This document shows positions 1 to 64,000 of a DNA stretch of 64,000 nucleotides, one piece after another (the first letter of the stretch is position 1; every line of letters starts with the position of its first letter). This DNA comes from Actinokineospora auranticolor. Lineage in GTDB: Bacteria > Actinomycetota > Actinomycetes > Mycobacteriales > Pseudonocardiaceae. Below the pieces are notes generated by a model that saw nothing but the letters and a program-made list of their open reading frames with translations, was not told the DNA's origin and did no database searches. A program made the translations under genes and the position numbers. The DNA is taken from positions 310,001 to 374,000 of the forward strand of contig NZ_PTIX01000002.1 of NCBI RefSeq assembly GCF_002934265.1, in the 5' to 3' direction.

Positions 1-2
1 AG

Positions 3-1379
3 GTGCTGTGCACGGTCGACCGCGTGCGGGACCTGGTCGGACTGGCCCAGCAGCTCGCCGGTGGCAGCACGTTGGAGGACGCGCTCAACCACCTCGACTC
101 GCGGGTGCGCGCGGTCGTGGAGAACTGGTTCGACGAGCACACCGATGACCACGCGCGGATCTCGGAGATCACCACGCTGGCGTTCACCGTCGGCGTCGAC
201 GAGCGCACGTTCGAAGCCGCGCACCTGCGGTTCAAGCGCTTGCTGGACAAGTACATGCCGCCCGCCGAGCCGAAGGCCGCCGAGGGTGAGGCCCAGGAGG
301 GCGCAGCCGAAGCGAAGCGCTTCTACAGCACGCGGGCGTTGTGGCGGGAGAACGACCTCGTCGCCACCGTGGAGATCCGCACGGAGCTCGGTACGCGCAA
401 CGCGATGGTCTTCGCCAAGTCCGGGTACCACCGGCACGTGCTGGCGCAGCTCTGGCGGCGGATGGGCGTGGCGTTCTGGGACGCCGTGAAGGACTGGCTG
501 GACGAGATCGTGCTCCGCACACAGGGCTACGAGTTCTCCGCCGCGGGTGGGTTGGCCGAACTCGGCGCGGTCGCGATCGGCGAGGTGGTGCCGACCCTGG
601 ACCACTGGGCGCGGGGCAACCGCGGCACCGCCGGTCAGCGCGCCGCCGTCTACACCCTCTACCTGATGGCACAGGACGACTCGCTCGCCCCGACCGCGCT
701 GAAGATCGCCACCGAGTGGATCACCCGCGGCGAGCCGACGCACCGGTGGGTGGGCACCATGGCGTTCATCGGCGAACTCGGCGTTCGCTACCCCCACGAC
801 GCGCGCAGGCGGCTGTGGCAGGTGTGCATGCAGTCGCACACCGTCGACGGTGATGTCGAGAAGGTCTTCGGTGAGCTGTTCAGCACCCTGGTGCGCTCGT
901 CCGGGAACGCGCACCTGGTGCTGAACTTCCTGGTCGAGCGGGTGAAGCGGTTCATCCGCCCGGGCGCGCGGCCCAAAACGCGCACGATCACCGCGCGGGT
1001 GGTGATCGCGGTGATCGCGTCGAGGGACGAGAACACCAAGCGCTCCACCGTGCTCGCACACCTCACCGAACGGCCGGAGCACACCGATCTGATCGCCGAG
1101 CTGCTGGCGGGCGTGCTGATGCACCGCCCGACCAGGGAGCAGGCCCTGCGGGCACTGCACATGGTGCTCGAAGACCTGGCTCGCGACGCGGAAACCGCGG
1201 GCACCCGCGCGCACGCGCTCGGCGAGGCACTGCGCGCCCACCTGCCGCGCGACGAACACGGTGCGCTGGAAGAGGACCTCCGGACCGTGGCCGCGCGGCG
1301 GACCAAGGGCATCGACATCAAATCCCTGATCAACGCGATCCTCGACGCCCTGCAGGGCCGCGGCGACAACGACGAGTAG
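3..1379 (+). CDS. C-terminal part of a helical protein of unknown function, first gene of a band-7/DUF4407 cassette
   Basis: The frame is open to the left edge of the window, so the true start lies outside and only the last 458 codons or so are visible. The product is soluble, with no signal peptide or membrane span, and reads as many amphipathic helices, like a HEAT-type or winged-helix C-terminal region that often follows an NTPase domain. A low-complexity Pro/Ala/Glu stretch near residues 85-105 separates two parts. No Walker motif lies inside the window; a P-loop could be in the missing N-terminus. The stop is 13 bases before the next gene, which overlaps the third, so the three are probably one operon. 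I do not recognise the family with confidence. Confidence 0.6.
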   Translation: MLCTVDRVRDLVGLAQQLAGGSTLEDALNHLDSRVRAVVENWFDEHTDDHARISEITTLAFTVGVDERTFEAAHLRFKRLLDKYMPPAEPKAAEGEAQEGAAEAKRFYSTRALWRENDLVATVEIRTELGTRNAMVFAKSGYHRHVLAQLWRRMGVAFWDAVKDWLDEIVLRTQGYEFSAAGGLAELGAVAIGEVVPTLDHWARGNRGTAGQRAAVYTLYLMAQDDSLAPTALKIATEWITRGEPTHRWVGTMAFIGELGVRYPHDARRRLWQVCMQSHTVDGDVEKVFGELFSTLVRSSGNAHLVLNFLVERVKRFIRPGARPKTRTITARVVIAVIASRDENTKRSTVLAHLTERPEHTDLIAELLAGVLMHRPTREQALRALHMVLEDLARDAETAGTRAHALGEALRAHLPRDEHGALEEDLRTVAARRTKGIDIKSLINAILDALQGRGDNDE

Positions 1380-1392
1380 AGCGGAACACCTG

Positions 1393-2868
1393 ATGGACAA
1401 GCAAACCTACCCGGTGGTCAACGAGCGGGCGCTCGCCCCCGTCTCGCCGAAGCGGCTCTTCGGCAAGGCGCCCCGCAGGTCGAGCACCGAGGTTCCGGTC
1501 CCGATGGTGGGGCAGTGCCTGGTCTACCGCACCCACGGCCAGTACACACTGGACACCGCCAACCTGCCACTGGACTCGGCTACCGTCGTCGAGGCCGCGC
1601 ATGTATCCCTTGTGGACATTACACCGGACACCGAGGTGCCGGTCGAGGTTCCGCTGCCGTCGAAGGACGGCTCGTTCTTCACCATGAGGGTCACGTTCCT
1701 GTGCACCGTCGAGGACCCGGTCGAGGTCGTCCGCGCCGGTGGGAGCAACGCGGCCCACATGCTGACCGGCTACCTGCGCGGTCACCAGCGGAACTTCGAG
1801 ATCGGCCTGAACTACGCGATCGACCACATCAACGACGTCCGGCTCAAGCTGAGCGCACAGGTGCGCGCCTACGCCACCGTGAGCCCGCCCGGCCTGCAGG
1901 GCATGCGGACGAGTCTCGCGAGCGTCGAGGTCCGCACGCCCGACGAGGTCGTCGAGTTCCAGGGCAAGATGCGCGCCACGCAACGGGACCACGCGGTGCG
2001 GACCGAAGAGCTCACGAACTCCGAGATGCTCGACGACCTCAAGGAGCGCCACCAGCAGCGGCGGGAGCAGCGCGGCGGCACGCACCTGCGCGAGATGGAC
2101 GCCGCGCAGAAGGAACACGAGCGGACGGAGCTGCAGCGCACAGCCGAAGCCGTTGGTATGGACCCCTTCGCCGTGCTGACCCTCGCCTACACCTCGGGCA
2201 AGATCGATGCGAAGGAGTTCGCGGACCGGGCCGCGGCGGTGCGCGAGGACGAGATCGCGCAAGACCGCGAGGATATGCGCAACCGCGTCCAGTACGACCG
2301 GCAGCGGGACACGCAGCGCTGGGACGCCGAACGCGAGGACCTCAAGCAGGAGCTGGAGCAGCGCCGGATCGCGCTCGACGACCAGCGCCGGGAACTCGCC
2401 GCGCGCAACGACTTCGACCGGGAGCGCGAGCGGAGCCGCTGGGACGCCGAGCGCGAGGACATCAAGCACCAGCAGGAGATGCAGCGGCGCCGGGAACTCG
2501 ACCACGCCGAGGCGAACCGCGAGTTCGAGCGGGATCTGGAGCGCGCCCGGTGGGAGGCCGAGCGCGCCGACCGGCTCCAGGACGCCAAGTGGGACCGGGA
2601 GGACCGGCGGCTGGCGCGGGAGTCGGGCTTCAAGGAGGTCGAGGCGAAGCTCGAGGTGTTGCGCGAGCTGGCCAAGCACGGCCAGCTCGACATGCTGAAC
2701 CTGCGGCTGGACAAGTTCGTGAACGACCTGCTCGGGCAACGGCACACCCCGACCATCGAGTCGAAGGAATCCGCCGAGACGACCGCTATCACCGCGTCGG
2801 ACGACGAGCCGGTGGACGACGACGGCGAGTTCGACGACGAGGAGCGCAACACGAAGGTGGAGGCATGA
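1393..2868 (+). CDS. Band-7/SPFH-like protein with long charged coiled coil
   Basis: The 491-residue product has an N-terminal beta-rich region (about 30-190) that resembles SPFH/band-7 domains by layout, followed by a very charged Arg/Glu/Asp/Gln helical region (about 200-440) that must form a long coiled coil. The coiled coil carries at least three imperfect repeats of the type R-W-(D/E)-A-E-R-x-D near residues 310, 350 and 390, and a fourth shorter variant. The tail is acidic. There is no clear membrane anchor. SPFH proteins typically oligomerise on membranes as scaffolds, and here a membrane protein (DUF4407) is translationally coupled downstream through an ATGA overlap. The SPFH assignment rests on pattern only. 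Confidence 0.6.
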   Translation: MDKQTYPVVNERALAPVSPKRLFGKAPRRSSTEVPVPMVGQCLVYRTHGQYTLDTANLPLDSATVVEAAHVSLVDITPDTEVPVEVPLPSKDGSFFTMRVTFLCTVEDPVEVVRAGGSNAAHMLTGYLRGHQRNFEIGLNYAIDHINDVRLKLSAQVRAYATVSPPGLQGMRTSLASVEVRTPDEVVEFQGKMRATQRDHAVRTEELTNSEMLDDLKERHQQRREQRGGTHLREMDAAQKEHERTELQRTAEAVGMDPFAVLTLAYTSGKIDAKEFADRAAAVREDEIAQDREDMRNRVQYDRQRDTQRWDAEREDLKQELEQRRIALDDQRRELAARNDFDRERERSRWDAEREDIKHQQEMQRRRELDHAEANREFERDLERARWEAERADRLQDAKWDREDRRLARESGFKEVEAKLEVLRELAKHGQLDMLNLRLDKFVNDLLGQRHTPTIESKESAETTAITASDDEPVDDDGEFDDEERNTKVEA

Positions 2869-4202
2869 CAGGTCTGCTGGACCGGCCGGTCCGCTCGTCG
2901 CTGCCGAACGACACCGCCGTCGGCGCGCTGCGGCCGGTGCTGCCCAAGCGCGGCCTGCCGCAGCTGATGCGCAGGCTGATCGGCGTCAACGAGGGCGTGC
3001 TCGACTGGGTGCCGGAGGACCGCCCGAGGTACACCCGGCTCGGTTTCATCGTGCTCAACACCGGTTTGCTCGCCGGGGTTTCCATGCACATGGCGTTGTC
3101 CACCGTGGCCGGGAACCACTGGTGGCTCGTGGTCGCCGACCTGGCGTGGGCGGCGATCATCATCACCCTCGACAGCTGGTTGATCTCCAGCACCCACGGC
3201 GCGACGCGCACCTCGCTGGCCGGGACGTACCTGCCGCGGCTGGTGCTGTCGGCGCTGCTGGGGTTGGTGATCGCCGAACCGTTGGTGCTCAGCGTGTTCC
3301 ACCAGCCGATCAGCAACGAGATCAAGGAGTACCGCAAGGCGGAGATCGACGGGTACCAGTCGGCGTTGGTGCGGTGCAACCCCATCTCCGGGGCGCGGAA
3401 CACCGACCAGTCGTGCGACGGCTACGCCGTGGCGTTCAGCAAGGGGCCGGATTCCGTGCGGCAGGAACTGGATCGCGCGGTGGTCGTGCGCGACCAGCTC
3501 AAGGCGAAGGTCGCCGACGTCGACGGCAAACTCGCCGAGCTGGAGCGGCTCGCCAGGGACGAGTGCGCAGGCCGGGCGGGCCCCGGCCTGAGCGCGGTGC
3601 CGGGTGAGGGTCCCGAGTGCAAGCGCAACCGCACCAAGGCGGACGAGTTCCGCCGGGACGGCCAGGTCGAAGCGCTGCACCAGCAGCTCGCGGGGGCCGA
3701 CCTCCGCATCGAGCAGCTGAACGGGGAACTGGCCGAGGCGAGCGGCGCCACCGAGCGTGAGATCAACGCCGCCATCGACGCCGCGGTGGCGGAGAAGCGC
3801 GGCAACCTCACCGACAAGGGCCTGCTCGACGAGTTCGACGCACTGGGCAGGCTCTCCGCGAAGAGCGCCATGATCCTCCTGGCCCACGTGCTGTTGGCTT
3901 TGTTGTTGATAGCGCTGGACTGCATGCCGGTGCTGAGCAAGATGCTCAGCGGCAGAACCGCCTACGACGAGGTACTACGGCAACAGGTCCACACGTCGAC
4001 ACGGCTGCACGAACGACAGCTGCGCGCCAGTGAGAAGCGCGATGCCGTGGGCTTCGAGCTGCTGGAGCTCCGCGCGACGCAGAAGCTCCGCAGCGGCATC
4101 GAGGAGATCAGCGGCGAGGACAGGTCCGCCCAGGAGCGGCGCAAGATCGAGATAGCGACCCAGATCGACCGGCTGGCCGCGGCGCTGGAGCGGCAGCACT
4201 GA
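2865..4202 (+). CDS. DUF4407 family membrane protein
   Basis: The ATG at 2865 overlaps the upstream stop as ATGA; the frame is open much further upstream, but that part is antisense-like shadow. The 445-residue product has three hydrophobic segments in its first 150 residues (about 62-85, 87-110, 122-145), a long Glu/Lys/Arg/Ala coiled-coil region, and a fourth segment near residue 340 rich in Leu/Ala and ending in a C-P-V-L-S-K-M motif. It ends with another cytoplasmic coiled coil. This arrangement is that of DUF4407 proteins, whose function is not established. Coupling to the band-7-like gene suggests a membrane-associated complex. It is convergent with the next gene, with 32 bases between. 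Confidence 0.8.
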   Translation: MTGLLDRPVRSSLPNDTAVGALRPVLPKRGLPQLMRRLIGVNEGVLDWVPEDRPRYTRLGFIVLNTGLLAGVSMHMALSTVAGNHWWLVVADLAWAAIIITLDSWLISSTHGATRTSLAGTYLPRLVLSALLGLVIAEPLVLSVFHQPISNEIKEYRKAEIDGYQSALVRCNPISGARNTDQSCDGYAVAFSKGPDSVRQELDRAVVVRDQLKAKVADVDGKLAELERLARDECAGRAGPGLSAVPGEGPECKRNRTKADEFRRDGQVEALHQQLAGADLRIEQLNGELAEASGATEREINAAIDAAVAEKRGNLTDKGLLDEFDALGRLSAKSAMILLAHVLLALLLIALDCMPVLSKMLSGRTAYDEVLRQQVHTSTRLHERQLRASEKRDAVGFELLELRATQKLRSGIEEISGEDRSAQERRKIEIATQIDRLAAALERQH

Positions 4203-4234
4203 ACGGCCGGGGCCTGGTTACGCCGCCGGTGGGG

Positions 4235-6580
4235 TCAGGGGTGTTGGGTGGCGCGGACCAGGTCGTCGCCGGGGAGTTTGATGCCGAAGTCGGCGCCGGG
4301 GTTGACGATGACGGTGGTCCCGGACACGGCCCGGGCGAGGGCTCGGCCTTCGGCCTGGATCACTCGCGGTGCGTTTTGCGGGACGTAGCGGGGGGAGGAG
4401 TAGACGGCGAGGAGGCGGGTGCCGGTGGCGTTGGTGGCGATGCGCGGGTTGCCTGTGCTGTCGGGTTCCAGGATGAACGTGGATTGCAGGAAAGCGTGTG
4501 GTAGGCGGGCGTGTGGTAGCCAGCCGGCGGCGGCGTAGCCGAGGACCAGTTCGAAGTAGGTCTGCGGTTCCGGGTATCCGCGGCGGCGGGGGCTCGGGCG
4601 GTAGTCCTCGTTGAGGTAGGTCTCGCCGGTGAACCGGCCGTCCTGGCCGACCTTGTAGCCGCCCAGCAGGACGGGTAGCGGCATGCCCTCGATCACCCGG
4701 GGGTCGACGTCCGGGTCGGCGCAGTACACCCAGCCGCCCGGGGTTCTGGCCGCTTCGGCGCGCATCGCGTCGGTGATCGGTGGCAGGCCGGGATGGCTGG
4801 GGTGAGCGGAGGGGGTCGCGTGGGCGGGGTGGGTGATCTCCACCATGTGGCCGGAGCGCAGGTACTCGTTGATTGCTTGTGGCAGAACGTAACCGCGGCC
4901 GCCCGCCGCCGAGGTCACCGCGACGACCTGCCAGGCGCCGCCGGCGAGGCGGTACCGGTGCAGGGGACGGGAGGCGAAGTCGGCGGGTAGGCCGCGTTGG
5001 TCGAACGGGGTGTCCGCGACGAACACGAGGTTGCCGTCCGGCTCGCCGTACCGGTCCACCTCCACGTCCTCGAGCACCACCGGCGTGACACCGGCGAACG
5101 ACTCGACCGGCGGGTCGTCGGACAGCACGGCCAGCGGCGACTGCCACGCCGGGATCTCCTCGCCCAGCTCGATCCCGAGTTCGGCGGCGTTCGCGGACAA
5201 CTGCCCCGCCAGGTACGCCGCAGCCTGCCGCACGTCGTCGAAGCGGACCGCGCCCGACCGGTCCGACGACCACTGCACGCGGTACCGGTCGCCGTCGCGG
5301 ACCAGGCACCAGGCGCCTTCCCGCTCGGCGAACACGCTGTAGTACCGGGGGCTGATCCGCTTGTCGATGATCACGTCCTCCAGCGGTACCATCGCCTGGC
5401 GCGCCTTGGCCTCCACTTCGGACTCATCCCACGGTCGGCCGACGGCCATCGCCGCCGCCCGGTCCAGCGCGACGGCCGGGACACCGTCCGGCAGCCGGTA
5501 CCGCGCCGCCCTGATCCACTCCACCAGCGGCAGCACCGGCGGCACCCCGTGCGCCCTCAGGTAGTACGCCACCGCGCTCGGCCAGACGAACCGGCCGTCG
5601 GTGTGGAAGCCCATCGGCACCACGTCCTCGGTGCCCAGCGCGTCCCGGGTCGTGCCGCGGGCGGACAGCACGAGCGGCGCGCCCTCCAGGTAGGCCAGCA
5701 CGGCTTCGCGTTCGAGTTCGCCGAGCACCGGGCGGTACCAGGTCGGTCGGCCTCCGTCGGCCACGCCGTCGAACAACCGGACCAGTTCCGGCGGGCCGGC
5801 GGGTGCGGGTTCGATCCGTTGCGCGGCAAGGGTCTGCTCCCCGCGCACGGCTGCCGCGAGCAGCCAGTCCGGGGTGGTGGCCGCGCTACGGGGAAGCATG
5901 CGCAGCTCGGCGGCGGCGACCTCGGCGTCCTCGTCGGTGGTCAGTTCCAGGGGTTCGACGAGGTAGGTGATCTTGGCCAGTGCGCCCTGCCGCACCTCGA
6001 ACTGGGCGCGCCACCACGTGCCCCGGGTGGGGTGGTAGTCCCGCATCCGCTGCCGGTGCAGCCACTGGCCGACAATCGCGGGCGGCGACCAGTACCACAT
6101 TTCACCGTTCTCGTTCTGGATGACGCCCCCGATCCGCATCCGGGTCCCCATGGCCTCGCAGTCGACGAGAAGCCGGTGCCATCCCTCCGGCATGGCACCG
6201 AGGAGCGCGCGCTCGAACCCGGGGACCACGTCGAGGGGGGCCGTGCCCGGCTTGGTACCCGCCGCGGGTTCGGTCAGCACCGACGCGAAACCGGCCACCG
6301 GGCGGCCGTCCGGGATGTCCGCACGGATCTGCCGGACGGCCGCCTCAGCCAGGAAGCCCACGTCCGGGTCGATCGCGAGAACGTCCATCTCGGACGGGCG
6401 GATGCTCGTGGTGAACACGGACTCGAACTCGCTCAACGGCAGCCGCTTGACCTCCCGCCCGTCGGGGAGGGTGACGACCTGCCCGTCCACCGGGGCGTCC
6501 GCCGCGACGTGCGCGGTCCAGTCGGGCCCCATCTTGACAAGAAGCGTCGCGTCGCCGATTACCCCGATGCGCATGGTCAC
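4235..6580 (-). CDS. Large multidomain type VII secretion-associated protein with SseB-like C-terminus
   Basis: The 781-residue soluble product starts at a GTG preceded by GGAGG six bases away; an ATG two codons later is a possible alternative. The middle part contains two related segments (about 310-350 and 590-625), each with a G-x-F/Y-x-W/L-P-x-A-hydrophobic-x-x-Y-L-R pattern. The segment from about 640 to 781 has P-G-G-W-V, N-x-D-Y-R-P-S-P and a final N-P-G-A-D-F-G-I-K-L-P-G block like SseB N-terminal domains. That region aligns by eye with the separate protein encoded at 40513-41283. It lies last in the run of genes that follows the EspC-glycosyltransferase fusion. Related actinobacterial proteins are often annotated as type VII secretion-associated; the biochemical role is unknown. 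Confidence 0.65.
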   Translation of the reverse strand: MTMRIGVIGDATLLVKMGPDWTAHVAADAPVDGQVVTLPDGREVKRLPLSEFESVFTTSIRPSEMDVLAIDPDVGFLAEAAVRQIRADIPDGRPVAGFASVLTEPAAGTKPGTAPLDVVPGFERALLGAMPEGWHRLLVDCEAMGTRMRIGGVIQNENGEMWYWSPPAIVGQWLHRQRMRDYHPTRGTWWRAQFEVRQGALAKITYLVEPLELTTDEDAEVAAAELRMLPRSAATTPDWLLAAAVRGEQTLAAQRIEPAPAGPPELVRLFDGVADGGRPTWYRPVLGELEREAVLAYLEGAPLVLSARGTTRDALGTEDVVPMGFHTDGRFVWPSAVAYYLRAHGVPPVLPLVEWIRAARYRLPDGVPAVALDRAAAMAVGRPWDESEVEAKARQAMVPLEDVIIDKRISPRYYSVFAEREGAWCLVRDGDRYRVQWSSDRSGAVRFDDVRQAAAYLAGQLSANAAELGIELGEEIPAWQSPLAVLSDDPPVESFAGVTPVVLEDVEVDRYGEPDGNLVFVADTPFDQRGLPADFASRPLHRYRLAGGAWQVVAVTSAAGGRGYVLPQAINEYLRSGHMVEITHPAHATPSAHPSHPGLPPITDAMRAEAARTPGGWVYCADPDVDPRVIEGMPLPVLLGGYKVGQDGRFTGETYLNEDYRPSPRRRGYPEPQTYFELVLGYAAAGWLPHARLPHAFLQSTFILEPDSTGNPRIATNATGTRLLAVYSSPRYVPQNAPRVIQAEGRALARAVSGTTVIVNPGADFGIKLPGDDLVRATQHP

Positions 6581-6657
6581 GATCTTCCTCCCCGACGGCA
6601 GTCGGCGCCCACGAACCCCCGGCCGGTCATCACAGTCCTATCAGGACCGAAGAGCGG

Positions 6658-7158
6658 TCACAGGGAAGTCATGTTGATCAGTTTCTCGGAGAGCTCCGTC
6701 GCCAACGCGGCGAGGTCACGACCGGCCTCCGCCATACCGACGGCGGGCCCCGGAGCGAGTCTGTCCGCCACCTCCTGGAGGAGCTGGCCGATCACCAACG
6801 CCCGCAACTCGGACACATGCACATCCCGGAGCGGCTCACCCCGCAGGCGCTCCCCGCGAGCGCGATCACCCGCCAGATCCGCACGGAGCTCAGCTGCCAA
6901 CTCCACCAAACCGTACGGGGCCGACGACCCGTCGTCCCGGAAGTCGGTGAACGCCAGGCTGAACCGCGTCGGATCGGGTGAACCCGCCTGCGACTCCACC
7001 CGCGTAGCCGAACCCTGCTCGGCCAACAGCAACTGGTACAGGTCATCCAGCTCAGCCGTATACGGCACCGGGGGATCGTGCGGCGTTTGGTGGTGGACCA
7101 AGTCGGCCGCAGCCGCGCGCAGGGCTTCGTACCGCGCCGCCAAGTCGTCGCCGGTCAT
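6658..7158 (-). CDS. Small helical protein, paralog of the 7769-8269 product
   Basis: The 166-residue soluble, all-helical product begins M-T-G-D-D-L-A-A-R-Y-E-A-L-R and carries E-L-R-A-L-V-I-G-Q-L-L-Q-E-V-A near residues 110-130. The protein at 7769-8269 shares the start pattern (G-D-E-L-A-x-R-Y) and the E-V-x-A-x-V-V-G-x-L-L-R-E-L-A block, so the two are paralogs. Its start overlaps the stop of the glycosyltransferase-like gene by four bases, so translation is coupled. One plausible role is a partner, chaperone or immunity protein for that neighbour. No known domain was recognised. Confidence 0.65.
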   Translation of the reverse strand: MTGDDLAARYEALRAAAADLVHHQTPHDPPVPYTAELDDLYQLLLAEQGSATRVESQAGSPDPTRFSLAFTDFRDDGSSAPYGLVELAAELRADLAGDRARGERLRGEPLRDVHVSELRALVIGQLLQEVADRLAPGPAVGMAEAGRDLAALATELSEKLINMTSL

Positions 7159-7772
7159 CGCTTCTCCTCGCGCACGGTCATGATGGACTTGATCAGATCA
7201 CCAGCCGATTGCCCCGCGCTCTGCAACGTCCGCAGCGCGGCCACCACCGCACCGCGCAGTTCCGCCGCCCGCCGCCGGGCCGCCCGCGGATCGTCCACAA
7301 CTGCCGCGAGTTCGGCCACCCACCGGTCGATCGGCGCCACCGCTTCCCCCTCGGCGCGCCGGATTACCGAATGCTCGGCCACCCGCGGGTCGATTCGGCC
7401 GCTCTTGACCAGGAAGTTGCCCACGCCGCAGGTGTCCGGTACCAGCACCGGCACGTCCGCCATGATCGCGTCCAGTGCGGTCATGCCGACGTTCTCCGCG
7501 TGCGCGGGCACGATGACCAGGTCCGCGGCGCGGACCAGCTCGCGCTGCGCCTGCTTGTCCGCGGAGTAGGCGCGCACTTCCACCGCTCGCCCGGCGACCT
7601 GCGACAACAACCGCCGGGCCGCCCGCACCGTTTCCGGCGGTGCGCCGTTCACGACCATGCGCACCGGTCGCTCAGGCCCGATACCGCGCACCATCAACGC
7701 GGACTCGTACGCACCGTGCTGCGTGAGGTCGCTGCGCCCGGAATAGACCACCACCGGCCGCGCGCCACTCAT
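7155..7772 (-). CDS. Half-length GT4-like glycosyltransferase domain protein
   Basis: The 205-residue product corresponds only to the C-terminal (nucleotide-sugar-binding) Rossmann half of a GT-B glycosyltransferase. It has V-V-Y-S-G-R-S-D at the start, a central A-D-L-V-I-V-P strand, and A-E-N-V-G-M-T-A-L-D followed by V-P-V-L-V-P. In the GT4 family this site is normally E-x7-E; here the second acidic position is Asp. The acceptor-binding N-terminal half is absent. It resembles the C-terminal domain of the 8266-11388 product. It overlaps both neighbours by four bases. It may be an inactive copy, a regulatory partner, or an immunity-type mimic of the larger enzyme. Confidence 0.7.
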   Translation of the reverse strand: MSGARPVVVYSGRSDLTQHGAYESALMVRGIGPERPVRMVVNGAPPETVRAARRLLSQVAGRAVEVRAYSADKQAQRELVRAADLVIVPAHAENVGMTALDAIMADVPVLVPDTCGVGNFLVKSGRIDPRVAEHSVIRRAEGEAVAPIDRWVAELAAVVDDPRAARRRAAELRGAVVAALRTLQSAGQSAGDLIKSIMTVREEKR

Positions 7773-8269
7773 CGCTGCGCCCCAACGAACGTCGGCTCCA
7801 GCACCTCGTCGGCCAACTCCCCCACCACAACCGCCAACTCCCGACCACCGGGGTCACCCGTGGCAACCAGCCGCGCCGCCAACTCTCGCAGCAGCGTCCC
7901 CACCACCATGGCCTGCACCTCCGTCAACGTCGGGTCCCACACATTGGGCCACTCCCCGGGCGGCTCCTCAGTCGCGTCGTCAAGGGCCAGGCTGTCCCGA
8001 ATGCTCTGCGCTTCGCCGGCAAACGGGCGCGGCGCGCCATCGGGCGTGCCGCCCTGGTAATCCCGCGAGCACAGCAGGTGCAGGGTGGGATCGACAAGCT
8101 CCCTGGTGGTGGTATCTGCGGCCTCGGACTCCGCCAGCGCCGCCGCCAAACGATCCAACTTCCGCCGGTGTACCACAGATACCTCGGCAGCCGCAGTCAC
8201 TTCAAGCAGCGCAGCGGCAGCCCGCCGCAACCGCGCATAGCGGTCCGCGAGTTCGTCACCGGACATCAC
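7769..8269 (-). CDS. Small helical protein directly after the EspC-glycosyltransferase gene
   Basis: The 166-residue cytosolic protein starts at GTG 8269 with an ATG as its second codon, and overlaps the stop of the upstream glycosyltransferase gene as GTGA. It is paralogous to the 6658-7158 product (shared G-D-E-L-A-x-R-Y start and a conserved E-V-Q-A-M-V-V-G-T-L-L-R-E-L-A block). Each of the two paralogs follows immediately on a glycosyltransferase-domain gene. That alternation suggests each belongs functionally to the gene before it, as chaperone, regulator or immunity protein. No signal peptide or membrane span was seen. The role is inference only. Confidence 0.65.
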   Translation of the reverse strand: MMSGDELADRYARLRRAAAALLEVTAAAEVSVVHRRKLDRLAAALAESEAADTTTRELVDPTLHLLCSRDYQGGTPDGAPRPFAGEAQSIRDSLALDDATEEPPGEWPNVWDPTLTEVQAMVVGTLLRELAARLVATGDPGGRELAVVVGELADEVLEPTFVGAQR

Positions 8270-11200
8270 AGCCTCCCAAGAGCCTTGACCAACTTCTCCA
8301 CGGTGCCGGGCCAGGTGGCATTCTGGTCTTTGAATTCCTGTTGCAACGCCAGGGCACGGTTCTGCGCATCGTCGTAATTGTCCGCCACGTTCCTCAGCGC
8401 CTCCAACCAGCGGTCCTCCGGCACCCGGTCCTCGAAGCCCTGGTCGACGATGCTCGGTCCGGCGTTGGCCGCCGAGAACTCGTCGCCGAGCCAGCGGCCG
8501 AAGCCACTGCTGGACGGGACCACGACGGGCACACCCGCCCCGGCGGCCTCCTGGGCGGTGAGCCCGAAGCCCTCGGCGCGCGAGGTCATGACCATCACAT
8601 CGGCATCGTCCAAGTCGGTGTAGAGGTCAGAGCGGTCCGTCGTGAACGGGCGGACCTCGACGTCGGTTTTGGCGATGTTGGCGAGCTGCCTCTGCTGGTA
8701 CACAACTTGCGCTGGGGGCACACCGCGTACGGTCAGCTGCACGGGCCGCCCCTCGAACTGCAACCTGGAGACCACTCTCGCCGCCTCCTTGGCACCCTTC
8801 TGGCCGACGTCGGCGCGGCCGAACAAGAGCACCTTCATCGGGCGTCCCTCGATAGAGCGTGGTCTGCGGTCCACGAACTCCATCCCGGGGATCAGCTCGT
8901 GCACGTCCTTCGTCGCCACCGGTCCTCCCGCCGCTCTGGCCTGCTCGACCATCTCCCGCACGTTCTCCGCGATGGCCGGTCCGACGCCGACCGCGAGGTC
9001 CGCGTTCGCCACCAGGGCGCGCTCGATGGCGTGGTTCTTGATGCCCGCGGCCAGGTCGCTCGGATCGTCGTCCGCCTTCACCCGACCGAGGGCTTCCGGC
9101 ACCATGTGCACGAAGTGGATCAGCTTCGCGTCCGGGTACCTGGCGTCGCGGGTCGCCGCGGCGTCCGGGCCGGAGAAGCGCGTGTGCCCGATGACGAAAT
9201 CGACGTGGTCGGGCATGTCGTGGGGATCGTCCGCGGTCCCGAGCAGTTTGCGCGAATCGGGTGCGTCGGGCAGGTCGCGTGGACCGAGGATCCGCAGGTT
9301 GGGCCGCTGGGCGTCCGCGTAGCGGGAGGCGTCCTCGCCGATGCGCACGATCACGTTGTGCCCGGCGTCGGCCAGCGCCTCGGCGAGCGCCCGGTTGAAG
9401 ACCACTACGCCGCCCTTCTCCGGGCTGTACTCCGTGCACACCAACAGGAAGGTGTAGGTGGCGTCGTCGACGTCCTGCTCGTCCGCGGTGTCCCGGCGCT
9501 CGTCGGGCGTGAGCCCCTGGTCGGTCGGCCGGTCCGGCTCGGCCCCGTCCTGGTCCCTCCCGTGATCCGTGGTCGGGTTCTGGTCCGAGGGCCGGTCGTG
9601 GGCTGTGTCCTGGTCCTGGCTCCGGCCCGGGTCGTCGCTGGTGCGTTCGCCGGTGGTGTTCGGGTCGGTGCGGTCGCGCTGGTCTCGCGTCTGCTCCGGG
9701 CGCCCGGGGTGGTCCGGACGACGTGGTTCGGGCCCCGGGTCCGGCGCTGCCTGCTCGCGCCGCGCCGGCGTGTGGTCCCGGTGGGGACCGTCGCCATCCG
9801 GAGGCCGCGCGGTCGGTCCGGTCGACGGTTGCCCGTGCGGACCGGTGCCCGGTCGTGGCGAACCGGGGGTGGGCGGCGGCCCCTGGTGGGACGGTCCAGC
9901 GCCCGGCTGCGGGCGATGACCCGGCGGGGGCTGACCATGGCCCTGCGGCGGCGCGTCGCCCGCTCGGGGTGGGGCGCCGTGCGGCGAGCCCGGGGAGCGT
10001 TGCGACGGAGTGTCAGTCCCTTGGGGCGAAGCGCCGTGCGACTGAGGCGAGCCGCTGGGCGGCGAACCCGGGGAGCGTTGGCTCTGCGACGGAGCGTCAC
10101 CAGTCCGGGACGCAGCGCCATGTGGCTGGGGCAAGGCCGGTGACCGTTGGCTCTGTGGCCCGCCGTGGCCTGGCTGGGGCGGTGTGCCTGCCGCCTGCCT
10201 CGGACGGTCGCCCGTATTCGACTCGTGCCCACCCCGCTGCGGCTGGCCCGGCTCCGGTGAACCTTGTGCGCGGTGTCCCTGGTGGGGCCGGGCGCGGTCC
10301 TGCTGCGGCGAACCTTGCCCCGGACCCTGTCGATCCGACCGCGGTGACGCGTTCGCCGGGCGCTGCTCCCCGTGCAGACCCGACTGCGGTGCGCCGTGCG
10401 CTTGCTGGGGTGGGGCCTGACCCGCTCTCGGCGAGCCCTGTCCCTGGGACGGGGTGCCGCGGTCTTGCCCGGGCGAGCCAGGTCCCTGCGCAGGCTGCCG
10501 ACCAGGTGCCTGCTGAGGTGGTGCGTGGCCGGGCTGCCCCTGCCCGGACGTGGCAGGCGACCCACCCGGGCGCCCGGTGGGCGGCCCCGACGGCGTGCTC
10601 GGAGTCGAGCCCGGCCCGCCAGACGACGACGCCGGGCGGGACCCTGCCGGGCCCGGGCCGGACGACGTGGCGGGCGTCGGTGACGTGGGAGCAGGGGGCG
10701 AACTGGACGGGCGCGCAGGCGCACCTGAACTCGCGGCTGGAGCGCCCCGGTCACCGGGCGTGGTCGGGGACCCCGACGGACGCGCGGGCGTCCCCGAACG
10801 CGGAGCGTTCGTGCCGTCGGACACGCTTGGTGAGCGTGATGGGCGGGCCCCTGGGGTGTCGGAACGTGGGGGCGGGGTGTTTGACGTGCCTGCGGTGGTC
10901 GGGGCGCCGCGCGGTGTGGACGCGGGCGTCCCGGAGGTGCGGGGAGTGGCGGTGCTCGCGCTCCCGGAGGTGCGGGGCGCGGACTTGCCCAGGCCGTCGC
11001 CGGACTGGCGGAGGGTGGACGCGTTCGACTGGTCGGCGCCCCGGGCCGCCTGGGCGGTGTCCTTGACCTTCTGCCCGCTGGTCTCCGCCGAGGCGGCCGC
11101 GCGGGCCACGCCATCACGGGCGGTGCGGATGGCTTCGTCGGCCTTGACCATTGCGACCTGGCCGAACACGCCCGCGCTCTGCGACGACGCGCCGATGTTC

Positions 11201-11388
11201 AGGCGGCCGCCGACGCCGTCGCGGATCTGGTCCGCCCGGTTGGCGAAGCGGCTGCCCGCGGAGTCCAGGGCGTCGGGGTCCACGCCCGTGCCCGACGCGC
11301 CGCCGGGGCTACCGGGGCCGGCCGGGGTCGGCGTGCTCGAACCGCTCGAACCGCCGTGGTGGGGCGAGTCGCCGTGCCTGCGTTTCAT
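8266..11388 (-). CDS. Putative type VII-secreted protein: EspC/WXG100-like N-terminus, long Pro/Gln/Ser linker, C-terminal GT4 glycosyltransferase
   Basis: The 1040-residue product has three parts. Residues about 36-125 are helical with features of EspC (DUF2580)/WXG100-type secretion targets, including V-D-P-D-A-L and A-G-V-F-G-Q motifs and no classical signal peptide. Residues about 130-640 are extremely rich in Pro, Gly, Ser, Gln and Arg, with short repeats of P-S-Q-S-Q-R-S-P-G type. Residues about 645-1040 form a GT-B fold glycosyltransferase: S-P-E-K-G-G-V at the start, and E-G-F-G-L-T-A-Q-E near 939-947, which is the intact GT4 E-x7-E motif. Nothing resembles the linker in the neighbours. 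It heads a run of genes overlapping by four bases. I infer an exported glycosyltransferase, possibly a toxin; a cell-wall-acting enzyme is an alternative. Confidence 0.75.
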   Translation of the reverse strand: MKRRHGDSPHHGGSSGSSTPTPAGPGSPGGASGTGVDPDALDSAGSRFANRADQIRDGVGGRLNIGASSQSAGVFGQVAMVKADEAIRTARDGVARAAASAETSGQKVKDTAQAARGADQSNASTLRQSGDGLGKSAPRTSGSASTATPRTSGTPASTPRGAPTTAGTSNTPPPRSDTPGARPSRSPSVSDGTNAPRSGTPARPSGSPTTPGDRGAPAASSGAPARPSSSPPAPTSPTPATSSGPGPAGSRPASSSGGPGSTPSTPSGPPTGRPGGSPATSGQGQPGHAPPQQAPGRQPAQGPGSPGQDRGTPSQGQGSPRAGQAPPQQAHGAPQSGLHGEQRPANASPRSDRQGPGQGSPQQDRARPHQGHRAQGSPEPGQPQRGGHESNTGDRPRQAAGTPPQPGHGGPQSQRSPALPQPHGAASRTGDAPSQSQRSPGSPPSGSPQSHGASPQGTDTPSQRSPGSPHGAPPRAGDAPPQGHGQPPPGHRPQPGAGPSHQGPPPTPGSPRPGTGPHGQPSTGPTARPPDGDGPHRDHTPARREQAAPDPGPEPRRPDHPGRPEQTRDQRDRTDPNTTGERTSDDPGRSQDQDTAHDRPSDQNPTTDHGRDQDGAEPDRPTDQGLTPDERRDTADEQDVDDATYTFLLVCTEYSPEKGGVVVFNRALAEALADAGHNVIVRIGEDASRYADAQRPNLRILGPRDLPDAPDSRKLLGTADDPHDMPDHVDFVIGHTRFSGPDAAATRDARYPDAKLIHFVHMVPEALGRVKADDDPSDLAAGIKNHAIERALVANADLAVGVGPAIAENVREMVEQARAAGGPVATKDVHELIPGMEFVDRRPRSIEGRPMKVLLFGRADVGQKGAKEAARVVSRLQFEGRPVQLTVRGVPPAQVVYQQRQLANIAKTDVEVRPFTTDRSDLYTDLDDADVMVMTSRAEGFGLTAQEAAGAGVPVVVPSSSGFGRWLGDEFSAANAGPSIVDQGFEDRVPEDRWLEALRNVADNYDDAQNRALALQQEFKDQNATWPGTVEKLVKALGRL

Positions 11389-11704
11389 GGGCCGGTCAGC
11401 CGACGTGGGCGGGCGTCAACGCGTGGTGGCGCACCCGGGACCCCGACGCACTCGCACGACTCTGTCACAACCCATCCCCCGCGGCGGTCAGCTCGGCCGG
11501 CGACGTTCCCCCGGACGGGCCGTCACCGGGCAAGACTGTCACATCGCGACCGACCGCACGCCGTGAACGCCGAACACCACCTCGGCGACGCCCCAGTGGA
11601 AGGCCGGTCACCACCGGACCGGCACGGCGCGGGCGCGATGTGCGGTAGGCCACCGGTAGGTGCAGCGGGTCGGTGGAGTCGCACGTGAACCGCGTTTCTC
11701 GGCG
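11389..11704. other. Intergenic region upstream of the glycosyltransferase operon
   Basis: This 316-base stretch separates two minus-strand operons. It should hold the promoter of the glycosyltransferase operon near its left end and the end of the lipoprotein transcript near its right end. I see no convincing coding frame, strong hairpin or recognisable operator. Confidence 0.4.
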
Positions 11705-12250
11705 TCAGCCTGGGTCCGGCGTGCAGACGGTCAGGAAGGATTTGCCGTTTTCCCGTTGTACGTCTGCTGCGTTCATCCAGCCGCGTTGGCCGAAGAGGTA
11801 GGTGTTGGGTGGGTGTTGGGGTGATTCGACGAGGACTTGGGGGATGGTGAGTCGGGCGCCGTTGGCGGGTGGGCCGCTGACGGCGAAGTTGAGGGAGTCG
11901 GCTTTGGTCCAGTCGTAGGTTGTGGGGAGGGGGGTTTGGACTTCTAGGGGGGTCGTGGTGGGTTCTTTGGTGCCCAAGAGGTCCATGTGTTCCAAGAGGA
12001 CTCCTGGGGGCGGGGCGGTCCAGGTTTGTTCTGTGCTTTTCGCGGTGCCGGTGTCGAAGATCAGGGTTATGCCGGTGACGCCTTGGCAGGGGGTGCCCGT
12101 CCACAGCTTCAGGACGCCGTCGTCCACGCGGAAGCCCGCGGCGGGGGGTAGGGATGGTGCGAACTGGGCTTTGGTTTCGCACGCCGCGAGGGTTGCCGCG
12201 ACCAGGATGGTGGCGCAGGTGACGCGCGGCCAGTTAGCGGTATCCGCCAT
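11705..12250 (-). CDS. Putative lipoprotein of a type VII effector operon
   Basis: I place the start at ATG 12250 because it puts a lipoprotein signal at the N-terminus: W-P-R-V-T-C, a hydrophobic I-L-V-A-A-T-stretch and the lipobox L-A-A-C with the acylated Cys near residue 24. The frame is open further upstream, but that part overlaps the upstream gene and is unlike a protein. The 181-residue mature part is beta-rich and Pro/Thr-rich with no recognised domain. It overlaps the end of the HExxH-containing gene by 17 bases. It could protect the envelope from the upstream enzyme, that is, an immunity lipoprotein, but this is inference from order. Confidence 0.65.
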   Translation of the reverse strand: MADTANWPRVTCATILVAATLAACETKAQFAPSLPPAAGFRVDDGVLKLWTGTPCQGVTGITLIFDTGTAKSTEQTWTAPPPGVLLEHMDLLGTKEPTTTPLEVQTPLPTTYDWTKADSLNFAVSGPPANGARLTIPQVLVESPQHPPNTYLFGQRGWMNAADVQRENGKSFLTVCTPDPG

Positions 12251-13625
12251 CGGAGAGTCCTGCGTCTTCCTCTGTCTCGTTGCCACCGGTGATCTGCTCC
12301 CACACGTAGGAGGCCAGGAAGCCGCTGTAGCCCTCGCGGGCCCATTGCTGGGAGTGGCGTTCCTCGTGGTGGAGCAGGCGGTCCATGTCCAGGCTGCCCT
12401 GGTACGGGCCGTCATCTCCCTCGTACCACGCGTGGCCGGACTTCGCCACGTCGCGGAGTTGTTGGGCGGGGTCCGACGGGTCGTCGATGTTCAGCATGAA
12501 CGTGTCGCCCCAGGTCGTCCCGCCGCGTTGGCTGAACTGGTCCTGGATCAGGTTGCCGCCCAGGCCCATCATCATGCCGTTCGGGGTGGTGACCAACCGG
12601 CCGCCGTTGCCGTGCACGAAGCCGACGTCCTCGTTGTAGCTCCAGGCGTTTTCCTTTTGGCGTTCGGTGATTCGGCGCAGTTCGTCGGAGCCGTACGGGG
12701 TTGGGGTGAAGTCGCCGCCCGGGCCGTAGTCGGTGCCCGCGTTCATGATGTAGGTCATCCGGACCGCCTTGGCGGCGTCGTCGCCGCTGATGTCAGTCGG
12801 CATCAGGAAGTACGACTTGAAGGTGCCGTCGCCGTCCGAGTCTTCGCGGATCTCCTCCATACCGTCGAGGACCTTGAAGTCCTCCGGCGTGATGTGGTGG
12901 TCGACGATCATCTGCTTGATCGTGTCGACCGACACGCCCCGGCGCACGGCGTTCTCCAACCACTGCCGGTAGTAGCCGGACGCGGGTGGGCCGGTCAGCA
13001 GGCCCGCGTCGCGCAGCGACTGCTCCATCTCGGCGACCTTGGCATCGATCTCGCCGCCCTGCCTGGCACCGTCCAAAGTCGTCGCGCCGTGGTCGCTGAT
13101 CTTGCGCTCCTGGGCGAGCTGCACGACCTTGGCGAGGGCGGCGTCGATGTTGTTGGCGGTGGTCAGGATTCCCTTGGTCTCCTGCGCCAACTGGTTCCTG
13201 ATGGTCTCGCGGTGCCGCCGGGCCTCGGCGCCTTCCTCGGCCTCGAACCGCGACCTCGGCGGCGGGTCCGGGGGCTTGTTGTCCACGATCGCACCGTCGG
13301 GGGCGATGCCGAACTGGTAGGTGCCTGCGAGGGAATCGTTGTTGGCGACCCGCGTCTTCAGCGCGGAGACGTCGTCCGACGCGTTCTGCAGCGCGGTTTC
13401 GACGGCGGACAGCTCCGCGATCAGGATCTCGGCGTTGTTGCGCGTGGTGCCGAGCGAGTTGCGCGCGCTCTCGCCCGCCGGACCGTGCCAGTCGGGCAGT
13501 CGCCTGGCGTCGTCGAGCTCGTCCTGGAGCCCGATGAGCTTGTCCCGCCGCCCGCGCAGGTTGGTGGCCGTCGTGTCGAGCGCTTCCGCGTCCCACTTGC
13601 GGACGTCGTCGTAGCCGATGGTCAT
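12234..13625 (-). CDS. Putative type VII effector with HExxH zincin-like C-terminal motif
   Basis: The start is ATG 13625, overlapping the stop of the upstream EspC-like gene as ATGA. The 463-residue product has a helical N-terminus (about 1-190) with W-D and W-H-G-P-A-G-E-S-A motifs like long WXG100-type (LXG-like) secretion domains. A short Pro linker near 115 and an uncharacterised central region follow. At residues 420-424 is H-E-E-R-H inside L-L-H-H-E-E-R-H-S-Q-Q-W, a textbook HExxH zinc-binding pattern. There is no Sec signal. I infer an exported metallopeptidase-like or toxin domain. The pattern H-x-x-R-H-S-x-Q-W also occurs in polymorphic toxin C-termini, so enzymatic activity is not certain. 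Confidence 0.7.
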   Translation of the reverse strand: MTIGYDDVRKWDAEALDTTATNLRGRRDKLIGLQDELDDARRLPDWHGPAGESARNSLGTTRNNAEILIAELSAVETALQNASDDVSALKTRVANNDSLAGTYQFGIAPDGAIVDNKPPDPPPRSRFEAEEGAEARRHRETIRNQLAQETKGILTTANNIDAALAKVVQLAQERKISDHGATTLDGARQGGEIDAKVAEMEQSLRDAGLLTGPPASGYYRQWLENAVRRGVSVDTIKQMIVDHHITPEDFKVLDGMEEIREDSDGDGTFKSYFLMPTDISGDDAAKAVRMTYIMNAGTDYGPGGDFTPTPYGSDELRRITERQKENAWSYNEDVGFVHGNGGRLVTTPNGMMMGLGGNLIQDQFSQRGGTTWGDTFMLNIDDPSDPAQQLRDVAKSGHAWYEGDDGPYQGSLDMDRLLHHEERHSQQWAREGYSGFLASYVWEQITGGNETEEDAGLSDGGYR

Positions 13626-13909
13626 CCCCGGAAGGCCCTCTCCGCGGTGTTCTCGTTCTCGGCGTACGCCTTCGCCGACGAGTTGACCGAGTCGCCCCAC
13701 TGGTCGATCTCGCCCGCCCACCCCTGGGCGCGCTCGTTGAACGTCGACGCCAGGGTGGGCGCGTTCTTCGCCGCCTCGCCACCCGGCAGCGCCGCCGCGA
13801 CCGCACCCAGGCCGGTACCCGGCTCGACCGCTCTGGCCTGGTCCGCGGCGGACCAGGCGGCCTTGGCCGCGCTCCGCAGCTGGCCTATCTCGACCTCGTA
13901 CCCGCTCAC
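13622..13909 (-). CDS. EspC/WXG100-like small secretion protein
   Basis: The 95-residue product is a two-helix protein starting M-S-G-Y-E-V-E-I-G-Q-L-R, with W residues in the first helix and Q-G-W-A-G-E-I-D-Q-W-G-D-S-V in the second. Length, helix-turn-helix shape, absence of a signal peptide and the Ala-rich composition fit ESX-secreted partner proteins (WXG100 or EspC/DUF2580 type). It overlaps the effector gene by four bases, which fits a co-secreted partner. The classical W-x-G loop is not exact, so the subfamily is uncertain. Confidence 0.7.
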   Translation of the reverse strand: MSGYEVEIGQLRSAAKAAWSAADQARAVEPGTGLGAVAAALPGGEAAKNAPTLASTFNERAQGWAGEIDQWGDSVNSSAKAYAENENTAERAFRG

Positions 13910-14106
13910 AGTCCGTGACCACCACCCTCGCGTCGGCCGTCAGGCGGACTGTACTTGAGCGCGGCAGCGGCCACACCCGATTCGCGCAAGAGCTGCCCGA
14001 GCGACCTGGCGGTGTCGTATGCGCAGGTCAGCGGCTCCGCGAGTCCGGTGTGGCCGGTGGGTGCGTCCCGGCTACCCCGCACGGGATAGCCGGGAGTGGA
14101 CAGCCG

Positions 14107-14619
14107 TCAGGCGACCAGGCCGACGGTCGGCGCCGCCACCCGCCCGGTCCAGAACCGTTGCACGGCGGCGAGTTCCGCGGCGCTCGGCTGCGCGTTCTGG
14201 CACCGGCCACCGGCCATCACCTTCGCGCAGTTCCCGATGTCCGACGGGTGGTTCAGGCTCAGGACGTGCCCGAGCTCGTGCACGACGACGCGCAGCGGGG
14301 CGGCGCCGGAGCTGGTGATCTGGGCGCGGTAGAAGTAGATCTGGCCGCGGGTGCAGCCGACGCAGCTGGCGGTGCCGGGGGCGGAGCCGCTCTGGGCCGT
14401 GGTGATGCTGACCCCGCCGGTGCCCTTCACGAGCTTGACGCTGGTGACGCCGGCGTTCCAGATCTGCGCGGCCTGGTCGACCTCGTCGGCCAGCTCGGCG
14501 GCGCGGGTGGTGTCGTAGTAGATGGTGCGGACCAGCGACGTCGACGCGGTGGCGGGGGACGCCATCGCGAACGCGGCCAGGATGCCGAGCAGGGCGGCGA
14601 GGACTTTGGTGCGGGACAT
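14107..14619 (-). CDS. Snapalysin-like extracellular zinc protease (M7-type)
   Basis: The 170-residue product starts at ATG 14619, with AAGGAG eight bases upstream; an ATG 27 bases further upstream is less well placed. A Sec signal peptide ends near A-T-A-S (about residue 26). The active site is H114-E-x-x-H118 followed by H124 and D127, which is the HExxHxxxxxHxxD arrangement of snapalysin/small neutral proteases, and M-A-G-G near residue 139 gives the Met-turn. Four Cys could form two disulfides. Snapalysins are usually secreted proteases regulated by a LysR protein; none is adjacent here. Confidence 0.85.
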   Translation of the reverse strand: MSRTKVLAALLGILAAFAMASPATASTSLVRTIYYDTTRAAELADEVDQAAQIWNAGVTSVKLVKGTGGVSITTAQSGSAPGTASCVGCTRGQIYFYRAQITSSGAAPLRVVVHELGHVLSLNHPSDIGNCAKVMAGGRCQNAQPSAAELAAVQRFWTGRVAAPTVGLVA

Positions 14620-14785
14620 GGGCACAGCTCCTTTGTGCTGGGACATTCCCAACGTAAGTGCCGCTGTCTCGCGGATGGCACCCACCAGGACGCTATAACC
14701 CTTCCCAAGGCTTCCCACCCACGCGTGCGTGCGCGTGCTGCGACCCTTGTGGACATCGCGGGGCAGGCAAGGTGAAGCCGCGCAA

Positions 14786-14810
14786 GGGGGCCGCCGGTCC
14801 GGCGACCCCC
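14786..14810 (-). terminator. Hairpin terminator after the MFS gene
   Basis: GGGGG and CCCCC arms enclose an inner GCCGG/CCGGC stem. It lies seven bases beyond the stop of the MFS gene on the minus strand. There is no clear U-tract, as is common in GC-rich actinobacteria. Confidence 0.55.
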
Positions 14811-14816
14811 GTCGGT

Positions 14817-16220
14817 TCAGGCGCGGCGGCGGATCAGGGGGACGAAGTTGAGCAGGAAGCCCGCCACGGCGACGGCGGTCACCAGGTTCAGGCCGGGGCG
14901 GAAGAAACTCAGGTCGGTTGGGGTGAACGGGCTGGCAATCAGTGCCGTGACGACCGCCAGGACCAGGGCGGAGCCGACCTGACCCGAGGTCTGGACCAGA
15001 CCCGCGGCCAAGCCCTGTTCGGCGTCGTCGATGCCGTCGGTGGCCTGGGCCATGATCGCGCTGAAGCCGAAGCCGAAGCCGCCACCCAGCAGGAGCATGG
15101 TCGGGAGGATGGTGAGCGGGTAGTTGGGGGTGGTCCCGGCGGTGGCGAGGAACCAGAGGTAGCCCAGGCTGAGGGAGACCATCGAGGCCAGGATCAGGCG
15201 CGCGGTGCCGTAGCGGTCGATCAGCTTCCCGACCAGGGGCGAGCCGATGACGACGACGATGCCCGCGGGGAGCAGGGCCAGCGCCATGGCCAGTGGTGTC
15301 CAGCCGAGGACGTTCTGCAGGTAGATGGTCATGACGAACTGGAAGCTGATGTAGGAGCCCATCAGCGCGACGACGCTCAGGTTGGCGCGGACTACCGTGC
15401 CGATGCGCAGGATCCCCAGGCGGATCAGCGGGTGCGGGATGCGGTTTTCGATGACGAAGAACGCGGTCAGCAGGGCGGCGACGACCACGACCGACGCCAG
15501 GGTCAGCGGGTGCAGCCAGCCGCGTTCGGGTGCGGTGACCACCGTGTAGACGGCGAGGAGCATGCCGCCGGTCAGGGTGATGGCACCCCAGATGTCGTGG
15601 CCGCCTTCGGCCCGGGCGGTGTCCCGGGGGATGAGGCGGATGCCGACGATCAGGGCGGCGAGGGCCACCGGGACGGGGGTCAGGAAGGTCCAGCGCCACC
15701 CCGCGCTGGTGAGGAGGCCGCCGAGGATGAGGCCGGAGGAGTACCCGCTGGCCCCGAACACGGTGAAGATCGAGAGGGCGCGGTTGCGGGCCGGGCCCTC
15801 GGGGAACGTCGTGGTGAGGATGGACATCGCGGTCGGCGCGGTGAACGCGGCGGCGAGGCCCTTGATGAAGCGGGTCGCGACGAGCAGGACGCCGTTGTCG
15901 ACGAGGCCGCCGACCAGCGAGGCAGCGGCGAAGGCACCGAGGGCGATGAGGAAGACGCGGCGGCGGCCGAGCAGGTCCGCGGTGCGGCCGCCGAGGAGCA
16001 GCAGACCGCCGTAGCCGAGCACGTACCCGTTGACCAGCCATTGCAGCGACGACTCGGCCATGCCCAGCTCCGCGCCGATCGACGGCAGCGCGACGCCGAC
16101 CATGGAGACGTCCATCCCGTCGAGGAACAGCACCAGGCACAGCACGGCCAGGACACCCCAGAGCCTGCCGGACCAGACGGGGGCCCGCGTGGGTGCGGGC
16201 GCTAGATCGGTGAGAGTCAC
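14817..16220 (-). CDS. MFS drug efflux transporter (DHA2/EmrB-QacA type)
   Basis: The 467-residue membrane protein has about 14 predicted segments. It shows G-R-T-A-D-L-L-G-R-R-R between segments 2 and 3, an R-x(3)-G-L-A motif in segment 4, and the antiporter motif C-like G-A-S-G-Y-S-S-G-L-I-L-G-G in segment 5. This places it in the proton-coupled DHA2 drug exporters. The start is a GTG with little Shine-Dalgarno complementarity, so it may be poorly or leaderlessly translated. It is divergent from a MarR-family gene across 100 bases that contain a large inverted repeat, the standard layout for a MarR-controlled pump. Confidence 0.88.
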   Translation of the reverse strand: MTLTDLAPAPTRAPVWSGRLWGVLAVLCLVLFLDGMDVSMVGVALPSIGAELGMAESSLQWLVNGYVLGYGGLLLLGGRTADLLGRRRVFLIALGAFAAASLVGGLVDNGVLLVATRFIKGLAAAFTAPTAMSILTTTFPEGPARNRALSIFTVFGASGYSSGLILGGLLTSAGWRWTFLTPVPVALAALIVGIRLIPRDTARAEGGHDIWGAITLTGGMLLAVYTVVTAPERGWLHPLTLASVVVVAALLTAFFVIENRIPHPLIRLGILRIGTVVRANLSVVALMGSYISFQFVMTIYLQNVLGWTPLAMALALLPAGIVVVIGSPLVGKLIDRYGTARLILASMVSLSLGYLWFLATAGTTPNYPLTILPTMLLLGGGFGFGFSAIMAQATDGIDDAEQGLAAGLVQTSGQVGSALVLAVVTALIASPFTPTDLSFFRPGLNLVTAVAVAGFLLNFVPLIRRRA

Positions 16221-16232
16221 GTGCTCAAACTA

Positions 16233-16306
16233 CATGCGACCACATCTAGTGCGGCAACATAATATTCCAGCAAATAAGATGCGTTGGGGTTAGATGTCCT
16301 CGCATG
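16233..16306. promoter_or_regulatory. Inverted repeat in the MarR/MFS divergent promoter
   Basis: CATGCGACCACATCTA (16233-16248) is mirrored by TAGATGTCCTCGCATG (16291-16306), with only the two central positions of each arm not pairing. The region between is AT-rich, unlike its surroundings, so it probably holds both promoters. The arms are likely binding half-sites or two operators for the MarR protein. The right arm sits 15 bases before the MarR start codon, consistent with autorepression. Confidence 0.6.
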
Positions 16307-16320
16307 ATAGGATGCGCGCC

Positions 16321-16707
16321 ATGTCCACGGAGGCAGAGCTCATCGACGAGTGGCGATCGCTGGCGCAGCGCTACCACAAGCTCGCCTGCGCACTGGACCG
16401 CGCACTGGACGAGACCCACGGCGTGAGCATGAACGAGTTCGAAACCCTGGACCGGCTGCTGACGCAGTCGACCCAGCCGTGCGACACGCGCATGCAGGAC
16501 CTGGCCGGTCAGATGTACCTGAGCCAGAGCGCCCTCTCGCGCACGGTGGCCCGGCTCGAGAAGGCCGGGTTTGTTGAGCGGACGCTGTGCGAGGCAGACC
16601 GTCGTGGTGTCTTCGTGCGGGTGACGGACGCGGGCCGCGAGCTGTACCGCGCCGCGAGCCAGACCCGTCTCGCCATCCTCGGGTCAGGCGTCCCCGAGAA
16701 CGCCTGA
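16321..16707 (+). CDS. MarR family transcriptional regulator
   Basis: The 128-residue product (start ATG 16321) has the winged-helix core of MarR proteins: M-Q-D-L-A-G-Q-M-Y-L-S-Q-S-A-L-S-R-T-V-A-R-L as the recognition region and C-E-A-D-R-R-G-V-F-V as the wing with the conserved D-x-R. It is slightly short for MarR (usually 140-150) at the C-terminus, which forms the dimer interface. The divergent position to an efflux gene suggests it represses that pump and itself, relieved by a pump substrate. Confidence 0.88.
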   Translation: MSTEAELIDEWRSLAQRYHKLACALDRALDETHGVSMNEFETLDRLLTQSTQPCDTRMQDLAGQMYLSQSALSRTVARLEKAGFVERTLCEADRRGVFVRVTDAGRELYRAASQTRLAILGSGVPENA

Positions 16708-17003
16708 CCGGAGCCTGGCGCCACACCCCGACCAGGCACGCCACTCGGGCGGCCCCAATCCCGGCGCCAGGTTCGCGATGGCCCCGTCCACCCGGGGCAG
16801 GCCCCGCCTTGAGCCTATCTGCCGAGGCCAGATCGGTAAAAGCTGGTGAGTGCGGACGGTGGATGGATTGCCGACATGTGGGCAACCTGATCACATTCCG
16901 CCACAGGTGGGCACGCTCGTCTGGCTTGACGTCGGGGATTGGTTGTCTGTGTTCGGCTGCGAGGTTTCTACCGGGCGGCGGCGGGCGGTGCGGTTGACGG
17001 GGA

Positions 17004-17400
17004 TCAGCGGCGGGCGGGGCGATAGGTGGCCAGGAGGAGGGCCAGGCCCGCCAGGAAGAGGACGACTCCGGCCCACAACGTGTGCTCCGCGTCTACGCCC
17101 GTGGACGCTAGGGATTGTGTTGCGCCGGGCGGAAGCGGGCCTCTGGGACGAGGTTCTGGGTTGGGGTGACGGCAGGGGGTGCGGCCGGGTTGGCAGCGGG
17201 CGGTGTCGTCGGCGGGGTCGCGCAGTGGGCGGCGAGGACGAGGGTTATGGGGTCCAGGTCGGCGCCTGCTTGGTAGAAGCCCGCGAACGCTTCTGAACTG
17301 GCGAGGGTCGCTGGGGTGTTTTGCCAGGTGAGGACGCCGTTGGTTGGGGTCGCGGACGGGCGGGTGATGGTGGCCAAGGCTAACCTAAATACACGGTTCG
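17004..17400 (-). pseudogene. Decayed HtaA-type heme-binding cell-wall protein (C-terminal remnant with frameshift)
   Basis: Reading the minus strand from about 17395, one frame gives about 45 residues typical of the end of an HtaA domain (N-G-V-L-T-W, then A-F-A-G-F-Y-Q-A-G-A-D-L-D-P-I-T). A Pro/Thr/Ala linker follows and the frame stops at 17108. A different frame continues with P-G-A-T-Q-S-L-A-S-T-G, a hydrophobic helix and a final R-P-A-R-R before a stop at 17004. That is a sortase-type LAxTG anchor, so a frameshift separates the two parts. Most of the HtaA domain and the signal peptide are missing. It lies just downstream of heme oxygenase, where a heme-capture protein would be expected. 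Confidence 0.65.
17371..17389 (-). promoter_or_regulatory. IdeR/DtxR-like iron box at the 5' end of the HtaA remnant
   Basis: GTGGCCAAGGCTAACCTAA matches the DtxR/IdeR consensus TTAGGTTAGGCTAACCTAA at 14 of 19 positions, with one half nearly perfect. It sits where the coding remnant begins, so the deletion may have joined a promoter to the 3' part of the gene. Confidence 0.5.
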
Positions 17401-17461
17401 ACGGTTGGCAAGGGCGACGCCCGACACACTGTCCACAGTGGTATCTCAGGCACGCCGAAGC

Positions 17462-17486
17462 AGGGGTCCCGCGTTCGGAACCCCCT
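17462..17486 (-). terminator. Hairpin terminator after heme oxygenase
   Basis: On the minus strand AGGGG pairs with CCCCT and TTCC with GGGA around a six-base loop, with one bulged G. It starts 16 bases after the heme oxygenase stop. Confidence 0.5.
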
Positions 17487-17501
17487 ACCCGGCGGGAAAA
17501 G

Positions 17502-18146
17502 TCAGCAGTAGACCCCGGACAGTTCGTCGAACACGGCGCGGTTGAGCCGGAAGGCGGTGTTGGCCTCCTCGACCAGGGCCGCGCGTTCGGCGTCGCTCCA
17601 GGGGGCGCCGTCGAGCAGGGACCGGTAGTGGTCGCGGAACGGCTTGGGCCTGGCGATCCGGTCGAAGACGTAGAAGCGCACGCCGTCCTCGCTGAGGCCG
17701 AAGACCTCCTGCATGCGGCGCCGGATGACCTGGCCGCCGGAGAGGTCGCCGAGGTAGCGCGTGTAGTGGTGCGCGACGAACGCGGCGCGGTCGGTGAAGC
17801 AGGCTTCCTCCAGGCGGTCCACATAGGACTGCGTGGCGGGCAGCGCGCTCAGGCCGTCGCGCCACCGCGGGCCGAGCAGGAACGCCAGGTCCCGCTCCAG
17901 CGCGCCCCGGCGCAGCAGCCCGTCGATGACGAACCCGCCGATGACGGGATCACCCCGCCACGACTCGCCCGCGTCCTCGAGGACGCCGTAGAAGAGGTAG
18001 CTCTGCGCGAGCAGCCCGGCGTAGGCCTCCCGCCCGAGGCCGCCGCCCAGCAGCGCCTCGACGAACACCGAGCGCTCGGCCCGCTCGTGCTCGTCCCGGG
18101 TCCCCATCCGCAGTCGAGCCGCGAACCCTTCGTCCACCGCAGTCAT
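17502..18146 (-). CDS. hmuO: Heme oxygenase
   Basis: The 214-residue product (start ATG 18146) is full length for bacterial heme oxygenase. It cleaves heme to biliverdin, CO and iron. The proximal heme ligand is His20 in the T-R-D-E-H-E-R-A-E context, and the signature L-G-D-L-S-G-G-Q is at about 132-139, providing the distal-helix glycines. It is cytosolic and all-helical. An IdeR/DtxR-like box lies 16 bases upstream of the start, and a decayed HtaA gene follows, so the gene belongs to iron acquisition from heme under iron control. The symbol follows the corynebacterial homolog. Confidence 0.9.
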   Translation of the reverse strand: MTAVDEGFAARLRMGTRDEHERAERSVFVEALLGGGLGREAYAGLLAQSYLFYGVLEDAGESWRGDPVIGGFVIDGLLRRGALERDLAFLLGPRWRDGLSALPATQSYVDRLEEACFTDRAAFVAHHYTRYLGDLSGGQVIRRRMQEVFGLSEDGVRFYVFDRIARPKPFRDHYRSLLDGAPWSDAERAALVEEANTAFRLNRAVFDELSGVYC

Positions 18147-18161
18147 CGCCCACCGTTCCAC

Positions 18162-18180
18162 TGAGGGTTGCCTACCTAAA
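18162..18180 (-). promoter_or_regulatory. IdeR/DtxR-like iron box upstream of heme oxygenase
   Basis: On the minus strand TTTAGGTAGGCAACCCTCA matches TTAGGTTAGGCTAACCTAA at 13 of 19 positions, with the best fit in the centre. It lies directly upstream of the heme oxygenase start. Iron-bound IdeR would repress there. Confidence 0.45.
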
Positions 18181-18186
18181 CCTAGG

Positions 18187-19086
18187 TCACCCATCGGAGT
18201 GAAACCAGCGCGAATTTCGCCACAGGGTCAGGCCCTCGTCGAGGATGGGTGCGGGGATGACGAGGGGTGGGATCAGGCGGATGACGTTGGCGTAGGTGCC
18301 GCAGGTCAGGACGATGACCCCCGCCCGGTGGCAGTCGGCGGCGACCCGGCGGGCGACCTCGGGAGCCGGGGCACCACCGGGGCCGACGAACTCCAGACCG
18401 ACCATCGCGCCCCGACCGCGGACCTCCGCGAGGGCCGGGTGGCCGAGCAGCGGGGCGAGGCGGGACCGGATCGCGGCGCCGATCCGGTTCGCGGCGTCGG
18501 CCAGGTGGTCCGCGCGCATGGTGTCGACGGTGGCCAGGGCGGCGGCGCAGGCCAGGGGGTTGCCGCCGTACGTGCCGCCGAGGCCGCCGGGGTGGACGGC
18601 GTCCATGAGCTCGGCGCGACCGGTGACCCCCGCCAGCGGGAGCCCGCCCGCCGCGAGGGTCAGGTTCGTGCGGCCGTGGTAGGCGTGGTCGAACACCGCG
18701 ACCGCGGAACGTCCGGTGGCGTGCCGGGCGATCTTGACGGCGTTCTCCACGGCCCCGGCGCCGGAGTTGAACAGCGCCGACCGCTTCTCGTGCGCGCCCG
18801 GCGTCAGCTCGTTGAGCCGCTCGCACACCGCGACGTAGCTCTCGTACGGGTTCACCATGAAGCAGGCGTGCGTGAACTCGGCGGCCTGCCGCTGGACGGC
18901 GGCGACGACGGCCGGCGCGGCGTTGCCGACCGAGGTCACGCCGATGCCGGAGCCGAGGTCGATCAGCCGGGTACCGTCCTGGTCGCGCAGGGCGCCGGGT
19001 TCGGTGTGGGTGGCGAAGTGGCCGGGCAGCAGGCTGGTGACACCGGCGGCGACCGCGGCGGCGCGGCGGTCCACAAGGGACGTCAT
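18187..19086 (-). pseudogene. gabT: GABA aminotransferase with internal in-frame deletion removing the PLP lysine
   Basis: The 299-residue frame is clearly a class III aminotransferase of the GABA-T family, which is normally about 430-450 residues. The N-terminal part (I-D-L-G-S-G-I-G-V, N-S-G-A-G-A-V-E-N-A-V-K, F-D-H-A-Y-H-G-R-T-N-L-T) and the C-terminal part (G-G-L-P-L-A-G-V-T-G-R, G-G-T-Y-G-G-N-P) are well conserved. They are joined directly, so about 120-130 residues are missing, including the E-P-I-Q-G-E-G-G and D-E-V-Q-T-G blocks and the Schiff-base lysine of the T-A-K-G-I motif. It should be inactive. It is the last gene of the amine degradation operon, 11 bases after the dehydrogenase. 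Confidence 0.8.
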
Positions 19087-19097
19087 GGCCGGCCTCT

Positions 19098-20507
19098 CTA
19101 GAGCGGGACGCCGGTGAGCACGAGGACGCGGTCGTCGGTGAGGTCGTGCATGGCGGAGCGCACGCCTTCCCGGCCGGTGCCGGAGTCCTTCACACCGCCG
19201 TAGGGCATCTGGTCGGCGCGGTACGACGGCACGTCGCCGACGATCACGGCGCCGACCTCCAGCCGTGCGTGGGCGCGGAAAGCGATGTCGAGGTCGCGGG
19301 TGAACAGGCCGGTTTGCAGGCCGAAGCGGGAGTCGTTGACGGCGGCGAACGCGTCGTCCAGGGAGTCGAACGGGTCGACCGTGACGACGGGTCCGAAGGC
19401 CTCCTCGCGGTAGACCGCCGCCGTGTGCGGGACGTCGGTGAGCACGGTCGGCGCGAAAGTGTTGCCGTCACGGCGATTACCGGTCCGCGCCACCGCACCC
19501 GCGTCGACGGCTCCCGCGACCCAGCGCTGCACCCGGTCCGCCGCGGCCGTGTCGATCAGCGGCCCGACGTCCTCCCCCACCGACAGCTTCTCGACCTCCG
19601 CCACCAGGATTCGGACGAACTCGTCGTAGTGCGCGCGGGGGACGAAGACTCGTTGCACGGCAATGCACGACTGCCCCGCCGAGTACATGGCGAAGGTGGC
19701 GATCCGGGTCGCGGCCTGGGCCAGGTCGGTGTGGTCGGGGCAGATCACCGCCGCCGCGTTGCCGCCGAGTTCCAGAACGACGTGCTTGCGCGGGACCGCG
19801 TCCCGGATCCGCCAACCGACCGGCGCGGACCCGGTGAAGCTGACCACCGGCAACCGCGGGTCGGCGACCAGCTCCGCAGCGACCTCGTTGGTGGTGGGCA
19901 GGATCGACCACGAGCCAGCGGGCAGGTCGGTCTCCGCCAGGATCTCGCCCAGCACCAAGGCGGACAACGGGGTCGCGGGCGCGGGCTTGAGCACGAACGG
20001 CGCGCCGACCGCGATGGCGGGCGCGACCTTGTGCGCCACCAGGTTGAGCGGGAAGTTGAACGGCGTGATGCCCAGCACCGGTCCACGCGGCACCCGCCGG
20101 ACCAGCGCCACGCGACCGGCGCTGCCCGGATCCGTGTCCAGCCGTTGCAGGTCCCCCGCCCACCGGCGGGCTTCCTCCGCGGCCCAGCGGAACGTGGACG
20201 CGGCTCGCGCGACCTCGACGCGGGCCCACCGGATCGGCTTGCCGTTCTCGGCGGTGATCAGCCGCGCCAACTCCTCGCCGCGCTCGGCGATCCGCGTGCT
20301 GACGTGGGTCAGCGCCGCGGCGCGCGCGAACGCGGGCAGTTCGGCGGTTTCGGCCCGCGCGCCGACCGCGCCGGTGATCGCCGCTTCGACGTCCGACGGG
20401 GTGGCGAGGCTGGTGGTGGCCACGAGGCGGCCGTCGACGGGGTCGCGCACGTCCAGGAGCGTGGGACCGGTCGCCGGTGTGCCCGCGACCCAGTAGGGCA
20501 CGGTCAT
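19098..20507 (-). CDS. NAD(P)-dependent aldehyde dehydrogenase, probably succinate-semialdehyde dehydrogenase
   Basis: The 469-residue product has all aldehyde dehydrogenase residues: N151 in T-P-F-N-F-P, the cofactor loop F-T-G-S-A-P-V-G, general base E246 in L-E-L-G-G-N, and nucleophile C281 in G-Q-S-C-I-A-V-Q-R. The G-Q-S-C-I/Q-R and P-Y-G-G-V-K-D-S-G-T-G-R-E-G motifs are those of the lactaldehyde/semialdehyde group. In this operon its likely job is oxidising succinic semialdehyde to succinate, the last step of the GABA route. It lies between the aminobutyraldehyde dehydrogenase and the damaged GABA aminotransferase. The substrate is inferred from context. Confidence 0.82.
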   Translation of the reverse strand: MTVPYWVAGTPATGPTLLDVRDPVDGRLVATTSLATPSDVEAAITGAVGARAETAELPAFARAAALTHVSTRIAERGEELARLITAENGKPIRWARVEVARAASTFRWAAEEARRWAGDLQRLDTDPGSAGRVALVRRVPRGPVLGITPFNFPLNLVAHKVAPAIAVGAPFVLKPAPATPLSALVLGEILAETDLPAGSWSILPTTNEVAAELVADPRLPVVSFTGSAPVGWRIRDAVPRKHVVLELGGNAAAVICPDHTDLAQAATRIATFAMYSAGQSCIAVQRVFVPRAHYDEFVRILVAEVEKLSVGEDVGPLIDTAAADRVQRWVAGAVDAGAVARTGNRRDGNTFAPTVLTDVPHTAAVYREEAFGPVVTVDPFDSLDDAFAAVNDSRFGLQTGLFTRDLDIAFRAHARLEVGAVIVGDVPSYRADQMPYGGVKDSGTGREGVRSAMHDLTDDRVLVLTGVPL

Positions 20508-20521
20508 GGGGTTCTCCGGTG

Positions 20522-21934
20522 TCAGTGCTTGTGCATGACGTGCTTGACGCGGGTGTAGTCCTCGAGCCCGTAGTGGGAGAGGTCCTTGCCGTAGCCGGAC
20601 TGCTTGAAACCGCCGTGCGGCATCTCGGACACCAGGGTCAGGTGGGTGTTGATCCAGACGCAGCCGAAGTCCAGGCGCGCGGACAACCGCAGCGCCCGCC
20701 CGTGGTCGGCGGTCCAGACGCTCGCGGCCAGCCCCTGGTCGACCCCGCAGGCCAGGCGCAGCGCCTCGGCCTCGTCGGCGAAGGTCTGCACGGTCAGCAG
20801 CGGCGCGAAGTTCTCCTGCTGTACCAGGTCATCGTCCTGACGGACACCTGAGATCACCGTCGGCGCGAGGAAGTACCCCCGGTCGCCGACGACCTCTCCC
20901 CCGGTGAGCACGCGCGCGTGGTCGGGCAGGCTGTCGAGGATCGAGCGGACACGGGCGAACTGCTCGGCGTTGTTGAGCGGTCCGTAGTCGGCGGTCCTGT
21001 CGGATGGAGGTCCGGTGTGGACGTTCTTCGCCCGCTCGACGAGGAGTGCCGTGAACTCCTCGTGGATCGCCTCGTGCACGAGGATCCGGGACGCCGCCGT
21101 GCAGTCCTGTCCCGCGTTGAAGTAGCCCGCGGCCAGTACTCCGTCCACAGTGGCGTCGAGGTCCGCGTCGGGGAAGACGAGCACGGGCGCGTTGCCGCCG
21201 AGTTCGAGGTGCGCGCGGGCGACGCGGTCGGCGGCGGTGCGGGCGACCTCGATGCCAGCGCGGGTGGAGCCGGTGATCGAGACCATGGCCGCGGCCGGGT
21301 GCGCGACGACCGCGCGACCGGTGTCCCGATCACCGCACACCACGTTGAGCACCCCGGCGGGCAGGAACTCGGCGGCGAGTTCGCCGAGCAGCACCGCCGT
21401 CACCGGTGTCGTGTCTGCGGGCTTGAGCACGACGGTGTTGCCCGCGGCGAGCGCGGGGGCGATCTTCCACGCCGCCATGAGCAGCGGGTAGTTCCACGGC
21501 GCGACCTGGCCGACCACGCCGACGGGCTCACGCCGGACGTACGAGGTGTGGCCGGGCAGGTACTCCGTGGCGGCGAGGCCCGGCAGCAGCCGCGCGGCGC
21601 CCGCGTAGAAGCGCAACGCGTCGACAGAGGCCAAGACCTCCTCGGTGCGGGTGGTGGCGCGCGGCTTGCCGGTGTTGCGGCACTCCGCCTCGACGAACTC
21701 GTCCGCGCGGCTCTCCAGTGCGTCCGCTACCCGGAGCAGGGCTTCCTGGCGCTGCGCGGGTGTGGTGTCCCGCCAGGTGTCGAAGGCCGCGACAGCAGCA
21801 CGGTATGCGGCATCCACATCCTCCGATGTGGACAGTGGTGCGGTGTCGAACACCTCGCCGGTGCACGGATCCACCAGGTCGGCGGTGGCGTCCGTGTCCC
21901 GCGAGACTCCGTTGACGAGGTTGCGCACGGTCAC
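20522..21934 (-). CDS. Gamma-aminobutyraldehyde dehydrogenase
   Basis: The 470-residue aldehyde dehydrogenase has N148 (A-P-W-N-Y-P), I-T-G-S-T-R-A-G, E244 (L-E-L-G-G-N-A-P) and C278 (N-A-G-Q-D-C-T-A). The [10 protein letters not shown] motif and the C-terminal [14 protein letters not shown] fit the PatD/PuuC/betaine-type aminoaldehyde dehydrogenases, which convert 4-aminobutanal to GABA. The GTG start overlaps the ureohydrolase stop, so the two are co-translated. It would take the aldehyde made by the amine oxidase two genes upstream. Confidence 0.85.
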
Positions 21935-22869
21935 CGTTCCTCCTGGGGCAGCACACTCAACAGCTCGTAGACCACGTGCGCGGCGGCGATCCCGGTGATC
22001 TCGGCGTGGTCGTACGCGGGCGCGACCTCGACGACGTCCGCGCCGACCACGTTGAGCCCGGCCAGGCCGCGCAACACTTCCAGCAGCTCCCGGCTGGAGA
22101 GCCCGCCCGCCTCCGGTGTGCCGGTGCCCGGCGCGAAACCCGGGTCGAGCACGTCGATGTCGACCGAGACGTACACCGGTCGGTCCGCCAGTCGGGCGCG
22201 GACCCGGTTGATGATGTCGTCTATCGACGCGCGGGCGAAGTCGCGGGCGTGCACGGCGGTGAACCCGAGGCGTTCGCTCTCGTCGAGGTCCAGCCGCGAG
22301 TACAGCGGCCCGCGGATCCCCACGTGCACCGAGTGTTCCTCGTCGACCAGGCCCTCTTCGCTGGCCCGCCGGAACGGGGTGCCGTGCGTGTGGGCGGCGC
22401 CGAAGTAGGTGTCCCAGGTGTCGAGGTGCGCGTCGAAGTGCAGCACGGCGATCGGCCCGTGGCGGCGGTGCTGGACCCGCAGCAGCGGCAACGCGATCGT
22501 GTGGTCCCCGCCGATGGTGATGAGCCTGCGCCGGGTCCCCGCCAGGTCGGTGGCGGCGGCCTCGATGGTCGCGACCGCCTCGGCGATGTCGAACGGGTTG
22601 ACGCCGACGTCACCCGCGTCGGCGACCTGGCGGACCGCGAACGGCTCGGCGTCCAGCGCCGGGTTGTAGGGGCGGAGCAGGCGGGAGCTCTGCCGCACGT
22701 GGCCGGGTCCGAAGCGGGCGCCGGGCCGGTAGCTGACGCCGGTGTCGAACGGGACGCCCCAGATCAGCGCGTCGGCGTCGGGGACGTCGGCCAGGCGCGG
22801 CAGGCGGGCGAAGGTGGCGTCCCCGGCGTACCGGGGGACGCGGGTGGCGTCGACGGGACCGATGGTCAC
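21931..22869 (-). CDS. Agmatinase-family ureohydrolase (agmatinase or guanidinobutyrase)
   Basis: The 312-residue product has the dinuclear manganese site of the arginase fold: [15 protein letters not shown] and S-V-D-I-D-V-L-D-P. The length and the P-G-A-R-F-G-P motif fit agmatinases and guanidinobutyrases. It would release urea from agmatine to give putrescine, or from 4-guanidinobutyrate to give GABA. Both fit an operon with amine oxidase and aminobutyraldehyde dehydrogenase. The GTG start overlaps the amine oxidase stop and its own stop overlaps the dehydrogenase start. Substrate choice cannot be decided from sequence alone. Confidence 0.85.
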
Positions 22870-24149
22870 GGGAGCACCGCCAGGATCTCGGCGGCGGCGC
22901 GCTTGCCGCTGTCGATGGCGCCGTCGATGAACCCGGGCCAGCGCCGGGCGGTGTGCGCGCCCGCGAAGTGGACCCGGCCCTCGGGGGTGGCGAGGTCCCG
23001 TTCGTAGCGGGAGATCTGGCCCGCGCGGAACGTGGTCCACGTACCCCGGGACCACTCGTCGTCGACCCACCGGTGCGTGGCGGCCCGGGTGACCTCGGCG
23101 TCGGGGGCGAACTCCCGCACGGCCCGCTGGACCGCGTCGAGGTCGTCGGCGTCGACGCGGTCGTGCTCCGGCGCGAAGCAGACCAGGACGACCCCTTCGG
23201 GCAGGGTGCGCATGGCGCCGACGTAGTCGAAGGCCGTGCCCCAGCCGAAACCGCTGAGGTCTTCGGGGACGTTCCGCGCGAGCGCCCAGACCTTCTGGCC
23301 CTGCCCGGCGTGGTTCTCGGCGGAGATGGCCAGCTTGGCCGGGGCGAGGCCGGGCTGGAAGTCGATGTGCCGCAGGACGCCGATGGGCACGGTGACCAGG
23401 AGCCGCGCGGCGGTGAACTCGTCGTTGACGACGACGTGGTCCTCGGCTTGCCGGACTCGCCGCACGGGGGTGTCCAGCCGGATGTCGACGTCCCGTGCGA
23501 GGGCGGCCGCGAGGGCGGCGGTGCCGTTGTCGAAGGTCTGCCCGAGGACGCTGGCCTGGACCATGCCCCAGACGGAGTTGTCCATGGCGGCCAGCCAGCG
23601 CAGGATGTCGAGCGCGGAGCCGGTGTCGGCGGCGGCGTTCCCGCAGCCGCAGAACCAGGAGATCAGCAGCTCCCGGGCGTTGCCCTTGAGGTTCGCGGCA
23701 CCGGCCCAGTCGCGGATGGGGACGTCGAGGTCCGCGAGGTCCTGTTCGGACAGTGGGCGGTCGACGTCGAGGCGAGCCCCGGCGGCGATGAGCGCGCGAA
23801 CGGCGTGTTCGAGGTCGCCGAGTTCGTCGGGCGGGACTGGCAGCAGGGTGTCGAGGACCGTGCCGTGGTCAGACCACGTCATCCGGGCGGGCAGTTCGCT
23901 GTCGGTGACGGGGATGCCGTAGCGGCGGACCTCGGCGCTGACGTGGGCCTGCTCCGGGACGATCCAGGTGCCGCCCATCTCCAGGCCGAAGCCGGGGAAC
24001 AGGTCGGTCCGGTACCAGGTGCGGCCGCCGATCCGGTCCCGCGCCTCCAGCACGCGGACCGAGCGGCCCGCCGCCACCAGGTCGCGGGCGGCGGTCAGCC
24101 CGGAGAAACCCGCTCCGATGATCGCGACATCCACATCCGGAGTTCCCAT
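22866..24149 (-). CDS. Flavin amine oxidase (putrescine/monoamine oxidase type)
   Basis: The 427-residue FAD enzyme has the dinucleotide motif I-I-G-A-G-F-S-G-L near the N-terminus, [10 protein letters not shown] after it, G-G-T-W near residue 65 and the C-terminal FAD site [18 protein letters not shown]. This is the polyamine/monoamine oxidase family, which oxidises amines to aldehydes with H2O2 release. No signal peptide is visible. It is the first gene of the operon that continues through GABA to succinate, so putrescine is the most likely substrate. Confidence 0.85.
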
Positions 24150-24341
24150 CACGCACTCACCTTCCGCCGGTTGCCCGGCGCCGAGAACCGTGCCGGAACC
24201 GTACGATCGGCGCAACGGATGGGTCGATGGACGCCATGTCCAATTCCACAGGCGGGACTGGACAGGATGTCCAGCCCACAAACCCCTGGGTACGATACGG
24301 ACGGTGACGCCCGAGGAGCGGGTGGGGAAACTGGGAACGGG

Positions 24342-24971
24342 ATGTTGGGGACTCACTATTTCGACGAGGCGCCGAGCAGCGGCAGCGACCGCAAGTCGAT
24401 CCCCCTCACGTTGCCCGACCTGTCCCTGGAACTGACCACCGACGTCGGCGTCTTCTCCCGGGACCACCTCGACACCGGGACCAGGGTCCTGCTGGAGCAC
24501 GCGCCGCCGCCGCCCGTGCGCGGACCGATCCTCGACCTGGGCTGCGGCTACGGGCCGATCGCGCTGACCTGGGCCACCCGGCGCAAGCGCCTGGAGGTGT
24601 GGGCCACGGACGTGAACACCCGCGCACTGGAGCTGACCCGGCTCAACGCCGAGGCCGCGGGACGGGGCAACGTCCAGGTCGGCACCCCCGACGAGGTCCC
24701 GGCGGACGTCCGGTTCGCGGCGATCTACTCCAACCCGCCGATCCGGGTCGGCAAGTCCGTGCTGCACGACATGCTGCGGCACTGGCTGCCCCGTCTGCTG
24801 CCGGACGGCGCGGCGTTCCTCGTCGTGCAGCGCAACCTCGGCGCCGACTCGCTGGCGAAGTGGCTCATCGGCGAGGGGTTCCCGACCACGCGCCGCAATT
24901 CGACCAAGGGCTTCCGCATCCTGGAGGTCCGGCCGCGGCCCGAGGTCGCGGCGGAAAGCGGTGGGGCATGA
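24342..24971 (+). CDS. RsmC-like class I SAM methyltransferase
   Basis: The 209-residue product (start ATG 24342) begins with the H-Y-F typical of small-domain RsmC/RlmG methyltransferases. It has the SAM site L-D-L-G-C-G-Y-G-P-I near residues 66-75 and the catalytic-loop Y-S-N-P-P-I-R-V-G-K near residue 130, where N-P-P marks N-methylation of a nucleobase. It probably methylates guanine in rRNA. It overlaps the following TrmH gene as ATGA. The upstream side is divergent from the amine operon. Confidence 0.85.
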   Translation: MLGTHYFDEAPSSGSDRKSIPLTLPDLSLELTTDVGVFSRDHLDTGTRVLLEHAPPPPVRGPILDLGCGYGPIALTWATRRKRLEVWATDVNTRALELTRLNAEAAGRGNVQVGTPDEVPADVRFAAIYSNPPIRVGKSVLHDMLRHWLPRLLPDGAAFLVVQRNLGADSLAKWLIGEGFPTTRRNSTKGFRILEVRPRPEVAAESGGA

Positions 24972-25516
24972 AGCAACTGGGTGAGACCGATCTCAAGCGC
25001 CTGCACCGCACGTGGCGCCGCAAGGACCACTTCCGCCTCGCGCTGATGCTGGAGAACCTGCAGTCGCCGTTCAACGTCGGCGCGATCGCCCGGACCGCGG
25101 CCGCCATGGGCGCGGAGGCGCTGTACCTGGCGGGTTCGGCCGTCGACGTCCGCTCCGCCGCCGCGCAGAAGGCCGCCATGGGCAGCGACCGGTTCCTGCG
25201 CACCGAGCGCCTGGAGACCACGGCGGAGGCGGTGGCGCGGGCCCGCGCCGACGGTTTCCTGGTGGTGGCGCTGGAACTGGCCGACGCGGCCGTGCCGCTG
25301 CCCGAGGTCGACCTGGCCCGGGACGTGTGCCTGGTGCTGGGCCACGAGGACCGCGGCGTGTCGGCCGCCTGCCTGCTGGACTGCGACGTGGTCGCGTTCG
25401 TGCCGCAGCTGGGCAAGATCGGCTCGCTCAACGTCGCCTCGGCCGCCGCCGTCGGCTGCTACGAGGTGCGCCGCCAGGGTTTCGCGGCCGGGGACGCTCC
25501 ATCCACTGCGGACTAG
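24968..25516 (+). CDS. TrmH (SpoU) family 2'-O-ribose RNA methyltransferase
   Basis: The 182-residue product carries the three SPOUT motifs: N-L-Q-S-P-F-N-V-G-A-I-A-R-T-A near residue 29, L-V-L-G-H-E-D-R-G-V-S near residue 120 and I-G-S-L-N-V-A-S-A-A-A near 150. It folds as a knotted SAM-binding dimer and would methylate a tRNA or rRNA ribose. It is translationally coupled to the RsmC-like gene. It ends four bases before the convergent PucR gene. The exact target is not predictable. Confidence 0.88.
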   Translation: MKQLGETDLKRLHRTWRRKDHFRLALMLENLQSPFNVGAIARTAAAMGAEALYLAGSAVDVRSAAAQKAAMGSDRFLRTERLETTAEAVARARADGFLVVALELADAAVPLPEVDLARDVCLVLGHEDRGVSAACLLDCDVVAFVPQLGKIGSLNVASAAAVGCYEVRRQGFAAGDAPSTAD

Positions 25517-25520
25517 CCGC

Positions 25521-27020
25521 CTACGCCGTCGAGTGCGCGTAGGCCAAGGCGTCGCGGGCCTCGAGGGCGAGCCACAGTTCGTAGCGGGCCGGGGCGGTCG
25601 TCAGGTCGCGGCCGGTCAGGGCCTCGACGCGGTCTATCCGGTTGCGGACGGTGTGCCGGTGCACGCCGAGGGTTTGCGCCGTGGTGTCCCACGCCGCGTT
25701 GGCGTCCAGCCAGGCCCGGAGCGTCGGCAGCAGCTGGCCCTTCGGGTCGGCGGCGTCGATGGGGGCCAGGGCGGTGTCGGCGAAGGACGCGAGGAGTTCG
25801 GGCGGACCGAGGGACAGCAGCAGTCGACTCGTGCTGTGCTCCCCCGCCTCCGCCGGGCGGCCGAGGCGTTCGCTGCTGGGGAGCAGGGCGCGGGCCTGCC
25901 GGAGTGAGACCGCGACCGCGCCGGGGTGCACGGCGGCGCCGATGCCCGCCGCGCGGGCCGGGGCGAAGCGGTCGAGCAGGGCGGTGAGGTCGACTTCCGC
26001 CGCCGCCAGCGCCTCGACGGTGTCCGCCGCGCACCGGACCAGGCCGCCGGGGAGGACGAGGGCGAGGTCGGCGGCCAACTCGTCCGCCTCACGCGGGCGG
26101 GCCAGCACGGCGACACCCCGGATCCTCGGGGCGGTCAGGCCGAAGGCGGCGAGCACGGGACCCGCCTGGTCCTCCGGCAACCCGGCGGCCAGCCTGGTCA
26201 TGGCCTCGGTGCCCGCCCGCCTGCGCGGCTCGTCGGCGAGGTGGCGGCGTTCGAGTTCGAGGGTCAGCAGGGAGACCAGGGCGGCGTCGAGGGTGCTCGG
26301 GCGGTCGGGTCGGGCCAGCAGGAGGTGGCCGCGCAAGCGCTTGGCGCCGATCGGCTGCACACCGACCGCGAGGCCGTCGACCTCGACCGCCGCGCTGCCC
26401 AGGAGCCCTCGGGCGGCGACCTCGTCGAGGACCGTCCGACCGGCGGCGAGCAGCGCGGGCGCGGTGGGGCCGACGGCGGCCAGTTCGCGGCCGAGGAGGT
26501 CGGTGACCACAGCCGCGCGGCCGGTCGCGGCCTGCCAGACCTTGAGGATCCCGGTCGGCCCGGCACCCGAGGTCGCCGCGACGGTGAGCTTCCGCTGTAC
26601 CTCGATCGTGTGTTCCAGCGCCCGGCGGTCCTCGGCGGCGAGCGCGGCGAAGACGGCCTTGGTGACCGCGATGAACGGCACCTCGTCCGGCACGACCAGC
26701 AGCGGCAGCCCCGCTTCCTCCGCCGCGGCGACCAGCCCGCCGGGCGGCTCCCGGTGCGGCTGGCCGTGCCCGACCCCGAACGCCAGCGCCGCCGCACCGC
26801 CGTCCACGACGTCCTGGACGTAGTCGCGGCACGAATCCGGGTCGACCGGCAGGACGACGCCCGCGGTCATGAGCAGTTCGCCGCCGTGCAGCCACTCGCC
26901 GGGCCGCGCCAACTCCGAGACGTGCGCCGCCGTCACGACGCGCTCCCGACCCGCCGCGCCCGCGACCAGCGTCAGGCGGAGGTCGCGGTGGGCGAGCAGG
27001 GCATCCACGGTCAGCGGCAT
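25521..27020 (-). CDS. PucR family transcriptional regulator
   Basis: The 499-residue product has an N-terminal PucR sensor domain (L-T-V-D-A-L-L, G-E-W-L-H-G-G-E-L-L-M-T-A-G), a GGDEF-like middle region, and the C-terminal helix-turn-helix W-D-T-T-A-Q-T-L-G-V-H-R-H-T-V-R-N-R-I at about 445-465. I chose ATG 27020 rather than GTG 27035 because the typical domain starts M-P-L-T-V-D. PucR regulators control purine or amine catabolism; this one is divergent from an amidohydrolase and an NCS1 permease. A perfect palindrome overlaps its start, suggesting autoregulation. Confidence 0.88.
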   Translation of the reverse strand: MPLTVDALLAHRDLRLTLVAGAAGRERVVTAAHVSELARPGEWLHGGELLMTAGVVLPVDPDSCRDYVQDVVDGGAAALAFGVGHGQPHREPPGGLVAAAEEAGLPLLVVPDEVPFIAVTKAVFAALAAEDRRALEHTIEVQRKLTVAATSGAGPTGILKVWQAATGRAAVVTDLLGRELAAVGPTAPALLAAGRTVLDEVAARGLLGSAAVEVDGLAVGVQPIGAKRLRGHLLLARPDRPSTLDAALVSLLTLELERRHLADEPRRRAGTEAMTRLAAGLPEDQAGPVLAAFGLTAPRIRGVAVLARPREADELAADLALVLPGGLVRCAADTVEALAAAEVDLTALLDRFAPARAAGIGAAVHPGAVAVSLRQARALLPSSERLGRPAEAGEHSTSRLLLSLGPPELLASFADTALAPIDAADPKGQLLPTLRAWLDANAAWDTTAQTLGVHRHTVRNRIDRVEALTGRDLTTAPARYELWLALEARDALAYAHSTA

Positions 27021-27034
27021 GGACACAGTGTCCA
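27020..27034. promoter_or_regulatory. Perfect palindrome at the PucR start
   Basis: TGGACACAGTGTCCA is a perfect 15-base dyad whose edge is the T of the PucR start codon on the minus strand. Binding here would block translation start or promoter clearance. The likely ligand-responsive binder is PucR itself. Confidence 0.45.
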
Positions 27035-27212
27035 CACAGCCCGGCGAAGTTCAACCCCGCGTCCATCGACCGTCGGGGCGACGGCCACCTACTGTCCCCT
27101 CCCACGTGACCCACGCCTCACCCGTTGGAGGTCCCGCGGTGATCGACCACCGACGTCATCCGTCCACTGTGGCTAGTTTGAGTGCCGCCACCCGAGCGGA
27201 CGGAGCACCCCG

Positions 27213-28808
27213 ATGACCGCGGCCGACCTGGTGATCCTCGGCGCGACCGTGCACACCATGGACCCGAACCGGCCGACCGCCGACGCCGTCGCCGTGCGCG
27301 GCGGGGTGATCGTGGCCGTCGGGGACGTGCGGGCGCACCTCGGTCCGCGCACCGAGGTCGTCGACACCCCGGGCCTGGTCGTCACCCCCGGGTTGGTCGA
27401 CTCGCACCAGCACCCGATGCACGGCATCGCCGACACCCGGGCCACCAGCGCCGCCGGGCTCACCGGCCCGGACCAACTCGACGAGCTCCTGCGCCGCACC
27501 GCCGCCGCGCTGCCGCCGGACGCCTGGGTCGTCGTCAACGGCGTGGAGTACGGCGCGCTGCCCGCGCACGTCCTCCCCCGCGCGTTCCTCGACGACGCCG
27601 TCGGTGGTAGGCCCGCGTTCCTGTGGTTCGCCGACTCCCACAACGCGGTGCTGAGCACCCGGGCGCTGGGTCTCGCGGGCATCACCGGACCGGTGGATTT
27701 CGGCGACCGCTCGGAAATCCTGGTCGACGAGGACGGCGTGCCGACCGGCCTGCTGCACGAGATGACCGCCGTGCTGCACGGGTACGCGGCGGTTCCCCCG
27801 CCGTCCGCCGACGAGATCGCCAGGCTGGCCGGGGAGCTGTTCGCCGCGCAGGCGGCGTGCGGGATCACCGGGATCCACGTGCCGGACAGCTGGCCGGGCA
27901 CCGAAGGCGTGCTGGACGCGTTGGAGGCGCGGGGCGGGCTGCCGCTGCGGATCCGGTTGGCGCCGTGGATGTTCCCGAACGGCGTCGAGGACACTTTGGA
28001 CTCCGTGCGCGAGCGCCGCTCCGGTGGCCGCTGGCGGACCGGGGCGGTGAAGTTCTTCCTCGACGGCACCGTCGACGGCGGCTCGGCCTGGCTGGGGCAC
28101 CCGGACTGCGCGGGCGACGGGACCCGTCCGATGTGGATCGATGTGCGGCGGTACGAGGCCGCGGTGCGGCGGGTGGTCGACCTCGGGCTGCCGTGCCTCA
28201 CGCACGCGATCGGCGACCGCGCGGTCTCCACCGTGCTGGACACCTACCAGGCCGTGGGGCGCCCGAAGTCCGGTCGGCACCGGGTCGAGCACATCGAACT
28301 GCTGGCCGACGAGGACGTCTCCCGGTTCGCCGAACTGGACGTCGTGGCCTCGATGCAGCCGACGCACATGGACTGGACCCTGCCCGACCACACCGACAAC
28401 TGGTCGCGGCGGCTCGGTTCCCCGCGCTGCGCGCACGGCTGGCGGTGCGCGGACATCGTGCGAGCGGGCGGCCGGATCGCGCTCGGCTCGGACTGGCCGG
28501 TCGCGCACTACGACCCGCGCGTCGTCATGGCGGGCGCGCGACTGCGGCGGCCCGCGGCTGAGCACGACCGCGCGCCGGTCGGCTTGGACCAGGCGTTGTC
28601 CGCGCGGCAGAGCCTGGCCGGATACACGACCTGGGCCGCTTACGGCGTCGGCGAGGAACAGGTGGCCGGGCGGGTCCAAGAGGGCTTCCGCGCCGACCTG
28701 ACCGTCTTCGGCGGCGATCCCCTCGCCTGCCCCGGCGGAGAACTGGCCGACCTCCCGGTGGCGATGACCATTGTGGACGGTCAGGTCGCGCACCGCTCCG
28801 CTCGCTAG
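27213..28808 (+). CDS. Amidohydrolase family 3 protein (YtcJ-like)
   Basis: The 531-residue cytosolic metal hydrolase has the first metal site D-S-H-Q-H-P near residue 65, R-V-E-H-I-E near residue 355 and the late catalytic Asp in G-S-D-W-P-V near 430. The N-terminal G-A-T-V-H-T-M-D segment and the C-terminal G-D-P-L strand complete the flanking beta-sandwich of amidohydrolases. YtcJ-like enzymes hydrolyse amides or imines with poorly known substrates. It precedes an NCS1 permease by 70 bases, and both are likely induced by the divergent PucR protein, pointing to a nitrogenous base or amide. Confidence 0.85.
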   Translation: MTAADLVILGATVHTMDPNRPTADAVAVRGGVIVAVGDVRAHLGPRTEVVDTPGLVVTPGLVDSHQHPMHGIADTRATSAAGLTGPDQLDELLRRTAAALPPDAWVVVNGVEYGALPAHVLPRAFLDDAVGGRPAFLWFADSHNAVLSTRALGLAGITGPVDFGDRSEILVDEDGVPTGLLHEMTAVLHGYAAVPPPSADEIARLAGELFAAQAACGITGIHVPDSWPGTEGVLDALEARGGLPLRIRLAPWMFPNGVEDTLDSVRERRSGGRWRTGAVKFFLDGTVDGGSAWLGHPDCAGDGTRPMWIDVRRYEAAVRRVVDLGLPCLTHAIGDRAVSTVLDTYQAVGRPKSGRHRVEHIELLADEDVSRFAELDVVASMQPTHMDWTLPDHTDNWSRRLGSPRCAHGWRCADIVRAGGRIALGSDWPVAHYDPRVVMAGARLRRPAAEHDRAPVGLDQALSARQSLAGYTTWAAYGVGEEQVAGRVQEGFRADLTVFGGDPLACPGGELADLPVAMTIVDGQVAHRSAR

Positions 28809-28878
28809 TTCGCAGGCGGGCACTTCCCGCCCCACCCACGTCCACTCGTCGGGGAGTGCGGCACTCCGGAGGTTTGGC

Positions 28879-30315
28879 ATGACATCGACTCCCGCGTCCC
28901 CGCCCGCCGACGCGCCCCGGGCACCGGCCGGGTCCGGCCGGGCGGGGCGCGTCGAGGCCCACGGCATCGACGTGATCGGCGACGACGAGCGGCACGGCCG
29001 CGCGCGCGACCTCGTCGGCGTGTGGGCCGCGCCGAACGTGAACTACCTGGCCCTGGTGGTGGGCGGGGCGCTGGTGGTGATGGGCCTGCAGCTGTGGCAG
29101 GCGCTGCTGGTGATCGTGGTCGGCAACCTGTGCTGGGTGCTGGTCGGTGTGCTCGCGATGAGCGGGCCCGCGGCGGGCGCGCCCAGCGAGGTGATCACGC
29201 GGGCGGTCTACGGGACCCGGGCGAACCGGGTCGTCATCGGGGTGAACGGGTGGTTCATCTCGGTCTGCTACGCGGCGCTTAACTGGTCCGCCGCCTCGGT
29301 GACGACCTTCAGCCTGTTCGCCCGCTACGGCATCGAGTTGAACACCGCCGGGAAGGCGGTCGTCATCGTCGGCATCGCGGCGGCGACCCTGGTGATCAGC
29401 GTCTACGGGCACGCGATGATCGTGCGGCTGTACCCGCGCCTGACCCTGGTGCTGACCGTGGTGTTCGCCGTGCTGGCCGTGTTCGTCTTCGGTCACACCG
29501 ACTGGTCGTACCACCCGCCGGTGGCGCCAGCCGGGACCGAGCTGTGGGCGGCGCTCGCGGGCGGTCTGGCCCTGGTCGCCTCCACTGCCCTGTCCTACAA
29601 CAACAGTGCCGACTTCGCCCGTTACCTCCCCCGGTCCGCCAAGGGCTCGTCGGTCGCCGGGTGGACCGCCCTGGGCGCGTACCTCCCGAGCACGCTGTTC
29701 ACCGCGCTCGGCGCGCTGGCGGCGACCACTTTGGACATGAGCGACCCGCAGACCGCGCTGGCCCAGGTGCTCCCCGGCTGGTTCACCCCCGTCTTCCTGA
29801 TCGCGGTGGTCCTGGGCGCCATCGCGAACAACGCGATGACCATCTACAGCGCGGGCCTGGCGATCCAGGCGATCGGGCTGCGGATCCGCCGCTCGCGCAG
29901 CGTGCTGCTGGACGGCACCATCGGGGTGCTGATGACGATGTACGCGCTGCTGGTCTCGAACTTCCTCGAGGCCGTGAGCACCATGTTGCAGCTCATGGTG
30001 GCGGTGCTGTCCCCCATGATGGCGATCTACGCCAGCGACGTGCTGCTGCGCCGCAACCGCTACGACGGCCACGCCCTGAGCGACGAATCGCACGGCGGCC
30101 CGTTCTGGTACACCGGCGGCGTCAACTGGGCGGGCGTCGGCGCGCTCGTCACGGGAATCGCGTGCGCCTTCTCGTGCGTCGCCATTCCCGGCCTGCACAC
30201 CGGTTTCCTGGCGGCGGCGATCGGCGGGATCGACCTGTCGCTGCCGGTAGGGCTGATCGTCTCCGCCGCCGTCTACACCGCCGCGATGCGGCCCCGGATC
30301 AGGGCACTCGGGTAG
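28879..30315 (+). CDS. NCS1 family purine/cytosine permease
   Basis: The 478-residue membrane protein starts at ATG 28879, with GGAGG seven bases upstream. It has a short cytoplasmic N-terminus ending in I-G-D-D-E-R-H-G-R and about 12 membrane segments, with W-A-A-P-N-V-N-Y in segment 1, typical of nucleobase:cation symporters. The downstream helix pattern with A-L-S-Y-N-N-S-A-D-F-A-R-Y near residue 240 also fits. It probably imports the substrate of the neighbouring amidohydrolase. The specific nucleobase is unknown. Confidence 0.85.
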   Translation: MTSTPASPPADAPRAPAGSGRAGRVEAHGIDVIGDDERHGRARDLVGVWAAPNVNYLALVVGGALVVMGLQLWQALLVIVVGNLCWVLVGVLAMSGPAAGAPSEVITRAVYGTRANRVVIGVNGWFISVCYAALNWSAASVTTFSLFARYGIELNTAGKAVVIVGIAAATLVISVYGHAMIVRLYPRLTLVLTVVFAVLAVFVFGHTDWSYHPPVAPAGTELWAALAGGLALVASTALSYNNSADFARYLPRSAKGSSVAGWTALGAYLPSTLFTALGALAATTLDMSDPQTALAQVLPGWFTPVFLIAVVLGAIANNAMTIYSAGLAIQAIGLRIRRSRSVLLDGTIGVLMTMYALLVSNFLEAVSTMLQLMVAVLSPMMAIYASDVLLRRNRYDGHALSDESHGGPFWYTGGVNWAGVGALVTGIACAFSCVAIPGLHTGFLAAAIGGIDLSLPVGLIVSAAVYTAAMRPRIRALG

Positions 30316-30664
30316 CGGGCCTGCGGACCAGCTGCCGTCGGCACCGACGACCAGATCCGCGCCGCCGTGCTGTCCAACCCGCCTGCGCCCCGCAGGCGAC
30401 CCCCGTCGACGAGGTCGTCGAGACCCTGACGTGCCCGCTGCTCGACGGGCTCCGGGGGCCGCGGTCGTAATGTCTGGTTGCGGCCGCTTTTGCCGTATAA
30501 CTCGACCGTCGAAGAAAGTGCTATTACCGGCTTGAGCTGGGGCGATATGCCTAGTGTGAATGGCAAGGACTGCCCGACCGCGGAATTGCCGACCTAAAGT
30601 TAGCGCACGGCGGAGTGCTTGTCCCGGCCTCCACCGACTTTCCCTGCGAGCGCGAGGAAATGGC
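30316..30664. other. Intergenic region, possible coding relic
   Basis: The left 160 bases keep gene-like codon bias on the plus strand (one frame reads G-T-D-D-Q-I-R-A-A-V, another E-V-V-E-T-L-T-C-P-L-L-D-G-L) but are broken by stops and frame changes. This looks like a relic of an unidentified gene. The right half is less GC-rich and probably holds the promoter of the secreted protein at 30665. Confidence 0.35.
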
Positions 30665-31573
30665 ATGGTGCGCAGATTTTCGGTAATGGCTTGTGCCGCG
30701 GGCCTGGTGGCCGCGGTGATCGCGGGTGCGTCCGGGGCGGCGGACGCCGCGCCCGGCACTCCCGCCGGCGAGGTTCCCGGGCTGACCGGCGAGGCGGCGA
30801 CGGTGGCCGCCGGACCGTCGGCGGATCGCTTCCGCCAGGTCCGGCGGGCCCAGGCGGACCGGTCCGCCGCAGCCGCCACGGCCCAGGCGGCGGCGCAGAA
30901 GCACATGTTCTGGGGTCCGGAACCGCAGCTCGGTTCCAACGCCGACGGTTTCGTGGCGACGCAGAGCGTTATTCCTTCGCTGCGGCTCTCCAATTCCGCC
31001 GATGTGGTCTACGCGCCGACGATGAAGCCGACCGGGCATTCCTGCATCGAGGTGGTCACCGCCTACGGGCTCGGGCAGGGCGCCCAGGTGTGGGCGTGGG
31101 ACTGGTGCGGGAAGGTCGGACCGGCGAAGGTCACGCAGATCAACAGCGCGTTCCTGACCAACTACACCACCACCGTCAACGGGCGGCCCGCGTACACGGT
31201 GCAGGAGATCCGCACCAACGCCGCCAACAACACGTGGACCGCACAACTGTTCAACGTCAAGACGAACGCGTGGGACAACCTGTTCACGCAGAGCGGGACC
31301 GACCAGAGCAAGCTCAACGAGGGCTGGGACATCTTCGAGATCTACGCGACCCACAACAACTCCACGGGCCGCGCCTACTACTGCACCGACGCCAAGGGGC
31401 AGGTCTTCGAGTCCAGCTCGATCAAGCTGCGGATCGGCGGGCAGTGGTCGGCCGCCACGGCCGCCAACTCGCCGATGCGGCCCGCCGCGACACCGCGACC
31501 GGCCGACTTCGACTGCCCGACGCTGACGTCCCAGGTGCCCGCGGCCAACAGCAACTGGCGCGTGACGATCTAG
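30665..31573 (+). CDS. Secreted protein of unknown function
   Basis: The 302-residue product has a Sec signal peptide (R-R at the start, hydrophobic A-A-G-L-V-A-A-V-I-A-G, cleavage after A-D-A near residue 28). An Ala/Gln/Arg-rich helical segment to about residue 80 follows, then a beta-rich domain with many Asn/Thr/Trp (W-A-W-D-W-C-G-K, G-W-D-I-F-E-I-Y) and four Cys that could make two disulfides. This composition suggests an extracellular carbohydrate- or surface-binding jelly roll, but no family was recognised. Its stop shares the bases CTAG with the convergent next gene. Confidence 0.75.
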   Translation: MVRRFSVMACAAGLVAAVIAGASGAADAAPGTPAGEVPGLTGEAATVAAGPSADRFRQVRRAQADRSAAAATAQAAAQKHMFWGPEPQLGSNADGFVATQSVIPSLRLSNSADVVYAPTMKPTGHSCIEVVTAYGLGQGAQVWAWDWCGKVGPAKVTQINSAFLTNYTTTVNGRPAYTVQEIRTNAANNTWTAQLFNVKTNAWDNLFTQSGTDQSKLNEGWDIFEIYATHNNSTGRAYYCTDAKGQVFESSSIKLRIGGQWSAATAANSPMRPAATPRPADFDCPTLTSQVPAANSNWRVTI

Positions 31574-32457
31574 CGCAGCTCGGCCAGCTCGCGCCACTGG
31601 TCCAAGGGCAACGTCCTCGGGTCAGCCGGTAGGGCTTGGAGGCAGACCTGGTCGGCGCCCGCCCGGAGGTGGGCGTCGACCCGGTCCGCCACCGCCGACC
31701 CGGACGTCGCGACGATGGCGTCGACCAGGCGCGCGCTGCCGCCGTCGGCGAGATCCGCGTCGGTGAAACCCAGGCGCCGCAGGGAATCGTGGTACGGGGC
31801 CGTGGCGAGGTAGGTGCCGACGTGCGTCCGCGCGCGCTCGGCCGCGTCCGGAACCCCCACGACCACGGCCTGTTCGACGACCAGCCGCCGGTCCGGCCCC
31901 AGGATCTCCCGCGCTTGAGCCGTGTGCTCCGGCGTGACGAAGTACGTGATCGCGCCGTCCGCCCGGTCCCGCGCCAACGCCAGCGCCTTGGGCCCCAACG
32001 CCGCGAGCACGCGCGGCGCCCGCGGCCGCGTCTCGGGCAGGCCGACCAGCGGCAGGATCGGGTCCGGCTCGTCAAGGCCGTCGAGGTGCTCGCGCAGGGC
32101 CGTCAGCGGCCGGGAGTACCGCAGCCCCAGCGCCCCCTCGACGACCCGCGCGTGCGAACTCCCCAGCCCCAGGACGAACCGGTCCGGGTGGCTCTCGGTC
32201 AGCGACCGCACCTGGTTGCGGACCAGCCGCGGGTGCCGCCCCCAGATCACCGCGATCCCCGTGCCCACAACCAGCGACTCGGTGGCCCGCAGCAGGTTCG
32301 CCGACTCCAGGAACGGGTCGCGCAACAAACCCTCGCTGAGCCACAGCGCGGAGAACCCCAGCCCTTCCAACTCCGCCGCCGCAGCGGCCGATTCCGACAC
32401 GGGCCGCAGATCAATCCCCGCGACCCATACACCCACCCGACCCAGCGACGGCAGCAT
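31570..32457 (-). CDS. LLM class F420-dependent oxidoreductase
   Basis: The 295-residue product (ATG 32457 with GGGGAG seven bases upstream) is a luciferase-like TIM barrel. Family features include G-V-W near the start, L-G-F-S-A-L-W-L, V-V-G-T-G-I-A-V-I-W at about 65-75 and D-R-F-V-L-G-L-G-S-S. It resembles actinobacterial F420-dependent oxidoreductases of the TIGR03620 type, so F420H2 is the probable hydride carrier; the substrate is unknown. It is divergent from a TetR gene, and the region between contains a large double palindrome, so the TetR protein probably represses it. Confidence 0.82.
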   Translation of the reverse strand: MLPSLGRVGVWVAGIDLRPVSESAAAAAELEGLGFSALWLSEGLLRDPFLESANLLRATESLVVGTGIAVIWGRHPRLVRNQVRSLTESHPDRFVLGLGSSHARVVEGALGLRYSRPLTALREHLDGLDEPDPILPLVGLPETRPRAPRVLAALGPKALALARDRADGAITYFVTPEHTAQAREILGPDRRLVVEQAVVVGVPDAAERARTHVGTYLATAPYHDSLRRLGFTDADLADGGSARLVDAIVATSGSAVADRVDAHLRAGADQVCLQALPADPRTLPLDQWRELAELR

Positions 32458-32520
32458 GCGGCAACTCCCCAGTGTTGACGGCCTCGGCTCCACCGAGGCG
32501 GCGCGATCTCGCGATACGAT

Positions 32521-32558
32521 CCGGAGTGATACTCCGGATAATACGGAGTATCACTCCG
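32521..32558. promoter_or_regulatory. Double palindromic operator between the LLM oxidoreductase and TetR genes
   Basis: Two short palindromes, CCGGAGT-GAT-ACTCCGG (32521-32537) and CGGAGT-ATC-ACTCCG (32544-32558), are themselves mirror images: 32523-32536 pairs perfectly with 32544-32557. Their centres are 22 bases apart, about two helical turns, so two TetR dimers could bind on one face of the DNA. It ends 23 bases before the TetR start. Confidence 0.7.
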
Positions 32559-32581
32559 CTTCGGCAAGGAGGTGGTTCCCG

Positions 32582-33124
32582 GTGTCCACACCGCGGCGCA
32601 CGGACGCGCGGCGCAACCGGGCTCGGCTGGTGGCCGCCGCGGCCGAGCTGTTCGACGAGGTCGGCGCCGACGCCACCGCGATGAACGACGTGGCGCGGCG
32701 GGCGGGCGTCGGCCCCGGCACGCTCTGGCGGCACTTCGCCGACAAGGACGCGCTCATCGCCGAAGTGGTCGGCGACAGCCTCGACAACCTCGCCGCGCTC
32801 GCCGCCGACCTGCGCGCCGAACCCCGCGCGCTGCGGCGGTGGGTGGTCGAGCTGGTCCGGCACATCAGCCGCTACCGGGGTCTGGTCGACGCCATCGCGC
32901 ACGCCGGGCCCGACGGCCCGCTCGGCGGCCGGTGCCACGCCGTGGAAGCGGCGACCGCGGACCTGGTCGAGCGGGCGCGCGCCCAGGGGGAGGTCCGGGC
33001 CGACCTGACCGCGACCGAGGTGGTGCGGTTGGCGATGGCCGTGGCGTGGGTCAACGAGGCCGTGACGCCGCCCGACACCGCCGACCGCCTGCTGTCGTTG
33101 ATCTTCGAGGGGGTCGACCGCTAG
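32582..33124 (+). CDS. TetR family transcriptional regulator
   Basis: The 180-residue product starts at GTG 32582 after AAGGAGG. The N-terminal helix-turn-helix is canonical: A-A-A-E-L-F-D-E-V-G-A-D-A-T-A-M-N-D-V-A-R-R-A-G-V-G-P-x-T-L-W-R-H-F, followed by a ligand-binding helical domain. It is divergent from the LLM oxidoreductase and immediately downstream of the double palindrome. It very likely represses both genes, relieved by a small molecule related to the oxidoreductase substrate. Confidence 0.88.
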   Translation: MSTPRRTDARRNRARLVAAAAELFDEVGADATAMNDVARRAGVGPGTLWRHFADKDALIAEVVGDSLDNLAALAADLRAEPRALRRWVVELVRHISRYRGLVDAIAHAGPDGPLGGRCHAVEAATADLVERARAQGEVRADLTATEVVRLAMAVAWVNEAVTPPDTADRLLSLIFEGVDR

Positions 33125-33361
33125 TCCGGTGTGGCCCGCGGGCCACTACCCACCGGAGCCGACCACCGGCGACAACCCTGTGGATAACTCCCGATTCCCG
33201 GTCGTGGCCTGGGGATTGGATGATCCGGGGAGAAGTAGCCCACGGTATCGGTCGACGCTGCGCGGGTGCGCTGAGCTGGTACGTCGTACGATCGATGGCC
33301 CTGACCGGGGTGCGGGTCCGGGTGGGGCCGGGGCCGACGAGTGGGCATGACGGAGGGCCGA

Positions 33362-34327
33362 ATGCCGTTTTCCTCCAGTGAGTTCGCCGCCGAGCTGCGG
33401 CTGCTGCGCAAGGGGCGGGGCGTCGACGGGCGGATCGTCGAGGTGGTGGGGCCCGCGCTGCGGGTGCTGTGCGGGGTGGGCGTGACCGACGGTGCGGCTG
33501 CCGTGCGGGAGAGGGTGAAGTCCACTCTGGTCGAGCTGACCGCACGGCTGCCCGACGACCTGCGCGAGATCGTGCGGACCGCGCTCGCGCTGCCCGCGCC
33601 GGGCGAGCGGCACGCGCCCTTCCTCTCCGAGCGCACCGCCGTGCTGGCCAAGCGGTACAACCGCGACACCCGGACCATCCGGCGGCGGATCGACGAGGGC
33701 ATCTCGCTGCTGGCCGAGCTGGCCGCCAACTCGGTGGTGACCGCCGTCGAGGGCACCGACTGGTCGGCCCGCAGGCTGGAAGCCGTCTTACGCCTGGACC
33801 TGCAGACCCCCGAGTGCTTCGAGCGCCGCACGATCGTGGCCCTGCGCGAGGGGCTCGACCACATCCGGTACTCGATCACCATCCCGCCCGCCCGCGACCC
33901 GGGCGACACCGAGCGACCGGTCGGTCTTCTCACCCGTGTCCACTTCGGCGCCGAGGTCGTCGGCAAGCAGGTGCGCGGCAAGCGGTTCACCGTGGACATG
34001 CGCATCCCGGCCCTGGCCGTCGGCCAGGAGCACGAGTACGGGCTGGTCAACCGGATCCCGGTCGGGCAGCGGATGCGGCCGTACTACCTGTTCTTCCCCG
34101 AGCGCCACTGCGAGCGCTTCGACCTGCGGGTGCGCTTTCCCGCCGACGACGACCCCGGGGCCGTCGAGGTCATCCACGAGGCCTTCCACCGCGACATCGA
34201 CGAGCCCGGCTTCGTCGGGCAGCGGACGCCGGTGGACACCATCCACGAGGCCAGGATCGGCTTCACCGACCTGAAGCCGGGCTACGGCTACGGCCTGCGC
34301 TGGACCGACACGCGAAACATCGCATAA
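33362..34327 (+). CDS. Conserved protein of unknown function, tandem paralog 1 (HTH-like middle, beta-rich C-terminus)
   Basis: The start ATG 33362 matches the start of the paralog at 34496: both begin M-P-F-S-S-(S/T)-E-F-A-A-E-L-R. The 321-residue product has a helical N-terminal part (1-130) with a segment L-A-K-R-Y-N-R-D-T-R-T-I-R-R-R-I-D-E near 98-115 that reads like a sigma-4-type helix-turn-helix. The beta-rich C-terminal part begins E-R-R-T-I-V near 160 and ends G-Y-G-Y-G-L-R-W. No signal peptide. The family is unknown to me; a DNA-binding regulator with a sensor domain is a reasonable guess. Confidence 0.65.
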   Translation: MPFSSSEFAAELRLLRKGRGVDGRIVEVVGPALRVLCGVGVTDGAAAVRERVKSTLVELTARLPDDLREIVRTALALPAPGERHAPFLSERTAVLAKRYNRDTRTIRRRIDEGISLLAELAANSVVTAVEGTDWSARRLEAVLRLDLQTPECFERRTIVALREGLDHIRYSITIPPARDPGDTERPVGLLTRVHFGAEVVGKQVRGKRFTVDMRIPALAVGQEHEYGLVNRIPVGQRMRPYYLFFPERHCERFDLRVRFPADDDPGAVEVIHEAFHRDIDEPGFVGQRTPVDTIHEARIGFTDLKPGYGYGLRWTDTRNIA

Positions 34328-34331
34328 CGGA

Positions 34332-34353
34332 AAGTGGAAGGACCGGTCCACTT
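34332..34353 (+). terminator. Hairpin after tandem paralog 1
   Basis: AAGTGGA and TCCACTT arms with an eight-base loop begin five bases after the stop. No U-tract. It separates the two paralogs, so the second likely has its own promoter in 34354-34495. Confidence 0.45.
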
Positions 34354-34495
34354 CGCGCGAAATTGCCCACGCATTAATCCGTTCGAGTGAGCGTCGGTTG
34401 TGGACATGACTGTTCGTAACACCGCCCGGGACGCGTTCGATCCTCTGGGTACCTCGCCGGGAAACCGCGGGGAATCCACCTGAAACGGAGGGGCC

Positions 34496-35473
34496 GTGCC
34501 GTTCTCCTCGACCGAGTTCGCCGCCGAACTGCGCAGGCTGCGCCGGGGCCGCGGTGTGCAGGGACCGCGCATCGGCGACGAGGTGGGTCCCGCGCTGCGC
34601 GCGCTGTGCGCGATCACCCCGCACGACTCCCACGCCGCGATCCGGGAGAAGCTCGGCGCCCGGATCGCCCACCTGGGTGCCGCGCTGCCGCACGACCTGC
34701 GGATCGCCGTGGGCACCGCGCTCGCGCTGGATCCCGGCTCCTCGGCCAAGTTCCTCAACGACCGGATGCGGGCGCTGGCCGACCGGTTCGACCGGGATGT
34801 GCGCACCGTGCGGCGGCGCATCGACGAGGCGCTGGACCTGCTCGCCGAACACGCGGCGCTGCACCAGGCACCGGACCTCGCCCAGCCCACCGGTCCGGCC
34901 GCGCCGCGACCCGGGACCGGGCCGTGGCGCGTCGAACGGCTGGAAGCGGTGGTGCGCCTGGACGCGGGCGCGCCGGAGTGCATCGAGCGCCGCACGATCG
35001 TGGCCGAGCGCGACCTCGGTGACCGGATCGTGGTGCCGGTCAGCCCCCGGTCGGTCGACCCCGGTTCGACGGCGCCCGTGCGCTCGTACTTCGGCGCGGA
35101 GCTGCTCGACACCGTGCCGCGCGCGGACGGCGGCTGCCTGCTGGAACTGCGGCTGCCCACGCCGCTGACGGCGGGCCAGCGGCACGAGTACGGCCTGGTC
35201 GTGGACATGCCGCGGGCCGCGCCCCCACCGCACTACATGTACTTACCCGAGCAGCGCTGCGACTCCTTCGACCTGCGCGTGCGCTTCCCCCAGGCCCCGG
35301 TGCCGACCGCGGTCAGCCTGGTGCGCGGCGCGCGCGACCTCGACTCGACCGACACCGAGGACGCCGAGGCGACCACCGTCGACGCGGTGCGCGAGGTGCA
35401 CGCCCGGTTCGACAACCTCACCTCGGGACTCGCCTACGGCCTGCGGTGGCGGTACGCCAACCTGAGCGCCTGA
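34496..35473 (+). CDS. Conserved protein of unknown function, tandem paralog 2
   Basis: The 325-residue product starts at GTG 34496 after CGGAGGGG. It aligns end to end with the product of 33362-34327: same start, R-F-D-R-D-V-R-T-V-R-R-R-I-D-E-A in the HTH-like segment, V-E-R-L-E-A-V-V-R-L-D with E-C-I-E-R-R-T-I-V, H-E-Y-G-L-V in the C-terminal part and a final G-L-A-Y-G-L-R-W. It differs by a Pro/Ala linker near residue 128-142. The pair arose by tandem duplication and has diverged substantially. Function unknown. Confidence 0.65.
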   Translation: MPFSSTEFAAELRRLRRGRGVQGPRIGDEVGPALRALCAITPHDSHAAIREKLGARIAHLGAALPHDLRIAVGTALALDPGSSAKFLNDRMRALADRFDRDVRTVRRRIDEALDLLAEHAALHQAPDLAQPTGPAAPRPGTGPWRVERLEAVVRLDAGAPECIERRTIVAERDLGDRIVVPVSPRSVDPGSTAPVRSYFGAELLDTVPRADGGCLLELRLPTPLTAGQRHEYGLVVDMPRAAPPPHYMYLPEQRCDSFDLRVRFPQAPVPTAVSLVRGARDLDSTDTEDAEATTVDAVREVHARFDNLTSGLAYGLRWRYANLSA

Positions 35474-35563
35474 ACAACCGGTCCGGAATCGACAGGTCCA
35501 CAGCGGACTATCGACGCCGAACCCGTCCGCAACAATTCGACGACACCGCCGGTCGATTCCGAC

Positions 35564-36049
35564 TCAGTCAATGGTGTATTCGCCATCGGTACCGGGAGCG
35601 GCGAATCTACCGAGTTCCGCGTAGACGGAGTCGCGCACGATCCAGATGTGTCCGGTGAAGGTGGGCTGCTTGTAGCTCTCACCGGGGTTGAGGGCGTTGT
35701 AGAGCACTTCGCGACCGTCGAAGTCGACCCAGTAGATGACGACCCGATCGGACCTGAGGTTGGCGAACGTGATCGTGACCCCGTGGTCGGACGGTGGGGA
35801 CCGGTCCGCGGACGGCCGGGGGAACGCCGGCGTCGACCCGATGGCGGTCGGCTCACTGCTCGGCGACTCGCTGGTGGTCGGTTCCGCGGTGTCGGACGGA
35901 TCTTCGGACGGCGACCGCGGCGCCGTCGTCCGCGTCGAGACCTCCCCCGCCACCGCCGTGGCCGTGACCGCCAGGCCCGTCACCTGCGCCGAGCACCCGG
36001 CCACCGAGACCGCCACTGCGGCCAGCAGAACCACGACCACACCGCGCAC
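35564..36049 (-). CDS. Lipoprotein with von Hippel-Lindau beta-like domain
   Basis: The 161-residue product starts at GTG 36049 with GAGGAGG six bases upstream. The lipoprotein signal is V-V-V-V-L-L-A-A-V-A-V-S-V-A-G-C with the acylated Cys near residue 18. A Ser/Thr/Pro/Glu-rich spacer to about residue 80 crosses the wall. The C-terminal domain (about 85-150) has F-A-N-L-R-S-D-R-V-V-I-Y-W-V-D-F-D-G, then L-Y-N-A-L-N-P-G-E-S-Y-x-Q-x-T-F-x-G-H-I-W-x-V-R-D, matching the VHL beta-domain pattern. In animals this domain binds hydroxyproline peptides; in bacteria its role is unknown. Confidence 0.75.
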   Translation of the reverse strand: MRGVVVVLLAAVAVSVAGCSAQVTGLAVTATAVAGEVSTRTTAPRSPSEDPSDTAEPTTSESPSSEPTAIGSTPAFPRPSADRSPPSDHGVTITFANLRSDRVVIYWVDFDGREVLYNALNPGESYKQPTFTGHIWIVRDSVYAELGRFAAPGTDGEYTID

Positions 36050-36099
36050 GCGCCGCCTCCTCGGAAACGATCTGAAGTCTGGCGGCACCCTAGCCGGGA

Positions 36100-37164
36100 T
36101 TACCGACTCGCGAGCCGCACGTCGCCGAACACCACGTGCCGGGTCAGCGGGAGCTGGAGGAAGGCGTGCGGGAAGCCCAGCGGCACCTCGCTGACCGCCG
36201 CCAGCCGGGCCACGTGCGCGTCGGCCAGCTCGACGTCGAGCGCGCCGAGGTTGTCCGCCAGCTGCGCCGCGGTCCGCGCCCCGGTGATCGTCGAGGTCAC
36301 ACCGGGGTTGAGCAGCGTCCAGGCCAGCGCGACCCGCGACGGCGTGGTGCCGATCTCCGCGGCGACCTCCTTGACCGCGTCGGCGATGCCGAGCGACCGC
36401 TCGGTCAACGCCCCGTTCCCCAGCGCGATGTCCCGGCGCGTCCCCTCGGCCGACACCGGGGCGCCGGTGGGCGCCAGGTCGGCGTGGGAGTACTTCCCGG
36501 TCAGCACCCCACTGCCCAGCGGCGACCACGGCACCACGCCGAGCCCCATCTCCCCCGCCATCGGGATGAGGTCGCGCTCGACGGTGCGCTCCAGCAGGCT
36601 GTACTCGATCTGCAGCGCGATCAGCGGGGACCACCCGCGCAGGTCGGCGACGGCCTGCATGCGCGAGACCTGCCAGGCCGGGGTGTCGGAGATGCCGAGG
36701 TAGAGGACCTTGCCCGCGCGGACCAGGTCGTCCATCGCGCGCAGGATCTCCTCGACCGGCGTAGTGGCGTCCCACGCGTGCAGGTAGAGCAGGTCCAGGT
36801 AGTCGGTCTTGAGCCGGTCGAGGCTGCGCTCGACCGAGCGGACCATGCTCTTGCGGTGGTTGCCGCCGGAGTTCGGGTCGTCGGCCTGGCTGCTGAGGGT
36901 GTACTTGGTGGCGAGCACGAGCCGGTCGCGCCTGCCCACCGCGAACTAGCCGACCAGCGACTCCGAGGTGCCGTTGGTGTAGTTGTTCGCCGTGTCGACG
37001 AAGTTCCCGCCCCGGTCGACGTAGGTGTCGAACAGGTGCTGGGCGTCGTCCTTGTCGGCACCCCACCCCCAGTCCGCGCCGAAGGTCATCGCGCCCAGCG
37101 ACAGCGGCGAGACGCGCAGCCCGGACCGGCCGAGCAGGCGGTAGGTGTCGAGTGAGTTTGTCAC
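36100..37164 (-). pseudogene. Aldo/keto reductase interrupted by an in-frame amber codon
   Basis: From GTG 37164 the frame encodes a standard aldo/keto reductase (catalytic D57 and Y62 in N-F-V-D-T-A-N-N-Y, then after the break L-A-T-K-Y and L-Y-L-H-A-W-D). The total of 354 codons is the usual length. Codon 73 is TAG (36946-36948), where the family has a residue after S-E-S-L-V-G and before F-A-V-G-R-R-D-R-L-V-L-A-T-K. Reading resumes in the same frame with no other defect. A single GAG-to-TAG change would explain it. It is next to a regulator lacking its HTH. Confidence 0.75.
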
Positions 37165-37342
37165 GGTTCCTCTCCTGTCTCCGTCAACTGCCACCAGGCT
37201 GCCGGGCTCGAGCACCCGCGTGAAGGGAGCCTTGATCCTGGGACCGCCAGCGCTGTGACATTCCCTCCCACCACCCACCCCCTCTTCCCCACCCGGCATC
37301 GTCCCCGACTCGGCGAGCCAACGCGGACGCTGTCGGACCCAC

Positions 37343-37984
37343 GTGAGGGCAGACGGAGTTCGTGGGAGCGACGACCCCACCGCAACCGGTTCAACCAACA
37401 AAACGGCTGGTGGACGGTCCCTGCCGGGTGGCTGGTCGCCGCTGCCCGCGATGCTGCTCGACCACGCCTTCGACATGCTCGCGTGGAAACCGGAGATGTC
37501 CCGGCTGCTGCTCGACTTCGACACCGTGCCGGACGCCCCGCGCAACGTCATGGCGCTGTGCCTGCTCACGCCGCGGTTCCGCGACTTCTACCTCGACCGC
37601 GAGCGGATCATGCGGATCGCGGTGGCCGACCTGCGCGCCGCGTGGGCCGCGCACCCGGCGGACGCCGCGCTGGCCGGGCTCGTGCGCGACCTGTCCCGCA
37701 GTCCCGAGTTCACCCGGTTGTGGGACCTGCGGGACGTGCGGGTCAACGGGCGCGGGCGCAAACCGCTGCGGCACCCGGGGGTCGGGCAGCTGGCGGTCGA
37801 CTACGAGGTGCTGAACCCGTTGCAGAAGCCGGGTCTGCGGTTGGTGGTCTACCCCGCGGCGGACGCGGCGTCGCAGTCCGCCTTGGACGAGTCGGCGCGG
37901 TCGCTACCGGCCGTCCCAGCGGACGGTGACCTCGGGGAAACCGCGGGTGGGGCAGTCCAGCAGCGGGGTCGGGGTGCCGCGTAG
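37343..37984 (+). pseudogene. MmyB-type regulator fragment: ligand-binding domain without HTH
   Basis: From about 37435 the frame matches the C-terminal ligand-binding domain of MmyB-like XRE regulators: F-D-M-L-A-W, P-R-N-V-M-A-L-C-L-L, R-I-A-V-A-D-L-R-A-A-W-A-A-H, E-F-T-R-L-W and H-P-G-V-G-Q-L-A-V-D-Y-E-V-L. The expected N-terminal helix-turn-helix (about 80-90 residues) is absent; the preceding codons are not gene-like. The last 25 codons are also atypical and overlap the convergent hydrolase gene by about 80 bases. It is probably a truncated, inactive copy. MmyB regulators usually sit beside the oxidoreductase they control, here the broken aldo/keto reductase. Confidence 0.6.
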
Positions 37985-39019
37985 GAAGCGGTCGAGGAAG
38001 GCGCGGACGTAGGTCCGCTGCACCCGCACCGCGCGCGCCGGGGTGACCGTGCCGAACAGCTCCGCGTAGACCTCGGCGGGCAATTGGTCCAGTCCACCGG
38101 GTGCGACGTAGAAAGGCGCGTCGGTGAAGCTGTAGTGGCCCATGGTGTCCGCGGCGAGGTGCCTGCCCCAGCCGGACTGGGCGTCGCGCCACCGGGTCCA
38201 CGAGTCGAAGTGCCAGGCACCGGTCAGCAGGAGCGCGGGGACCGGGACGCCCTCGGTGGTGACGGGGGCCGACAGTCCCCCGTCGAGGTCGGCGGCGGCG
38301 CGGATCCGGCCGTCGAGGCGCGCGGCCTCGAAGGCGGTGGCCCCACCGGCGGAGTGGCCGATCGCGGCGACGCGGCGTGGGTCGACGGAGTTCTGCCAAC
38401 GCCGGGAGACGGCGGTGAGCGCGAAGGACAGGTCGCGGGCCCGGTAGGTGATCGCGGCGGCGACGTCCTCGGGGGTCTCCTCGGCAGGCCGGTCGTGGGT
38501 GATCACGCGGCCGTCGGGGAACTTCACGGCCGCGGCCTCGTAGGTGTGGTCCACGCCGACGACCAGGTAGCCGTGGCTGGCGAGGTCCTCGGCGAGCGCG
38601 GTCCCAGTCGCGCGACTACCGCCGTAGCCGTGGCTGACCAGCACGACCGGCAGCCTGCCGGGCAGGATCGGGGCGTCCAGGACGGCCGTCGGCGTGATCG
38701 ACCGCAGGGAGTCCCGGGGCGCGCCGAGGGCACCCTCCAGCGCGCGGGTCACCTCGGTGGGCGCGTACTCCGCCCGAGGCCTGCCCGCGGCGGAGCGGGT
38801 GGGGTACCAGGTCTGGACCATTAGCTCGCGGGGTCGCGGGGTGGGCGCCCAGGTGTCCACACGGGACTGGTCCACCAGGTGCACCGAGGTGGTGGCGACC
38901 GGGTACCCGCCCGTGGGCTCGGGCAGCCGGACCACCGCGGCCGCGCCCGCCGAGGGTGCCGCGACCAGCGCCAACACGCCTACCAGCACCGAAACCAGGA
39001 CAAACAGCCTCGACCGCAT
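37904..39019 (-). CDS. Secreted alpha/beta hydrolase (PAF-acetylhydrolase-like)
   Basis: The 371-residue product (ATG 39019) has a Sec signal peptide ending near A-G-A (about residue 26). The alpha/beta fold shows the oxyanion segment L-V-S-H-G-Y-G-G-S-R near 130, the nucleophile elbow G-H-S-A-G-G near 222 and a late His in D-T-M-G-H-Y-S-F-T-D. It resembles platelet-activating factor acetylhydrolase-like esterases common in actinomycetes. The substrate is probably an ester. The 3' end overlaps the convergent regulator remnant. Confidence 0.82.
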   Translation of the reverse strand: MRSRLFVLVSVLVGVLALVAAPSAGAAAVVRLPEPTGGYPVATTSVHLVDQSRVDTWAPTPRPRELMVQTWYPTRSAAGRPRAEYAPTEVTRALEGALGAPRDSLRSITPTAVLDAPILPGRLPVVLVSHGYGGSRATGTALAEDLASHGYLVVGVDHTYEAAAVKFPDGRVITHDRPAEETPEDVAAAITYRARDLSFALTAVSRRWQNSVDPRRVAAIGHSAGGATAFEAARLDGRIRAAADLDGGLSAPVTTEGVPVPALLLTGAWHFDSWTRWRDAQSGWGRHLAADTMGHYSFTDAPFYVAPGGLDQLPAEVYAELFGTVTPARAVRVQRTYVRAFLDRFLRGTPTPLLDCPTRGFPEVTVRWDGR

Positions 39020-39264
39020 GCGGCAGACCGTAGCCACCCGGTCGGCCGTTGGTCTAGACCTACGGCCGACCGCTCGAGGAACCGGTGATCGCCGCTGGTC
39101 GACGGCGGGACAGCGCCCGGGCCGGGCTCCGGTGGTTCGAGCGGGTGGAGACCGGGTTCGAATCGGGGGACCACGGGGCCGGGTCGACCAGCGCTACGCG
39201 GGTCGTCCGTGGTCCGCCGGGAAATCGAACGCGGGATGCCGCGGGCCGCTCCAGGCCCGCGGTG

Positions 39265-39744
39265 TCAGTCGGAGTCGACGTCGCGCACGCGCTTGCGGGC
39301 GTTGAGCACGGAATTGTGCCGATAAGCCTCAGCCGTCGCGGGCGCGCTCGGTGGTGCCGGTTCGGTGAAGGAGCGGATGAGGTTCACCACCGCCTGCCGC
39401 TGTTCCTCGGTGAGCCGCATGACGAGCTCGCGCACCTCGGTCACGGTGGCCGTCGGCCTGCCCGCGCGGGCCGGTTCGTACCGCGTGGGATCGAGTTTCG
39501 CCAGCTCCAGCGCCTCGCGCGGATCCACGTCCACGGCCAGCGCCGCGTTGATGACGGTATCCGCTTTGGGCCGGAACGGTTTTCGGTCCGCCCTCCGCCC
39601 GCTTTCCAGTTGTTGCCACGAGGTGCGTGAGAAGCGGGCCTTCTGGGCCGCGTCCTCCTGCGACCAGCCCTTGTCGTCCCTTGCTCGACGCAGAACTTCC
39701 CCGAGTGGCCAAGAGGTCTTGTCTTCACCGTCCCGCCCGGTCAT
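39265..39744 (-). CDS. XRE family transcriptional regulator
   Basis: The 159-residue product has an HTH_3 domain in the first 75 residues: L-R-R-A-R-D-D-K-G-W-S-Q-E-D-A-A-Q-K-A-R-(F)-S-R-T-S-W-Q-Q-L-E-S-G-R-R. The C-terminal part is a short helical region with L-T-E-E-Q-R-Q-A-V-V-N-L-I-R-S-F. No catalytic or membrane features. It stands alone, with gene-poor DNA on its promoter side, so its target is unknown. The residue run here is split by the uncertain F. Confidence 0.75.
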   Translation of the reverse strand: MTGRDGEDKTSWPLGEVLRRARDDKGWSQEDAAQKARFSRTSWQQLESGRRADRKPFRPKADTVINAALAVDVDPREALELAKLDPTRYEPARAGRPTATVTEVRELVMRLTEEQRQAVVNLIRSFTEPAPPSAPATAEAYRHNSVLNARKRVRDVDSD

Positions 39745-40512
39745 GGCGGAGATGATCCCGCATAGTCGCCGACATGACGACCGTGAAACGCCAATGCCTT
39801 TATGTTGCTAATTGTTTCTGCGTTGTAGGCAACACTGCGCCGAGTCCGATGCCCGCCGGCCGCCCCATCCGCCAGAGGCATTCGACCCGTGGCGGCCACC
39901 ACACTGTCCACTGTGGACGAGAGAAGTAGGCGGCGGACCGGGCCGGTTTTACCCGATCGGGTGATATCCCGGTGCCGTTTTTTCGCTGACCCGGACAATT
40001 CGTGCGGTCGGCCATCAAGTTGTCACCAGACAAATTTCTCTCCCGGGCGGAACGCGATGCCGGGAACGAAAGCCGGACCCGGGCGCGCGCGTTCATCCCC
40101 GGGCGACGCGGCACCACCACCCGGTACCGCGTGCCACCGCTGTCCCGGCCGCGGGGAATGGGGTAACCACCAAACAATCGTCACCGCGCCCTTCGGCGCC
40201 CGGCAATTCCCGGCGCGCCCGCGGCGGACGCGGCGACCGCCCGCGTGGGCGCGCTCCCGACGCCGTGCGCGCAGGGTGAGCGCTTTTATCGGGCCCACCC
40301 GAACGGGTCGGCGGAGCGGAACCCGCGCGGGCAAGCCACCGAACGTGGCCGCGTCACCCGAACAGCGCACCCCCGGCCCGCGACGACCGGGTGGAGTACC
40401 CCCCGATCGGCCACCCGGGGGTGTCGTCGTCGCCTGTCGGACGAGCGGGTCGCTTACCCTGCGAAGTAAGCCGTGAGCATCCAGTCGCCAGCACGTCGTG
40501 AGGCAGGGCCCC
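39745..40512. other. Gene-poor region of about 770 bases
   Basis: Frames across this stretch lack conserved-looking protein sequence and codon bias. The left end is less GC-rich and should carry the promoter of the XRE gene. It holds a perfect GTCCACTGTGGAC palindrome (39906-39918) and, near the right end, GCTTAC...GTAAGC arms (40452-40457 and 40466-40471) before the type VII-associated gene. Otherwise nothing recognisable. Confidence 0.45.
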
Positions 40513-41283
40513 GTGGCATCACCGATGTCGACACCGCGCAGGCCCCCCGAGGTCACCTCGGGGGTGCGGGCGCGGGCCAGGTTCGCACCCAACAGCTGGA
40601 TCCCCGTGCTCGCGCCGGGGTCCACTGAGGTCGTCGGGCGGTTCTGGGTGGACGCGGGCGGCGAGGTCACCGACGAGTTCATCCCCAACCCGAACTACCG
40701 CGAGTGCGCCCCGCCGGTCATCACCCACGAGATGCGCTCCTGGGCGATGTACAACCCCGGCGGCTGGGTGGAGGTCTTCGACCCGGCCCACCCGGGACCG
40801 CAGCGACCGCCGTGGGCGCTGGTCGGCCGGTACCCGGTGGACGGTCAGGGCTGGATCATCGACGCCTTCCAGCCGAACCCGAACTACCGGCCGTCCCCGG
40901 TCGCGCTGGGCTGGCCCAAGCCGCGCACCGAGGCCGAGTCGGTCCTGCAGCTCGCGCACACCGGTCAGATCGAGTACCGCGAGGCGGTGCTGGCGGTCAT
41001 GGCCGCGACCCTGGTGCTGCCCGCCGACCCGAACCGCCCGCCGCGCACCCGGCTGGTGCTGCGCGACCGGGTGGTGGACGCGTTCGTCAGCCAGGACGCG
41101 ATGCCGGGCGCGTGGCCCGGCCACTGGCAGCAGTTCAGCGGCGTCGAGGTCGCCCTGCTGATCCGCAGGCTCTCCGACGTCCCGGGCGGCCCACCGGACC
41201 TGCTCCTGCACGCCGCCCCCGACCTGCAGGTCCGCATCCCGGGCACGGTGCTGGTGGAGGCCCTGCGGATCATCACGGACTGA
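40513..41283 (+). CDS. Type VII secretion-associated domain protein
   Basis: The product is about 256 residues; the start is uncertain between GTG 40498, GTG 40513 and ATG 40525. It contains two copies of a N-P-N-Y-R motif (near 60 and 125), P-G-G-W-V-E-V-F-D-P and G-x-Y-P-V-D-G-Q-G-W-I-I, and ends with I-P-G-T-V-L-V-E-A-L. The region from the second motif on aligns by eye with the C-terminal part of the protein encoded at 4235-6580, so the two belong to one family. No signal peptide or membrane span. Such proteins are linked with type VII secretion loci in actinobacteria; biochemical role unknown. Confidence 0.65.
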   Translation: MASPMSTPRRPPEVTSGVRARARFAPNSWIPVLAPGSTEVVGRFWVDAGGEVTDEFIPNPNYRECAPPVITHEMRSWAMYNPGGWVEVFDPAHPGPQRPPWALVGRYPVDGQGWIIDAFQPNPNYRPSPVALGWPKPRTEAESVLQLAHTGQIEYREAVLAVMAATLVLPADPNRPPRTRLVLRDRVVDAFVSQDAMPGAWPGHWQQFSGVEVALLIRRLSDVPGGPPDLLLHAAPDLQVRIPGTVLVEALRIITD

Positions 41284-41585
41284 CCAGGGCCAGCAGGGAA
41301 CCCTCGGTGAAGCGGCAGCCGGGGTGCCGTGCGCGCGACGGCGAGCATGCCGGGTGACAGGTCGACGCCCGCGACGTCGGTGCCCCGCGCGCGCAGGAAG
41401 CCCGTCACCCGACCGGTTCCACAGCCCGCGTCGAGCACGGGGCCGCGCACCAGTTCGGCGAAGGCGCCCAGCACGGCCCGGTCGATCGGGTGGTCGTCGT
41501 CGATGGTCGGGACCACCGCCGCGTACCCGGTCGCCACGGCGTCGAAGGCCGCGCGGGTCCGCTCCTGGCCGTCGTTGATCGACAT
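41273..41585 (-). pseudogene. Truncated, frameshifted SAM methyltransferase
   Basis: From 41585 the minus strand encodes the N-terminal 85 residues of a class I methyltransferase (R-A-A-F-D-A-V-A-T-G-Y-A-A-V, then V-L-D-A-G-C-G-T-G-R-V-T-G and G-V-D-L-S-P-G-M-L-A-V-A-R). Near 41330 the natural continuation H-P-G-C-R-F-T-E-G-S-L-L-A-L appears in another frame and stops at 41273. The remaining two thirds of the enzyme are missing, and the end runs into the convergent type VII-associated gene. It is a remnant. Confidence 0.65.
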
Positions 41586-41606
41586 GCCGACGACCGTAGC
41601 GACGGC

Positions 41607-42923
41607 TCAATCCGCGCCGAGGTCCTCGGTGCGGGCGATGTCGGCGAGCCGGTCGAGCGCGGCGGCGAGGGTCGGCAGGGGTGGCGACGCCGTGGCGAGC
41701 CGGACCGCGTGCGGGGCCCGGGCGGTGGCGACGGTGAAGGCGGCGGCCGGGGTGATGGCGATGCCGGAGCGGGCCGCGGCGGCCACGAACGTCTCGGCGC
41801 GCCAGTGCGCGGGCAGGCGCCACCAGCAGTGGTAGGCGCGGGAGTCGGCCTGGACGTCGAAGCCCGCCAGGCGTTCGGCGACCAGGCGCTGCCGGGCCCG
41901 GGCGTCGGCGCGCTTGTCGGCGCGCAGGCGGGTGGCGGTGCCGTCGGTCAGCCAGGCGGTGGCGGCGGCGAGCGCGAAGCCCTGCGGGCCCCAGCCACCG
42001 GTGCGGATGGCGGCGGCGACCTCGGCGCGCAGCGCCCGGCCCGCGATGGCGAAGCCGAGGCTCAGCCCGGGGGCCAGCCGCTTGGAGAGGCTGTCGACGA
42101 CGACCGCGCGGTCGGGCAGCAGGGCGGCGAGCGGCGGGTCGTCGTGCAGGAAGCCGTAGATGGTGTCCTCGATGAGCGGGATCCCCTTGTCCGCCAGCAC
42201 TTCGGCCACCTCGGCGCGGCGGACGGCGCTCATCGACACGCCGAGTGGGTTGTGCAGCGCGGGTTGCAGGTACACCGCGCGCAGTGGACCGGCCGCGCGC
42301 AGGGCCGCGGGCGTGACGCCTTCGCCGTCGACGGCCAGTGGCACCAGCGTGACGCCGAGCCGCGCGGCGATCCCCTTGACGACCGCGTACGTCAACTCCT
42401 CGACGCCCAGCCGCTCCCCCGGCGGCACCATCGCGGCGATGACGCCCGCGATGGCCTGCCTGCCGTTGCCCGCGAACAGCACGTCCTGCGGCTGGGGCGA
42501 CCAGCCGTCGCGGGCCAGCGCGACCGCCGCCGCCTCCCGGGCCGCCAGGGTGCCCGCGACCCCGACGGCGCGGATCGCGTCGGCCATGGCGGCGGGTTTG
42601 ACCTGCTTGCGCAGGCTCTCCGCGAGGAGGTCCGCGTGCTCGGGCAGGACCGGGAAGTTCAGCTCCAGGTCGACCGCGAGCGCGGCGGGTTCGGCGAGCA
42701 CCGGGCCGGGCAGGCGGGTGCCCGCGCGCACGAACGTGCCCCGGCCGACCTCGCCGACCACCAGGCCCCGGCGCACCAGCTCGCCGTAGACGCGGGAGGC
42801 CGTGGAGGCGGCGATGCCGTGGGTCCGGGCGAACCGGCGCTGGGTGGGCAGCCGCTCGCCCGGTTTCAGCCTGCCCGCCGCGATGTCGGCGGCGATCCGG
42901 TCGGCGACCTGGCGGTAGTCCAT
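41607..42923 (-). CDS. MocR-type regulator (GntR HTH plus aminotransferase-like domain)
   Basis: The 438-residue product starts at ATG 42923, with GGAG six bases upstream. Residues 1-75 form a GntR winged helix (L-P-T-Q-R-R-F-A-R-T-H-G-I-A-A-S-T-A-S-R-V-Y). The rest is a fold type I PLP domain with N-P-L-G near 235, E-D-T-I-Y near 265 and the PLP lysine in D-S-L-S-K-R-L-A-P-G. MocR proteins use PLP as effector sensor. It is divergent by only 62 bases from an alpha/beta hydrolase, its likely target. Confidence 0.88.
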   Translation of the reverse strand: MDYRQVADRIAADIAAGRLKPGERLPTQRRFARTHGIAASTASRVYGELVRRGLVVGEVGRGTFVRAGTRLPGPVLAEPAALAVDLELNFPVLPEHADLLAESLRKQVKPAAMADAIRAVGVAGTLAAREAAAVALARDGWSPQPQDVLFAGNGRQAIAGVIAAMVPPGERLGVEELTYAVVKGIAARLGVTLVPLAVDGEGVTPAALRAAGPLRAVYLQPALHNPLGVSMSAVRRAEVAEVLADKGIPLIEDTIYGFLHDDPPLAALLPDRAVVVDSLSKRLAPGLSLGFAIAGRALRAEVAAAIRTGGWGPQGFALAAATAWLTDGTATRLRADKRADARARQRLVAERLAGFDVQADSRAYHCWWRLPAHWRAETFVAAAARSGIAITPAAAFTVATARAPHAVRLATASPPLPTLAAALDRLADIARTEDLGAD

Positions 42924-42924
42924 C

Positions 42925-42953
42925 GATTGCTCCGAGGGCATTGTTTTGATTGC
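42925..42953. promoter_or_regulatory. Direct GATTGC repeats in the MocR/hydrolase promoter
   Basis: GATTGC occurs at 42925-42930 and 42948-42953, 23 bases apart. Direct repeats about two turns apart are typical of MocR-binding regions. The segment also contains an AT-rich TTGTTTTGAT stretch that likely forms part of a promoter. Confidence 0.4.
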
Positions 42954-42985
42954 ACCGCGACTATAGCGCGAATACCTTCGAAACC

Positions 42986-43672
42986 ATGCTCCTCTACGTG
43001 CACGGCCACCCCTTCGACCGGACGATGTGGGCACCGCAGCTGACCCGCTTCGGCGGCACCGCCCCGGACCTGCGCGGCTACGGCGACGGACCCGCCGCGT
43101 CCGGGGTCACCCCGATGTCGACCTTCGCCGCGGACCTCGCCGAGGTCGCCGGGCCGGACCCGGTTGTCCTGTGTGGACTCTCGATGGGCGGGCAGATCGC
43201 CATGGAGTTCCACCGGTTGTACCCGTCGCGGGTGCGCGCGCTGATCCTCGCGGATACCTCGGCGCGCGCGGAAACCCCGGAAACCAAAGGGGAAAGGTTG
43301 GCGATGGCCGACCGGCTCAGCCGCGAGGGCATGGCGCCGTACGCGGCGGAGGCGCTCTGGAAGATGGTCGCGCCGGGCAACGACGAGGCGGCGGAACACG
43401 TACGGCGCATGATGCTCGCGGCACCGCCCGACGGCGCGGCGGCGGCTCAGCGGGGGCGCGCCGAACGGCCGGACTACCGGGAGAGCCTGCTGGCGAACCC
43501 GGTCCCCACCCTCGTGGTCGTCGGCAGCGAGGACTCGTACACCCCGGTCGCGGAAGCGGAACTGATCCCGTCGACGTCGCTGGTCGTCATCGAGGGCGCC
43601 GCGCACCTGCCCAACCTGGAGCGGCAGACGGCGTTCAACGCGGCGGTGGGCGACTTCCTGGCTGGACTATGA
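42986..43672 (+). CDS. Alpha/beta hydrolase
   Basis: The 228-residue cytosolic product has the H-G-H-P-F-D-R oxyanion segment at the N-terminus, the nucleophile elbow G-L-S-M-G-G near residue 70 and a C-terminal E-G-A-A-H-L-P-N-L-E with the catalytic His; the acid is in V-V-G-S-E-D. It belongs to the small carboxylesterase/3-oxoadipate enol-lactonase-like group. It is divergent from and probably controlled by the MocR regulator. Substrate unknown. The stop overlaps the convergent next gene by six bases. Confidence 0.85.
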   Translation: MLLYVHGHPFDRTMWAPQLTRFGGTAPDLRGYGDGPAASGVTPMSTFAADLAEVAGPDPVVLCGLSMGGQIAMEFHRLYPSRVRALILADTSARAETPETKGERLAMADRLSREGMAPYAAEALWKMVAPGNDEAAEHVRRMMLAAPPDGAAAAQRGRAERPDYRESLLANPVPTLVVVGSEDSYTPVAEAELIPSTSLVVIEGAAHLPNLERQTAFNAAVGDFLAGL

Positions 43673-44089
43673 GTCGCGGCGGACCACACCGAGCCCGATG
43701 AGGGTGGCGAGACCGCCGAAGAAGAGGAGCACCGCGTAGTCGGCGCGCCCGCTGATGGCGCGCTCGCAGATGTCGATGTAGCTGACGACCTCCGTGCGGG
43801 TCGGTCGGTCGAGGTCGGCCACGACGGACGCGGACTCGGCACCACCGAAGGTGTTCCCGCAGGTGACGGTCCGATTGGGAACCGGGTGGGCCACGGACAC
43901 GGGCACGATGGCCAGGACGAGCCCGGTGACGAGCGCGACACCCGCCAGCACGGCGGCGAAGACGCGCTTGCTGACGGTGATCTGCGCGAGCGGGTCCGCG
44001 GCGGGCGGTGCCGGGTCGGCGTGCGGCTCCGCTCGGGCGGGTGGGTGCGGCAGGGCCGGGAGGTCCGGTCGCGGCGGCGGCGTGGTCAT
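43667..44089 (-). CDS. Small membrane protein with two transmembrane segments
   Basis: The 140-residue product (ATG 44089) has a Pro-rich cytoplasmic N-terminus (about 35 residues), a first hydrophobic segment near 45-65, an extracytoplasmic loop of about 50 residues with two Cys (T-C-G-N and I-C-E-R), and a second segment near 118-135 ending V-R-R. No family recognised. The frame remains open upstream, but those codons lack protein character. It stands apart from the neighbouring quinone reductase. Confidence 0.65.
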   Translation of the reverse strand: MTTPPPRPDLPALPHPPARAEPHADPAPPAADPLAQITVSKRVFAAVLAGVALVTGLVLAIVPVSVAHPVPNRTVTCGNTFGGAESASVVADLDRPTRTEVVSYIDICERAISGRADYAVLLFFGGLATLIGLGVVRRDS

Positions 44090-44213
44090 GGGGTCAGCTT
44101 CGCCGATGGGAGCGGGAGTTGGGAAGGCTCCGGGGATCCGGTCACGCGCTGTTCCGGGGGAACCCGGACCGGCTGTGCCGCACCGCACGCGGCACAACCG
44201 GTCGCCCCGTCGG

Positions 44214-45062
44214 CTAGAGCGCCGCGCGGACCGCGGTCTCGATCGGGGTGGGCGCACGGCCGATGAGCTTCGCCAGGTCCGGCCGGACCTCGCTGAGCGC
44301 GCCGGTGCGGATGTTGGACTGGATGTCGGTCAGCAGCTCGGCGACGAACTCCGGCAGGCCCGCCGCGACGAGGTTGCCGTGCAGCTGCGCGGCCTCGACG
44401 CTCACGTGAGTCAGCGGCTTCCCGGTCACCTCGGCCGCGAGCGCGGCCAGCTCGTCGAAGCCCCACGCGCGCGGGCCGGTCAGCTCGTAGACGGCGCCGT
44501 CGTGGCCTTGCGTGGTCGCGACCACCGCAGCGGCCTCGGCCAGGTCCTCGCGGCTGACCGAGGCGATCCGCCCCGCGCCCGTGGTGGTGACCAGGCTGCC
44601 GCGCTCCAGCGCGCCGGGGAGCCCGTTGACGTAATTCTCGTGGTACATACCGTTGCGCAGGAAGGTGAACGGCAGGCCGGACGCGCGGATGTGGTCCTCG
44701 GTGGCCGCGTGCACGCGGGCCAGGCCCAGCGGGGAGACGTCGGCGAAGCTCACGCTGGTGTAGACGATCCGACCGACACCCGCCTTGTCCGCGGCGTCCA
44801 CGGCGGACTTCTGGGCGGCGACGCGGACGTCGTCCGGGCCGTCGGCCGACACCAGGACCAGGGTGTCCACGCCGTCGAACCGCAGCGACTCGGGCTGCCC
44901 AAAGTCGCCTTGGCGGACGTCGACGCCCTGGGCGGCCAGGTGCGCGGCCTTCTCCGGAGCGCGGACCGAGACCGCGAGGTCCGCGGCCGGGACGCGGGTC
45001 AGCAGCTGCTTGACGATGAGCCCGCCGAGATTGCCGGTCGCGCCCGTCACCAGGATCGTCAT
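44214..45062 (-). CDS. NmrA-like NAD(P)H quinone oxidoreductase (QorB/YtfG type)
   Basis: The 282-residue product is a short-chain Rossmann protein starting M-T-I-L-V-T-G-A-T-G-N-L-G-G, the NAD(P) site of the atypical SDR NmrA/QOR2 family. Y-T-S-V-S-F-A-D lies near 98 and N-G-M-Y-H-E-N near 135. QOR2-type enzymes reduce quinones with NADPH. It is divergent from an HxlR regulator, the same arrangement as QorR/Qor2 in corynebacteria, so redox-responsive control is likely. Confidence 0.83.
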   Translation of the reverse strand: MTILVTGATGNLGGLIVKQLLTRVPAADLAVSVRAPEKAAHLAAQGVDVRQGDFGQPESLRFDGVDTLVLVSADGPDDVRVAAQKSAVDAADKAGVGRIVYTSVSFADVSPLGLARVHAATEDHIRASGLPFTFLRNGMYHENYVNGLPGALERGSLVTTTGAGRIASVSREDLAEAAAVVATTQGHDGAVYELTGPRAWGFDELAALAAEVTGKPLTHVSVEAAQLHGNLVAAGLPEFVAELLTDIQSNIRTGALSEVRPDLAKLIGRAPTPIETAVRAAL

Positions 45063-45122
45063 CGTGTTCCTTCCGCAGAGAACCAGGAGTCGGGGGAACC
45101 GTAGGTAGGGTCACTAACTTCT

Positions 45123-45155
45123 GGTAAGTACCTACCCCAGAGTCCTATACTTACC
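45123..45155. promoter_or_regulatory. Inverted repeat in the quinone reductase/HxlR promoter
   Basis: GGTAAGT (45123-45129) pairs with ACTTACC (45149-45155); a further GTAGGTA/TACCTAC pair (45101-45107 and 45128-45134) overlaps it. These lie in the 128-base divergent intergenic region and are candidate HxlR operators. Confidence 0.4.
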
Positions 45156-45190
45156 TCGACGAAAGAGTCCTGCTGAGAGGTCTGGCCACG

Positions 45191-45580
45191 ATGGGCGGCA
45201 TGACGGAAACCACATCGTTCGACGTCTACGACCGCAACTGCCCGGGCCGGGCGGTCATGGAGCACATCGCCAGCCGCTGGGGCGTGCTGGTGCTCGCGGT
45301 CCTGCTCGACGGCACGCTGCGGTTCAGCGAGCTGCGCCGCGCGGTGGGTGGCGTTAGCGAGAAGATGCTCGCCCAGACCCTCCAGGCGCTGGAGCGGGAC
45401 GGGCTGGTCCACCGCGAGGTGCGCCCGGTGATCCCGCCGCACGTCGACTACTCGTTGACCGCGGTCGGCGTGCCGATCGCCGAGCAGGTGCGCGGCCTGT
45501 ACCGGCTCATCGAGGGCAGCACCGCCAAGATCCTGCGCGCCCAGGCCGACTACGACGAGCGGCGGGCCGCGACCCGGTGA
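45191..45580 (+). CDS. HxlR family transcriptional regulator
   Basis: The 129-residue product has the HxlR winged helix: N-C-P-G-R-A-V-M-E-H-I-A-S-R-W-G near 15-30, R-F-S-E-L-R-R-A-V-G-G-V-S-E-K-M-L near 48-64 and the wing P-V-I-P-P-H-V-D-Y. The N-terminal Cys in the N-C-P motif is the redox-sensing residue in homologs such as QorR and YodB. A second ATG three codons in is possible. Its stop overlaps the next gene's GTG. It likely represses the divergent quinone reductase until oxidised. Confidence 0.87.
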   Translation: MGGMTETTSFDVYDRNCPGRAVMEHIASRWGVLVLAVLLDGTLRFSELRRAVGGVSEKMLAQTLQALERDGLVHREVRPVIPPHVDYSLTAVGVPIAEQVRGLYRLIEGSTAKILRAQADYDERRAATR

Positions 45581-46614
45581 CCCCGTTCGCCGACGCCGAT
45601 TTCCCCGCTGTCCCCTACCCCGGTTCCCGGCCCGCGCACTCCTACGTTCACGACGCGGACGGCGGCTGGGCCATCACCGCCGACCCCGCCGCGCTCTCCG
45701 GCTGGCGCGTGGACACCCGGGACCTCGACGACTGGCTCGCCGACCGCGGCGCCGCCCCGATGGCCGCGCGGGTGCCGGTGCTGTCCTACGGCTCGAACCC
45801 CTGCCCGTCCAAGATCACCTGGCTGCGCACCGACCTCGGGCTCACCGGTCCCGTCGTCGTGCTGCGCGCCCGGTGCCGCGACCTCGCCGCGGTGTGGGCC
45901 GCGGGGTTCCGCGTGGTCGACGACCAGCGGCCGGTCGTGCTGGCCGCCTACCCCGGTGCCGTCGAGGACCACGCCGTCCTGATGGTGACCCCCGACCAGG
46001 TCGCGGTGCTCGACGTCTGCGAGGGCCGGGGCGAGCGGTACGCGCTGGCCCGCGTCGCCTCCGGTGAGGTCGCGCTGATCGACGCGCACGGCACCTTCGA
46101 CCGCGTCCCCGCCTACGTCGGCGCGACCACCATCCGCCGCCCCCTGCTCGTCGACGGGAAACCCGTCCGGTGCGCCGACGTCCCGCAGGCGGCGGCGGTC
46201 GCGCTCGTCGGCGAGCCCGCGCGAAGCGACGGCTTGACCGTGGAGGCGATCACCGGAGCGCCGGATCCCGCCGACTTCCCGGGAGCGCTATTCGTCTACG
46301 GCACGTTGCGCCCCGGCCGGTCGCACTGGCACCTGCTGGCCGACCACGCCGCCGGGCCACCGCGCGGCGCACGGCTCGCGGGCAGCCTCTACGACACCGG
46401 GTTCGGTTACCCGGCAATGGTTCTGGGTGACGGCCCCGGCGTCACCGGCAGCGTGGTCCCCATCCACTACGGCACGGACCTCAGCGCCATCGACGACTAC
46501 GAAGGCGATGAGTACAAACGGGTCCGGGTGGTTCTCGAAGACGGAACCCTTGCCTGGACTTATGTCTGGATCGCCCCCTTCGACGGAATGCCCCTGGTAC
46601 CGCCAATGGAGTGA
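45577..46614 (+). CDS. Gamma-glutamylcyclotransferase-like protein with extra N-terminal domain
   Basis: The 345-residue product has a C-terminal GGCT (AIG2-like) domain: F-V-Y-G-T-L-R-P-G near residue 237 for substrate binding and the likely catalytic Glu in D-D-Y-E-G-D-E-Y-x-R. The N-terminal 230 residues are a separate domain that begins with V-L-S-Y-G-S-N-P-C-P near 66, itself a degenerate GGCT-like Y-G-S-N pattern, so the protein may be an ancient tandem of two such domains. The GTG start overlaps the HxlR stop as GTGA. Reaction inferred: cleavage of gamma-glutamyl groups with 5-oxoproline release. Confidence 0.78.
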   Translation: MTPFADADFPAVPYPGSRPAHSYVHDADGGWAITADPAALSGWRVDTRDLDDWLADRGAAPMAARVPVLSYGSNPCPSKITWLRTDLGLTGPVVVLRARCRDLAAVWAAGFRVVDDQRPVVLAAYPGAVEDHAVLMVTPDQVAVLDVCEGRGERYALARVASGEVALIDAHGTFDRVPAYVGATTIRRPLLVDGKPVRCADVPQAAAVALVGEPARSDGLTVEAITGAPDPADFPGALFVYGTLRPGRSHWHLLADHAAGPPRGARLAGSLYDTGFGYPAMVLGDGPGVTGSVVPIHYGTDLSAIDDYEGDEYKRVRVVLEDGTLAWTYVWIAPFDGMPLVPPME

Positions 46615-46657
46615 ACGTGAGCCGTTGCGCCCCAGGTGTTCCCGAGCGCTAGTAAGA

Positions 46658-46687
46658 CGGGTAGCTCAGCCGTTCTGCGACTACCCG
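46658..46687 (+). promoter_or_regulatory. Hairpin directly upstream of the DUF4232 ribosome-binding site
   Basis: CGGGTAG (46658-46664) and CTACCCG (46681-46687) arms leave a 16-base loop. The right arm abuts the GAGGAG Shine-Dalgarno sequence of the next gene, so folding could influence translation. It is not a tRNA. Confidence 0.35.
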
Positions 46688-46697
46688 AGGAGAAACC

Positions 46698-47225
46698 ATG
46701 TGGGGGAACGCTTTTGCCGCACTGGCGCTCGCCGCGACCGCGGCCGCACCGCAGGCGGTGATCAACCAGACCGACCAACCAACCGAGCAAGCCAACCGGG
46801 TGGCGATAAGCCAATGCGCGCCGACGCAACTCTCCGGTGAGGTGCGCGACCTCGATTCCGGCGCGGGCCAGCGGTACGCGACGCTGCGCGTGCGCAACAC
46901 CTCGGCCACCGCGTGCCTGTTGCAGGGCTACGGCGGCCTGGGCTTCTACGCCGCCGACGGCCTGCCGAACCCGACCGACGCGGTGCGCACGCCCAACCCG
47001 GGTCCGAGCGCGCTCGTGGTGACCCCCGGCGCGACCGCCGACAAGCGGCTGCACTGGAGCGTCGTCACCGGCCCCGGCGACAACGCGGACGGCCCGTGCC
47101 AGCGCGCGTCGACCGGGCTGCGGGTCATCCCGCCGGACGGCACCAGCCCCTTCACCGTGCCGTTCGCCTTCGGCGCGGTCTGCTCCGGCGGGCGGATCGA
47201 GCACAGCGCGTACTTCCGGCCGTAA
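46698..47225 (+). CDS. Secreted DUF4232 protein
   Basis: The 175-residue product has a short signal peptide (W-G-N-A-F-A-A-L-A-L-A-A-T-A-A-A, cleavage near residue 19-20) and one beta-sandwich domain with the DUF4232 pattern: C near 40, a L-R-V-R-N-T-S-x-x-x-C-L-L-Q-G-Y-G-G segment at about 64-82, G-x-x-x-x-x-L-H-W-S-V-V near 113-124, C-Q near 134, and a final C. Four Cys likely form two disulfides. DUF4232 proteins are secreted or surface-anchored and of unknown function. Preceded by the hairpin at 46658 and followed by a strong terminator. Confidence 0.8.
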   Translation: MWGNAFAALALAATAAAPQAVINQTDQPTEQANRVAISQCAPTQLSGEVRDLDSGAGQRYATLRVRNTSATACLLQGYGGLGFYAADGLPNPTDAVRTPNPGPSALVVTPGATADKRLHWSVVTGPGDNADGPCQRASTGLRVIPPDGTSPFTVPFAFGAVCSGGRIEHSAYFRP

Positions 47226-47253
47226 GCCCGGCCGAGCGGGCTGAAGACGGAGA

Positions 47254-47293
47254 GTGGGGTGTTACCCGTGCCGTCCCACCGGTAACACCCCAC
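47254..47293. terminator. Strong hairpin terminator
   Basis: GTGGGGTGTTACC pairs perfectly with GGTAACACCCCAC across a 14-base loop. It begins 28 bases after the DUF4232 stop and could also serve transcripts arriving from the PadR gene on the other strand. Confidence 0.65.
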
Positions 47294-47405
47294 AACCCCG
47301 ATCCCTGTTGGGACCCCACCCTGCATGGGCTCGCGGGTGCGTCACGTCCGCCCACCCTTGCGGGGGTTATTTTCCCTCTTTCGTGGCGATCTGTAAACCA
47401 CTGTC

Positions 47406-47963
47406 CTACGCTCCGCCGAGCTCGTCCCGGAACTCGGCCCAGAACTCCTGGGCGCAGCGCTCGATCCGGATCCCCAGTTCCAGCGACTTCATCGACCACG
47501 GGTCGGCGTGCGGCACCAGGACCTCGTACATCCGCGCGTACTCGTCCGCGCGCGCCCGGTGCGACTCGAACCGGTCGTGGGCCAGCGTGGCCAGGTCGCC
47601 GTCGGCGCCGAAGGTCGAGAAGAACAGCTTGAGCAGCCCCAGGTCGCGCACCTCGGTCTGGTCCGGGGTCGGCGCGGACAGCCACTCGCGCAGCGCGGCC
47701 CGACCGAGGTCGGTGATCGAGTAGGTGCGCCTGCGCCTGCCGCCCTCCTCCTCGGACGCGACCAGCAATCCGGCCTCGGCCAGCCGGGCGGGCTCGTCGT
47801 AGAGCTGCGAGTGCGCGAAGGCCCAGAAGTTGCCGATGGTGCCGCCGACGCGCTGCTTGAGGTCGTAGCTGGTCGCCGGGCCGTGGGCGAGCATCCCCAG
47901 TACCACGAATGACGTGGCGTTGAGCTTGCGCTCGCGCGCGCCCTGGCTTGGTTCGGGGGGCAG
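47406..47963 (-). CDS. PadR family transcriptional regulator
   Basis: The product is about 185 residues with a PadR winged helix (S-F-V-V-L-G-M-L-A-H-G-P-A-T-S-Y-D-L-K, then H-S-Q-L-Y-D-E-P-A-R-L) and the C-terminal helical domain of the virulence-activator type (L-F-F-S-T-F-G). The start is unclear: the only in-frame codon with a good Shine-Dalgarno (AGGAGG, seven bases away) is CTG 47963. The next ATG upstream (48038) would add 25 residues that look like promoter DNA. It follows an acyl-CoA ligase gene on the same strand. Confidence 0.75.
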   Translation of the reverse strand: MPPEPSQGARERKLNATSFVVLGMLAHGPATSYDLKQRVGGTIGNFWAFAHSQLYDEPARLAEAGLLVASEEEGGRRRRTYSITDLGRAALREWLSAPTPDQTEVRDLGLLKLFFSTFGADGDLATLAHDRFESHRARADEYARMYEVLVPHADPWSMKSLELGIRIERCAQEFWAEFRDELGGA

Positions 47964-48047
47964 GGTGGCACCTCCTGGCGAAAACTCGGCACGGGGAACG
48001 CGAAGACCATACCTAGCAAGGTGAACCGATGTCCCCATTCGGCGGTA

Positions 48048-48072
48048 CCGGGACGGCGTATGGCCGTCCCGG
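48048..48072 (-). terminator. Hairpin terminator after the acyl-CoA ligase
   Basis: CCGGGACGG and CCGTCCCGG arms with a seven-base loop lie 13 bases beyond the ligase stop on the minus strand. No U-tract. Confidence 0.5.
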
Positions 48073-48084
48073 GGCGCCGACTGG

Positions 48085-49719
48085 TCAGCCGAGGTGCTTG
48101 ACCTCCAGTCGTCCCTCTGCGTAGTCGGCCCGCAACACCTTCTTGTCGAACTTGCCCACGCTGGTCTTGGGCACCTCCGCCACGAACGCCCAGTTCTCCG
48201 GCACCTGCCAGCCCGCGACCTTGCCCTCGAGGAAGGCCCTCAGCTCCTCCGCGCCCGCCTCGGCCTCGGGTCGCAGCACGACCGCGACCAGCGGCCGCTC
48301 GGTCCAGCGCTCGTCCGGGACGCCGATGACGGCCGCCTCGGCGACCGCCGGGTGCGCCATGACGTGGTTCTCCAGCTCCACCGAGGAGATCCACTCACCA
48401 CCCGACTTGATGACGTCCTTCGCCCGGTCGGTCAGGGTGAGGAAGCCGTTCGGGGTGAGCGTGCCGACGTCGCCGGTGCGCAGCCAGCCGTCGGTGAACT
48501 TCTCGGCGTCCTCGCCGGGCTCGGGCCGGTAGTAGGCGCCCGCGATCCACGGTCCGCGCACGGCCAGCTCGCCGACGCTCGCACCGTCCCACGGCACGTC
48601 CTGGCCGTCCTCGCCGATCAGCCGCGCGGTGACCGAGGCCGGGAGCCTGCCCTGGGTGACGCGGTACTCCCAGGCTTCCTCGCCGGTGGCCCCGGCGGGC
48701 GGGCGGGCCACAGAGCCGAGCGGTGAGGTCTCGGTCATGCCCCACGCGTGGGTGATGTGCACGCCGTGGCGGTCGGCGAAGGCGCGCATCAGCGACGGCG
48801 GGCAGGCCGCGCCGCCGATGACCACCTCGCGCAGCGAGGACAGGTCGGCCGGGTGCCGCTCGAGGTGCGCCAGCAGGCCCTGCCATATGGTCGGGACGGC
48901 GGCCGAGTGCGTCGGGCGCAGCGTGGCGATCATGGTCGCCAGCGGCTCCGGCTGCAGGAACCGGTCCGGCATGACCAGCGACGAGCCGGACATGAACGCC
49001 GCGTACGGCAGGCCCCAGGCCATCGCGTGGAACTGCGGCACCACGACCAGCGAGCGGTCGCCCGCGGACAGCCCGAGCCCGTCGACCATGCAGACCTGCA
49101 TGGAGTGCAGCCAGATGGACCGGTGCGAGTAGACGACGCCCTTGGGGTTGCCGGTGGTGCCGGACGTGTAGCACATCGCCGCCGCCGCGCGCTCGTCCAC
49201 TTCGGGCCAGTCGAAGTCGGGGGACGCGGCGTCGAGCAGGGCGTCGTAGGAGTGCACGGCGACGCCGTCGGGGGCGGCGAGGGCCTCGGCGGGCCCGTTG
49301 GCGACGACCACGTGCCGGACGGTGGTGAACGTGGGCAGCACCTTGGCCAGCAGCGGCGCCAGGGTCGCGTCGACGATGACGACGTGGTCCTCGGCGTGGT
49401 TGGCGATGTAGGTCAGCTGCTCGGGGAAGAGCCGGACGTTGAGCGTGTGCAGCACCGCGCCCATGGCGGGGACGGCGAGGTAGGCGGTCAGGTGCTCGGT
49501 GTTGTTCCACATGAACGTCGCGACCCGCTGGTCGCCGGTCACTCCCAACCCGCGCAGCGCGTTCGCCAGCCGGCCCGCGCGGGCGCCCACCTCGGCGTAG
49601 GTGCTCGTGCGCCCCCCGTCACCGGCCCAGGTGGTCACCTCGCTCGCGGCGTGCACGGTGCTGCCGTGGCGCAACAGCGTGGCGATGGACAGGTTGCCGT
49701 CCTGCATCGTGCTTAGCAT
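48085..49719 (-). CDS. Long-chain fatty acid-CoA ligase (FadD-like AMP-dependent synthetase)
   Basis: The 544-residue ANL-superfamily enzyme has the phosphate loop Y-T-S-G-T-T-G-N-P-K-G at about 180-190, the A5 motif W-G-M-T-E-T-S-P near 325, and the hinge and lysine region T-G-D-V-G-T-L near 415 with P-K-T-S-V-G-K-F-D-K-K near 520. It activates an acyl acid with ATP to give acyl-CoA. Actinomycetes have many paralogs, so chain length is unknown. No transport or oxidation genes are adjacent except a PadR gene downstream. Confidence 0.85.
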   Translation of the reverse strand: MLSTMQDGNLSIATLLRHGSTVHAASEVTTWAGDGGRTSTYAEVGARAGRLANALRGLGVTGDQRVATFMWNNTEHLTAYLAVPAMGAVLHTLNVRLFPEQLTYIANHAEDHVVIVDATLAPLLAKVLPTFTTVRHVVVANGPAEALAAPDGVAVHSYDALLDAASPDFDWPEVDERAAAAMCYTSGTTGNPKGVVYSHRSIWLHSMQVCMVDGLGLSAGDRSLVVVPQFHAMAWGLPYAAFMSGSSLVMPDRFLQPEPLATMIATLRPTHSAAVPTIWQGLLAHLERHPADLSSLREVVIGGAACPPSLMRAFADRHGVHITHAWGMTETSPLGSVARPPAGATGEEAWEYRVTQGRLPASVTARLIGEDGQDVPWDGASVGELAVRGPWIAGAYYRPEPGEDAEKFTDGWLRTGDVGTLTPNGFLTLTDRAKDVIKSGGEWISSVELENHVMAHPAVAEAAVIGVPDERWTERPLVAVVLRPEAEAGAEELRAFLEGKVAGWQVPENWAFVAEVPKTSVGKFDKKVLRADYAEGRLEVKHLG

Positions 49720-50074
49720 CGTTGTTCAAGCTCCCTGGACCGCCCCGACTTACCGACTGGTAGTCGCAGACGATAAGGCACGTTTGGGGGTCGGGAACAC
49801 GAGGCAAATCGACCATTTTCGGTATTTGATCATGCTGTCACGCTGCGTCGCCACGCCCAGGGTCGCGTGCTCGGGAGGAGGTTTGCGCGTGTCGGGGGTA
49901 TGTTGCCCTGCGAGGTGTCGTTTACTGGTGAAAGGCATGGCGCCGCCGGGTCGCACGGTGCGCCTGGAGCGGGGGTCGCAGACCGCTCCGGTGACCGTCG
50001 GTAGCCGCGATGCCCCGGAACCACTGCTGACCCGCCGCTGCCGCGGTCGGGTGAAGAAGGAAAGGATTACCACG
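49720..50074. other. Divergent promoter region between the acyl-CoA ligase and IHF genes
   Basis: This 355-base stretch separates two divergent genes. The left half is less GC-rich and likely holds the ligase promoter and its own start region. The right half precedes the IHF gene and contains open frames with no protein character; it may be a long 5' leader. No strong palindrome was seen. Confidence 0.4.
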
Positions 50075-50386
50075 TTGGCTCTGCCCACGTTGACTCCCGA
50101 GCAGCGCGCCGATGCGCTGGCCAAGGCCGCCGAGGCCCGCAAGGCGCGGTCCGAGCTGCTGGCGCAGATCAAGTCCGGCGAGAAGTCCATCGCCACTGTG
50201 CTCGGCAAGGCCAAGGAGGACAAGACCATCGGGAAGACCAAGGTCGCTGCCCTGCTCAAGGCCGTTCCCGGCCTGGGCGCGGTGAAGGTGGCCGCCCTGC
50301 TGGAGCAGGCCGGGATCGACCCCGACCGGCGCGCGGCGGGCCTCGGCGATCGGCAGCGCTCGGCGCTGATCGACGCGCTGAACTAG
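50075..50386 (+). CDS. mihF: Actinobacterial integration host factor
   Basis: The 103-residue basic protein starts at TTG 50075 with AAAGGA upstream; the product begins M-A-L-P-T-L-T-P-E-Q-R as in other actinobacteria. GTG 50051 is an alternative but gives an atypical extension. The central D-K-T-I-G-K-T-K-V-A-A-L-L and the helix-hairpin G-L-G-A-V-K-V-A-A-L-L are the DNA-binding elements of sIHF/mIHF. It is an abundant nucleoid-associated protein that also aids phage integration. A strong terminator follows. Confidence 0.9.
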   Translation: MALPTLTPEQRADALAKAAEARKARSELLAQIKSGEKSIATVLGKAKEDKTIGKTKVAALLKAVPGLGAVKVAALLEQAGIDPDRRAAGLGDRQRSALIDALN

Positions 50387-50399
50387 GTTTCCCCCGAGC

Positions 50400-50436
50400 A
50401 CCGCTGGTGAGCGCCCACGGGCCGCTCACCAGCGGT
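50400..50436 (+). terminator. Intrinsic terminator of the IHF gene
   Basis: ACCGCTGGTGAGCG pairs with CGCTCACCAGCGGT across a nine-base loop, followed by TTTCTCTTT. It starts 14 bases after the IHF stop. Confidence 0.8.
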
Positions 50437-50509
50437 TTTCTCTTTCCCGGACGCGCCGGTGGCCAACGCCATACCAGCCGTTCGACGCGGCTGTGGGCAT
50501 GATGGGGGC

Positions 50510-51628
50510 ATGGACTCCGAAGGCGGTGCCACCAGGCTGTTCGACGGTTCGTTCCTGCTGGCCGGTCCGGAGACCACGGTGGTCGCCGACGGCGTGCGCG
50601 CGGTGGTCGCGGAGACCGACCCGGACGAGCTCGCCACCCGGGTCACCAAGGACCTCGTGGACTCCGGCGTCCCGGTCGCCGTGGGCGCGCTGCCCTTCGA
50701 CGGCGACGCCGCGCCGCATGTCCTTGTCCCCCAGTCGGTGCGGTGTACGGGGACCGTCCACCCGTACCGGTCCCCTGTGGAGCCGTGGCGTCCGTCGCCA
50801 CCCACCGTAACCGAGGTACCCACCGGTGACGGCTACCGGCGGGCCGTGGCGGCGGCCGTGAGCGCGATGCGCGCGGACGAAGGTCTACGCAAAGTGGTCC
50901 TCGCGCGCACCCTCGAACTCACCTACGCCGAGCGAATCCGGCTGGACGCGCTCTTGCCGGGCCTGGTGGAGACGAACCCATCCGGTTACACCTTCGCCAC
51001 ACCGCTCCCCGGCGGCGCGACCCTCTTCGGCGCCAGCCCGGAGCTGCTGCTGTCCCGGCGCGGGTCACGGGTGGAGTCGAACCCGCTGGCGGGCTCCCGA
51101 CCGCGCGGCGCGGACGACGCGGCGGACCGGGCGGCCGGGGCGGAGCTGCTGGCGTCGGCGAAGGACCTGGCCGAGCACCGGGTCGTGGTGGCGGCGGTGG
51201 TCGAGGGGCTGCGCCCGTTCTGCCGGTCGCTGACCGTCCCCAGTGGACCGTCCCTGGTCGGCACGCCGACCATGTGGCACCTGTCCACAAAGGTCACCGG
51301 AGAACTCGTCGACCTGGACGTCTCCGCCCTGCGGTTGGCGGCGGCGCTACACCCGACCCCGGCCGTGTGCGGGACCCCCAGACCCCTGGCCCGGACGGTG
51401 ATCGGCGAACTGGAACCGTTCTCGCGCGGCTTCTACGGCGGGGCCGTGGGCTGGTGCTCGGCGTCGGGGGACGGGGAGTGGGTCGTGGGGATCCGGTGCG
51501 GGGAGGTGCTGGGCTCGCGCATGCGGCTGTACTCGGGCGCGGGCATCATGCCCGAGTCCGACCCCACCGCCGAACTGGACGAGACCTCAGCCAAGTTCGC
51601 CACCCTCTTGCGGGTCTTGGGCCTCTAG
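50510..51628 (+). CDS. Isochorismate synthase (EntC/DhbC/MenF family)
   Basis: The 372-residue product is a chorismate-binding enzyme converting chorismate to isochorismate. Diagnostic blocks are V-L-A-R-T near 122, G-S-R-P-R-G near 195, H-L-S-T-K-V-T-G-E-L near 255, L-H-P-T-P-A-V-C-G-T-P near 280 and E-P-F-S-R-G-F-Y-G-G-A-V-G near 305. The N-terminal domain is short, as in DhbC-type proteins. Isochorismate feeds salicylate/2,3-dihydroxybenzoate siderophores or menaquinone; no partner genes are nearby, so the pathway is not fixed by context. Confidence 0.85.
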   Translation: MDSEGGATRLFDGSFLLAGPETTVVADGVRAVVAETDPDELATRVTKDLVDSGVPVAVGALPFDGDAAPHVLVPQSVRCTGTVHPYRSPVEPWRPSPPTVTEVPTGDGYRRAVAAAVSAMRADEGLRKVVLARTLELTYAERIRLDALLPGLVETNPSGYTFATPLPGGATLFGASPELLLSRRGSRVESNPLAGSRPRGADDAADRAAGAELLASAKDLAEHRVVVAAVVEGLRPFCRSLTVPSGPSLVGTPTMWHLSTKVTGELVDLDVSALRLAAALHPTPAVCGTPRPLARTVIGELEPFSRGFYGGAVGWCSASGDGEWVVGIRCGEVLGSRMRLYSGAGIMPESDPTAELDETSAKFATLLRVLGL

Positions 51629-51846
51629 CCACAGCGTCGCGATGCCCCAACCGGTCCGCTCCAGGCGACACCGGGTACACGAGCACGCCTCCAGGCGCGC
51701 TCACCTCCGGCCGTGGCGACCCGGCGACGACCGCCGCACCGCCACCCCCGCTAGTCCGAAGGGGTGGACGTCACCGCGCGACCGACACACCACGCACGGC
51801 TACGCGACACGCCTTGCACAGTCTGGAGTGGAGTTCGGAGGCTCGC

Positions 51847-53046
51847 ATGGGTGCCGGGTACGCCGTGGTCGACGTGGAGACCACCGGGTTGTCGCCGGGG
51901 TACAAGCACCGGGTCGTGGAGATCGCGGTGGTCCAGCTCGACGACAGCGGCGAGGTGACCGGCGAGTGGTGCACCGTGGTCAACCCGCAGCGGGACCTGG
52001 GGCCGCAGCACATCCACGGCGTCCGGGCGGCCGACGCGCGGCGGGCACCGGTGTTCGCCGACATCGCGGGTGCGGTGGTGCGGCTGCTCGGCGGGCGGGT
52101 CCTGGTGGGGCACAACGTCTCCTTCGACGCGCGGTTCCTCCAGGCCGAGTACGAGCGGCTCGGCGTGGACGTCCAGTTCACCGACCTGCCGACGCTCTGC
52201 ACGATGCGGCTGGCGAGCCGCTTCCTCGACACCCCGTCGCGTTCGCTGTCCGCCTGCTGCGAGGCCGCCGGGATCCCCCTGGTGTCCGCCCACTCCGCCG
52301 CGCACGACGCCCGCGCGACGGCGGCCCTGCTGACCCACTGCCTGCGGCGGGCGGGCGCACCCGCCCCCTGGCGCAACCTCACCCGGGTGGCGGCCGGTTG
52401 GCCGTGGCCGGACCTGCCGCCCGTCGCGTTCGAACCGGTGGTGCGCGGCGCCGACGGCCCCGACGACCCGCACTTCCTGGGCAGGCTGGTCGACCGGCTC
52501 CCCAGGGTCGGGCAGCCCGCGTCCGCCGACGACTACCTCGCGGTGCTCGACCGCGCCCTGCGGGACCGGTACCTGTCGGCGGACGAGCAGCAGGAATTGC
52601 TCGACACCGCGAACGGTCTCGGTCTGAGCCGGGCCGAGGTGCTCACCCTGCACCGCGGTTACCTGGCCGACCTCAGCCGGGTCGCCTGGGCCGACCAGGT
52701 GCTCACCGACGAGGAAGCCACCGACCTGCGCACCGTGGGCGCGCTCCTGGGCCTGGGCGCCGACGACATCGGTCAGGCGCTGTCCCCCCGCTTCCGCCTG
52801 GCCGTCGGCGACGGGGTGGTCTTCACCGGCCAAACCCGGGAACCCCGGGAAATCTGGGAAAGACGCGCGGCGGCGGCCGGTCTGGTCGTGGGACCCGGTG
52901 TCTCGAAGAAGAAGACCCGGCTGCTGGTGGCGGCCGACCTGGACACGATGTCCGGCAAGGCGGCGAAGGCGCGGGGCTTCGGCATCCCCGTCGTGTCCGA
53001 GGATTCCTTCGCCGGGATGCTCGCGGCGCTCAGCGCGGGCGATTGA
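51847..53046 (+). CDS. DnaQ-like 3'-5' exonuclease with C-terminal BRCT domain
   Basis: The 399-residue product starts at ATG 51847 with GGAGG near. Residues 1-170 are a DEDDh exonuclease domain: D-V-E-T-T-G near 9-14, H-N-V-S-F-D-A-R-F near 91 and H-D-A-R-A-T near 155. The middle region (about 210-300) is helical. The last 85 residues form a BRCT domain (V-V-F-T-G-Q-T-R-E-P, then S-K-K-K-T-R-L-L-V-A, K-A-A-K-A-R-G-F-G-I-P-V-V). This is a known actinobacterial arrangement, likely in DNA repair rather than replicative proofreading. The stop shares TGATCA with the convergent VWA gene. Confidence 0.85.
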   Translation: MGAGYAVVDVETTGLSPGYKHRVVEIAVVQLDDSGEVTGEWCTVVNPQRDLGPQHIHGVRAADARRAPVFADIAGAVVRLLGGRVLVGHNVSFDARFLQAEYERLGVDVQFTDLPTLCTMRLASRFLDTPSRSLSACCEAAGIPLVSAHSAAHDARATAALLTHCLRRAGAPAPWRNLTRVAAGWPWPDLPPVAFEPVVRGADGPDDPHFLGRLVDRLPRVGQPASADDYLAVLDRALRDRYLSADEQQELLDTANGLGLSRAEVLTLHRGYLADLSRVAWADQVLTDEEATDLRTVGALLGLGADDIGQALSPRFRLAVGDGVVFTGQTREPREIWERRAAAAGLVVGPGVSKKKTRLLVAADLDTMSGKAAKARGFGIPVVSEDSFAGMLAALSAGD

Positions 53047-54708
53047 TCACTTGCGGCAGGACTGCGGTGGGCACAGGAGCTTGCTCAGCGCCTGGTAGAA
53101 GATCTCGCCGACCTTGCCCGGGTCGGGCGTCGAGTAGACCTGGCCACCGGTCGGCCGGGCGATGGCCTCCAGTTCCGCGGTGTCCACGTCCGGGCCGATG
53201 CCCATCCCGACGATCGGCAGCGGGCGCTTCGGGTCCTGGAGCTTTCCCAGTTCCTCCAGCAGCTTGTCCCGGGTGATCCCGTCCCGGTCCTCGTTCTTGC
53301 CGTCGGTCAGCACGACGACGAGGTTGAGCCGCCCGGGTTCCCAGTTGGTCCGCGCCGACTGGTAGGCCGCCAGCACGGAGTCGTACAGCCCGGTGGCACC
53401 GCCGCGGATGGCGTGCACGTCCCGGAGCTTCTGCATCGCGCCCGAGTTCAGCTGCTCTGTCACCGGGCGCACCGGTAACAGCTCCCGGTAGTCCTTGTCG
53501 CCGTCGAGGTTGGTGGCGAACAGCCACAGGCCGAACTTCGTGGTGGGGCGGAACATCCCGATGCCGTGCTCGGCGGCCTGGATGGTCAGGGCCATCCGGT
53601 CCATCCCCGTGCCCGGCACCGGTTCGGCCATCGAGCCGGAGACGTCGAGCAGGATCTGCATGCGGGCGCTCAGGTTGACCCCGGCCCACTGGGTCAGCAC
53701 CTGCACCGCCTCGTCCGGTGTCGGGAGCGGTATCGAGTTGAGCGCCTGCGTCGAGGTGCGGTTGTCCGCCGCGCGGGTGCCCGCGAACGAGCCGTCCGGT
53801 GCGCGGAAGCCCGCGTCCGCCATGGAGGACAGGGTTTCCGGCTTGTGCAGCTGGTCCAGGAACCGGTCGGCCAGCGGGCGCAGCGTGTCGGAGACCGTGG
53901 GCAGGATGGCGTACGGGTAGTCCAGGGACGGGGTGTCGGCGTACGCGGCCACCAGCCCGAACGGCGGGTTGCCCGCGTTGTACCGCAGCACCGAGTTCTC
54001 CGACGCCGGGAACGCGTTGATCGGCCCCGCCGTCGACGACGTGCCCGGCAGGCGGGTGAACAGGTCGCTTGCCTGGGGCATCGTGTTCGGGGACAGGTGC
54101 CGCATCGCCGTGGTGGACGCCGCGCCCGGGTCCGCCGCGGTGGCGGTGGCGGCGCGGATGCCGATCAGCGCGGACAGGCCGATCGGGTCCTTGGTCGGGT
54201 CGGCGATCCCCGCCGCCACGTCCCGGCTGAGCGCGGCGGCCCAGGTCGGCGCCGCGTCCGGCCAGCCGAGAGACTTGGCGAGGTCCTCGGTCATCGCCAG
54301 CACCACCGGCGACGACGCGATCGAGCTGCCCGAGACGTCGTTCGGCCAGGCGCCGCGCTCCTGCGCGCGGCGCAGCCACAGGCTCGACTCCGGGATCCAC
54401 ACGTCCGGTGCCTGCGAGGCGTCGGTGACCGCCAGGGACTCCACCGCGGCCGACGACGGTTTGGCGTCGACCTCGATGCGGTGGCAGGCGTCCGTGGACA
54501 GCTTGCCGACGGCTTCGACCACCGGTGCGATGTCCGGTGCCGCGACGACCCGCAGCACCTCGACCTCGCAGCTCGCCGTGGTCTCGCGGTTGCGCAAGGT
54601 GTCCAGCGCGAACCACCCGCCGACAACCAGTGCCAGCAACACGACGAGAAGCACAACGGTGGAACCGAAGCCCCATTTCGGCCTCTTGGGCGACGAGTGT
54701 CGTCCCAT
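53047..54708 (-). CDS. Membrane-anchored substrate-binding/VWA domain protein
   Basis: The 553-residue product (ATG 54708) has one N-terminal membrane segment (V-V-L-L-V-V-L-L-A-L-V-V-G-G-W-F near 18-33). A periplasmic-binding-protein-like domain of the extracellular solute-binding type 11 family follows (C-E-V-E-V-L-R near 48, D-V-W-I-P-E near 106). The C-terminal von Willebrand A domain has the metal site L-L-D-V-S-G-S-M near 350 and V-V-L-T-D-G-K near 460. Such proteins sit outside the membrane and may bind a ligand and a protein partner. It is 58 bases after an acyl-CoA ligase gene. Confidence 0.82.
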   Translation of the reverse strand: MGRHSSPKRPKWGFGSTVVLLVVLLALVVGGWFALDTLRNRETTASCEVEVLRVVAAPDIAPVVEAVGKLSTDACHRIEVDAKPSSAAVESLAVTDASQAPDVWIPESSLWLRRAQERGAWPNDVSGSSIASSPVVLAMTEDLAKSLGWPDAAPTWAAALSRDVAAGIADPTKDPIGLSALIGIRAATATAADPGAASTTAMRHLSPNTMPQASDLFTRLPGTSSTAGPINAFPASENSVLRYNAGNPPFGLVAAYADTPSLDYPYAILPTVSDTLRPLADRFLDQLHKPETLSSMADAGFRAPDGSFAGTRAADNRTSTQALNSIPLPTPDEAVQVLTQWAGVNLSARMQILLDVSGSMAEPVPGTGMDRMALTIQAAEHGIGMFRPTTKFGLWLFATNLDGDKDYRELLPVRPVTEQLNSGAMQKLRDVHAIRGGATGLYDSVLAAYQSARTNWEPGRLNLVVVLTDGKNEDRDGITRDKLLEELGKLQDPKRPLPIVGMGIGPDVDTAELEAIARPTGGQVYSTPDPGKVGEIFYQALSKLLCPPQSCRK

Positions 54709-54766
54709 GGTGGCTTCAAACCTCTCGCGGGGATCAGGTGGCGCCAGACTAGACGCCAACCCACCC

Positions 54767-56560
54767 CTACGAGTAGAGCTTGTCCACCTCTGCCCCGAAA
54801 TCGCGCATGATCACTCGACGCTTGAGCTTCAGCGACGGCGTCAGGTGACCGGTCTCCGGGGTGAACTCCGCGGCCAGCACCCGGAACTTGCGCACGGACT
54901 CCGCCTTCGAGACCGCGAGGTTCCCGTCGTCGACCGCCTTCTGCACCTCCGCCAGCAGATCCGGGTCTTGCAGCAGGTCGGCGACGGTCGCGTCGGCGGG
55001 CTTGCCCACCGTGGTCTTCCAGTAGGTGAAGTACTCCGGGTCGATCGTGACCAGGGCGGCGATGTACTTCTGGCCGTCGCCGACCACCATCGCCTGACCG
55101 ATCAACGGGTGCGCGGCGATCCGGTCCTCGATCACCGCCGGTGCCACGTTTTTGCCACCGCTGGTGACCAGGATCTCCTTCTTCCGCCCGGTGATCGAGA
55201 GGTAGCCCTCGGCGTCGAGCGCGCCGAGGTCGCCGGTGCGGAACCAGCCGTCGGCGTCGAGGACCTCGCTGGTCGCGCTCTCGTCGTTCCAGTAGCGGCC
55301 GAAGACCTGGCCGCCCTTGATGAGGATCTCGCCGTCCTCGTCGATGCGCACGGCCGTGCCGGGCAGCGGTCGGCCGACGGTGCCGGGCTTGAAGTGCGTG
55401 GGGGTGTTGACCGTCGAGGCGGCCGTGGTCTCGGTGAGGCCGTAGCCCTCCAGCACCGTGATGCCCACGCCGCGGTAGAAGTGCGTGAGGCGCGAACCGA
55501 GCGCGGCGCCGCCGGAGATGGCGTACTTCGTCTTGCCGCCCATGGCCGCGCGCAGCTTGCCGTAGACGAGCTTGTCGAACAGCAGGTGCTTGAGCTTGAG
55601 CCCCAGGCCGGGGCGACCGCCCGCCTCGCTGAACGCGATGGCGGTGGCCGCGGCCGCGTCGAAGATCTTGCCCTTGCCGCCCGCGTGCGCCTTCTGCCGC
55701 GCGCCGTTGTAGACCTTCTCCAGCACGTACGGCACCGACAGGATGAACGTCGGCTGGAAGGTCGCCAGGTCCTCGAGGAGCGTCTTGGTGTCCGGGCCGT
55801 GGCCCATGGTGCACCGGGCGTAGACGCACCCGACCTGCACCATGCGGCCGAAGACGTGCGCGACCGGCAGGAACAGCAGCGTGGACGGCTTCTCCGCCAT
55901 GCCCTGGCCCTTGAACAGCTGCGGCAGGATCTCCACGCCGTAGCCGCACTCGTCGAAGAAGTTCCGGTGGGTCAGCGCGCAGCCCTTGGGCTGTCCGGTG
56001 GTACCGGAGGTGTAGATGATCGTCGCGATGTCCTCGGCCTTGACCGCGGTGCGGCGGGCCTCGACCTCGGCCCCGTCGGCGGCCTTGCCCGCGGCGACGA
56101 TGGCGGCGACGTCGTCGATCCGCCACACCTCGCGCAGGTTGGGCAGCTTCGGCCGGACGCCGTCGAGCCGGGCCAACTGCTCGTCGGTCTCCACCACGAT
56201 CGCGACCGCGCCGGAGTCGGACATGATCCACTCGATCTGCTCGGCCGCGGAGGTGACGTAGATCGGCACCGACACCGCGCCCGCGGCCCAGATGGCGAAG
56301 TCCAGCAGCGTCCACTCGTAGCGGGTCGCGGCCAGCACCGCGACCCGGTCGCCGACGCCGACGCCGGAGGCGACCAGGCCCTTGGCGACCTCGGTGACCT
56401 CCTCGGCGAACCGGGCGGCGGTGACGTCCTCCCACCCCGCCCCCGCGCGCCTGCGGAAGGACACGTCCGACGGGCCGATGCGGGCGTTGGTGAACACCAG
56501 GTCAGCGAGGCCGCCCGTCTCTTCACGCTTGGCGACAGCGGGGACGGCGAACTCGCGCAT
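54767..56560 (-). CDS. Long-chain fatty acid-CoA ligase (FadD15-like)
   Basis: The 597-residue enzyme has Y-T-S-G-T-T-G-Q-P-K-G-C-A-L near 180-193, the A5 motif G-Y-G-L-T-E-T near 375, T-G-D-L-G near 433 and a final K-R-R-V-I-M. The length and the K-H-L-L-F-D-K-L-V-Y insertion are those of class 1 long-chain acyl-CoA ligases such as FadD15. It makes acyl-CoA from long fatty acids at the membrane. The gene precedes the VWA protein on the same strand. Confidence 0.88.
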   Translation of the reverse strand: MREFAVPAVAKREETGGLADLVFTNARIGPSDVSFRRRAGAGWEDVTAARFAEEVTEVAKGLVASGVGVGDRVAVLAATRYEWTLLDFAIWAAGAVSVPIYVTSAAEQIEWIMSDSGAVAIVVETDEQLARLDGVRPKLPNLREVWRIDDVAAIVAAGKAADGAEVEARRTAVKAEDIATIIYTSGTTGQPKGCALTHRNFFDECGYGVEILPQLFKGQGMAEKPSTLLFLPVAHVFGRMVQVGCVYARCTMGHGPDTKTLLEDLATFQPTFILSVPYVLEKVYNGARQKAHAGGKGKIFDAAAATAIAFSEAGGRPGLGLKLKHLLFDKLVYGKLRAAMGGKTKYAISGGAALGSRLTHFYRGVGITVLEGYGLTETTAASTVNTPTHFKPGTVGRPLPGTAVRIDEDGEILIKGGQVFGRYWNDESATSEVLDADGWFRTGDLGALDAEGYLSITGRKKEILVTSGGKNVAPAVIEDRIAAHPLIGQAMVVGDGQKYIAALVTIDPEYFTYWKTTVGKPADATVADLLQDPDLLAEVQKAVDDGNLAVSKAESVRKFRVLAAEFTPETGHLTPSLKLKRRVIMRDFGAEVDKLYS

Positions 56561-56700
56561 GGTTCTCCTCCTACACGTCAGGTCGCAGGTGGATCGACTC
56601 CAACCGGCTACCTAGCGGTAACTTGGCCTGTATCTTGCCGCCAACATCTCACATGGGCCAGGGGGGCGACCCAACCGATATCTGGCAATGGTGACAAAAG

Positions 56701-56744
56701 CCCCGACCCGGCCGCTGGACAAGGGTCCGGCGGCCGGGTCGGGG
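56701..56744 (-). terminator. Strong terminator after the S1 protease gene
   Basis: CCCCGACCCGGCCG and CGGCCGGGTCGGGG arms pair perfectly across a 16-base loop. On the minus strand the stem is followed by CTTTTG, a short U-tract. It lies 27 bases beyond the protease stop. Confidence 0.7.
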
Positions 56745-56771
56745 TTACCGATACCGGTCGGTCGTCGCAGG

Positions 56772-58052
<1,281 letters not shown>

Positions 58053-58125
58053 CTACGCAGGGCGCGGGCGGCCGGTGGGTTTCCTGCTGACCGCCACGGC
58101 ACGGCGGTCGGAACAGTGGGACGAC

Positions 58126-58162
58126 CCCGGGCCCGCGCGGTGGAGCGCGGCGGGCCCGGGGC
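58126..58162 (-). terminator. Hairpin terminator after the carboxypeptidase gene
   Basis: CCCCGGGCCCGC and GCGGGCCCGGGG arms with a 13-base loop lie 10 bases after the stop on the minus strand. It separates the carboxypeptidase from the protease gene, so the two are probably separate transcripts. Confidence 0.65.
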
Positions 58163-58172
58163 GTCTGGCTCG

Positions 58173-59828
58173 CTAGAAGGTGAGCCGCCAGAGGTCGATG
58201 TAGCCGGTGTCGGCGTTGTAGGTGTCCTGCACCTTCAACTGCCACGTGCCGTTGGCGACCTCCGAAGAGGCGTTCACGGTGTAGGTGGCGATGACGTTGT
58301 CCGCCGAGTCGCTGGTGCTGGACGCCTTGAGCCGGTACGTGCTGCCGTCCGGTGCGACGAGGTCGATGACCAGGTCACCGCGGAAGGTGTGCTTGATGTC
58401 GACGTCGACCTTGAGCGTCGCCGGGGCGTTGCCCGTCTGGCCGGTGACGGCGATGTCGCTGGTCACCGCGGGCCCGTTGTCGGGGATGTCGACGTTGGTG
58501 GCGTTCTCGAACACCTTGCCGGGCGGGTCGGGCGGGGTGGTGCCGCAGTTCAGGCCGATGGCGCGCTTGGGGCAGTCGGAGTACTCCAGGAAGTAGAGCA
58601 CCGCCTCCTTGTTGCGCGCGGTCTCGCGCGGGATGACCTCGTCGGGCGGGTAGAAGCCGCCGCCACCGGCGCCCGTCGGGTACATCTCGAAGGTGTAGCC
58701 GTAGATCTTGTGCACGCCCCACAGCCAGTCGTCGATCGACCCGTCGGTGATGTACAGGTCGGAGGACTGCTCGGGGGTGTAGCCGTTCTTGCCCGCCATG
58801 GCCCGGCCGATGGTGGAGAAGACCCGCTGGTCCTCGGCGGTCAGGTCGGGGGCGGTGTCGTTGTAGGTGTAGCCGTAGGGCCAGAGCACCAGCTCGGAGT
58901 AGGTGTGGAAGTCGATGCCGGTGATGATCTGCTGCTTGCCGCCGACGACCCGGCTGTTGACGAAGTTCTGCAGCGCGCGCACCTCGGGGGCGCTGGCCGC
59001 GGACGGGCCGCGGTAGGTCTCGCTGCTGGTGCTGCCGGAGGAACCGCCGCAGCAGCCCCACTTGTAGTCCCAGTTGCGGTTGAGGTCGGTGCCCGCCTGG
59101 CCGCCCGCGTTGGGCTGCCGGTTCTTGCGCCAGCTCTGGTAGGAGCCGGTGGAGATGTCGAACTCGCCGCCGTCGGGGTTGACGTCCGGGATGATCCAGA
59201 TCTCGCGGCTGTCGACCAGGCCCTTGACCCGGGCGTCGGAGTTGTAGCCGTCGGTGAGCGTGTTGATGAGGTACAGCGCCATCTCGACGGTGAGGTGCTC
59301 GCGCGCGTGCTGGTGCGCGGTGAACAGCACCTCGGGCTCCGGCTCGTCGGTCGCGGCGTTGTCGGAGATCTTGATCGCGAAGATGTCGCGGTTCTGGTAG
59401 GTCTTGCCGACGACCTGCTTGGTGATGATCCCGGGGTGGTCGCTCACCGCCTTGTTGATGTCGGCGGTCATCTCGGCGTAGTTGTGGTAGTTCGAGTCCG
59501 CGCTGGGGAAGTCGTAGGGCGTCGCGGTACCGCGGTCGGCCAGCGCGGTGCTCACGGTGTCCACGCGGAAGCCGAGGGCGCGGATGGCGCGGACCTCGTC
59601 GGCGGTCGCGGTGACCAGCAACCTGCTGTCCTCGACCCCGTTGACCGCGGCCCCGGTGGCCGCGATGTCGGAGCGCTGGTGGTTGGTCTTGACCCCGACG
59701 ACGGCGTACTCGGCGGAGGTCCGCTGGGCGGTCTGCTGCGCGGGTCCGGCCACCGCGGCGCTGCCGGACAGCACCACCGCCAAGGCGGCCACCGCCCCGA
59801 CCACGACGGACAGGCGTTTGCGTCTCAC
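58173..59828 (-). CDS. Secreted M14 zinc carboxypeptidase with C-terminal P domain
   Basis: The 551-residue product starts at GTG 59828 with AGGAGG five bases upstream. A signal peptide ends near A-V-A (about 27), and a propeptide runs to about 105. The catalytic domain has zinc ligands in H-Q-H-A-R-E-H and the later H in D-F-H-T-Y-S-E-L-V, the substrate Arg in L-N-R-N-W, and the catalytic Glu in Y-T-F-E-M-Y-P. The S-Y-x-x-W-R-K-N-R motif fits the T-type. The last 112 residues are a P domain matching that of the S1 protease at about 97 positions by hand count. Extracellular peptide degradation. Confidence 0.92.
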
Positions 59829-60356
59829 ACGTGCCTCCTGCAGGGAGTGCCGGGTGCGCCGGCGCTGGAGGTGGGGATAACGGCCGCGCCTGCCCGGTGC
59901 CCCGAATCGGCCCTCACGACCGGTTCACCCGACGACGCAGAAGGATCGTGGCCCGATCCCGGAGCGCAAGACAAGGCTGCGGACGTAGTCACCCGTTACC
60001 GGTTCTTTCCCATTCGATAAGCGGTAGACGGAATTAGATAGGTACCCCCACCTATCCCACCCCGCATTGCCCCAAGCCCCTGAGCAGGGCGAAAGTACCC
60101 CCACCCCCCTCGGCGGTCCTCGATCCGCCGCACTGGGAACCGGGGTCCGCACCGACCCCGCCCGGCCGACCTGGACGCAGGGGGTCGGCAGGCGCAGGTT
60201 CCCCCGGTGGGGAGGACCGTCCACCCCGTACGGTCCTCCCCACCGCGCCTGAATGCATTCGGCTATTCGGCAACCCGGAAATCAACGTTAACCGGAATGG
60301 CCGAACGCACCTCGTGACGCAGGCGGACCCGGTTCGTCGCGGGGCGAAGACCACCG
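59829..60356. other. Intergenic region between the carboxypeptidase and LuxR genes
   Basis: This 528-base stretch holds the carboxypeptidase promoter at its left side and the end of the LuxR transcript at its right. Notable are GATAGGT/ACCTATC arms (60037-60043, 60050-60056), a candidate operator 209 bases upstream of the carboxypeptidase start, and the hairpin at 60205-60245 listed separately. No gene was seen. Confidence 0.45.
60205..60245 (-). terminator. Hairpin terminator after the LuxR gene
   Basis: CGGTGGGGAGGACCG and CGGTCCTCCCCACCG arms pair perfectly across an 11-base loop, 112 bases beyond the LuxR stop on the minus strand. Confidence 0.6.
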
Positions 60357-63266
60357 CTAACCGAGTGACTCCGGCTGGAGTTCGGCTCGGGACGAGACGC
60401 CGAGTTTTCGCAAGACTCGGGCGGCGTGTTGTTCTACGGTGCGTGGGGATAGGAAGAGGACGTCGGCGATTTCTCGGTTGGTGTGGCCCGCCGCGAGGAG
60501 GCGGGCCACTTCCTGTTCCCGTGGGGAAAGTTCGTTGCCGTACCCCCGTCGACCGCGCCGCGAGGGCTTCGTGCCGCCGACTCCTCTGAGGGTGTGGCGG
60601 CAGCGGGCGGCGTCTCGGGTGGCGCCGAGGGTGTCGAAGGTGTCCACGAGGGTCGAGAGGATCTCGGCGGCCTTGTCGGTTTCCGTTGGCAACAGGCACA
60701 TCGACTCGCGTTCGGCCGTGGTCGCCGCGTAGTACGGGGCCGGGAGGGCGGCGTAGCGGTCGGTCGCCTCGCGGTAGTGGACCACCGCCGACGGGAGGTC
60801 GCCCCGGGCCTCGGCCAAGCGGCCCCGGCAGTGGGCCAGGGCGGCCACCGCCATGGGGAGGTCGCGTCCCTCGACGCCCTCCGCGATCTCCGCGACGAAT
60901 CGCTCCGCGTCCTTGGTCCGGCCCGCCGCCAGGTAGGTGGCGACGGCGGCCGGGCCGATCTCCGCCGACCAGGCCCACACGCCCTTGGCGCGGATGATGG
61001 CGGCGCCCCGGTCGGCGTCGGCGCAGGCCCGGGGGACGTCGTCCTGCGAGAGCGTGGTCCACGCCAGTGCCGCGCAGCCCGCGATGGCGACCGGGGCGAT
61101 CGACTCCTCCGGGTTGAACGCGCCCGTCTCCGTCAGGTAGCTCGTCGCCTCCGCCCACTCGCCGCGGGCCGTGGCGAGGCTGCCCAGGACCAGGCACAGC
61201 TCGCTGGCCACGGGGAACAGGTCCTGGTACTCGTCGAGCAGCCGGTGGGCGCGCTCGGCCAAGCCGTCCCACTCGCCGGTCAGCCAGTCCAGCCGGACAC
61301 CGGTCGCCCGCGCGGTGCTCACCACGAACGGCGCCCCGCACTCCGAGGCCGCCCGCAACCCGTCGCGCAGCATCTCGCCCGCGAACCGGAAGTGGCCGGT
61401 CGACGTGCAGGCGTCCGCCAGGTTGCACCGCGCACGAGCCAGCTGCCGCCGCTGCCCCGGTGTGTACACGGGTTCCGCCAGCCAGTCCGGGTTCGCCATG
61501 ACCGACGGATCGCCGGTGTGCAGTCGCGAGCCCAACTCGTTGGCCAGCAGCGAAAGCCGGACCTCACTGTCCACAGTGGTCTCGCGATACCTCGACGTGC
61601 GCTCCAGCCACGGCCAGAACTCCGCCAGCGGCGTCATCCCCATGAACGGCTGCCCCAGCACCGCCGCGCCCTTGGCCGCCAGCTCCGGCCGCCGCGCCAG
61701 GTCCGCGACCGCCGTCTCCAGCTCCCCGCGCGCCTGCTCGACCCCGCCCGCCTGCCGGATCAGCAGCAGCCCCCGGTACAACCGCACCTCCCCGCGCACG
61801 GACGTCGACAGCCTGCGGTCCCCCAGCAGCCGCTCCAGGGTCTCCGTCGGGTCGCGCTGGTCCAGCCCCAGGTGCGCGACCTGGCCCAGCTTGATCGCCA
61901 GGCGGTCCACGTCGACGGCGGGCAGCGACGGCGCCAGCAGCAACCGGCGCAGCATCGCGGTGGCCGTGCCCGCGTCGCCCACCTCGGTCGCGCGGTCGGC
62001 CGCCGCCTCGCCGTAGCGCAGCCAGGCGGCCGTGCGGCCCGCGCGTTCGCTGTGCTCGGCCAGCTGCACGAGCGGCCGCGGCTCGACCTGGTCCAGCGCC
62101 TCGATCGCGCGGGTGTGCAGCTGCTGCCGGTCGGGCCCGCCGAGGGTGTCGTAGACCGCCTGACGGGCCAGCGCGTGCCGGAAGCCGTAGCGGCCCGGGT
62201 CGACCTCGTGCAGCACGTGCCCGGTGAGCGCGTGCGTCAGCGCCGCCCGGATCCGCTGCTCGCCGATCGCCGCGACCTCGCCGAGCAGCTCGGCGGGCGC
62301 GGGGACGCCCAACACCGCCGCCGCCTGCGCCAGCCGGGTCGCGGTGACCGGCAGCGCCGCCAGCCGCTCGGCCATCGCGTCGCGCAGCAGCACCGGCACC
62401 TCGACCGCGTCCAGCAGCCGCCGGGCGGTGGCCCCGTCGGCGTGCACGGCGCCCGCCGGGTTGCGCAGCGCCCGCAGGGTCTCCTCGACGACGAACGGGA
62501 TGCCCGCGGTCCGCTCGTGCAGCTTCGCCGCGAACTCGGCGGACACCGAGTCCTCGTCCAGGATCGCCGCGGTGAGCGCGCGCACCTCGTCGACGGTCAG
62601 CGGACCCAGCTCGACCAGGACGCTGGTGATCCCGCCGGGCGGCCGGAACGCCGCGCCCAGCGGGATGCCGCCCGGCACGTCCTCGCGCCGGTAGGTCACC
62701 ACGATCGACAGGTTCGCGGGTGGGTCGGTCATCAGGAACCGCAGCACCTGCCGCGAGCCGTCGTCGGCCCAGTGCAGGTCCTCGACGACCAGCAGCACCG
62801 GCCCGAGCGACCCCAGCACCTCGCGCAGCGCCCGGAACACGCGGTGGCGCTCGGTGCGCGGGTCCCCGATCGGGGGCGGCGGCGGGGGCAGGTGCTCGGC
62901 GATCTCCGGCAGCAGCGGCGCGAGCACCCCGGCGACCGCGCTGAGCCCGCCGCGCACCCGCGCCAGCCGCGACTCGGCGCCGCGCAGCGCCTCCAGCACC
63001 GCGCCGTACGGGAACGGCTCGCCGACGGGGTGGCAGTGGCCGATGAGGACGGCCATCGGTCCGAGGTCGGTGTCGAGCAGCTCGCGCACCAGGCGGCTCT
63101 TGCCCGCCCCGGACTCGCCCTCGACCATGACCACCGCGGGCTGCGCGGGCACCGCGGTCCGCAGCGCCCCCAACTGGTCCACCCGTCCGACGAGCACCGG
63201 GGAGCTGGTCCGCACCAGGGAGGCCCCGGCGGTCCGCACCGCGTTCGGTCTCGCTGTCCGGGTCAT
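60357..63266 (-). CDS. Large LuxR family ATPase regulator (LAL type)
   Basis: The 969-residue product (ATG 63266, GGGAGG upstream) has an N-terminal AAA-type ATPase with Walker A G-E-S-G-A-G-K-S at about 50-58 and Walker B V-L-L-V-V-E-D-L-H-W near 157-167. A long helical TPR-like region follows (about 330-890). The C-terminal LuxR helix-turn-helix is L-S-P-R-E-Q-E-V-A-R-L-L-A-A-G-H-T-N-R-E-I-A with S-P-R-T-V-E-Q-H-A. LAL regulators activate secondary metabolism or catabolic genes. It lies among secreted protease genes, which may be its targets. Confidence 0.9.
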   Translation of the reverse strand: MTRTARPNAVRTAGASLVRTSSPVLVGRVDQLGALRTAVPAQPAVVMVEGESGAGKSRLVRELLDTDLGPMAVLIGHCHPVGEPFPYGAVLEALRGAESRLARVRGGLSAVAGVLAPLLPEIAEHLPPPPPPIGDPRTERHRVFRALREVLGSLGPVLLVVEDLHWADDGSRQVLRFLMTDPPANLSIVVTYRREDVPGGIPLGAAFRPPGGITSVLVELGPLTVDEVRALTAAILDEDSVSAEFAAKLHERTAGIPFVVEETLRALRNPAGAVHADGATARRLLDAVEVPVLLRDAMAERLAALPVTATRLAQAAAVLGVPAPAELLGEVAAIGEQRIRAALTHALTGHVLHEVDPGRYGFRHALARQAVYDTLGGPDRQQLHTRAIEALDQVEPRPLVQLAEHSERAGRTAAWLRYGEAAADRATEVGDAGTATAMLRRLLLAPSLPAVDVDRLAIKLGQVAHLGLDQRDPTETLERLLGDRRLSTSVRGEVRLYRGLLLIRQAGGVEQARGELETAVADLARRPELAAKGAAVLGQPFMGMTPLAEFWPWLERTSRYRETTVDSEVRLSLLANELGSRLHTGDPSVMANPDWLAEPVYTPGQRRQLARARCNLADACTSTGHFRFAGEMLRDGLRAASECGAPFVVSTARATGVRLDWLTGEWDGLAERAHRLLDEYQDLFPVASELCLVLGSLATARGEWAEATSYLTETGAFNPEESIAPVAIAGCAALAWTTLSQDDVPRACADADRGAAIIRAKGVWAWSAEIGPAAVATYLAAGRTKDAERFVAEIAEGVEGRDLPMAVAALAHCRGRLAEARGDLPSAVVHYREATDRYAALPAPYYAATTAERESMCLLPTETDKAAEILSTLVDTFDTLGATRDAARCRHTLRGVGGTKPSRRGRRGYGNELSPREQEVARLLAAGHTNREIADVLFLSPRTVEQHAARVLRKLGVSSRAELQPESLG

Positions 63267-63659
63267 TCGCACCCTCCCGCGCCCTCATGATCGGCTCGGC
63301 CTCCGATGGGCCGAGGAGTCTACGTCGTGCACCGGATCGTGTGTCCACGCTCGGAACACGTGAGCGGGGTCCGCTGCCAGGTCGGGAACGATGCCGGGTG
63401 GGGAAGAGGGGGCGGGTGGCGGGAGAAATGGGCACAGCCTAGGCGGCGGAACCGGGCACCGGAACCTCTGGCGACCACCAGCCGAGAAGTTGATCTTCAG
63501 TGAAAGACGGGTATCCCTACCTACCGATACCCGGATTGTTCGGGCGCGCGCTCCGCCCGATGGTGATCCGCAAGTGGCTGTCAGTGATCAACCCTGCCCG
63601 GCAGCCACACCCCCGGGGGATGCCCAGTCACCCGGAGGAGCGGAAATGGAGAATCCCAG
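63267..63659. other. Divergent promoter region between the LuxR and subtilisin-like genes
   Basis: This 393-base stretch separates divergent genes. It holds GGGTATC/GATACCC arms (63510-63516, 63527-63533) 127 bases upstream of the protease start, a candidate operator. A well-placed GGAGGAG precedes a short 18-codon frame (ATG 63646) that overlaps the protease start in another frame. No other gene was seen. Confidence 0.45.
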
Positions 63660-64000
63660 ATGCGACTTGATCGCAAGACCCGCGGGATCGCCGTCGGGGT
63701 GACCGCCGTGGCCGCCATCGCGGCCGTGGCGGGCACGGCGGTGGCCCAGCAGGACCAGGCGACCGGGACCGTGCTGAGCGCCGCGCAGCCCGTCGCGGGC
63801 AGCTACATCGTGGTGTTCAAGGACGACCGCAGCTCCGCGCCGGTCACCAACGGCAAGGCGCTCGACCTGGCCCGCAAGCACGGCGGGCAGGTGCGCAACA
63901 CCTACACCTCGTCACTGCGCGGGTTCGCCGTGCGGCTCGACGAGGCGGGCGCCAGGGCGATGGCGGCCGACCCGGCGGTCGCCTACGTGCAGCAGGACGG
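63660..64000 (+). CDS. Subtilisin-like (S8) secreted protease, N-terminal part
   Basis: The ORF runs off the window, so only about 113 residues are visible. ATG 63660 gives a signal peptide (R-K-T-R, hydrophobic A-V-G-V-T-A-V-A-A-I-A-A-V-A, cleavage near A-V-A about 29). It is followed by an inhibitor I9-type propeptide: G-S-Y-I-V-V-F-K-D near 47, A-x-x-H-G-G-Q-V-R-N-T-Y and L-R-G-F-A-V-R-L, ending in A-Y-V-Q-Q-D. This is the classic prodomain of S8 proteases; the catalytic domain lies outside. Confidence 0.85.
   Translation, partial: MRLDRKTRGIAVGVTAVAAIAAVAGTAVAQQDQATGTVLSAAQPVAGSYIVVFKDDRSSAPVTNGKALDLARKHGGQVRNTYTSSLRGFAVRLDEAGARAMAADPAVAYVQQD

Follow-up and report, generated by a model that had tools for sequence, protein, structure and literature searches.

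The window analysed here comprises 64,000 nt from the soil actinobacterium Actinokineospora auranticolor (assembly GCF_002934265.1, contig NZ_PTIX01000002.1, positions 310,001-374,000). An open reading frame that an earlier note had placed at 8266..11388, giving no strand, is real and lies on the minus strand. It and the genes that accompany it are as follows:

8266..11388, minus strand: EspC-GT4 fusion, a predicted type VII polymorphic toxin; single open reading frame, 1040 aa from ATG
11287..11388, minus strand: Ser/Gly/His-rich leader, fusion residues 1-34, preceding the EspC-like domain
11005..11286, minus strand: domain assigned to the EspC family of ESX substrates, residues 35-128, with an invariant AGVFGQ motif region
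9469..11004, minus strand: low-complexity Pro/Gly/Ser/Thr/Gln linker by composition, residues 129-640
8290..9447, minus strand: GT4-conflict glycosyltransferase (PF20706), residues 648-1033, with R858, K864, E939, and E947
7769..8269, minus strand: gene A, 166 aa (165 from the second start, an ATG), a predicted immunity protein; overlaps the toxin stop
7155..7772, minus strand: gene H, 205 aa, by profile match no more than the donor-side (C-terminal) half of a GT4-conflict domain
6658..7158, minus strand: gene B, 166 aa, by sequence comparison a paralogue of A (35% identical)
4235..6580, minus strand: conserved downstream partner, 781 aa, with a TNT domain (505-582) and a C-terminus like NF033532

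The composition of the fusion agrees with what the earlier note described. The low-complexity center, put there at about 500 residues, runs to 512 residues (P/G/S/T/Q, 66%; V/I/L/M/F/Y/W/C, 1%). A Kyte-Doolittle scan over the whole length gave no sign of a membrane span or of a Sec signal, the lack of which at the N-terminus had also been claimed, because the most hydrophobic 19-residue stretch reached a mean of just 1.13.

The N-terminal domain, hereafter the header, was compared with known families both as a single sequence and as a profile. Taken singly, the window N-terminus gave nothing significant in Pfam (WXG100, E value of 0.073), and EspC (PF10824) was not matched at E values up to 10; among the 28 header members searched in this way, 4 matched PF10824, at best with an E value of 0.012. 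A profile of 28 homologues was then aligned by hhalign with EspC-family proteins (one short sequence, L154, was left out of the EspC profile alignment), and the two matched end to end, over 94 of 94 columns, with a probability of 83.7, an E value of 8e-6, and a score of 33.8. A reversed profile gave a probability of 0.4 and the best of 30 column-shuffled profiles a score of 14.9, which rules out chance or composition as the source of the match. One bridging homologue, L039, matches PF10824 directly (E value of 2.4e-9), and the homologues include free-standing EspC/WXG100-type proteins of 96-110 aa. Because the profile match covers the whole domain and L039 bridges the two families, yet the single sequence fails in Pfam, we class the header by sequence as a divergent relative of EspC and not as a member of the Pfam family. 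While EspC proteins are free-standing and about 100 residues long, the window domain, which aligns with T7SS_ESX_EspC (PF10824) over the full length, lies between a 34-residue leader on one side and a linker and an enzyme on the other. All 28 aligned sequences, that of the window among them, keep such a Ser/Gly/His-rich leader, about 34 residues long and with an in-frame ATG of its own.

Structure prediction of the N-terminus placed helices at residues 38-62 and 75-130 in a model too poor for a fold assignment (mean pLDDT, 57.2; pTM, 0.19). Foldseek with this low-confidence model returned zero matches at E values up to 10, and a PDB profile search with the N-terminus returned eight chance matches (best E value of 0.2). 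A match to ISG65-75 in 14 of the 28 header members was read as a coiled-coil chance match. The same genome carries parts of an ESX system, namely, two EccB loci, one of which is accompanied by an EccC-like triple-FtsK ATPase, and eight EspC-type matches. These, together with the controlled hhalign result and the L039 bridge, favor the earlier proposal that the N-terminus is a type VII target. A further point in favor comes from the downstream partner, whose C-terminus approaches the NCBIfam model NF033532, "type VII secretion system-associated protein" (E value of 1.5e-23; 83.7 bits, just below the cutoff of 85).

Across the family, the header occurs at 29 places in 25 of 297 genomes (E values up to 1.9e-18). 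The 28 loci other than the window were fetched, and for 17 of their header proteins the C-terminal part was searched against Pfam. Behind the header, these 17 proteins carry a Scabin-like ADP-ribosyltransferase (ART) domain (14 proteins), a Gln_amidase papain-fold toxin domain (5), FolD (3), APH (2), AbiEii (1), and CdiA_C (1), as well as RelA_SpoT in 2, below its cutoff. A constant secretion header followed by variable C-terminal toxin modules is the arrangement by which a type VII polymorphic toxin is recognized. An abutting gene for a WXG100-like protein of 277 aa lies upstream at 16 of the 29 header loci, and a YbaB-type gene lies upstream at 15; neither is found upstream in the window or at loci L042 and L043, which speaks against the toxin reading. 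In the window's own genome, a WXG100-type partner gene lies beside the second header member, L045.

At the other end of the fusion, residues 648-1033 match the GT4-conflict model PF20706 over its entire length (positions 1-385 of 385; E value of 1.5e-112; 376.9 bits against a cutoff of 26). The Arg/Lys pair and the E-x7-E motif are the catalytic motifs of retaining GT4 enzymes, and all are intact here (R858, K864, and E939-x7-E947), which bears out the C-terminal GT-B glycosyltransferase with E-x7-E of the earlier note. Among 23 full GT4 rows, the Arg is kept in 22, the Lys in 21, and both Glu residues in all 23. NCBIfam gave sub-threshold glycosyltransferase models only, and the profile search of the fusion listed no PF04488-type match at E values up to 1.

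The same GT4 also occurs behind a different header. In genome G008, which belongs to another genus, the 2616-aa protein of locus L083, an undoubted type VII polymorphic toxin, combines WXG100_2 (PF25547; E value of 5.5e-39), a papain toxin domain, and a C-terminal GT4-conflict domain that is 71.5% identical to that of the window over 389 residues; N-terminal to GT4, blastp found only chance matches between the two proteins (E values of 3.3 and 9.2). All three genes behind the window GT4 recur after that of L083 (A, 60.6%; H, 68.2%; and B, 60.6% identical). Header and warhead have been swapped in both directions, and A, H, and B travel with GT4. All four are under purifying selection, with dN/dS values against L042 of 0.32 (GT4), 0.15 (A), 0.22 (H), and 0.26 (B) and against L083 of 0.36, 0.34, 0.33, and 0.37, respectively.

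More widely, of 23 loci selected by way of GT4 or the fusion, 12 have a member of the A/B family next to GT4-conflict, against none of 26 loci where the same header carries another warhead and no GT4. An immunity-type gene that follows the warhead rather than the header, directly downstream, is a mark of polymorphic toxins. In 394 genomes of the class, GT4 occurs in 14, A/B in 10, and both in 7 (Fisher P value of 1.4e-9, which overstates independence because the genomes are related). In three of the 10 A/B genomes no GT4 reached the threshold; of the three, G919 has a weak GT4 next door, and in the other two GT4 is absent within the 14-15 kb read. Since A/B-type genes also adjoin free-standing GT4s that lack a secretion header (L087-L089, L108, L114, L134, and L137), A may accompany GT4 in general and not be, strictly speaking, an immunity protein. 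The structure model of A is of low confidence (pLDDT, 62.3; pTM, 0.37), and Foldseek with it gave 80 matches with a best E value of 1.3 and none at 0.001. Matches of A and B to Nudix_N and MMTV_SAg fell below the cutoff and were rejected.

Because the fusion joins an export tag to a sugar-attaching enzyme that small genes travel with, it looks like an interbacterial toxin that brings its own antidotes. Judging from these comparisons, the 1040-aa protein is probably a type VII (ESX) polymorphic toxin that glycosylates something inside a recipient, with A, and perhaps B and H, providing immunity; we infer export, entry into another cell, glycosylation, the target, and immunity alike. The EspC-type domain would serve as the export tag and the 512-residue disordered linker as a spacer, while the C-terminal GT4-conflict domain would act as warhead: as a retaining GT-B transferase, it would glycosylate a molecule in the recipient with nucleotide sugar that this cell itself supplies. 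A would be the cognate immunity protein, which binds GT4 and blocks it in the producing strain and its kin. A second GT4-A copy would be the origin of B and of H, the half-enzyme with substituted catalytic residues, and their retention would most likely form part of the same protection. The earlier note had already proposed a delivered glycosylating toxin, and the header shared with other toxin modules and the recurrence of GT4 with A-H-B at L083 speak for it.

In H, the equivalent of K864 is His and that of E947 is Asp. We tentatively suggest, as a possibility, that H is a toxin-derived immunity component, a conserved and catalytically dead copy of the GT4 donor lobe that forms a three-protein antidote with A and B; it might occupy the toxin's lobe interface or present a decoy to the A/B fold. 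It is unlikely that H and B are instead debris, an orphan toxin fragment with its immunity gene kept only as recombination stock, as at tspA/tsaI and rhs loci. Second-copy toxin fragments beside immunity genes are known from Staphylococcus aureus tspA and an Rhs toxin (PMC9484751), and H amounts to half an enzyme in which two catalytic residues are replaced. However, the H gene is uninterrupted in four species from two genera, its dN/dS values lie at 0.22-0.35, its tree reflects a divergence of the same age as the one separating L083 from the window's genus, and in the window its frame overlaps both neighbors by 4 nt.

As for the toxin reading of the fusion itself, a quite improbable alternative is that the protein is an effector of anti-phage defense or abortive infection that never leaves the producer, with the EspC-like helices used only for assembly and A/B as regulators. 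PF20706 domains are described as effectors in intracellular conflict systems (PMC8195603), and the A/B genes beside GT4s without a secretion header fit such a role. Against it, the header is common to ART, papain-fold, FolD, and other toxin modules, and at L083 this GT4 forms the C-terminus of a WXG100_2 type VII toxin. Furthermore, the five genes gave no match to any PADLOC model, and the cassette includes no NTPase or sensor gene. The main alternative of the earlier note, an ESX-exported envelope or cell-surface sugar transferase working on the producer's own wall, gained no support and is very improbable: GT4 enzymes often make envelope glycans and mycothiol, and such enzymes are the best, far sub-threshold NCBIfam matches, but the fusion shows no sign of a membrane span, nucleotide sugars are cytosolic, the conflict clade is the best family match (377 bits versus 44 for general glycosyltransferase models), and module swapping and a trailing gene cassette are toxin features.

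If the fusion is a type VII toxin, its nearest known counterparts each differ from it in part. GT4 has been predicted already as a warhead of secreted actinobacterial toxins (Burroughs and Aravind, eLife 2021, PMC8195603); the giant toxins described there share the PF20706 family, large secreted proteins, a predicted inter-bacterial use, and combination with ARTs, whereas the GT4 partners named in section 15 of that paper are HTH, ART, metallopeptidase, SecA-like, and MFS, with no EspC/WXG100 header and no neighboring immunity-type genes. Tox-Glycosyltransferase (PF04488), a warhead predicted for actinobacterial type VII (WXG) export and for PVC (Zhang et al. 2012, PMC3482391), has a GT-A-type nucleotide-diphosphosugar fold with YxDxD, in contrast to the GT-B GT4 with E-x7-E, the other header, and the other cassette of the window. 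EsaD/EsaG and TspA/TsaI of S. aureus, like the window, place paralogous immunity genes after a type VII toxin, and the tspA locus also carries fragments of a second toxin copy; these are, however, nuclease and membrane toxins of a Firmicute T7SSb, and H, unlike a fragment, is intact and kept by purifying selection (PMC9484751 for the S. aureus systems). The clostridial large glycosylating toxins are GT-A enzymes with DXD, so that the window protein at most works alike and is not a member. The earlier note knew of no described type VII system with this architecture, and our literature search, which covered non-subscription papers, likewise found no EspC-headed GT4 carrier with an A-H-B cassette; nor did it turn up any GT-B glycosyltransferase whose action as a type VII toxin between bacteria has been demonstrated.

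We know of no earlier toxin-derived pseudo-enzyme immunity module for a type VII glycosyltransferase toxin, and H, if our suggestion is true, would be a rare and directly testable example of immunity derived from the fold of the toxin itself. If the toxin reading is true, GT-B glycosyltransferases are among the cargo of actinobacterial ESX systems; GT4 and A then offer a compact, testable pair, with a target and donor sugar that a laboratory strain can reveal, for the GT4-conflict effectors, which have so far been predicted only, and the finding adds a family of EspC-headed toxins with many warheads in Actinokineospora and its relatives.

The features on which the analysis centers are as follows.
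8266-11388, minus strand: ORF of the EspC-like-GT4 fusion, a predicted toxin, 1040 aa
4235-6580, minus strand: 781-aa partner, with TNT (NAD glycohydrolase-type) mid-protein and a type VII-associated C-terminus

By Pfam, toxin residues 648-1033 form a complete GT4-conflict domain, and the linker ahead of it (residues 129-640) is 66% P/G/S/T/Q; the C-terminal glycosyltransferase and the low-complexity linker of about 500 residues described in the earlier note were both confirmed. No ART was detected in this toxin by Pfam scanning. The header (residues 35-128) has no Pfam match of its own when scanned alone. When 28 headers were aligned profile to profile with 29 EspC-type sequences out of 16 genomes, the match spanned all 94 columns at E 8e-6, and the controls were clean. 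In addition, the protein at locus L039, whose leader is of the same kind as the window's, matches both the window's header domain (E 4.6e-6) and PF10824 (E 2.4e-9) and is, at the sequence level, a bridge between the header domain and EspC. The EspC-like N-terminus proposed earlier is borne out by this bridge and the profile match, and we read the header as a putative divergent EspC-type ESX substrate domain. At E <= 1e-3, 38 of 297 family genomes have the header domain; 29 places, spread over 25 of the 297, are strong (E <= 1.9e-18). The weak matches include free-standing proteins of 96-110 aa, four of which were scanned: three scored above the EspC cut-off and one above the WXG100 cut-off.

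The 28 strong header places other than the window were fetched. Open frames of header proteins reach 2632 aa. By their last 300 residues, the 28 fetched proteins separate into 11 unlinked groups, one consisting of the cut frame L051 and another of the fragment L068. Pfam scanning of C-terminal stretches from 17 of the 28 (550 residues for L065) retrieved Scabin-like ART in 14, Gln_amidase in 5, THF dehydrogenase/cyclohydrolase (FolD) in 3, APH in 2, AbiEii in 1, CdiA_C in 1 and, below cut-off, RelA_SpoT in 2; L047 gave only sub-threshold ART matches, and L068 gave no match. The family members that carry GT4 are the window's toxin and those of L042 and L043. The FolD-like modules that terminate L060, L065, and L066 are unusual warhead candidates. 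The window's own genome also encodes a second header toxin of 2588 aa (L045, contig C15), which has ART and AbiEii modules, and, on contig C6, a header fragment that looks broken (L068).

Neighboring genes were surveyed at 29 header loci using a rough gene caller. A relative of the 781-aa gene lies downstream on the same strand at 27; the contig of L043 ends too early, its relative, 80% identical, sitting on another contig (L133), and none was called at L069. TNT scored above cut-off in 7 of 11 scanned proteins of this kind and below it in 1. For the window's protein, the match to NF033532 (type VII secretion system-associated protein), at E 1.5e-23, falls slightly under cut-off, and the Actinokineospora globicatena copy, at 554 aa, lacks the TNT part. 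This partner is a candidate second effector, adaptor, or immunity protein. Upstream, a gene of 277 aa that weakly resembles WXG100 (E 0.0037 and E 0.002 in two scans) abuts the toxin at 16 of 29 loci and a YbaB-type gene precedes it at 15 of 29; neither was called upstream in the window, L042, or L043. The first gene after the toxin varies with the warhead: in L047, L051, and L053, for example, it belongs to a 152-195 aa family, and in L044 the toxin is followed by two similar genes. Elsewhere in the window, a 580-aa protein (12234-13976, minus strand) contains a stretch resembling WXG (WXG100 at E 0.2 in Pfam) and, by eye, an HEExH-like motif near its C-terminus; the 236-aa gene that follows (11705-12415, minus strand) has no Pfam match, and the two products may be another type VII effector with its partner.

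Directly downstream of the GT4 toxin lie genes A, H, and B. The overlap of A with the toxin stop is 4 nt from the GTG start and 1 nt from an ATG one codon on, and the A/H and H/B overlaps are 4 nt each. Identity between A and B is 35-42% in three species. Of PF20706, gene H matches just positions 197-377, the C-terminal half. Its product has histidine at the K864 equivalent and aspartate at the E947 equivalent in the window, L042, and L083, and the histidine is also present in the part of H read from a fourth species (L133). For GT4, A, H, and B, dN/dS was 0.15-0.38 in all three pairwise comparisons. In a C-lobe tree of 29 rows, the four H sequences cluster together (100/100) with a long stem of 1.03. 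Their nearest neighbors are the toxin GT4s and L106/L107 (91/97), a placement from which we infer an old copy of a toxin-type GT4 as the ancestor of H. H and B have the look of a second pair in which one lobe of the enzyme and its catalytic residues, though not its function, have been lost.

The GT4 module also occurs under another header. In G008, a genome from another genus of the family, a GT4 71.5% identical to the window's terminates a protein of 2616 aa whose header is WXG100_2; ahead of its gene lie a YbaB gene and a gene of 107 aa that has no Pfam match. Genes A, H, and B come after it in unchanged order (60.6, 68.2, and 60.6% identical), and N-terminal to GT4 the two proteins share, by eye, only a short acidic stretch. 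As judged from these sequences, the relation is a module swap that includes the downstream cassette. Downstream of this toxin and its cassette (L083, 16167-18338, plus strand) is a 724-aa gene with Imm35 and ADP-ribosylglycohydrolase domains.

An HMM for the joint A/B family placed members beside GT4 in 12 of 23 loci (13 of 24 with L134, excluded since it was fetched via A/B) and beside none of 26 header loci lacking GT4. Some positive loci are closely related (L087-L089, L137). All positive loci lie on one side of a 100/100 tree split, as does L115, which lacks A/B; long rows leave some placements unsure. Across 394 class genomes, 14 have GT4 (E <= 1e-25), 10 have A/B, and 7 have both, the counts being taken as one genome set because handles of the two draws agree. 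Of the three A/B genomes without GT4 at this threshold, G919 has a weak GT4 adjoining A/B; no GT4 was found in the stretch read around A/B in G842 or G871. A nucleoside-hydrolase-like gene (DTDxGxDPDDA, by eye) and an HAD-like gene lie near A/B in L134, L136, L137, and L087-L089, and similar genes lie near L051, L053, L063, and L068.

In published work, GT4 has already been placed in giant actinobacterial secreted toxins (PMC8195603), another glycosyltransferase fold is listed as a type VII toxin (PMC3482391), and toxin fragments are reported among type VII immunity genes (PMC9484751). Our literature search found in print no EspC header on GT4, A-H-B cassette, or half-enzyme. A type VII GT4 toxin would account jointly for the header, the linker, the catalytic motif, the module swaps, and the cassette: the predicted toxin would be exported by type VII secretion, its GT4 module would act in the recipient cytosol, the site of nucleotide sugars, and A would be the predicted immunity protein. 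Since A/B also lies beside header-less GT4s, the data suggest that the GT4-A/B pair came first and was later recruited into type VII toxins.
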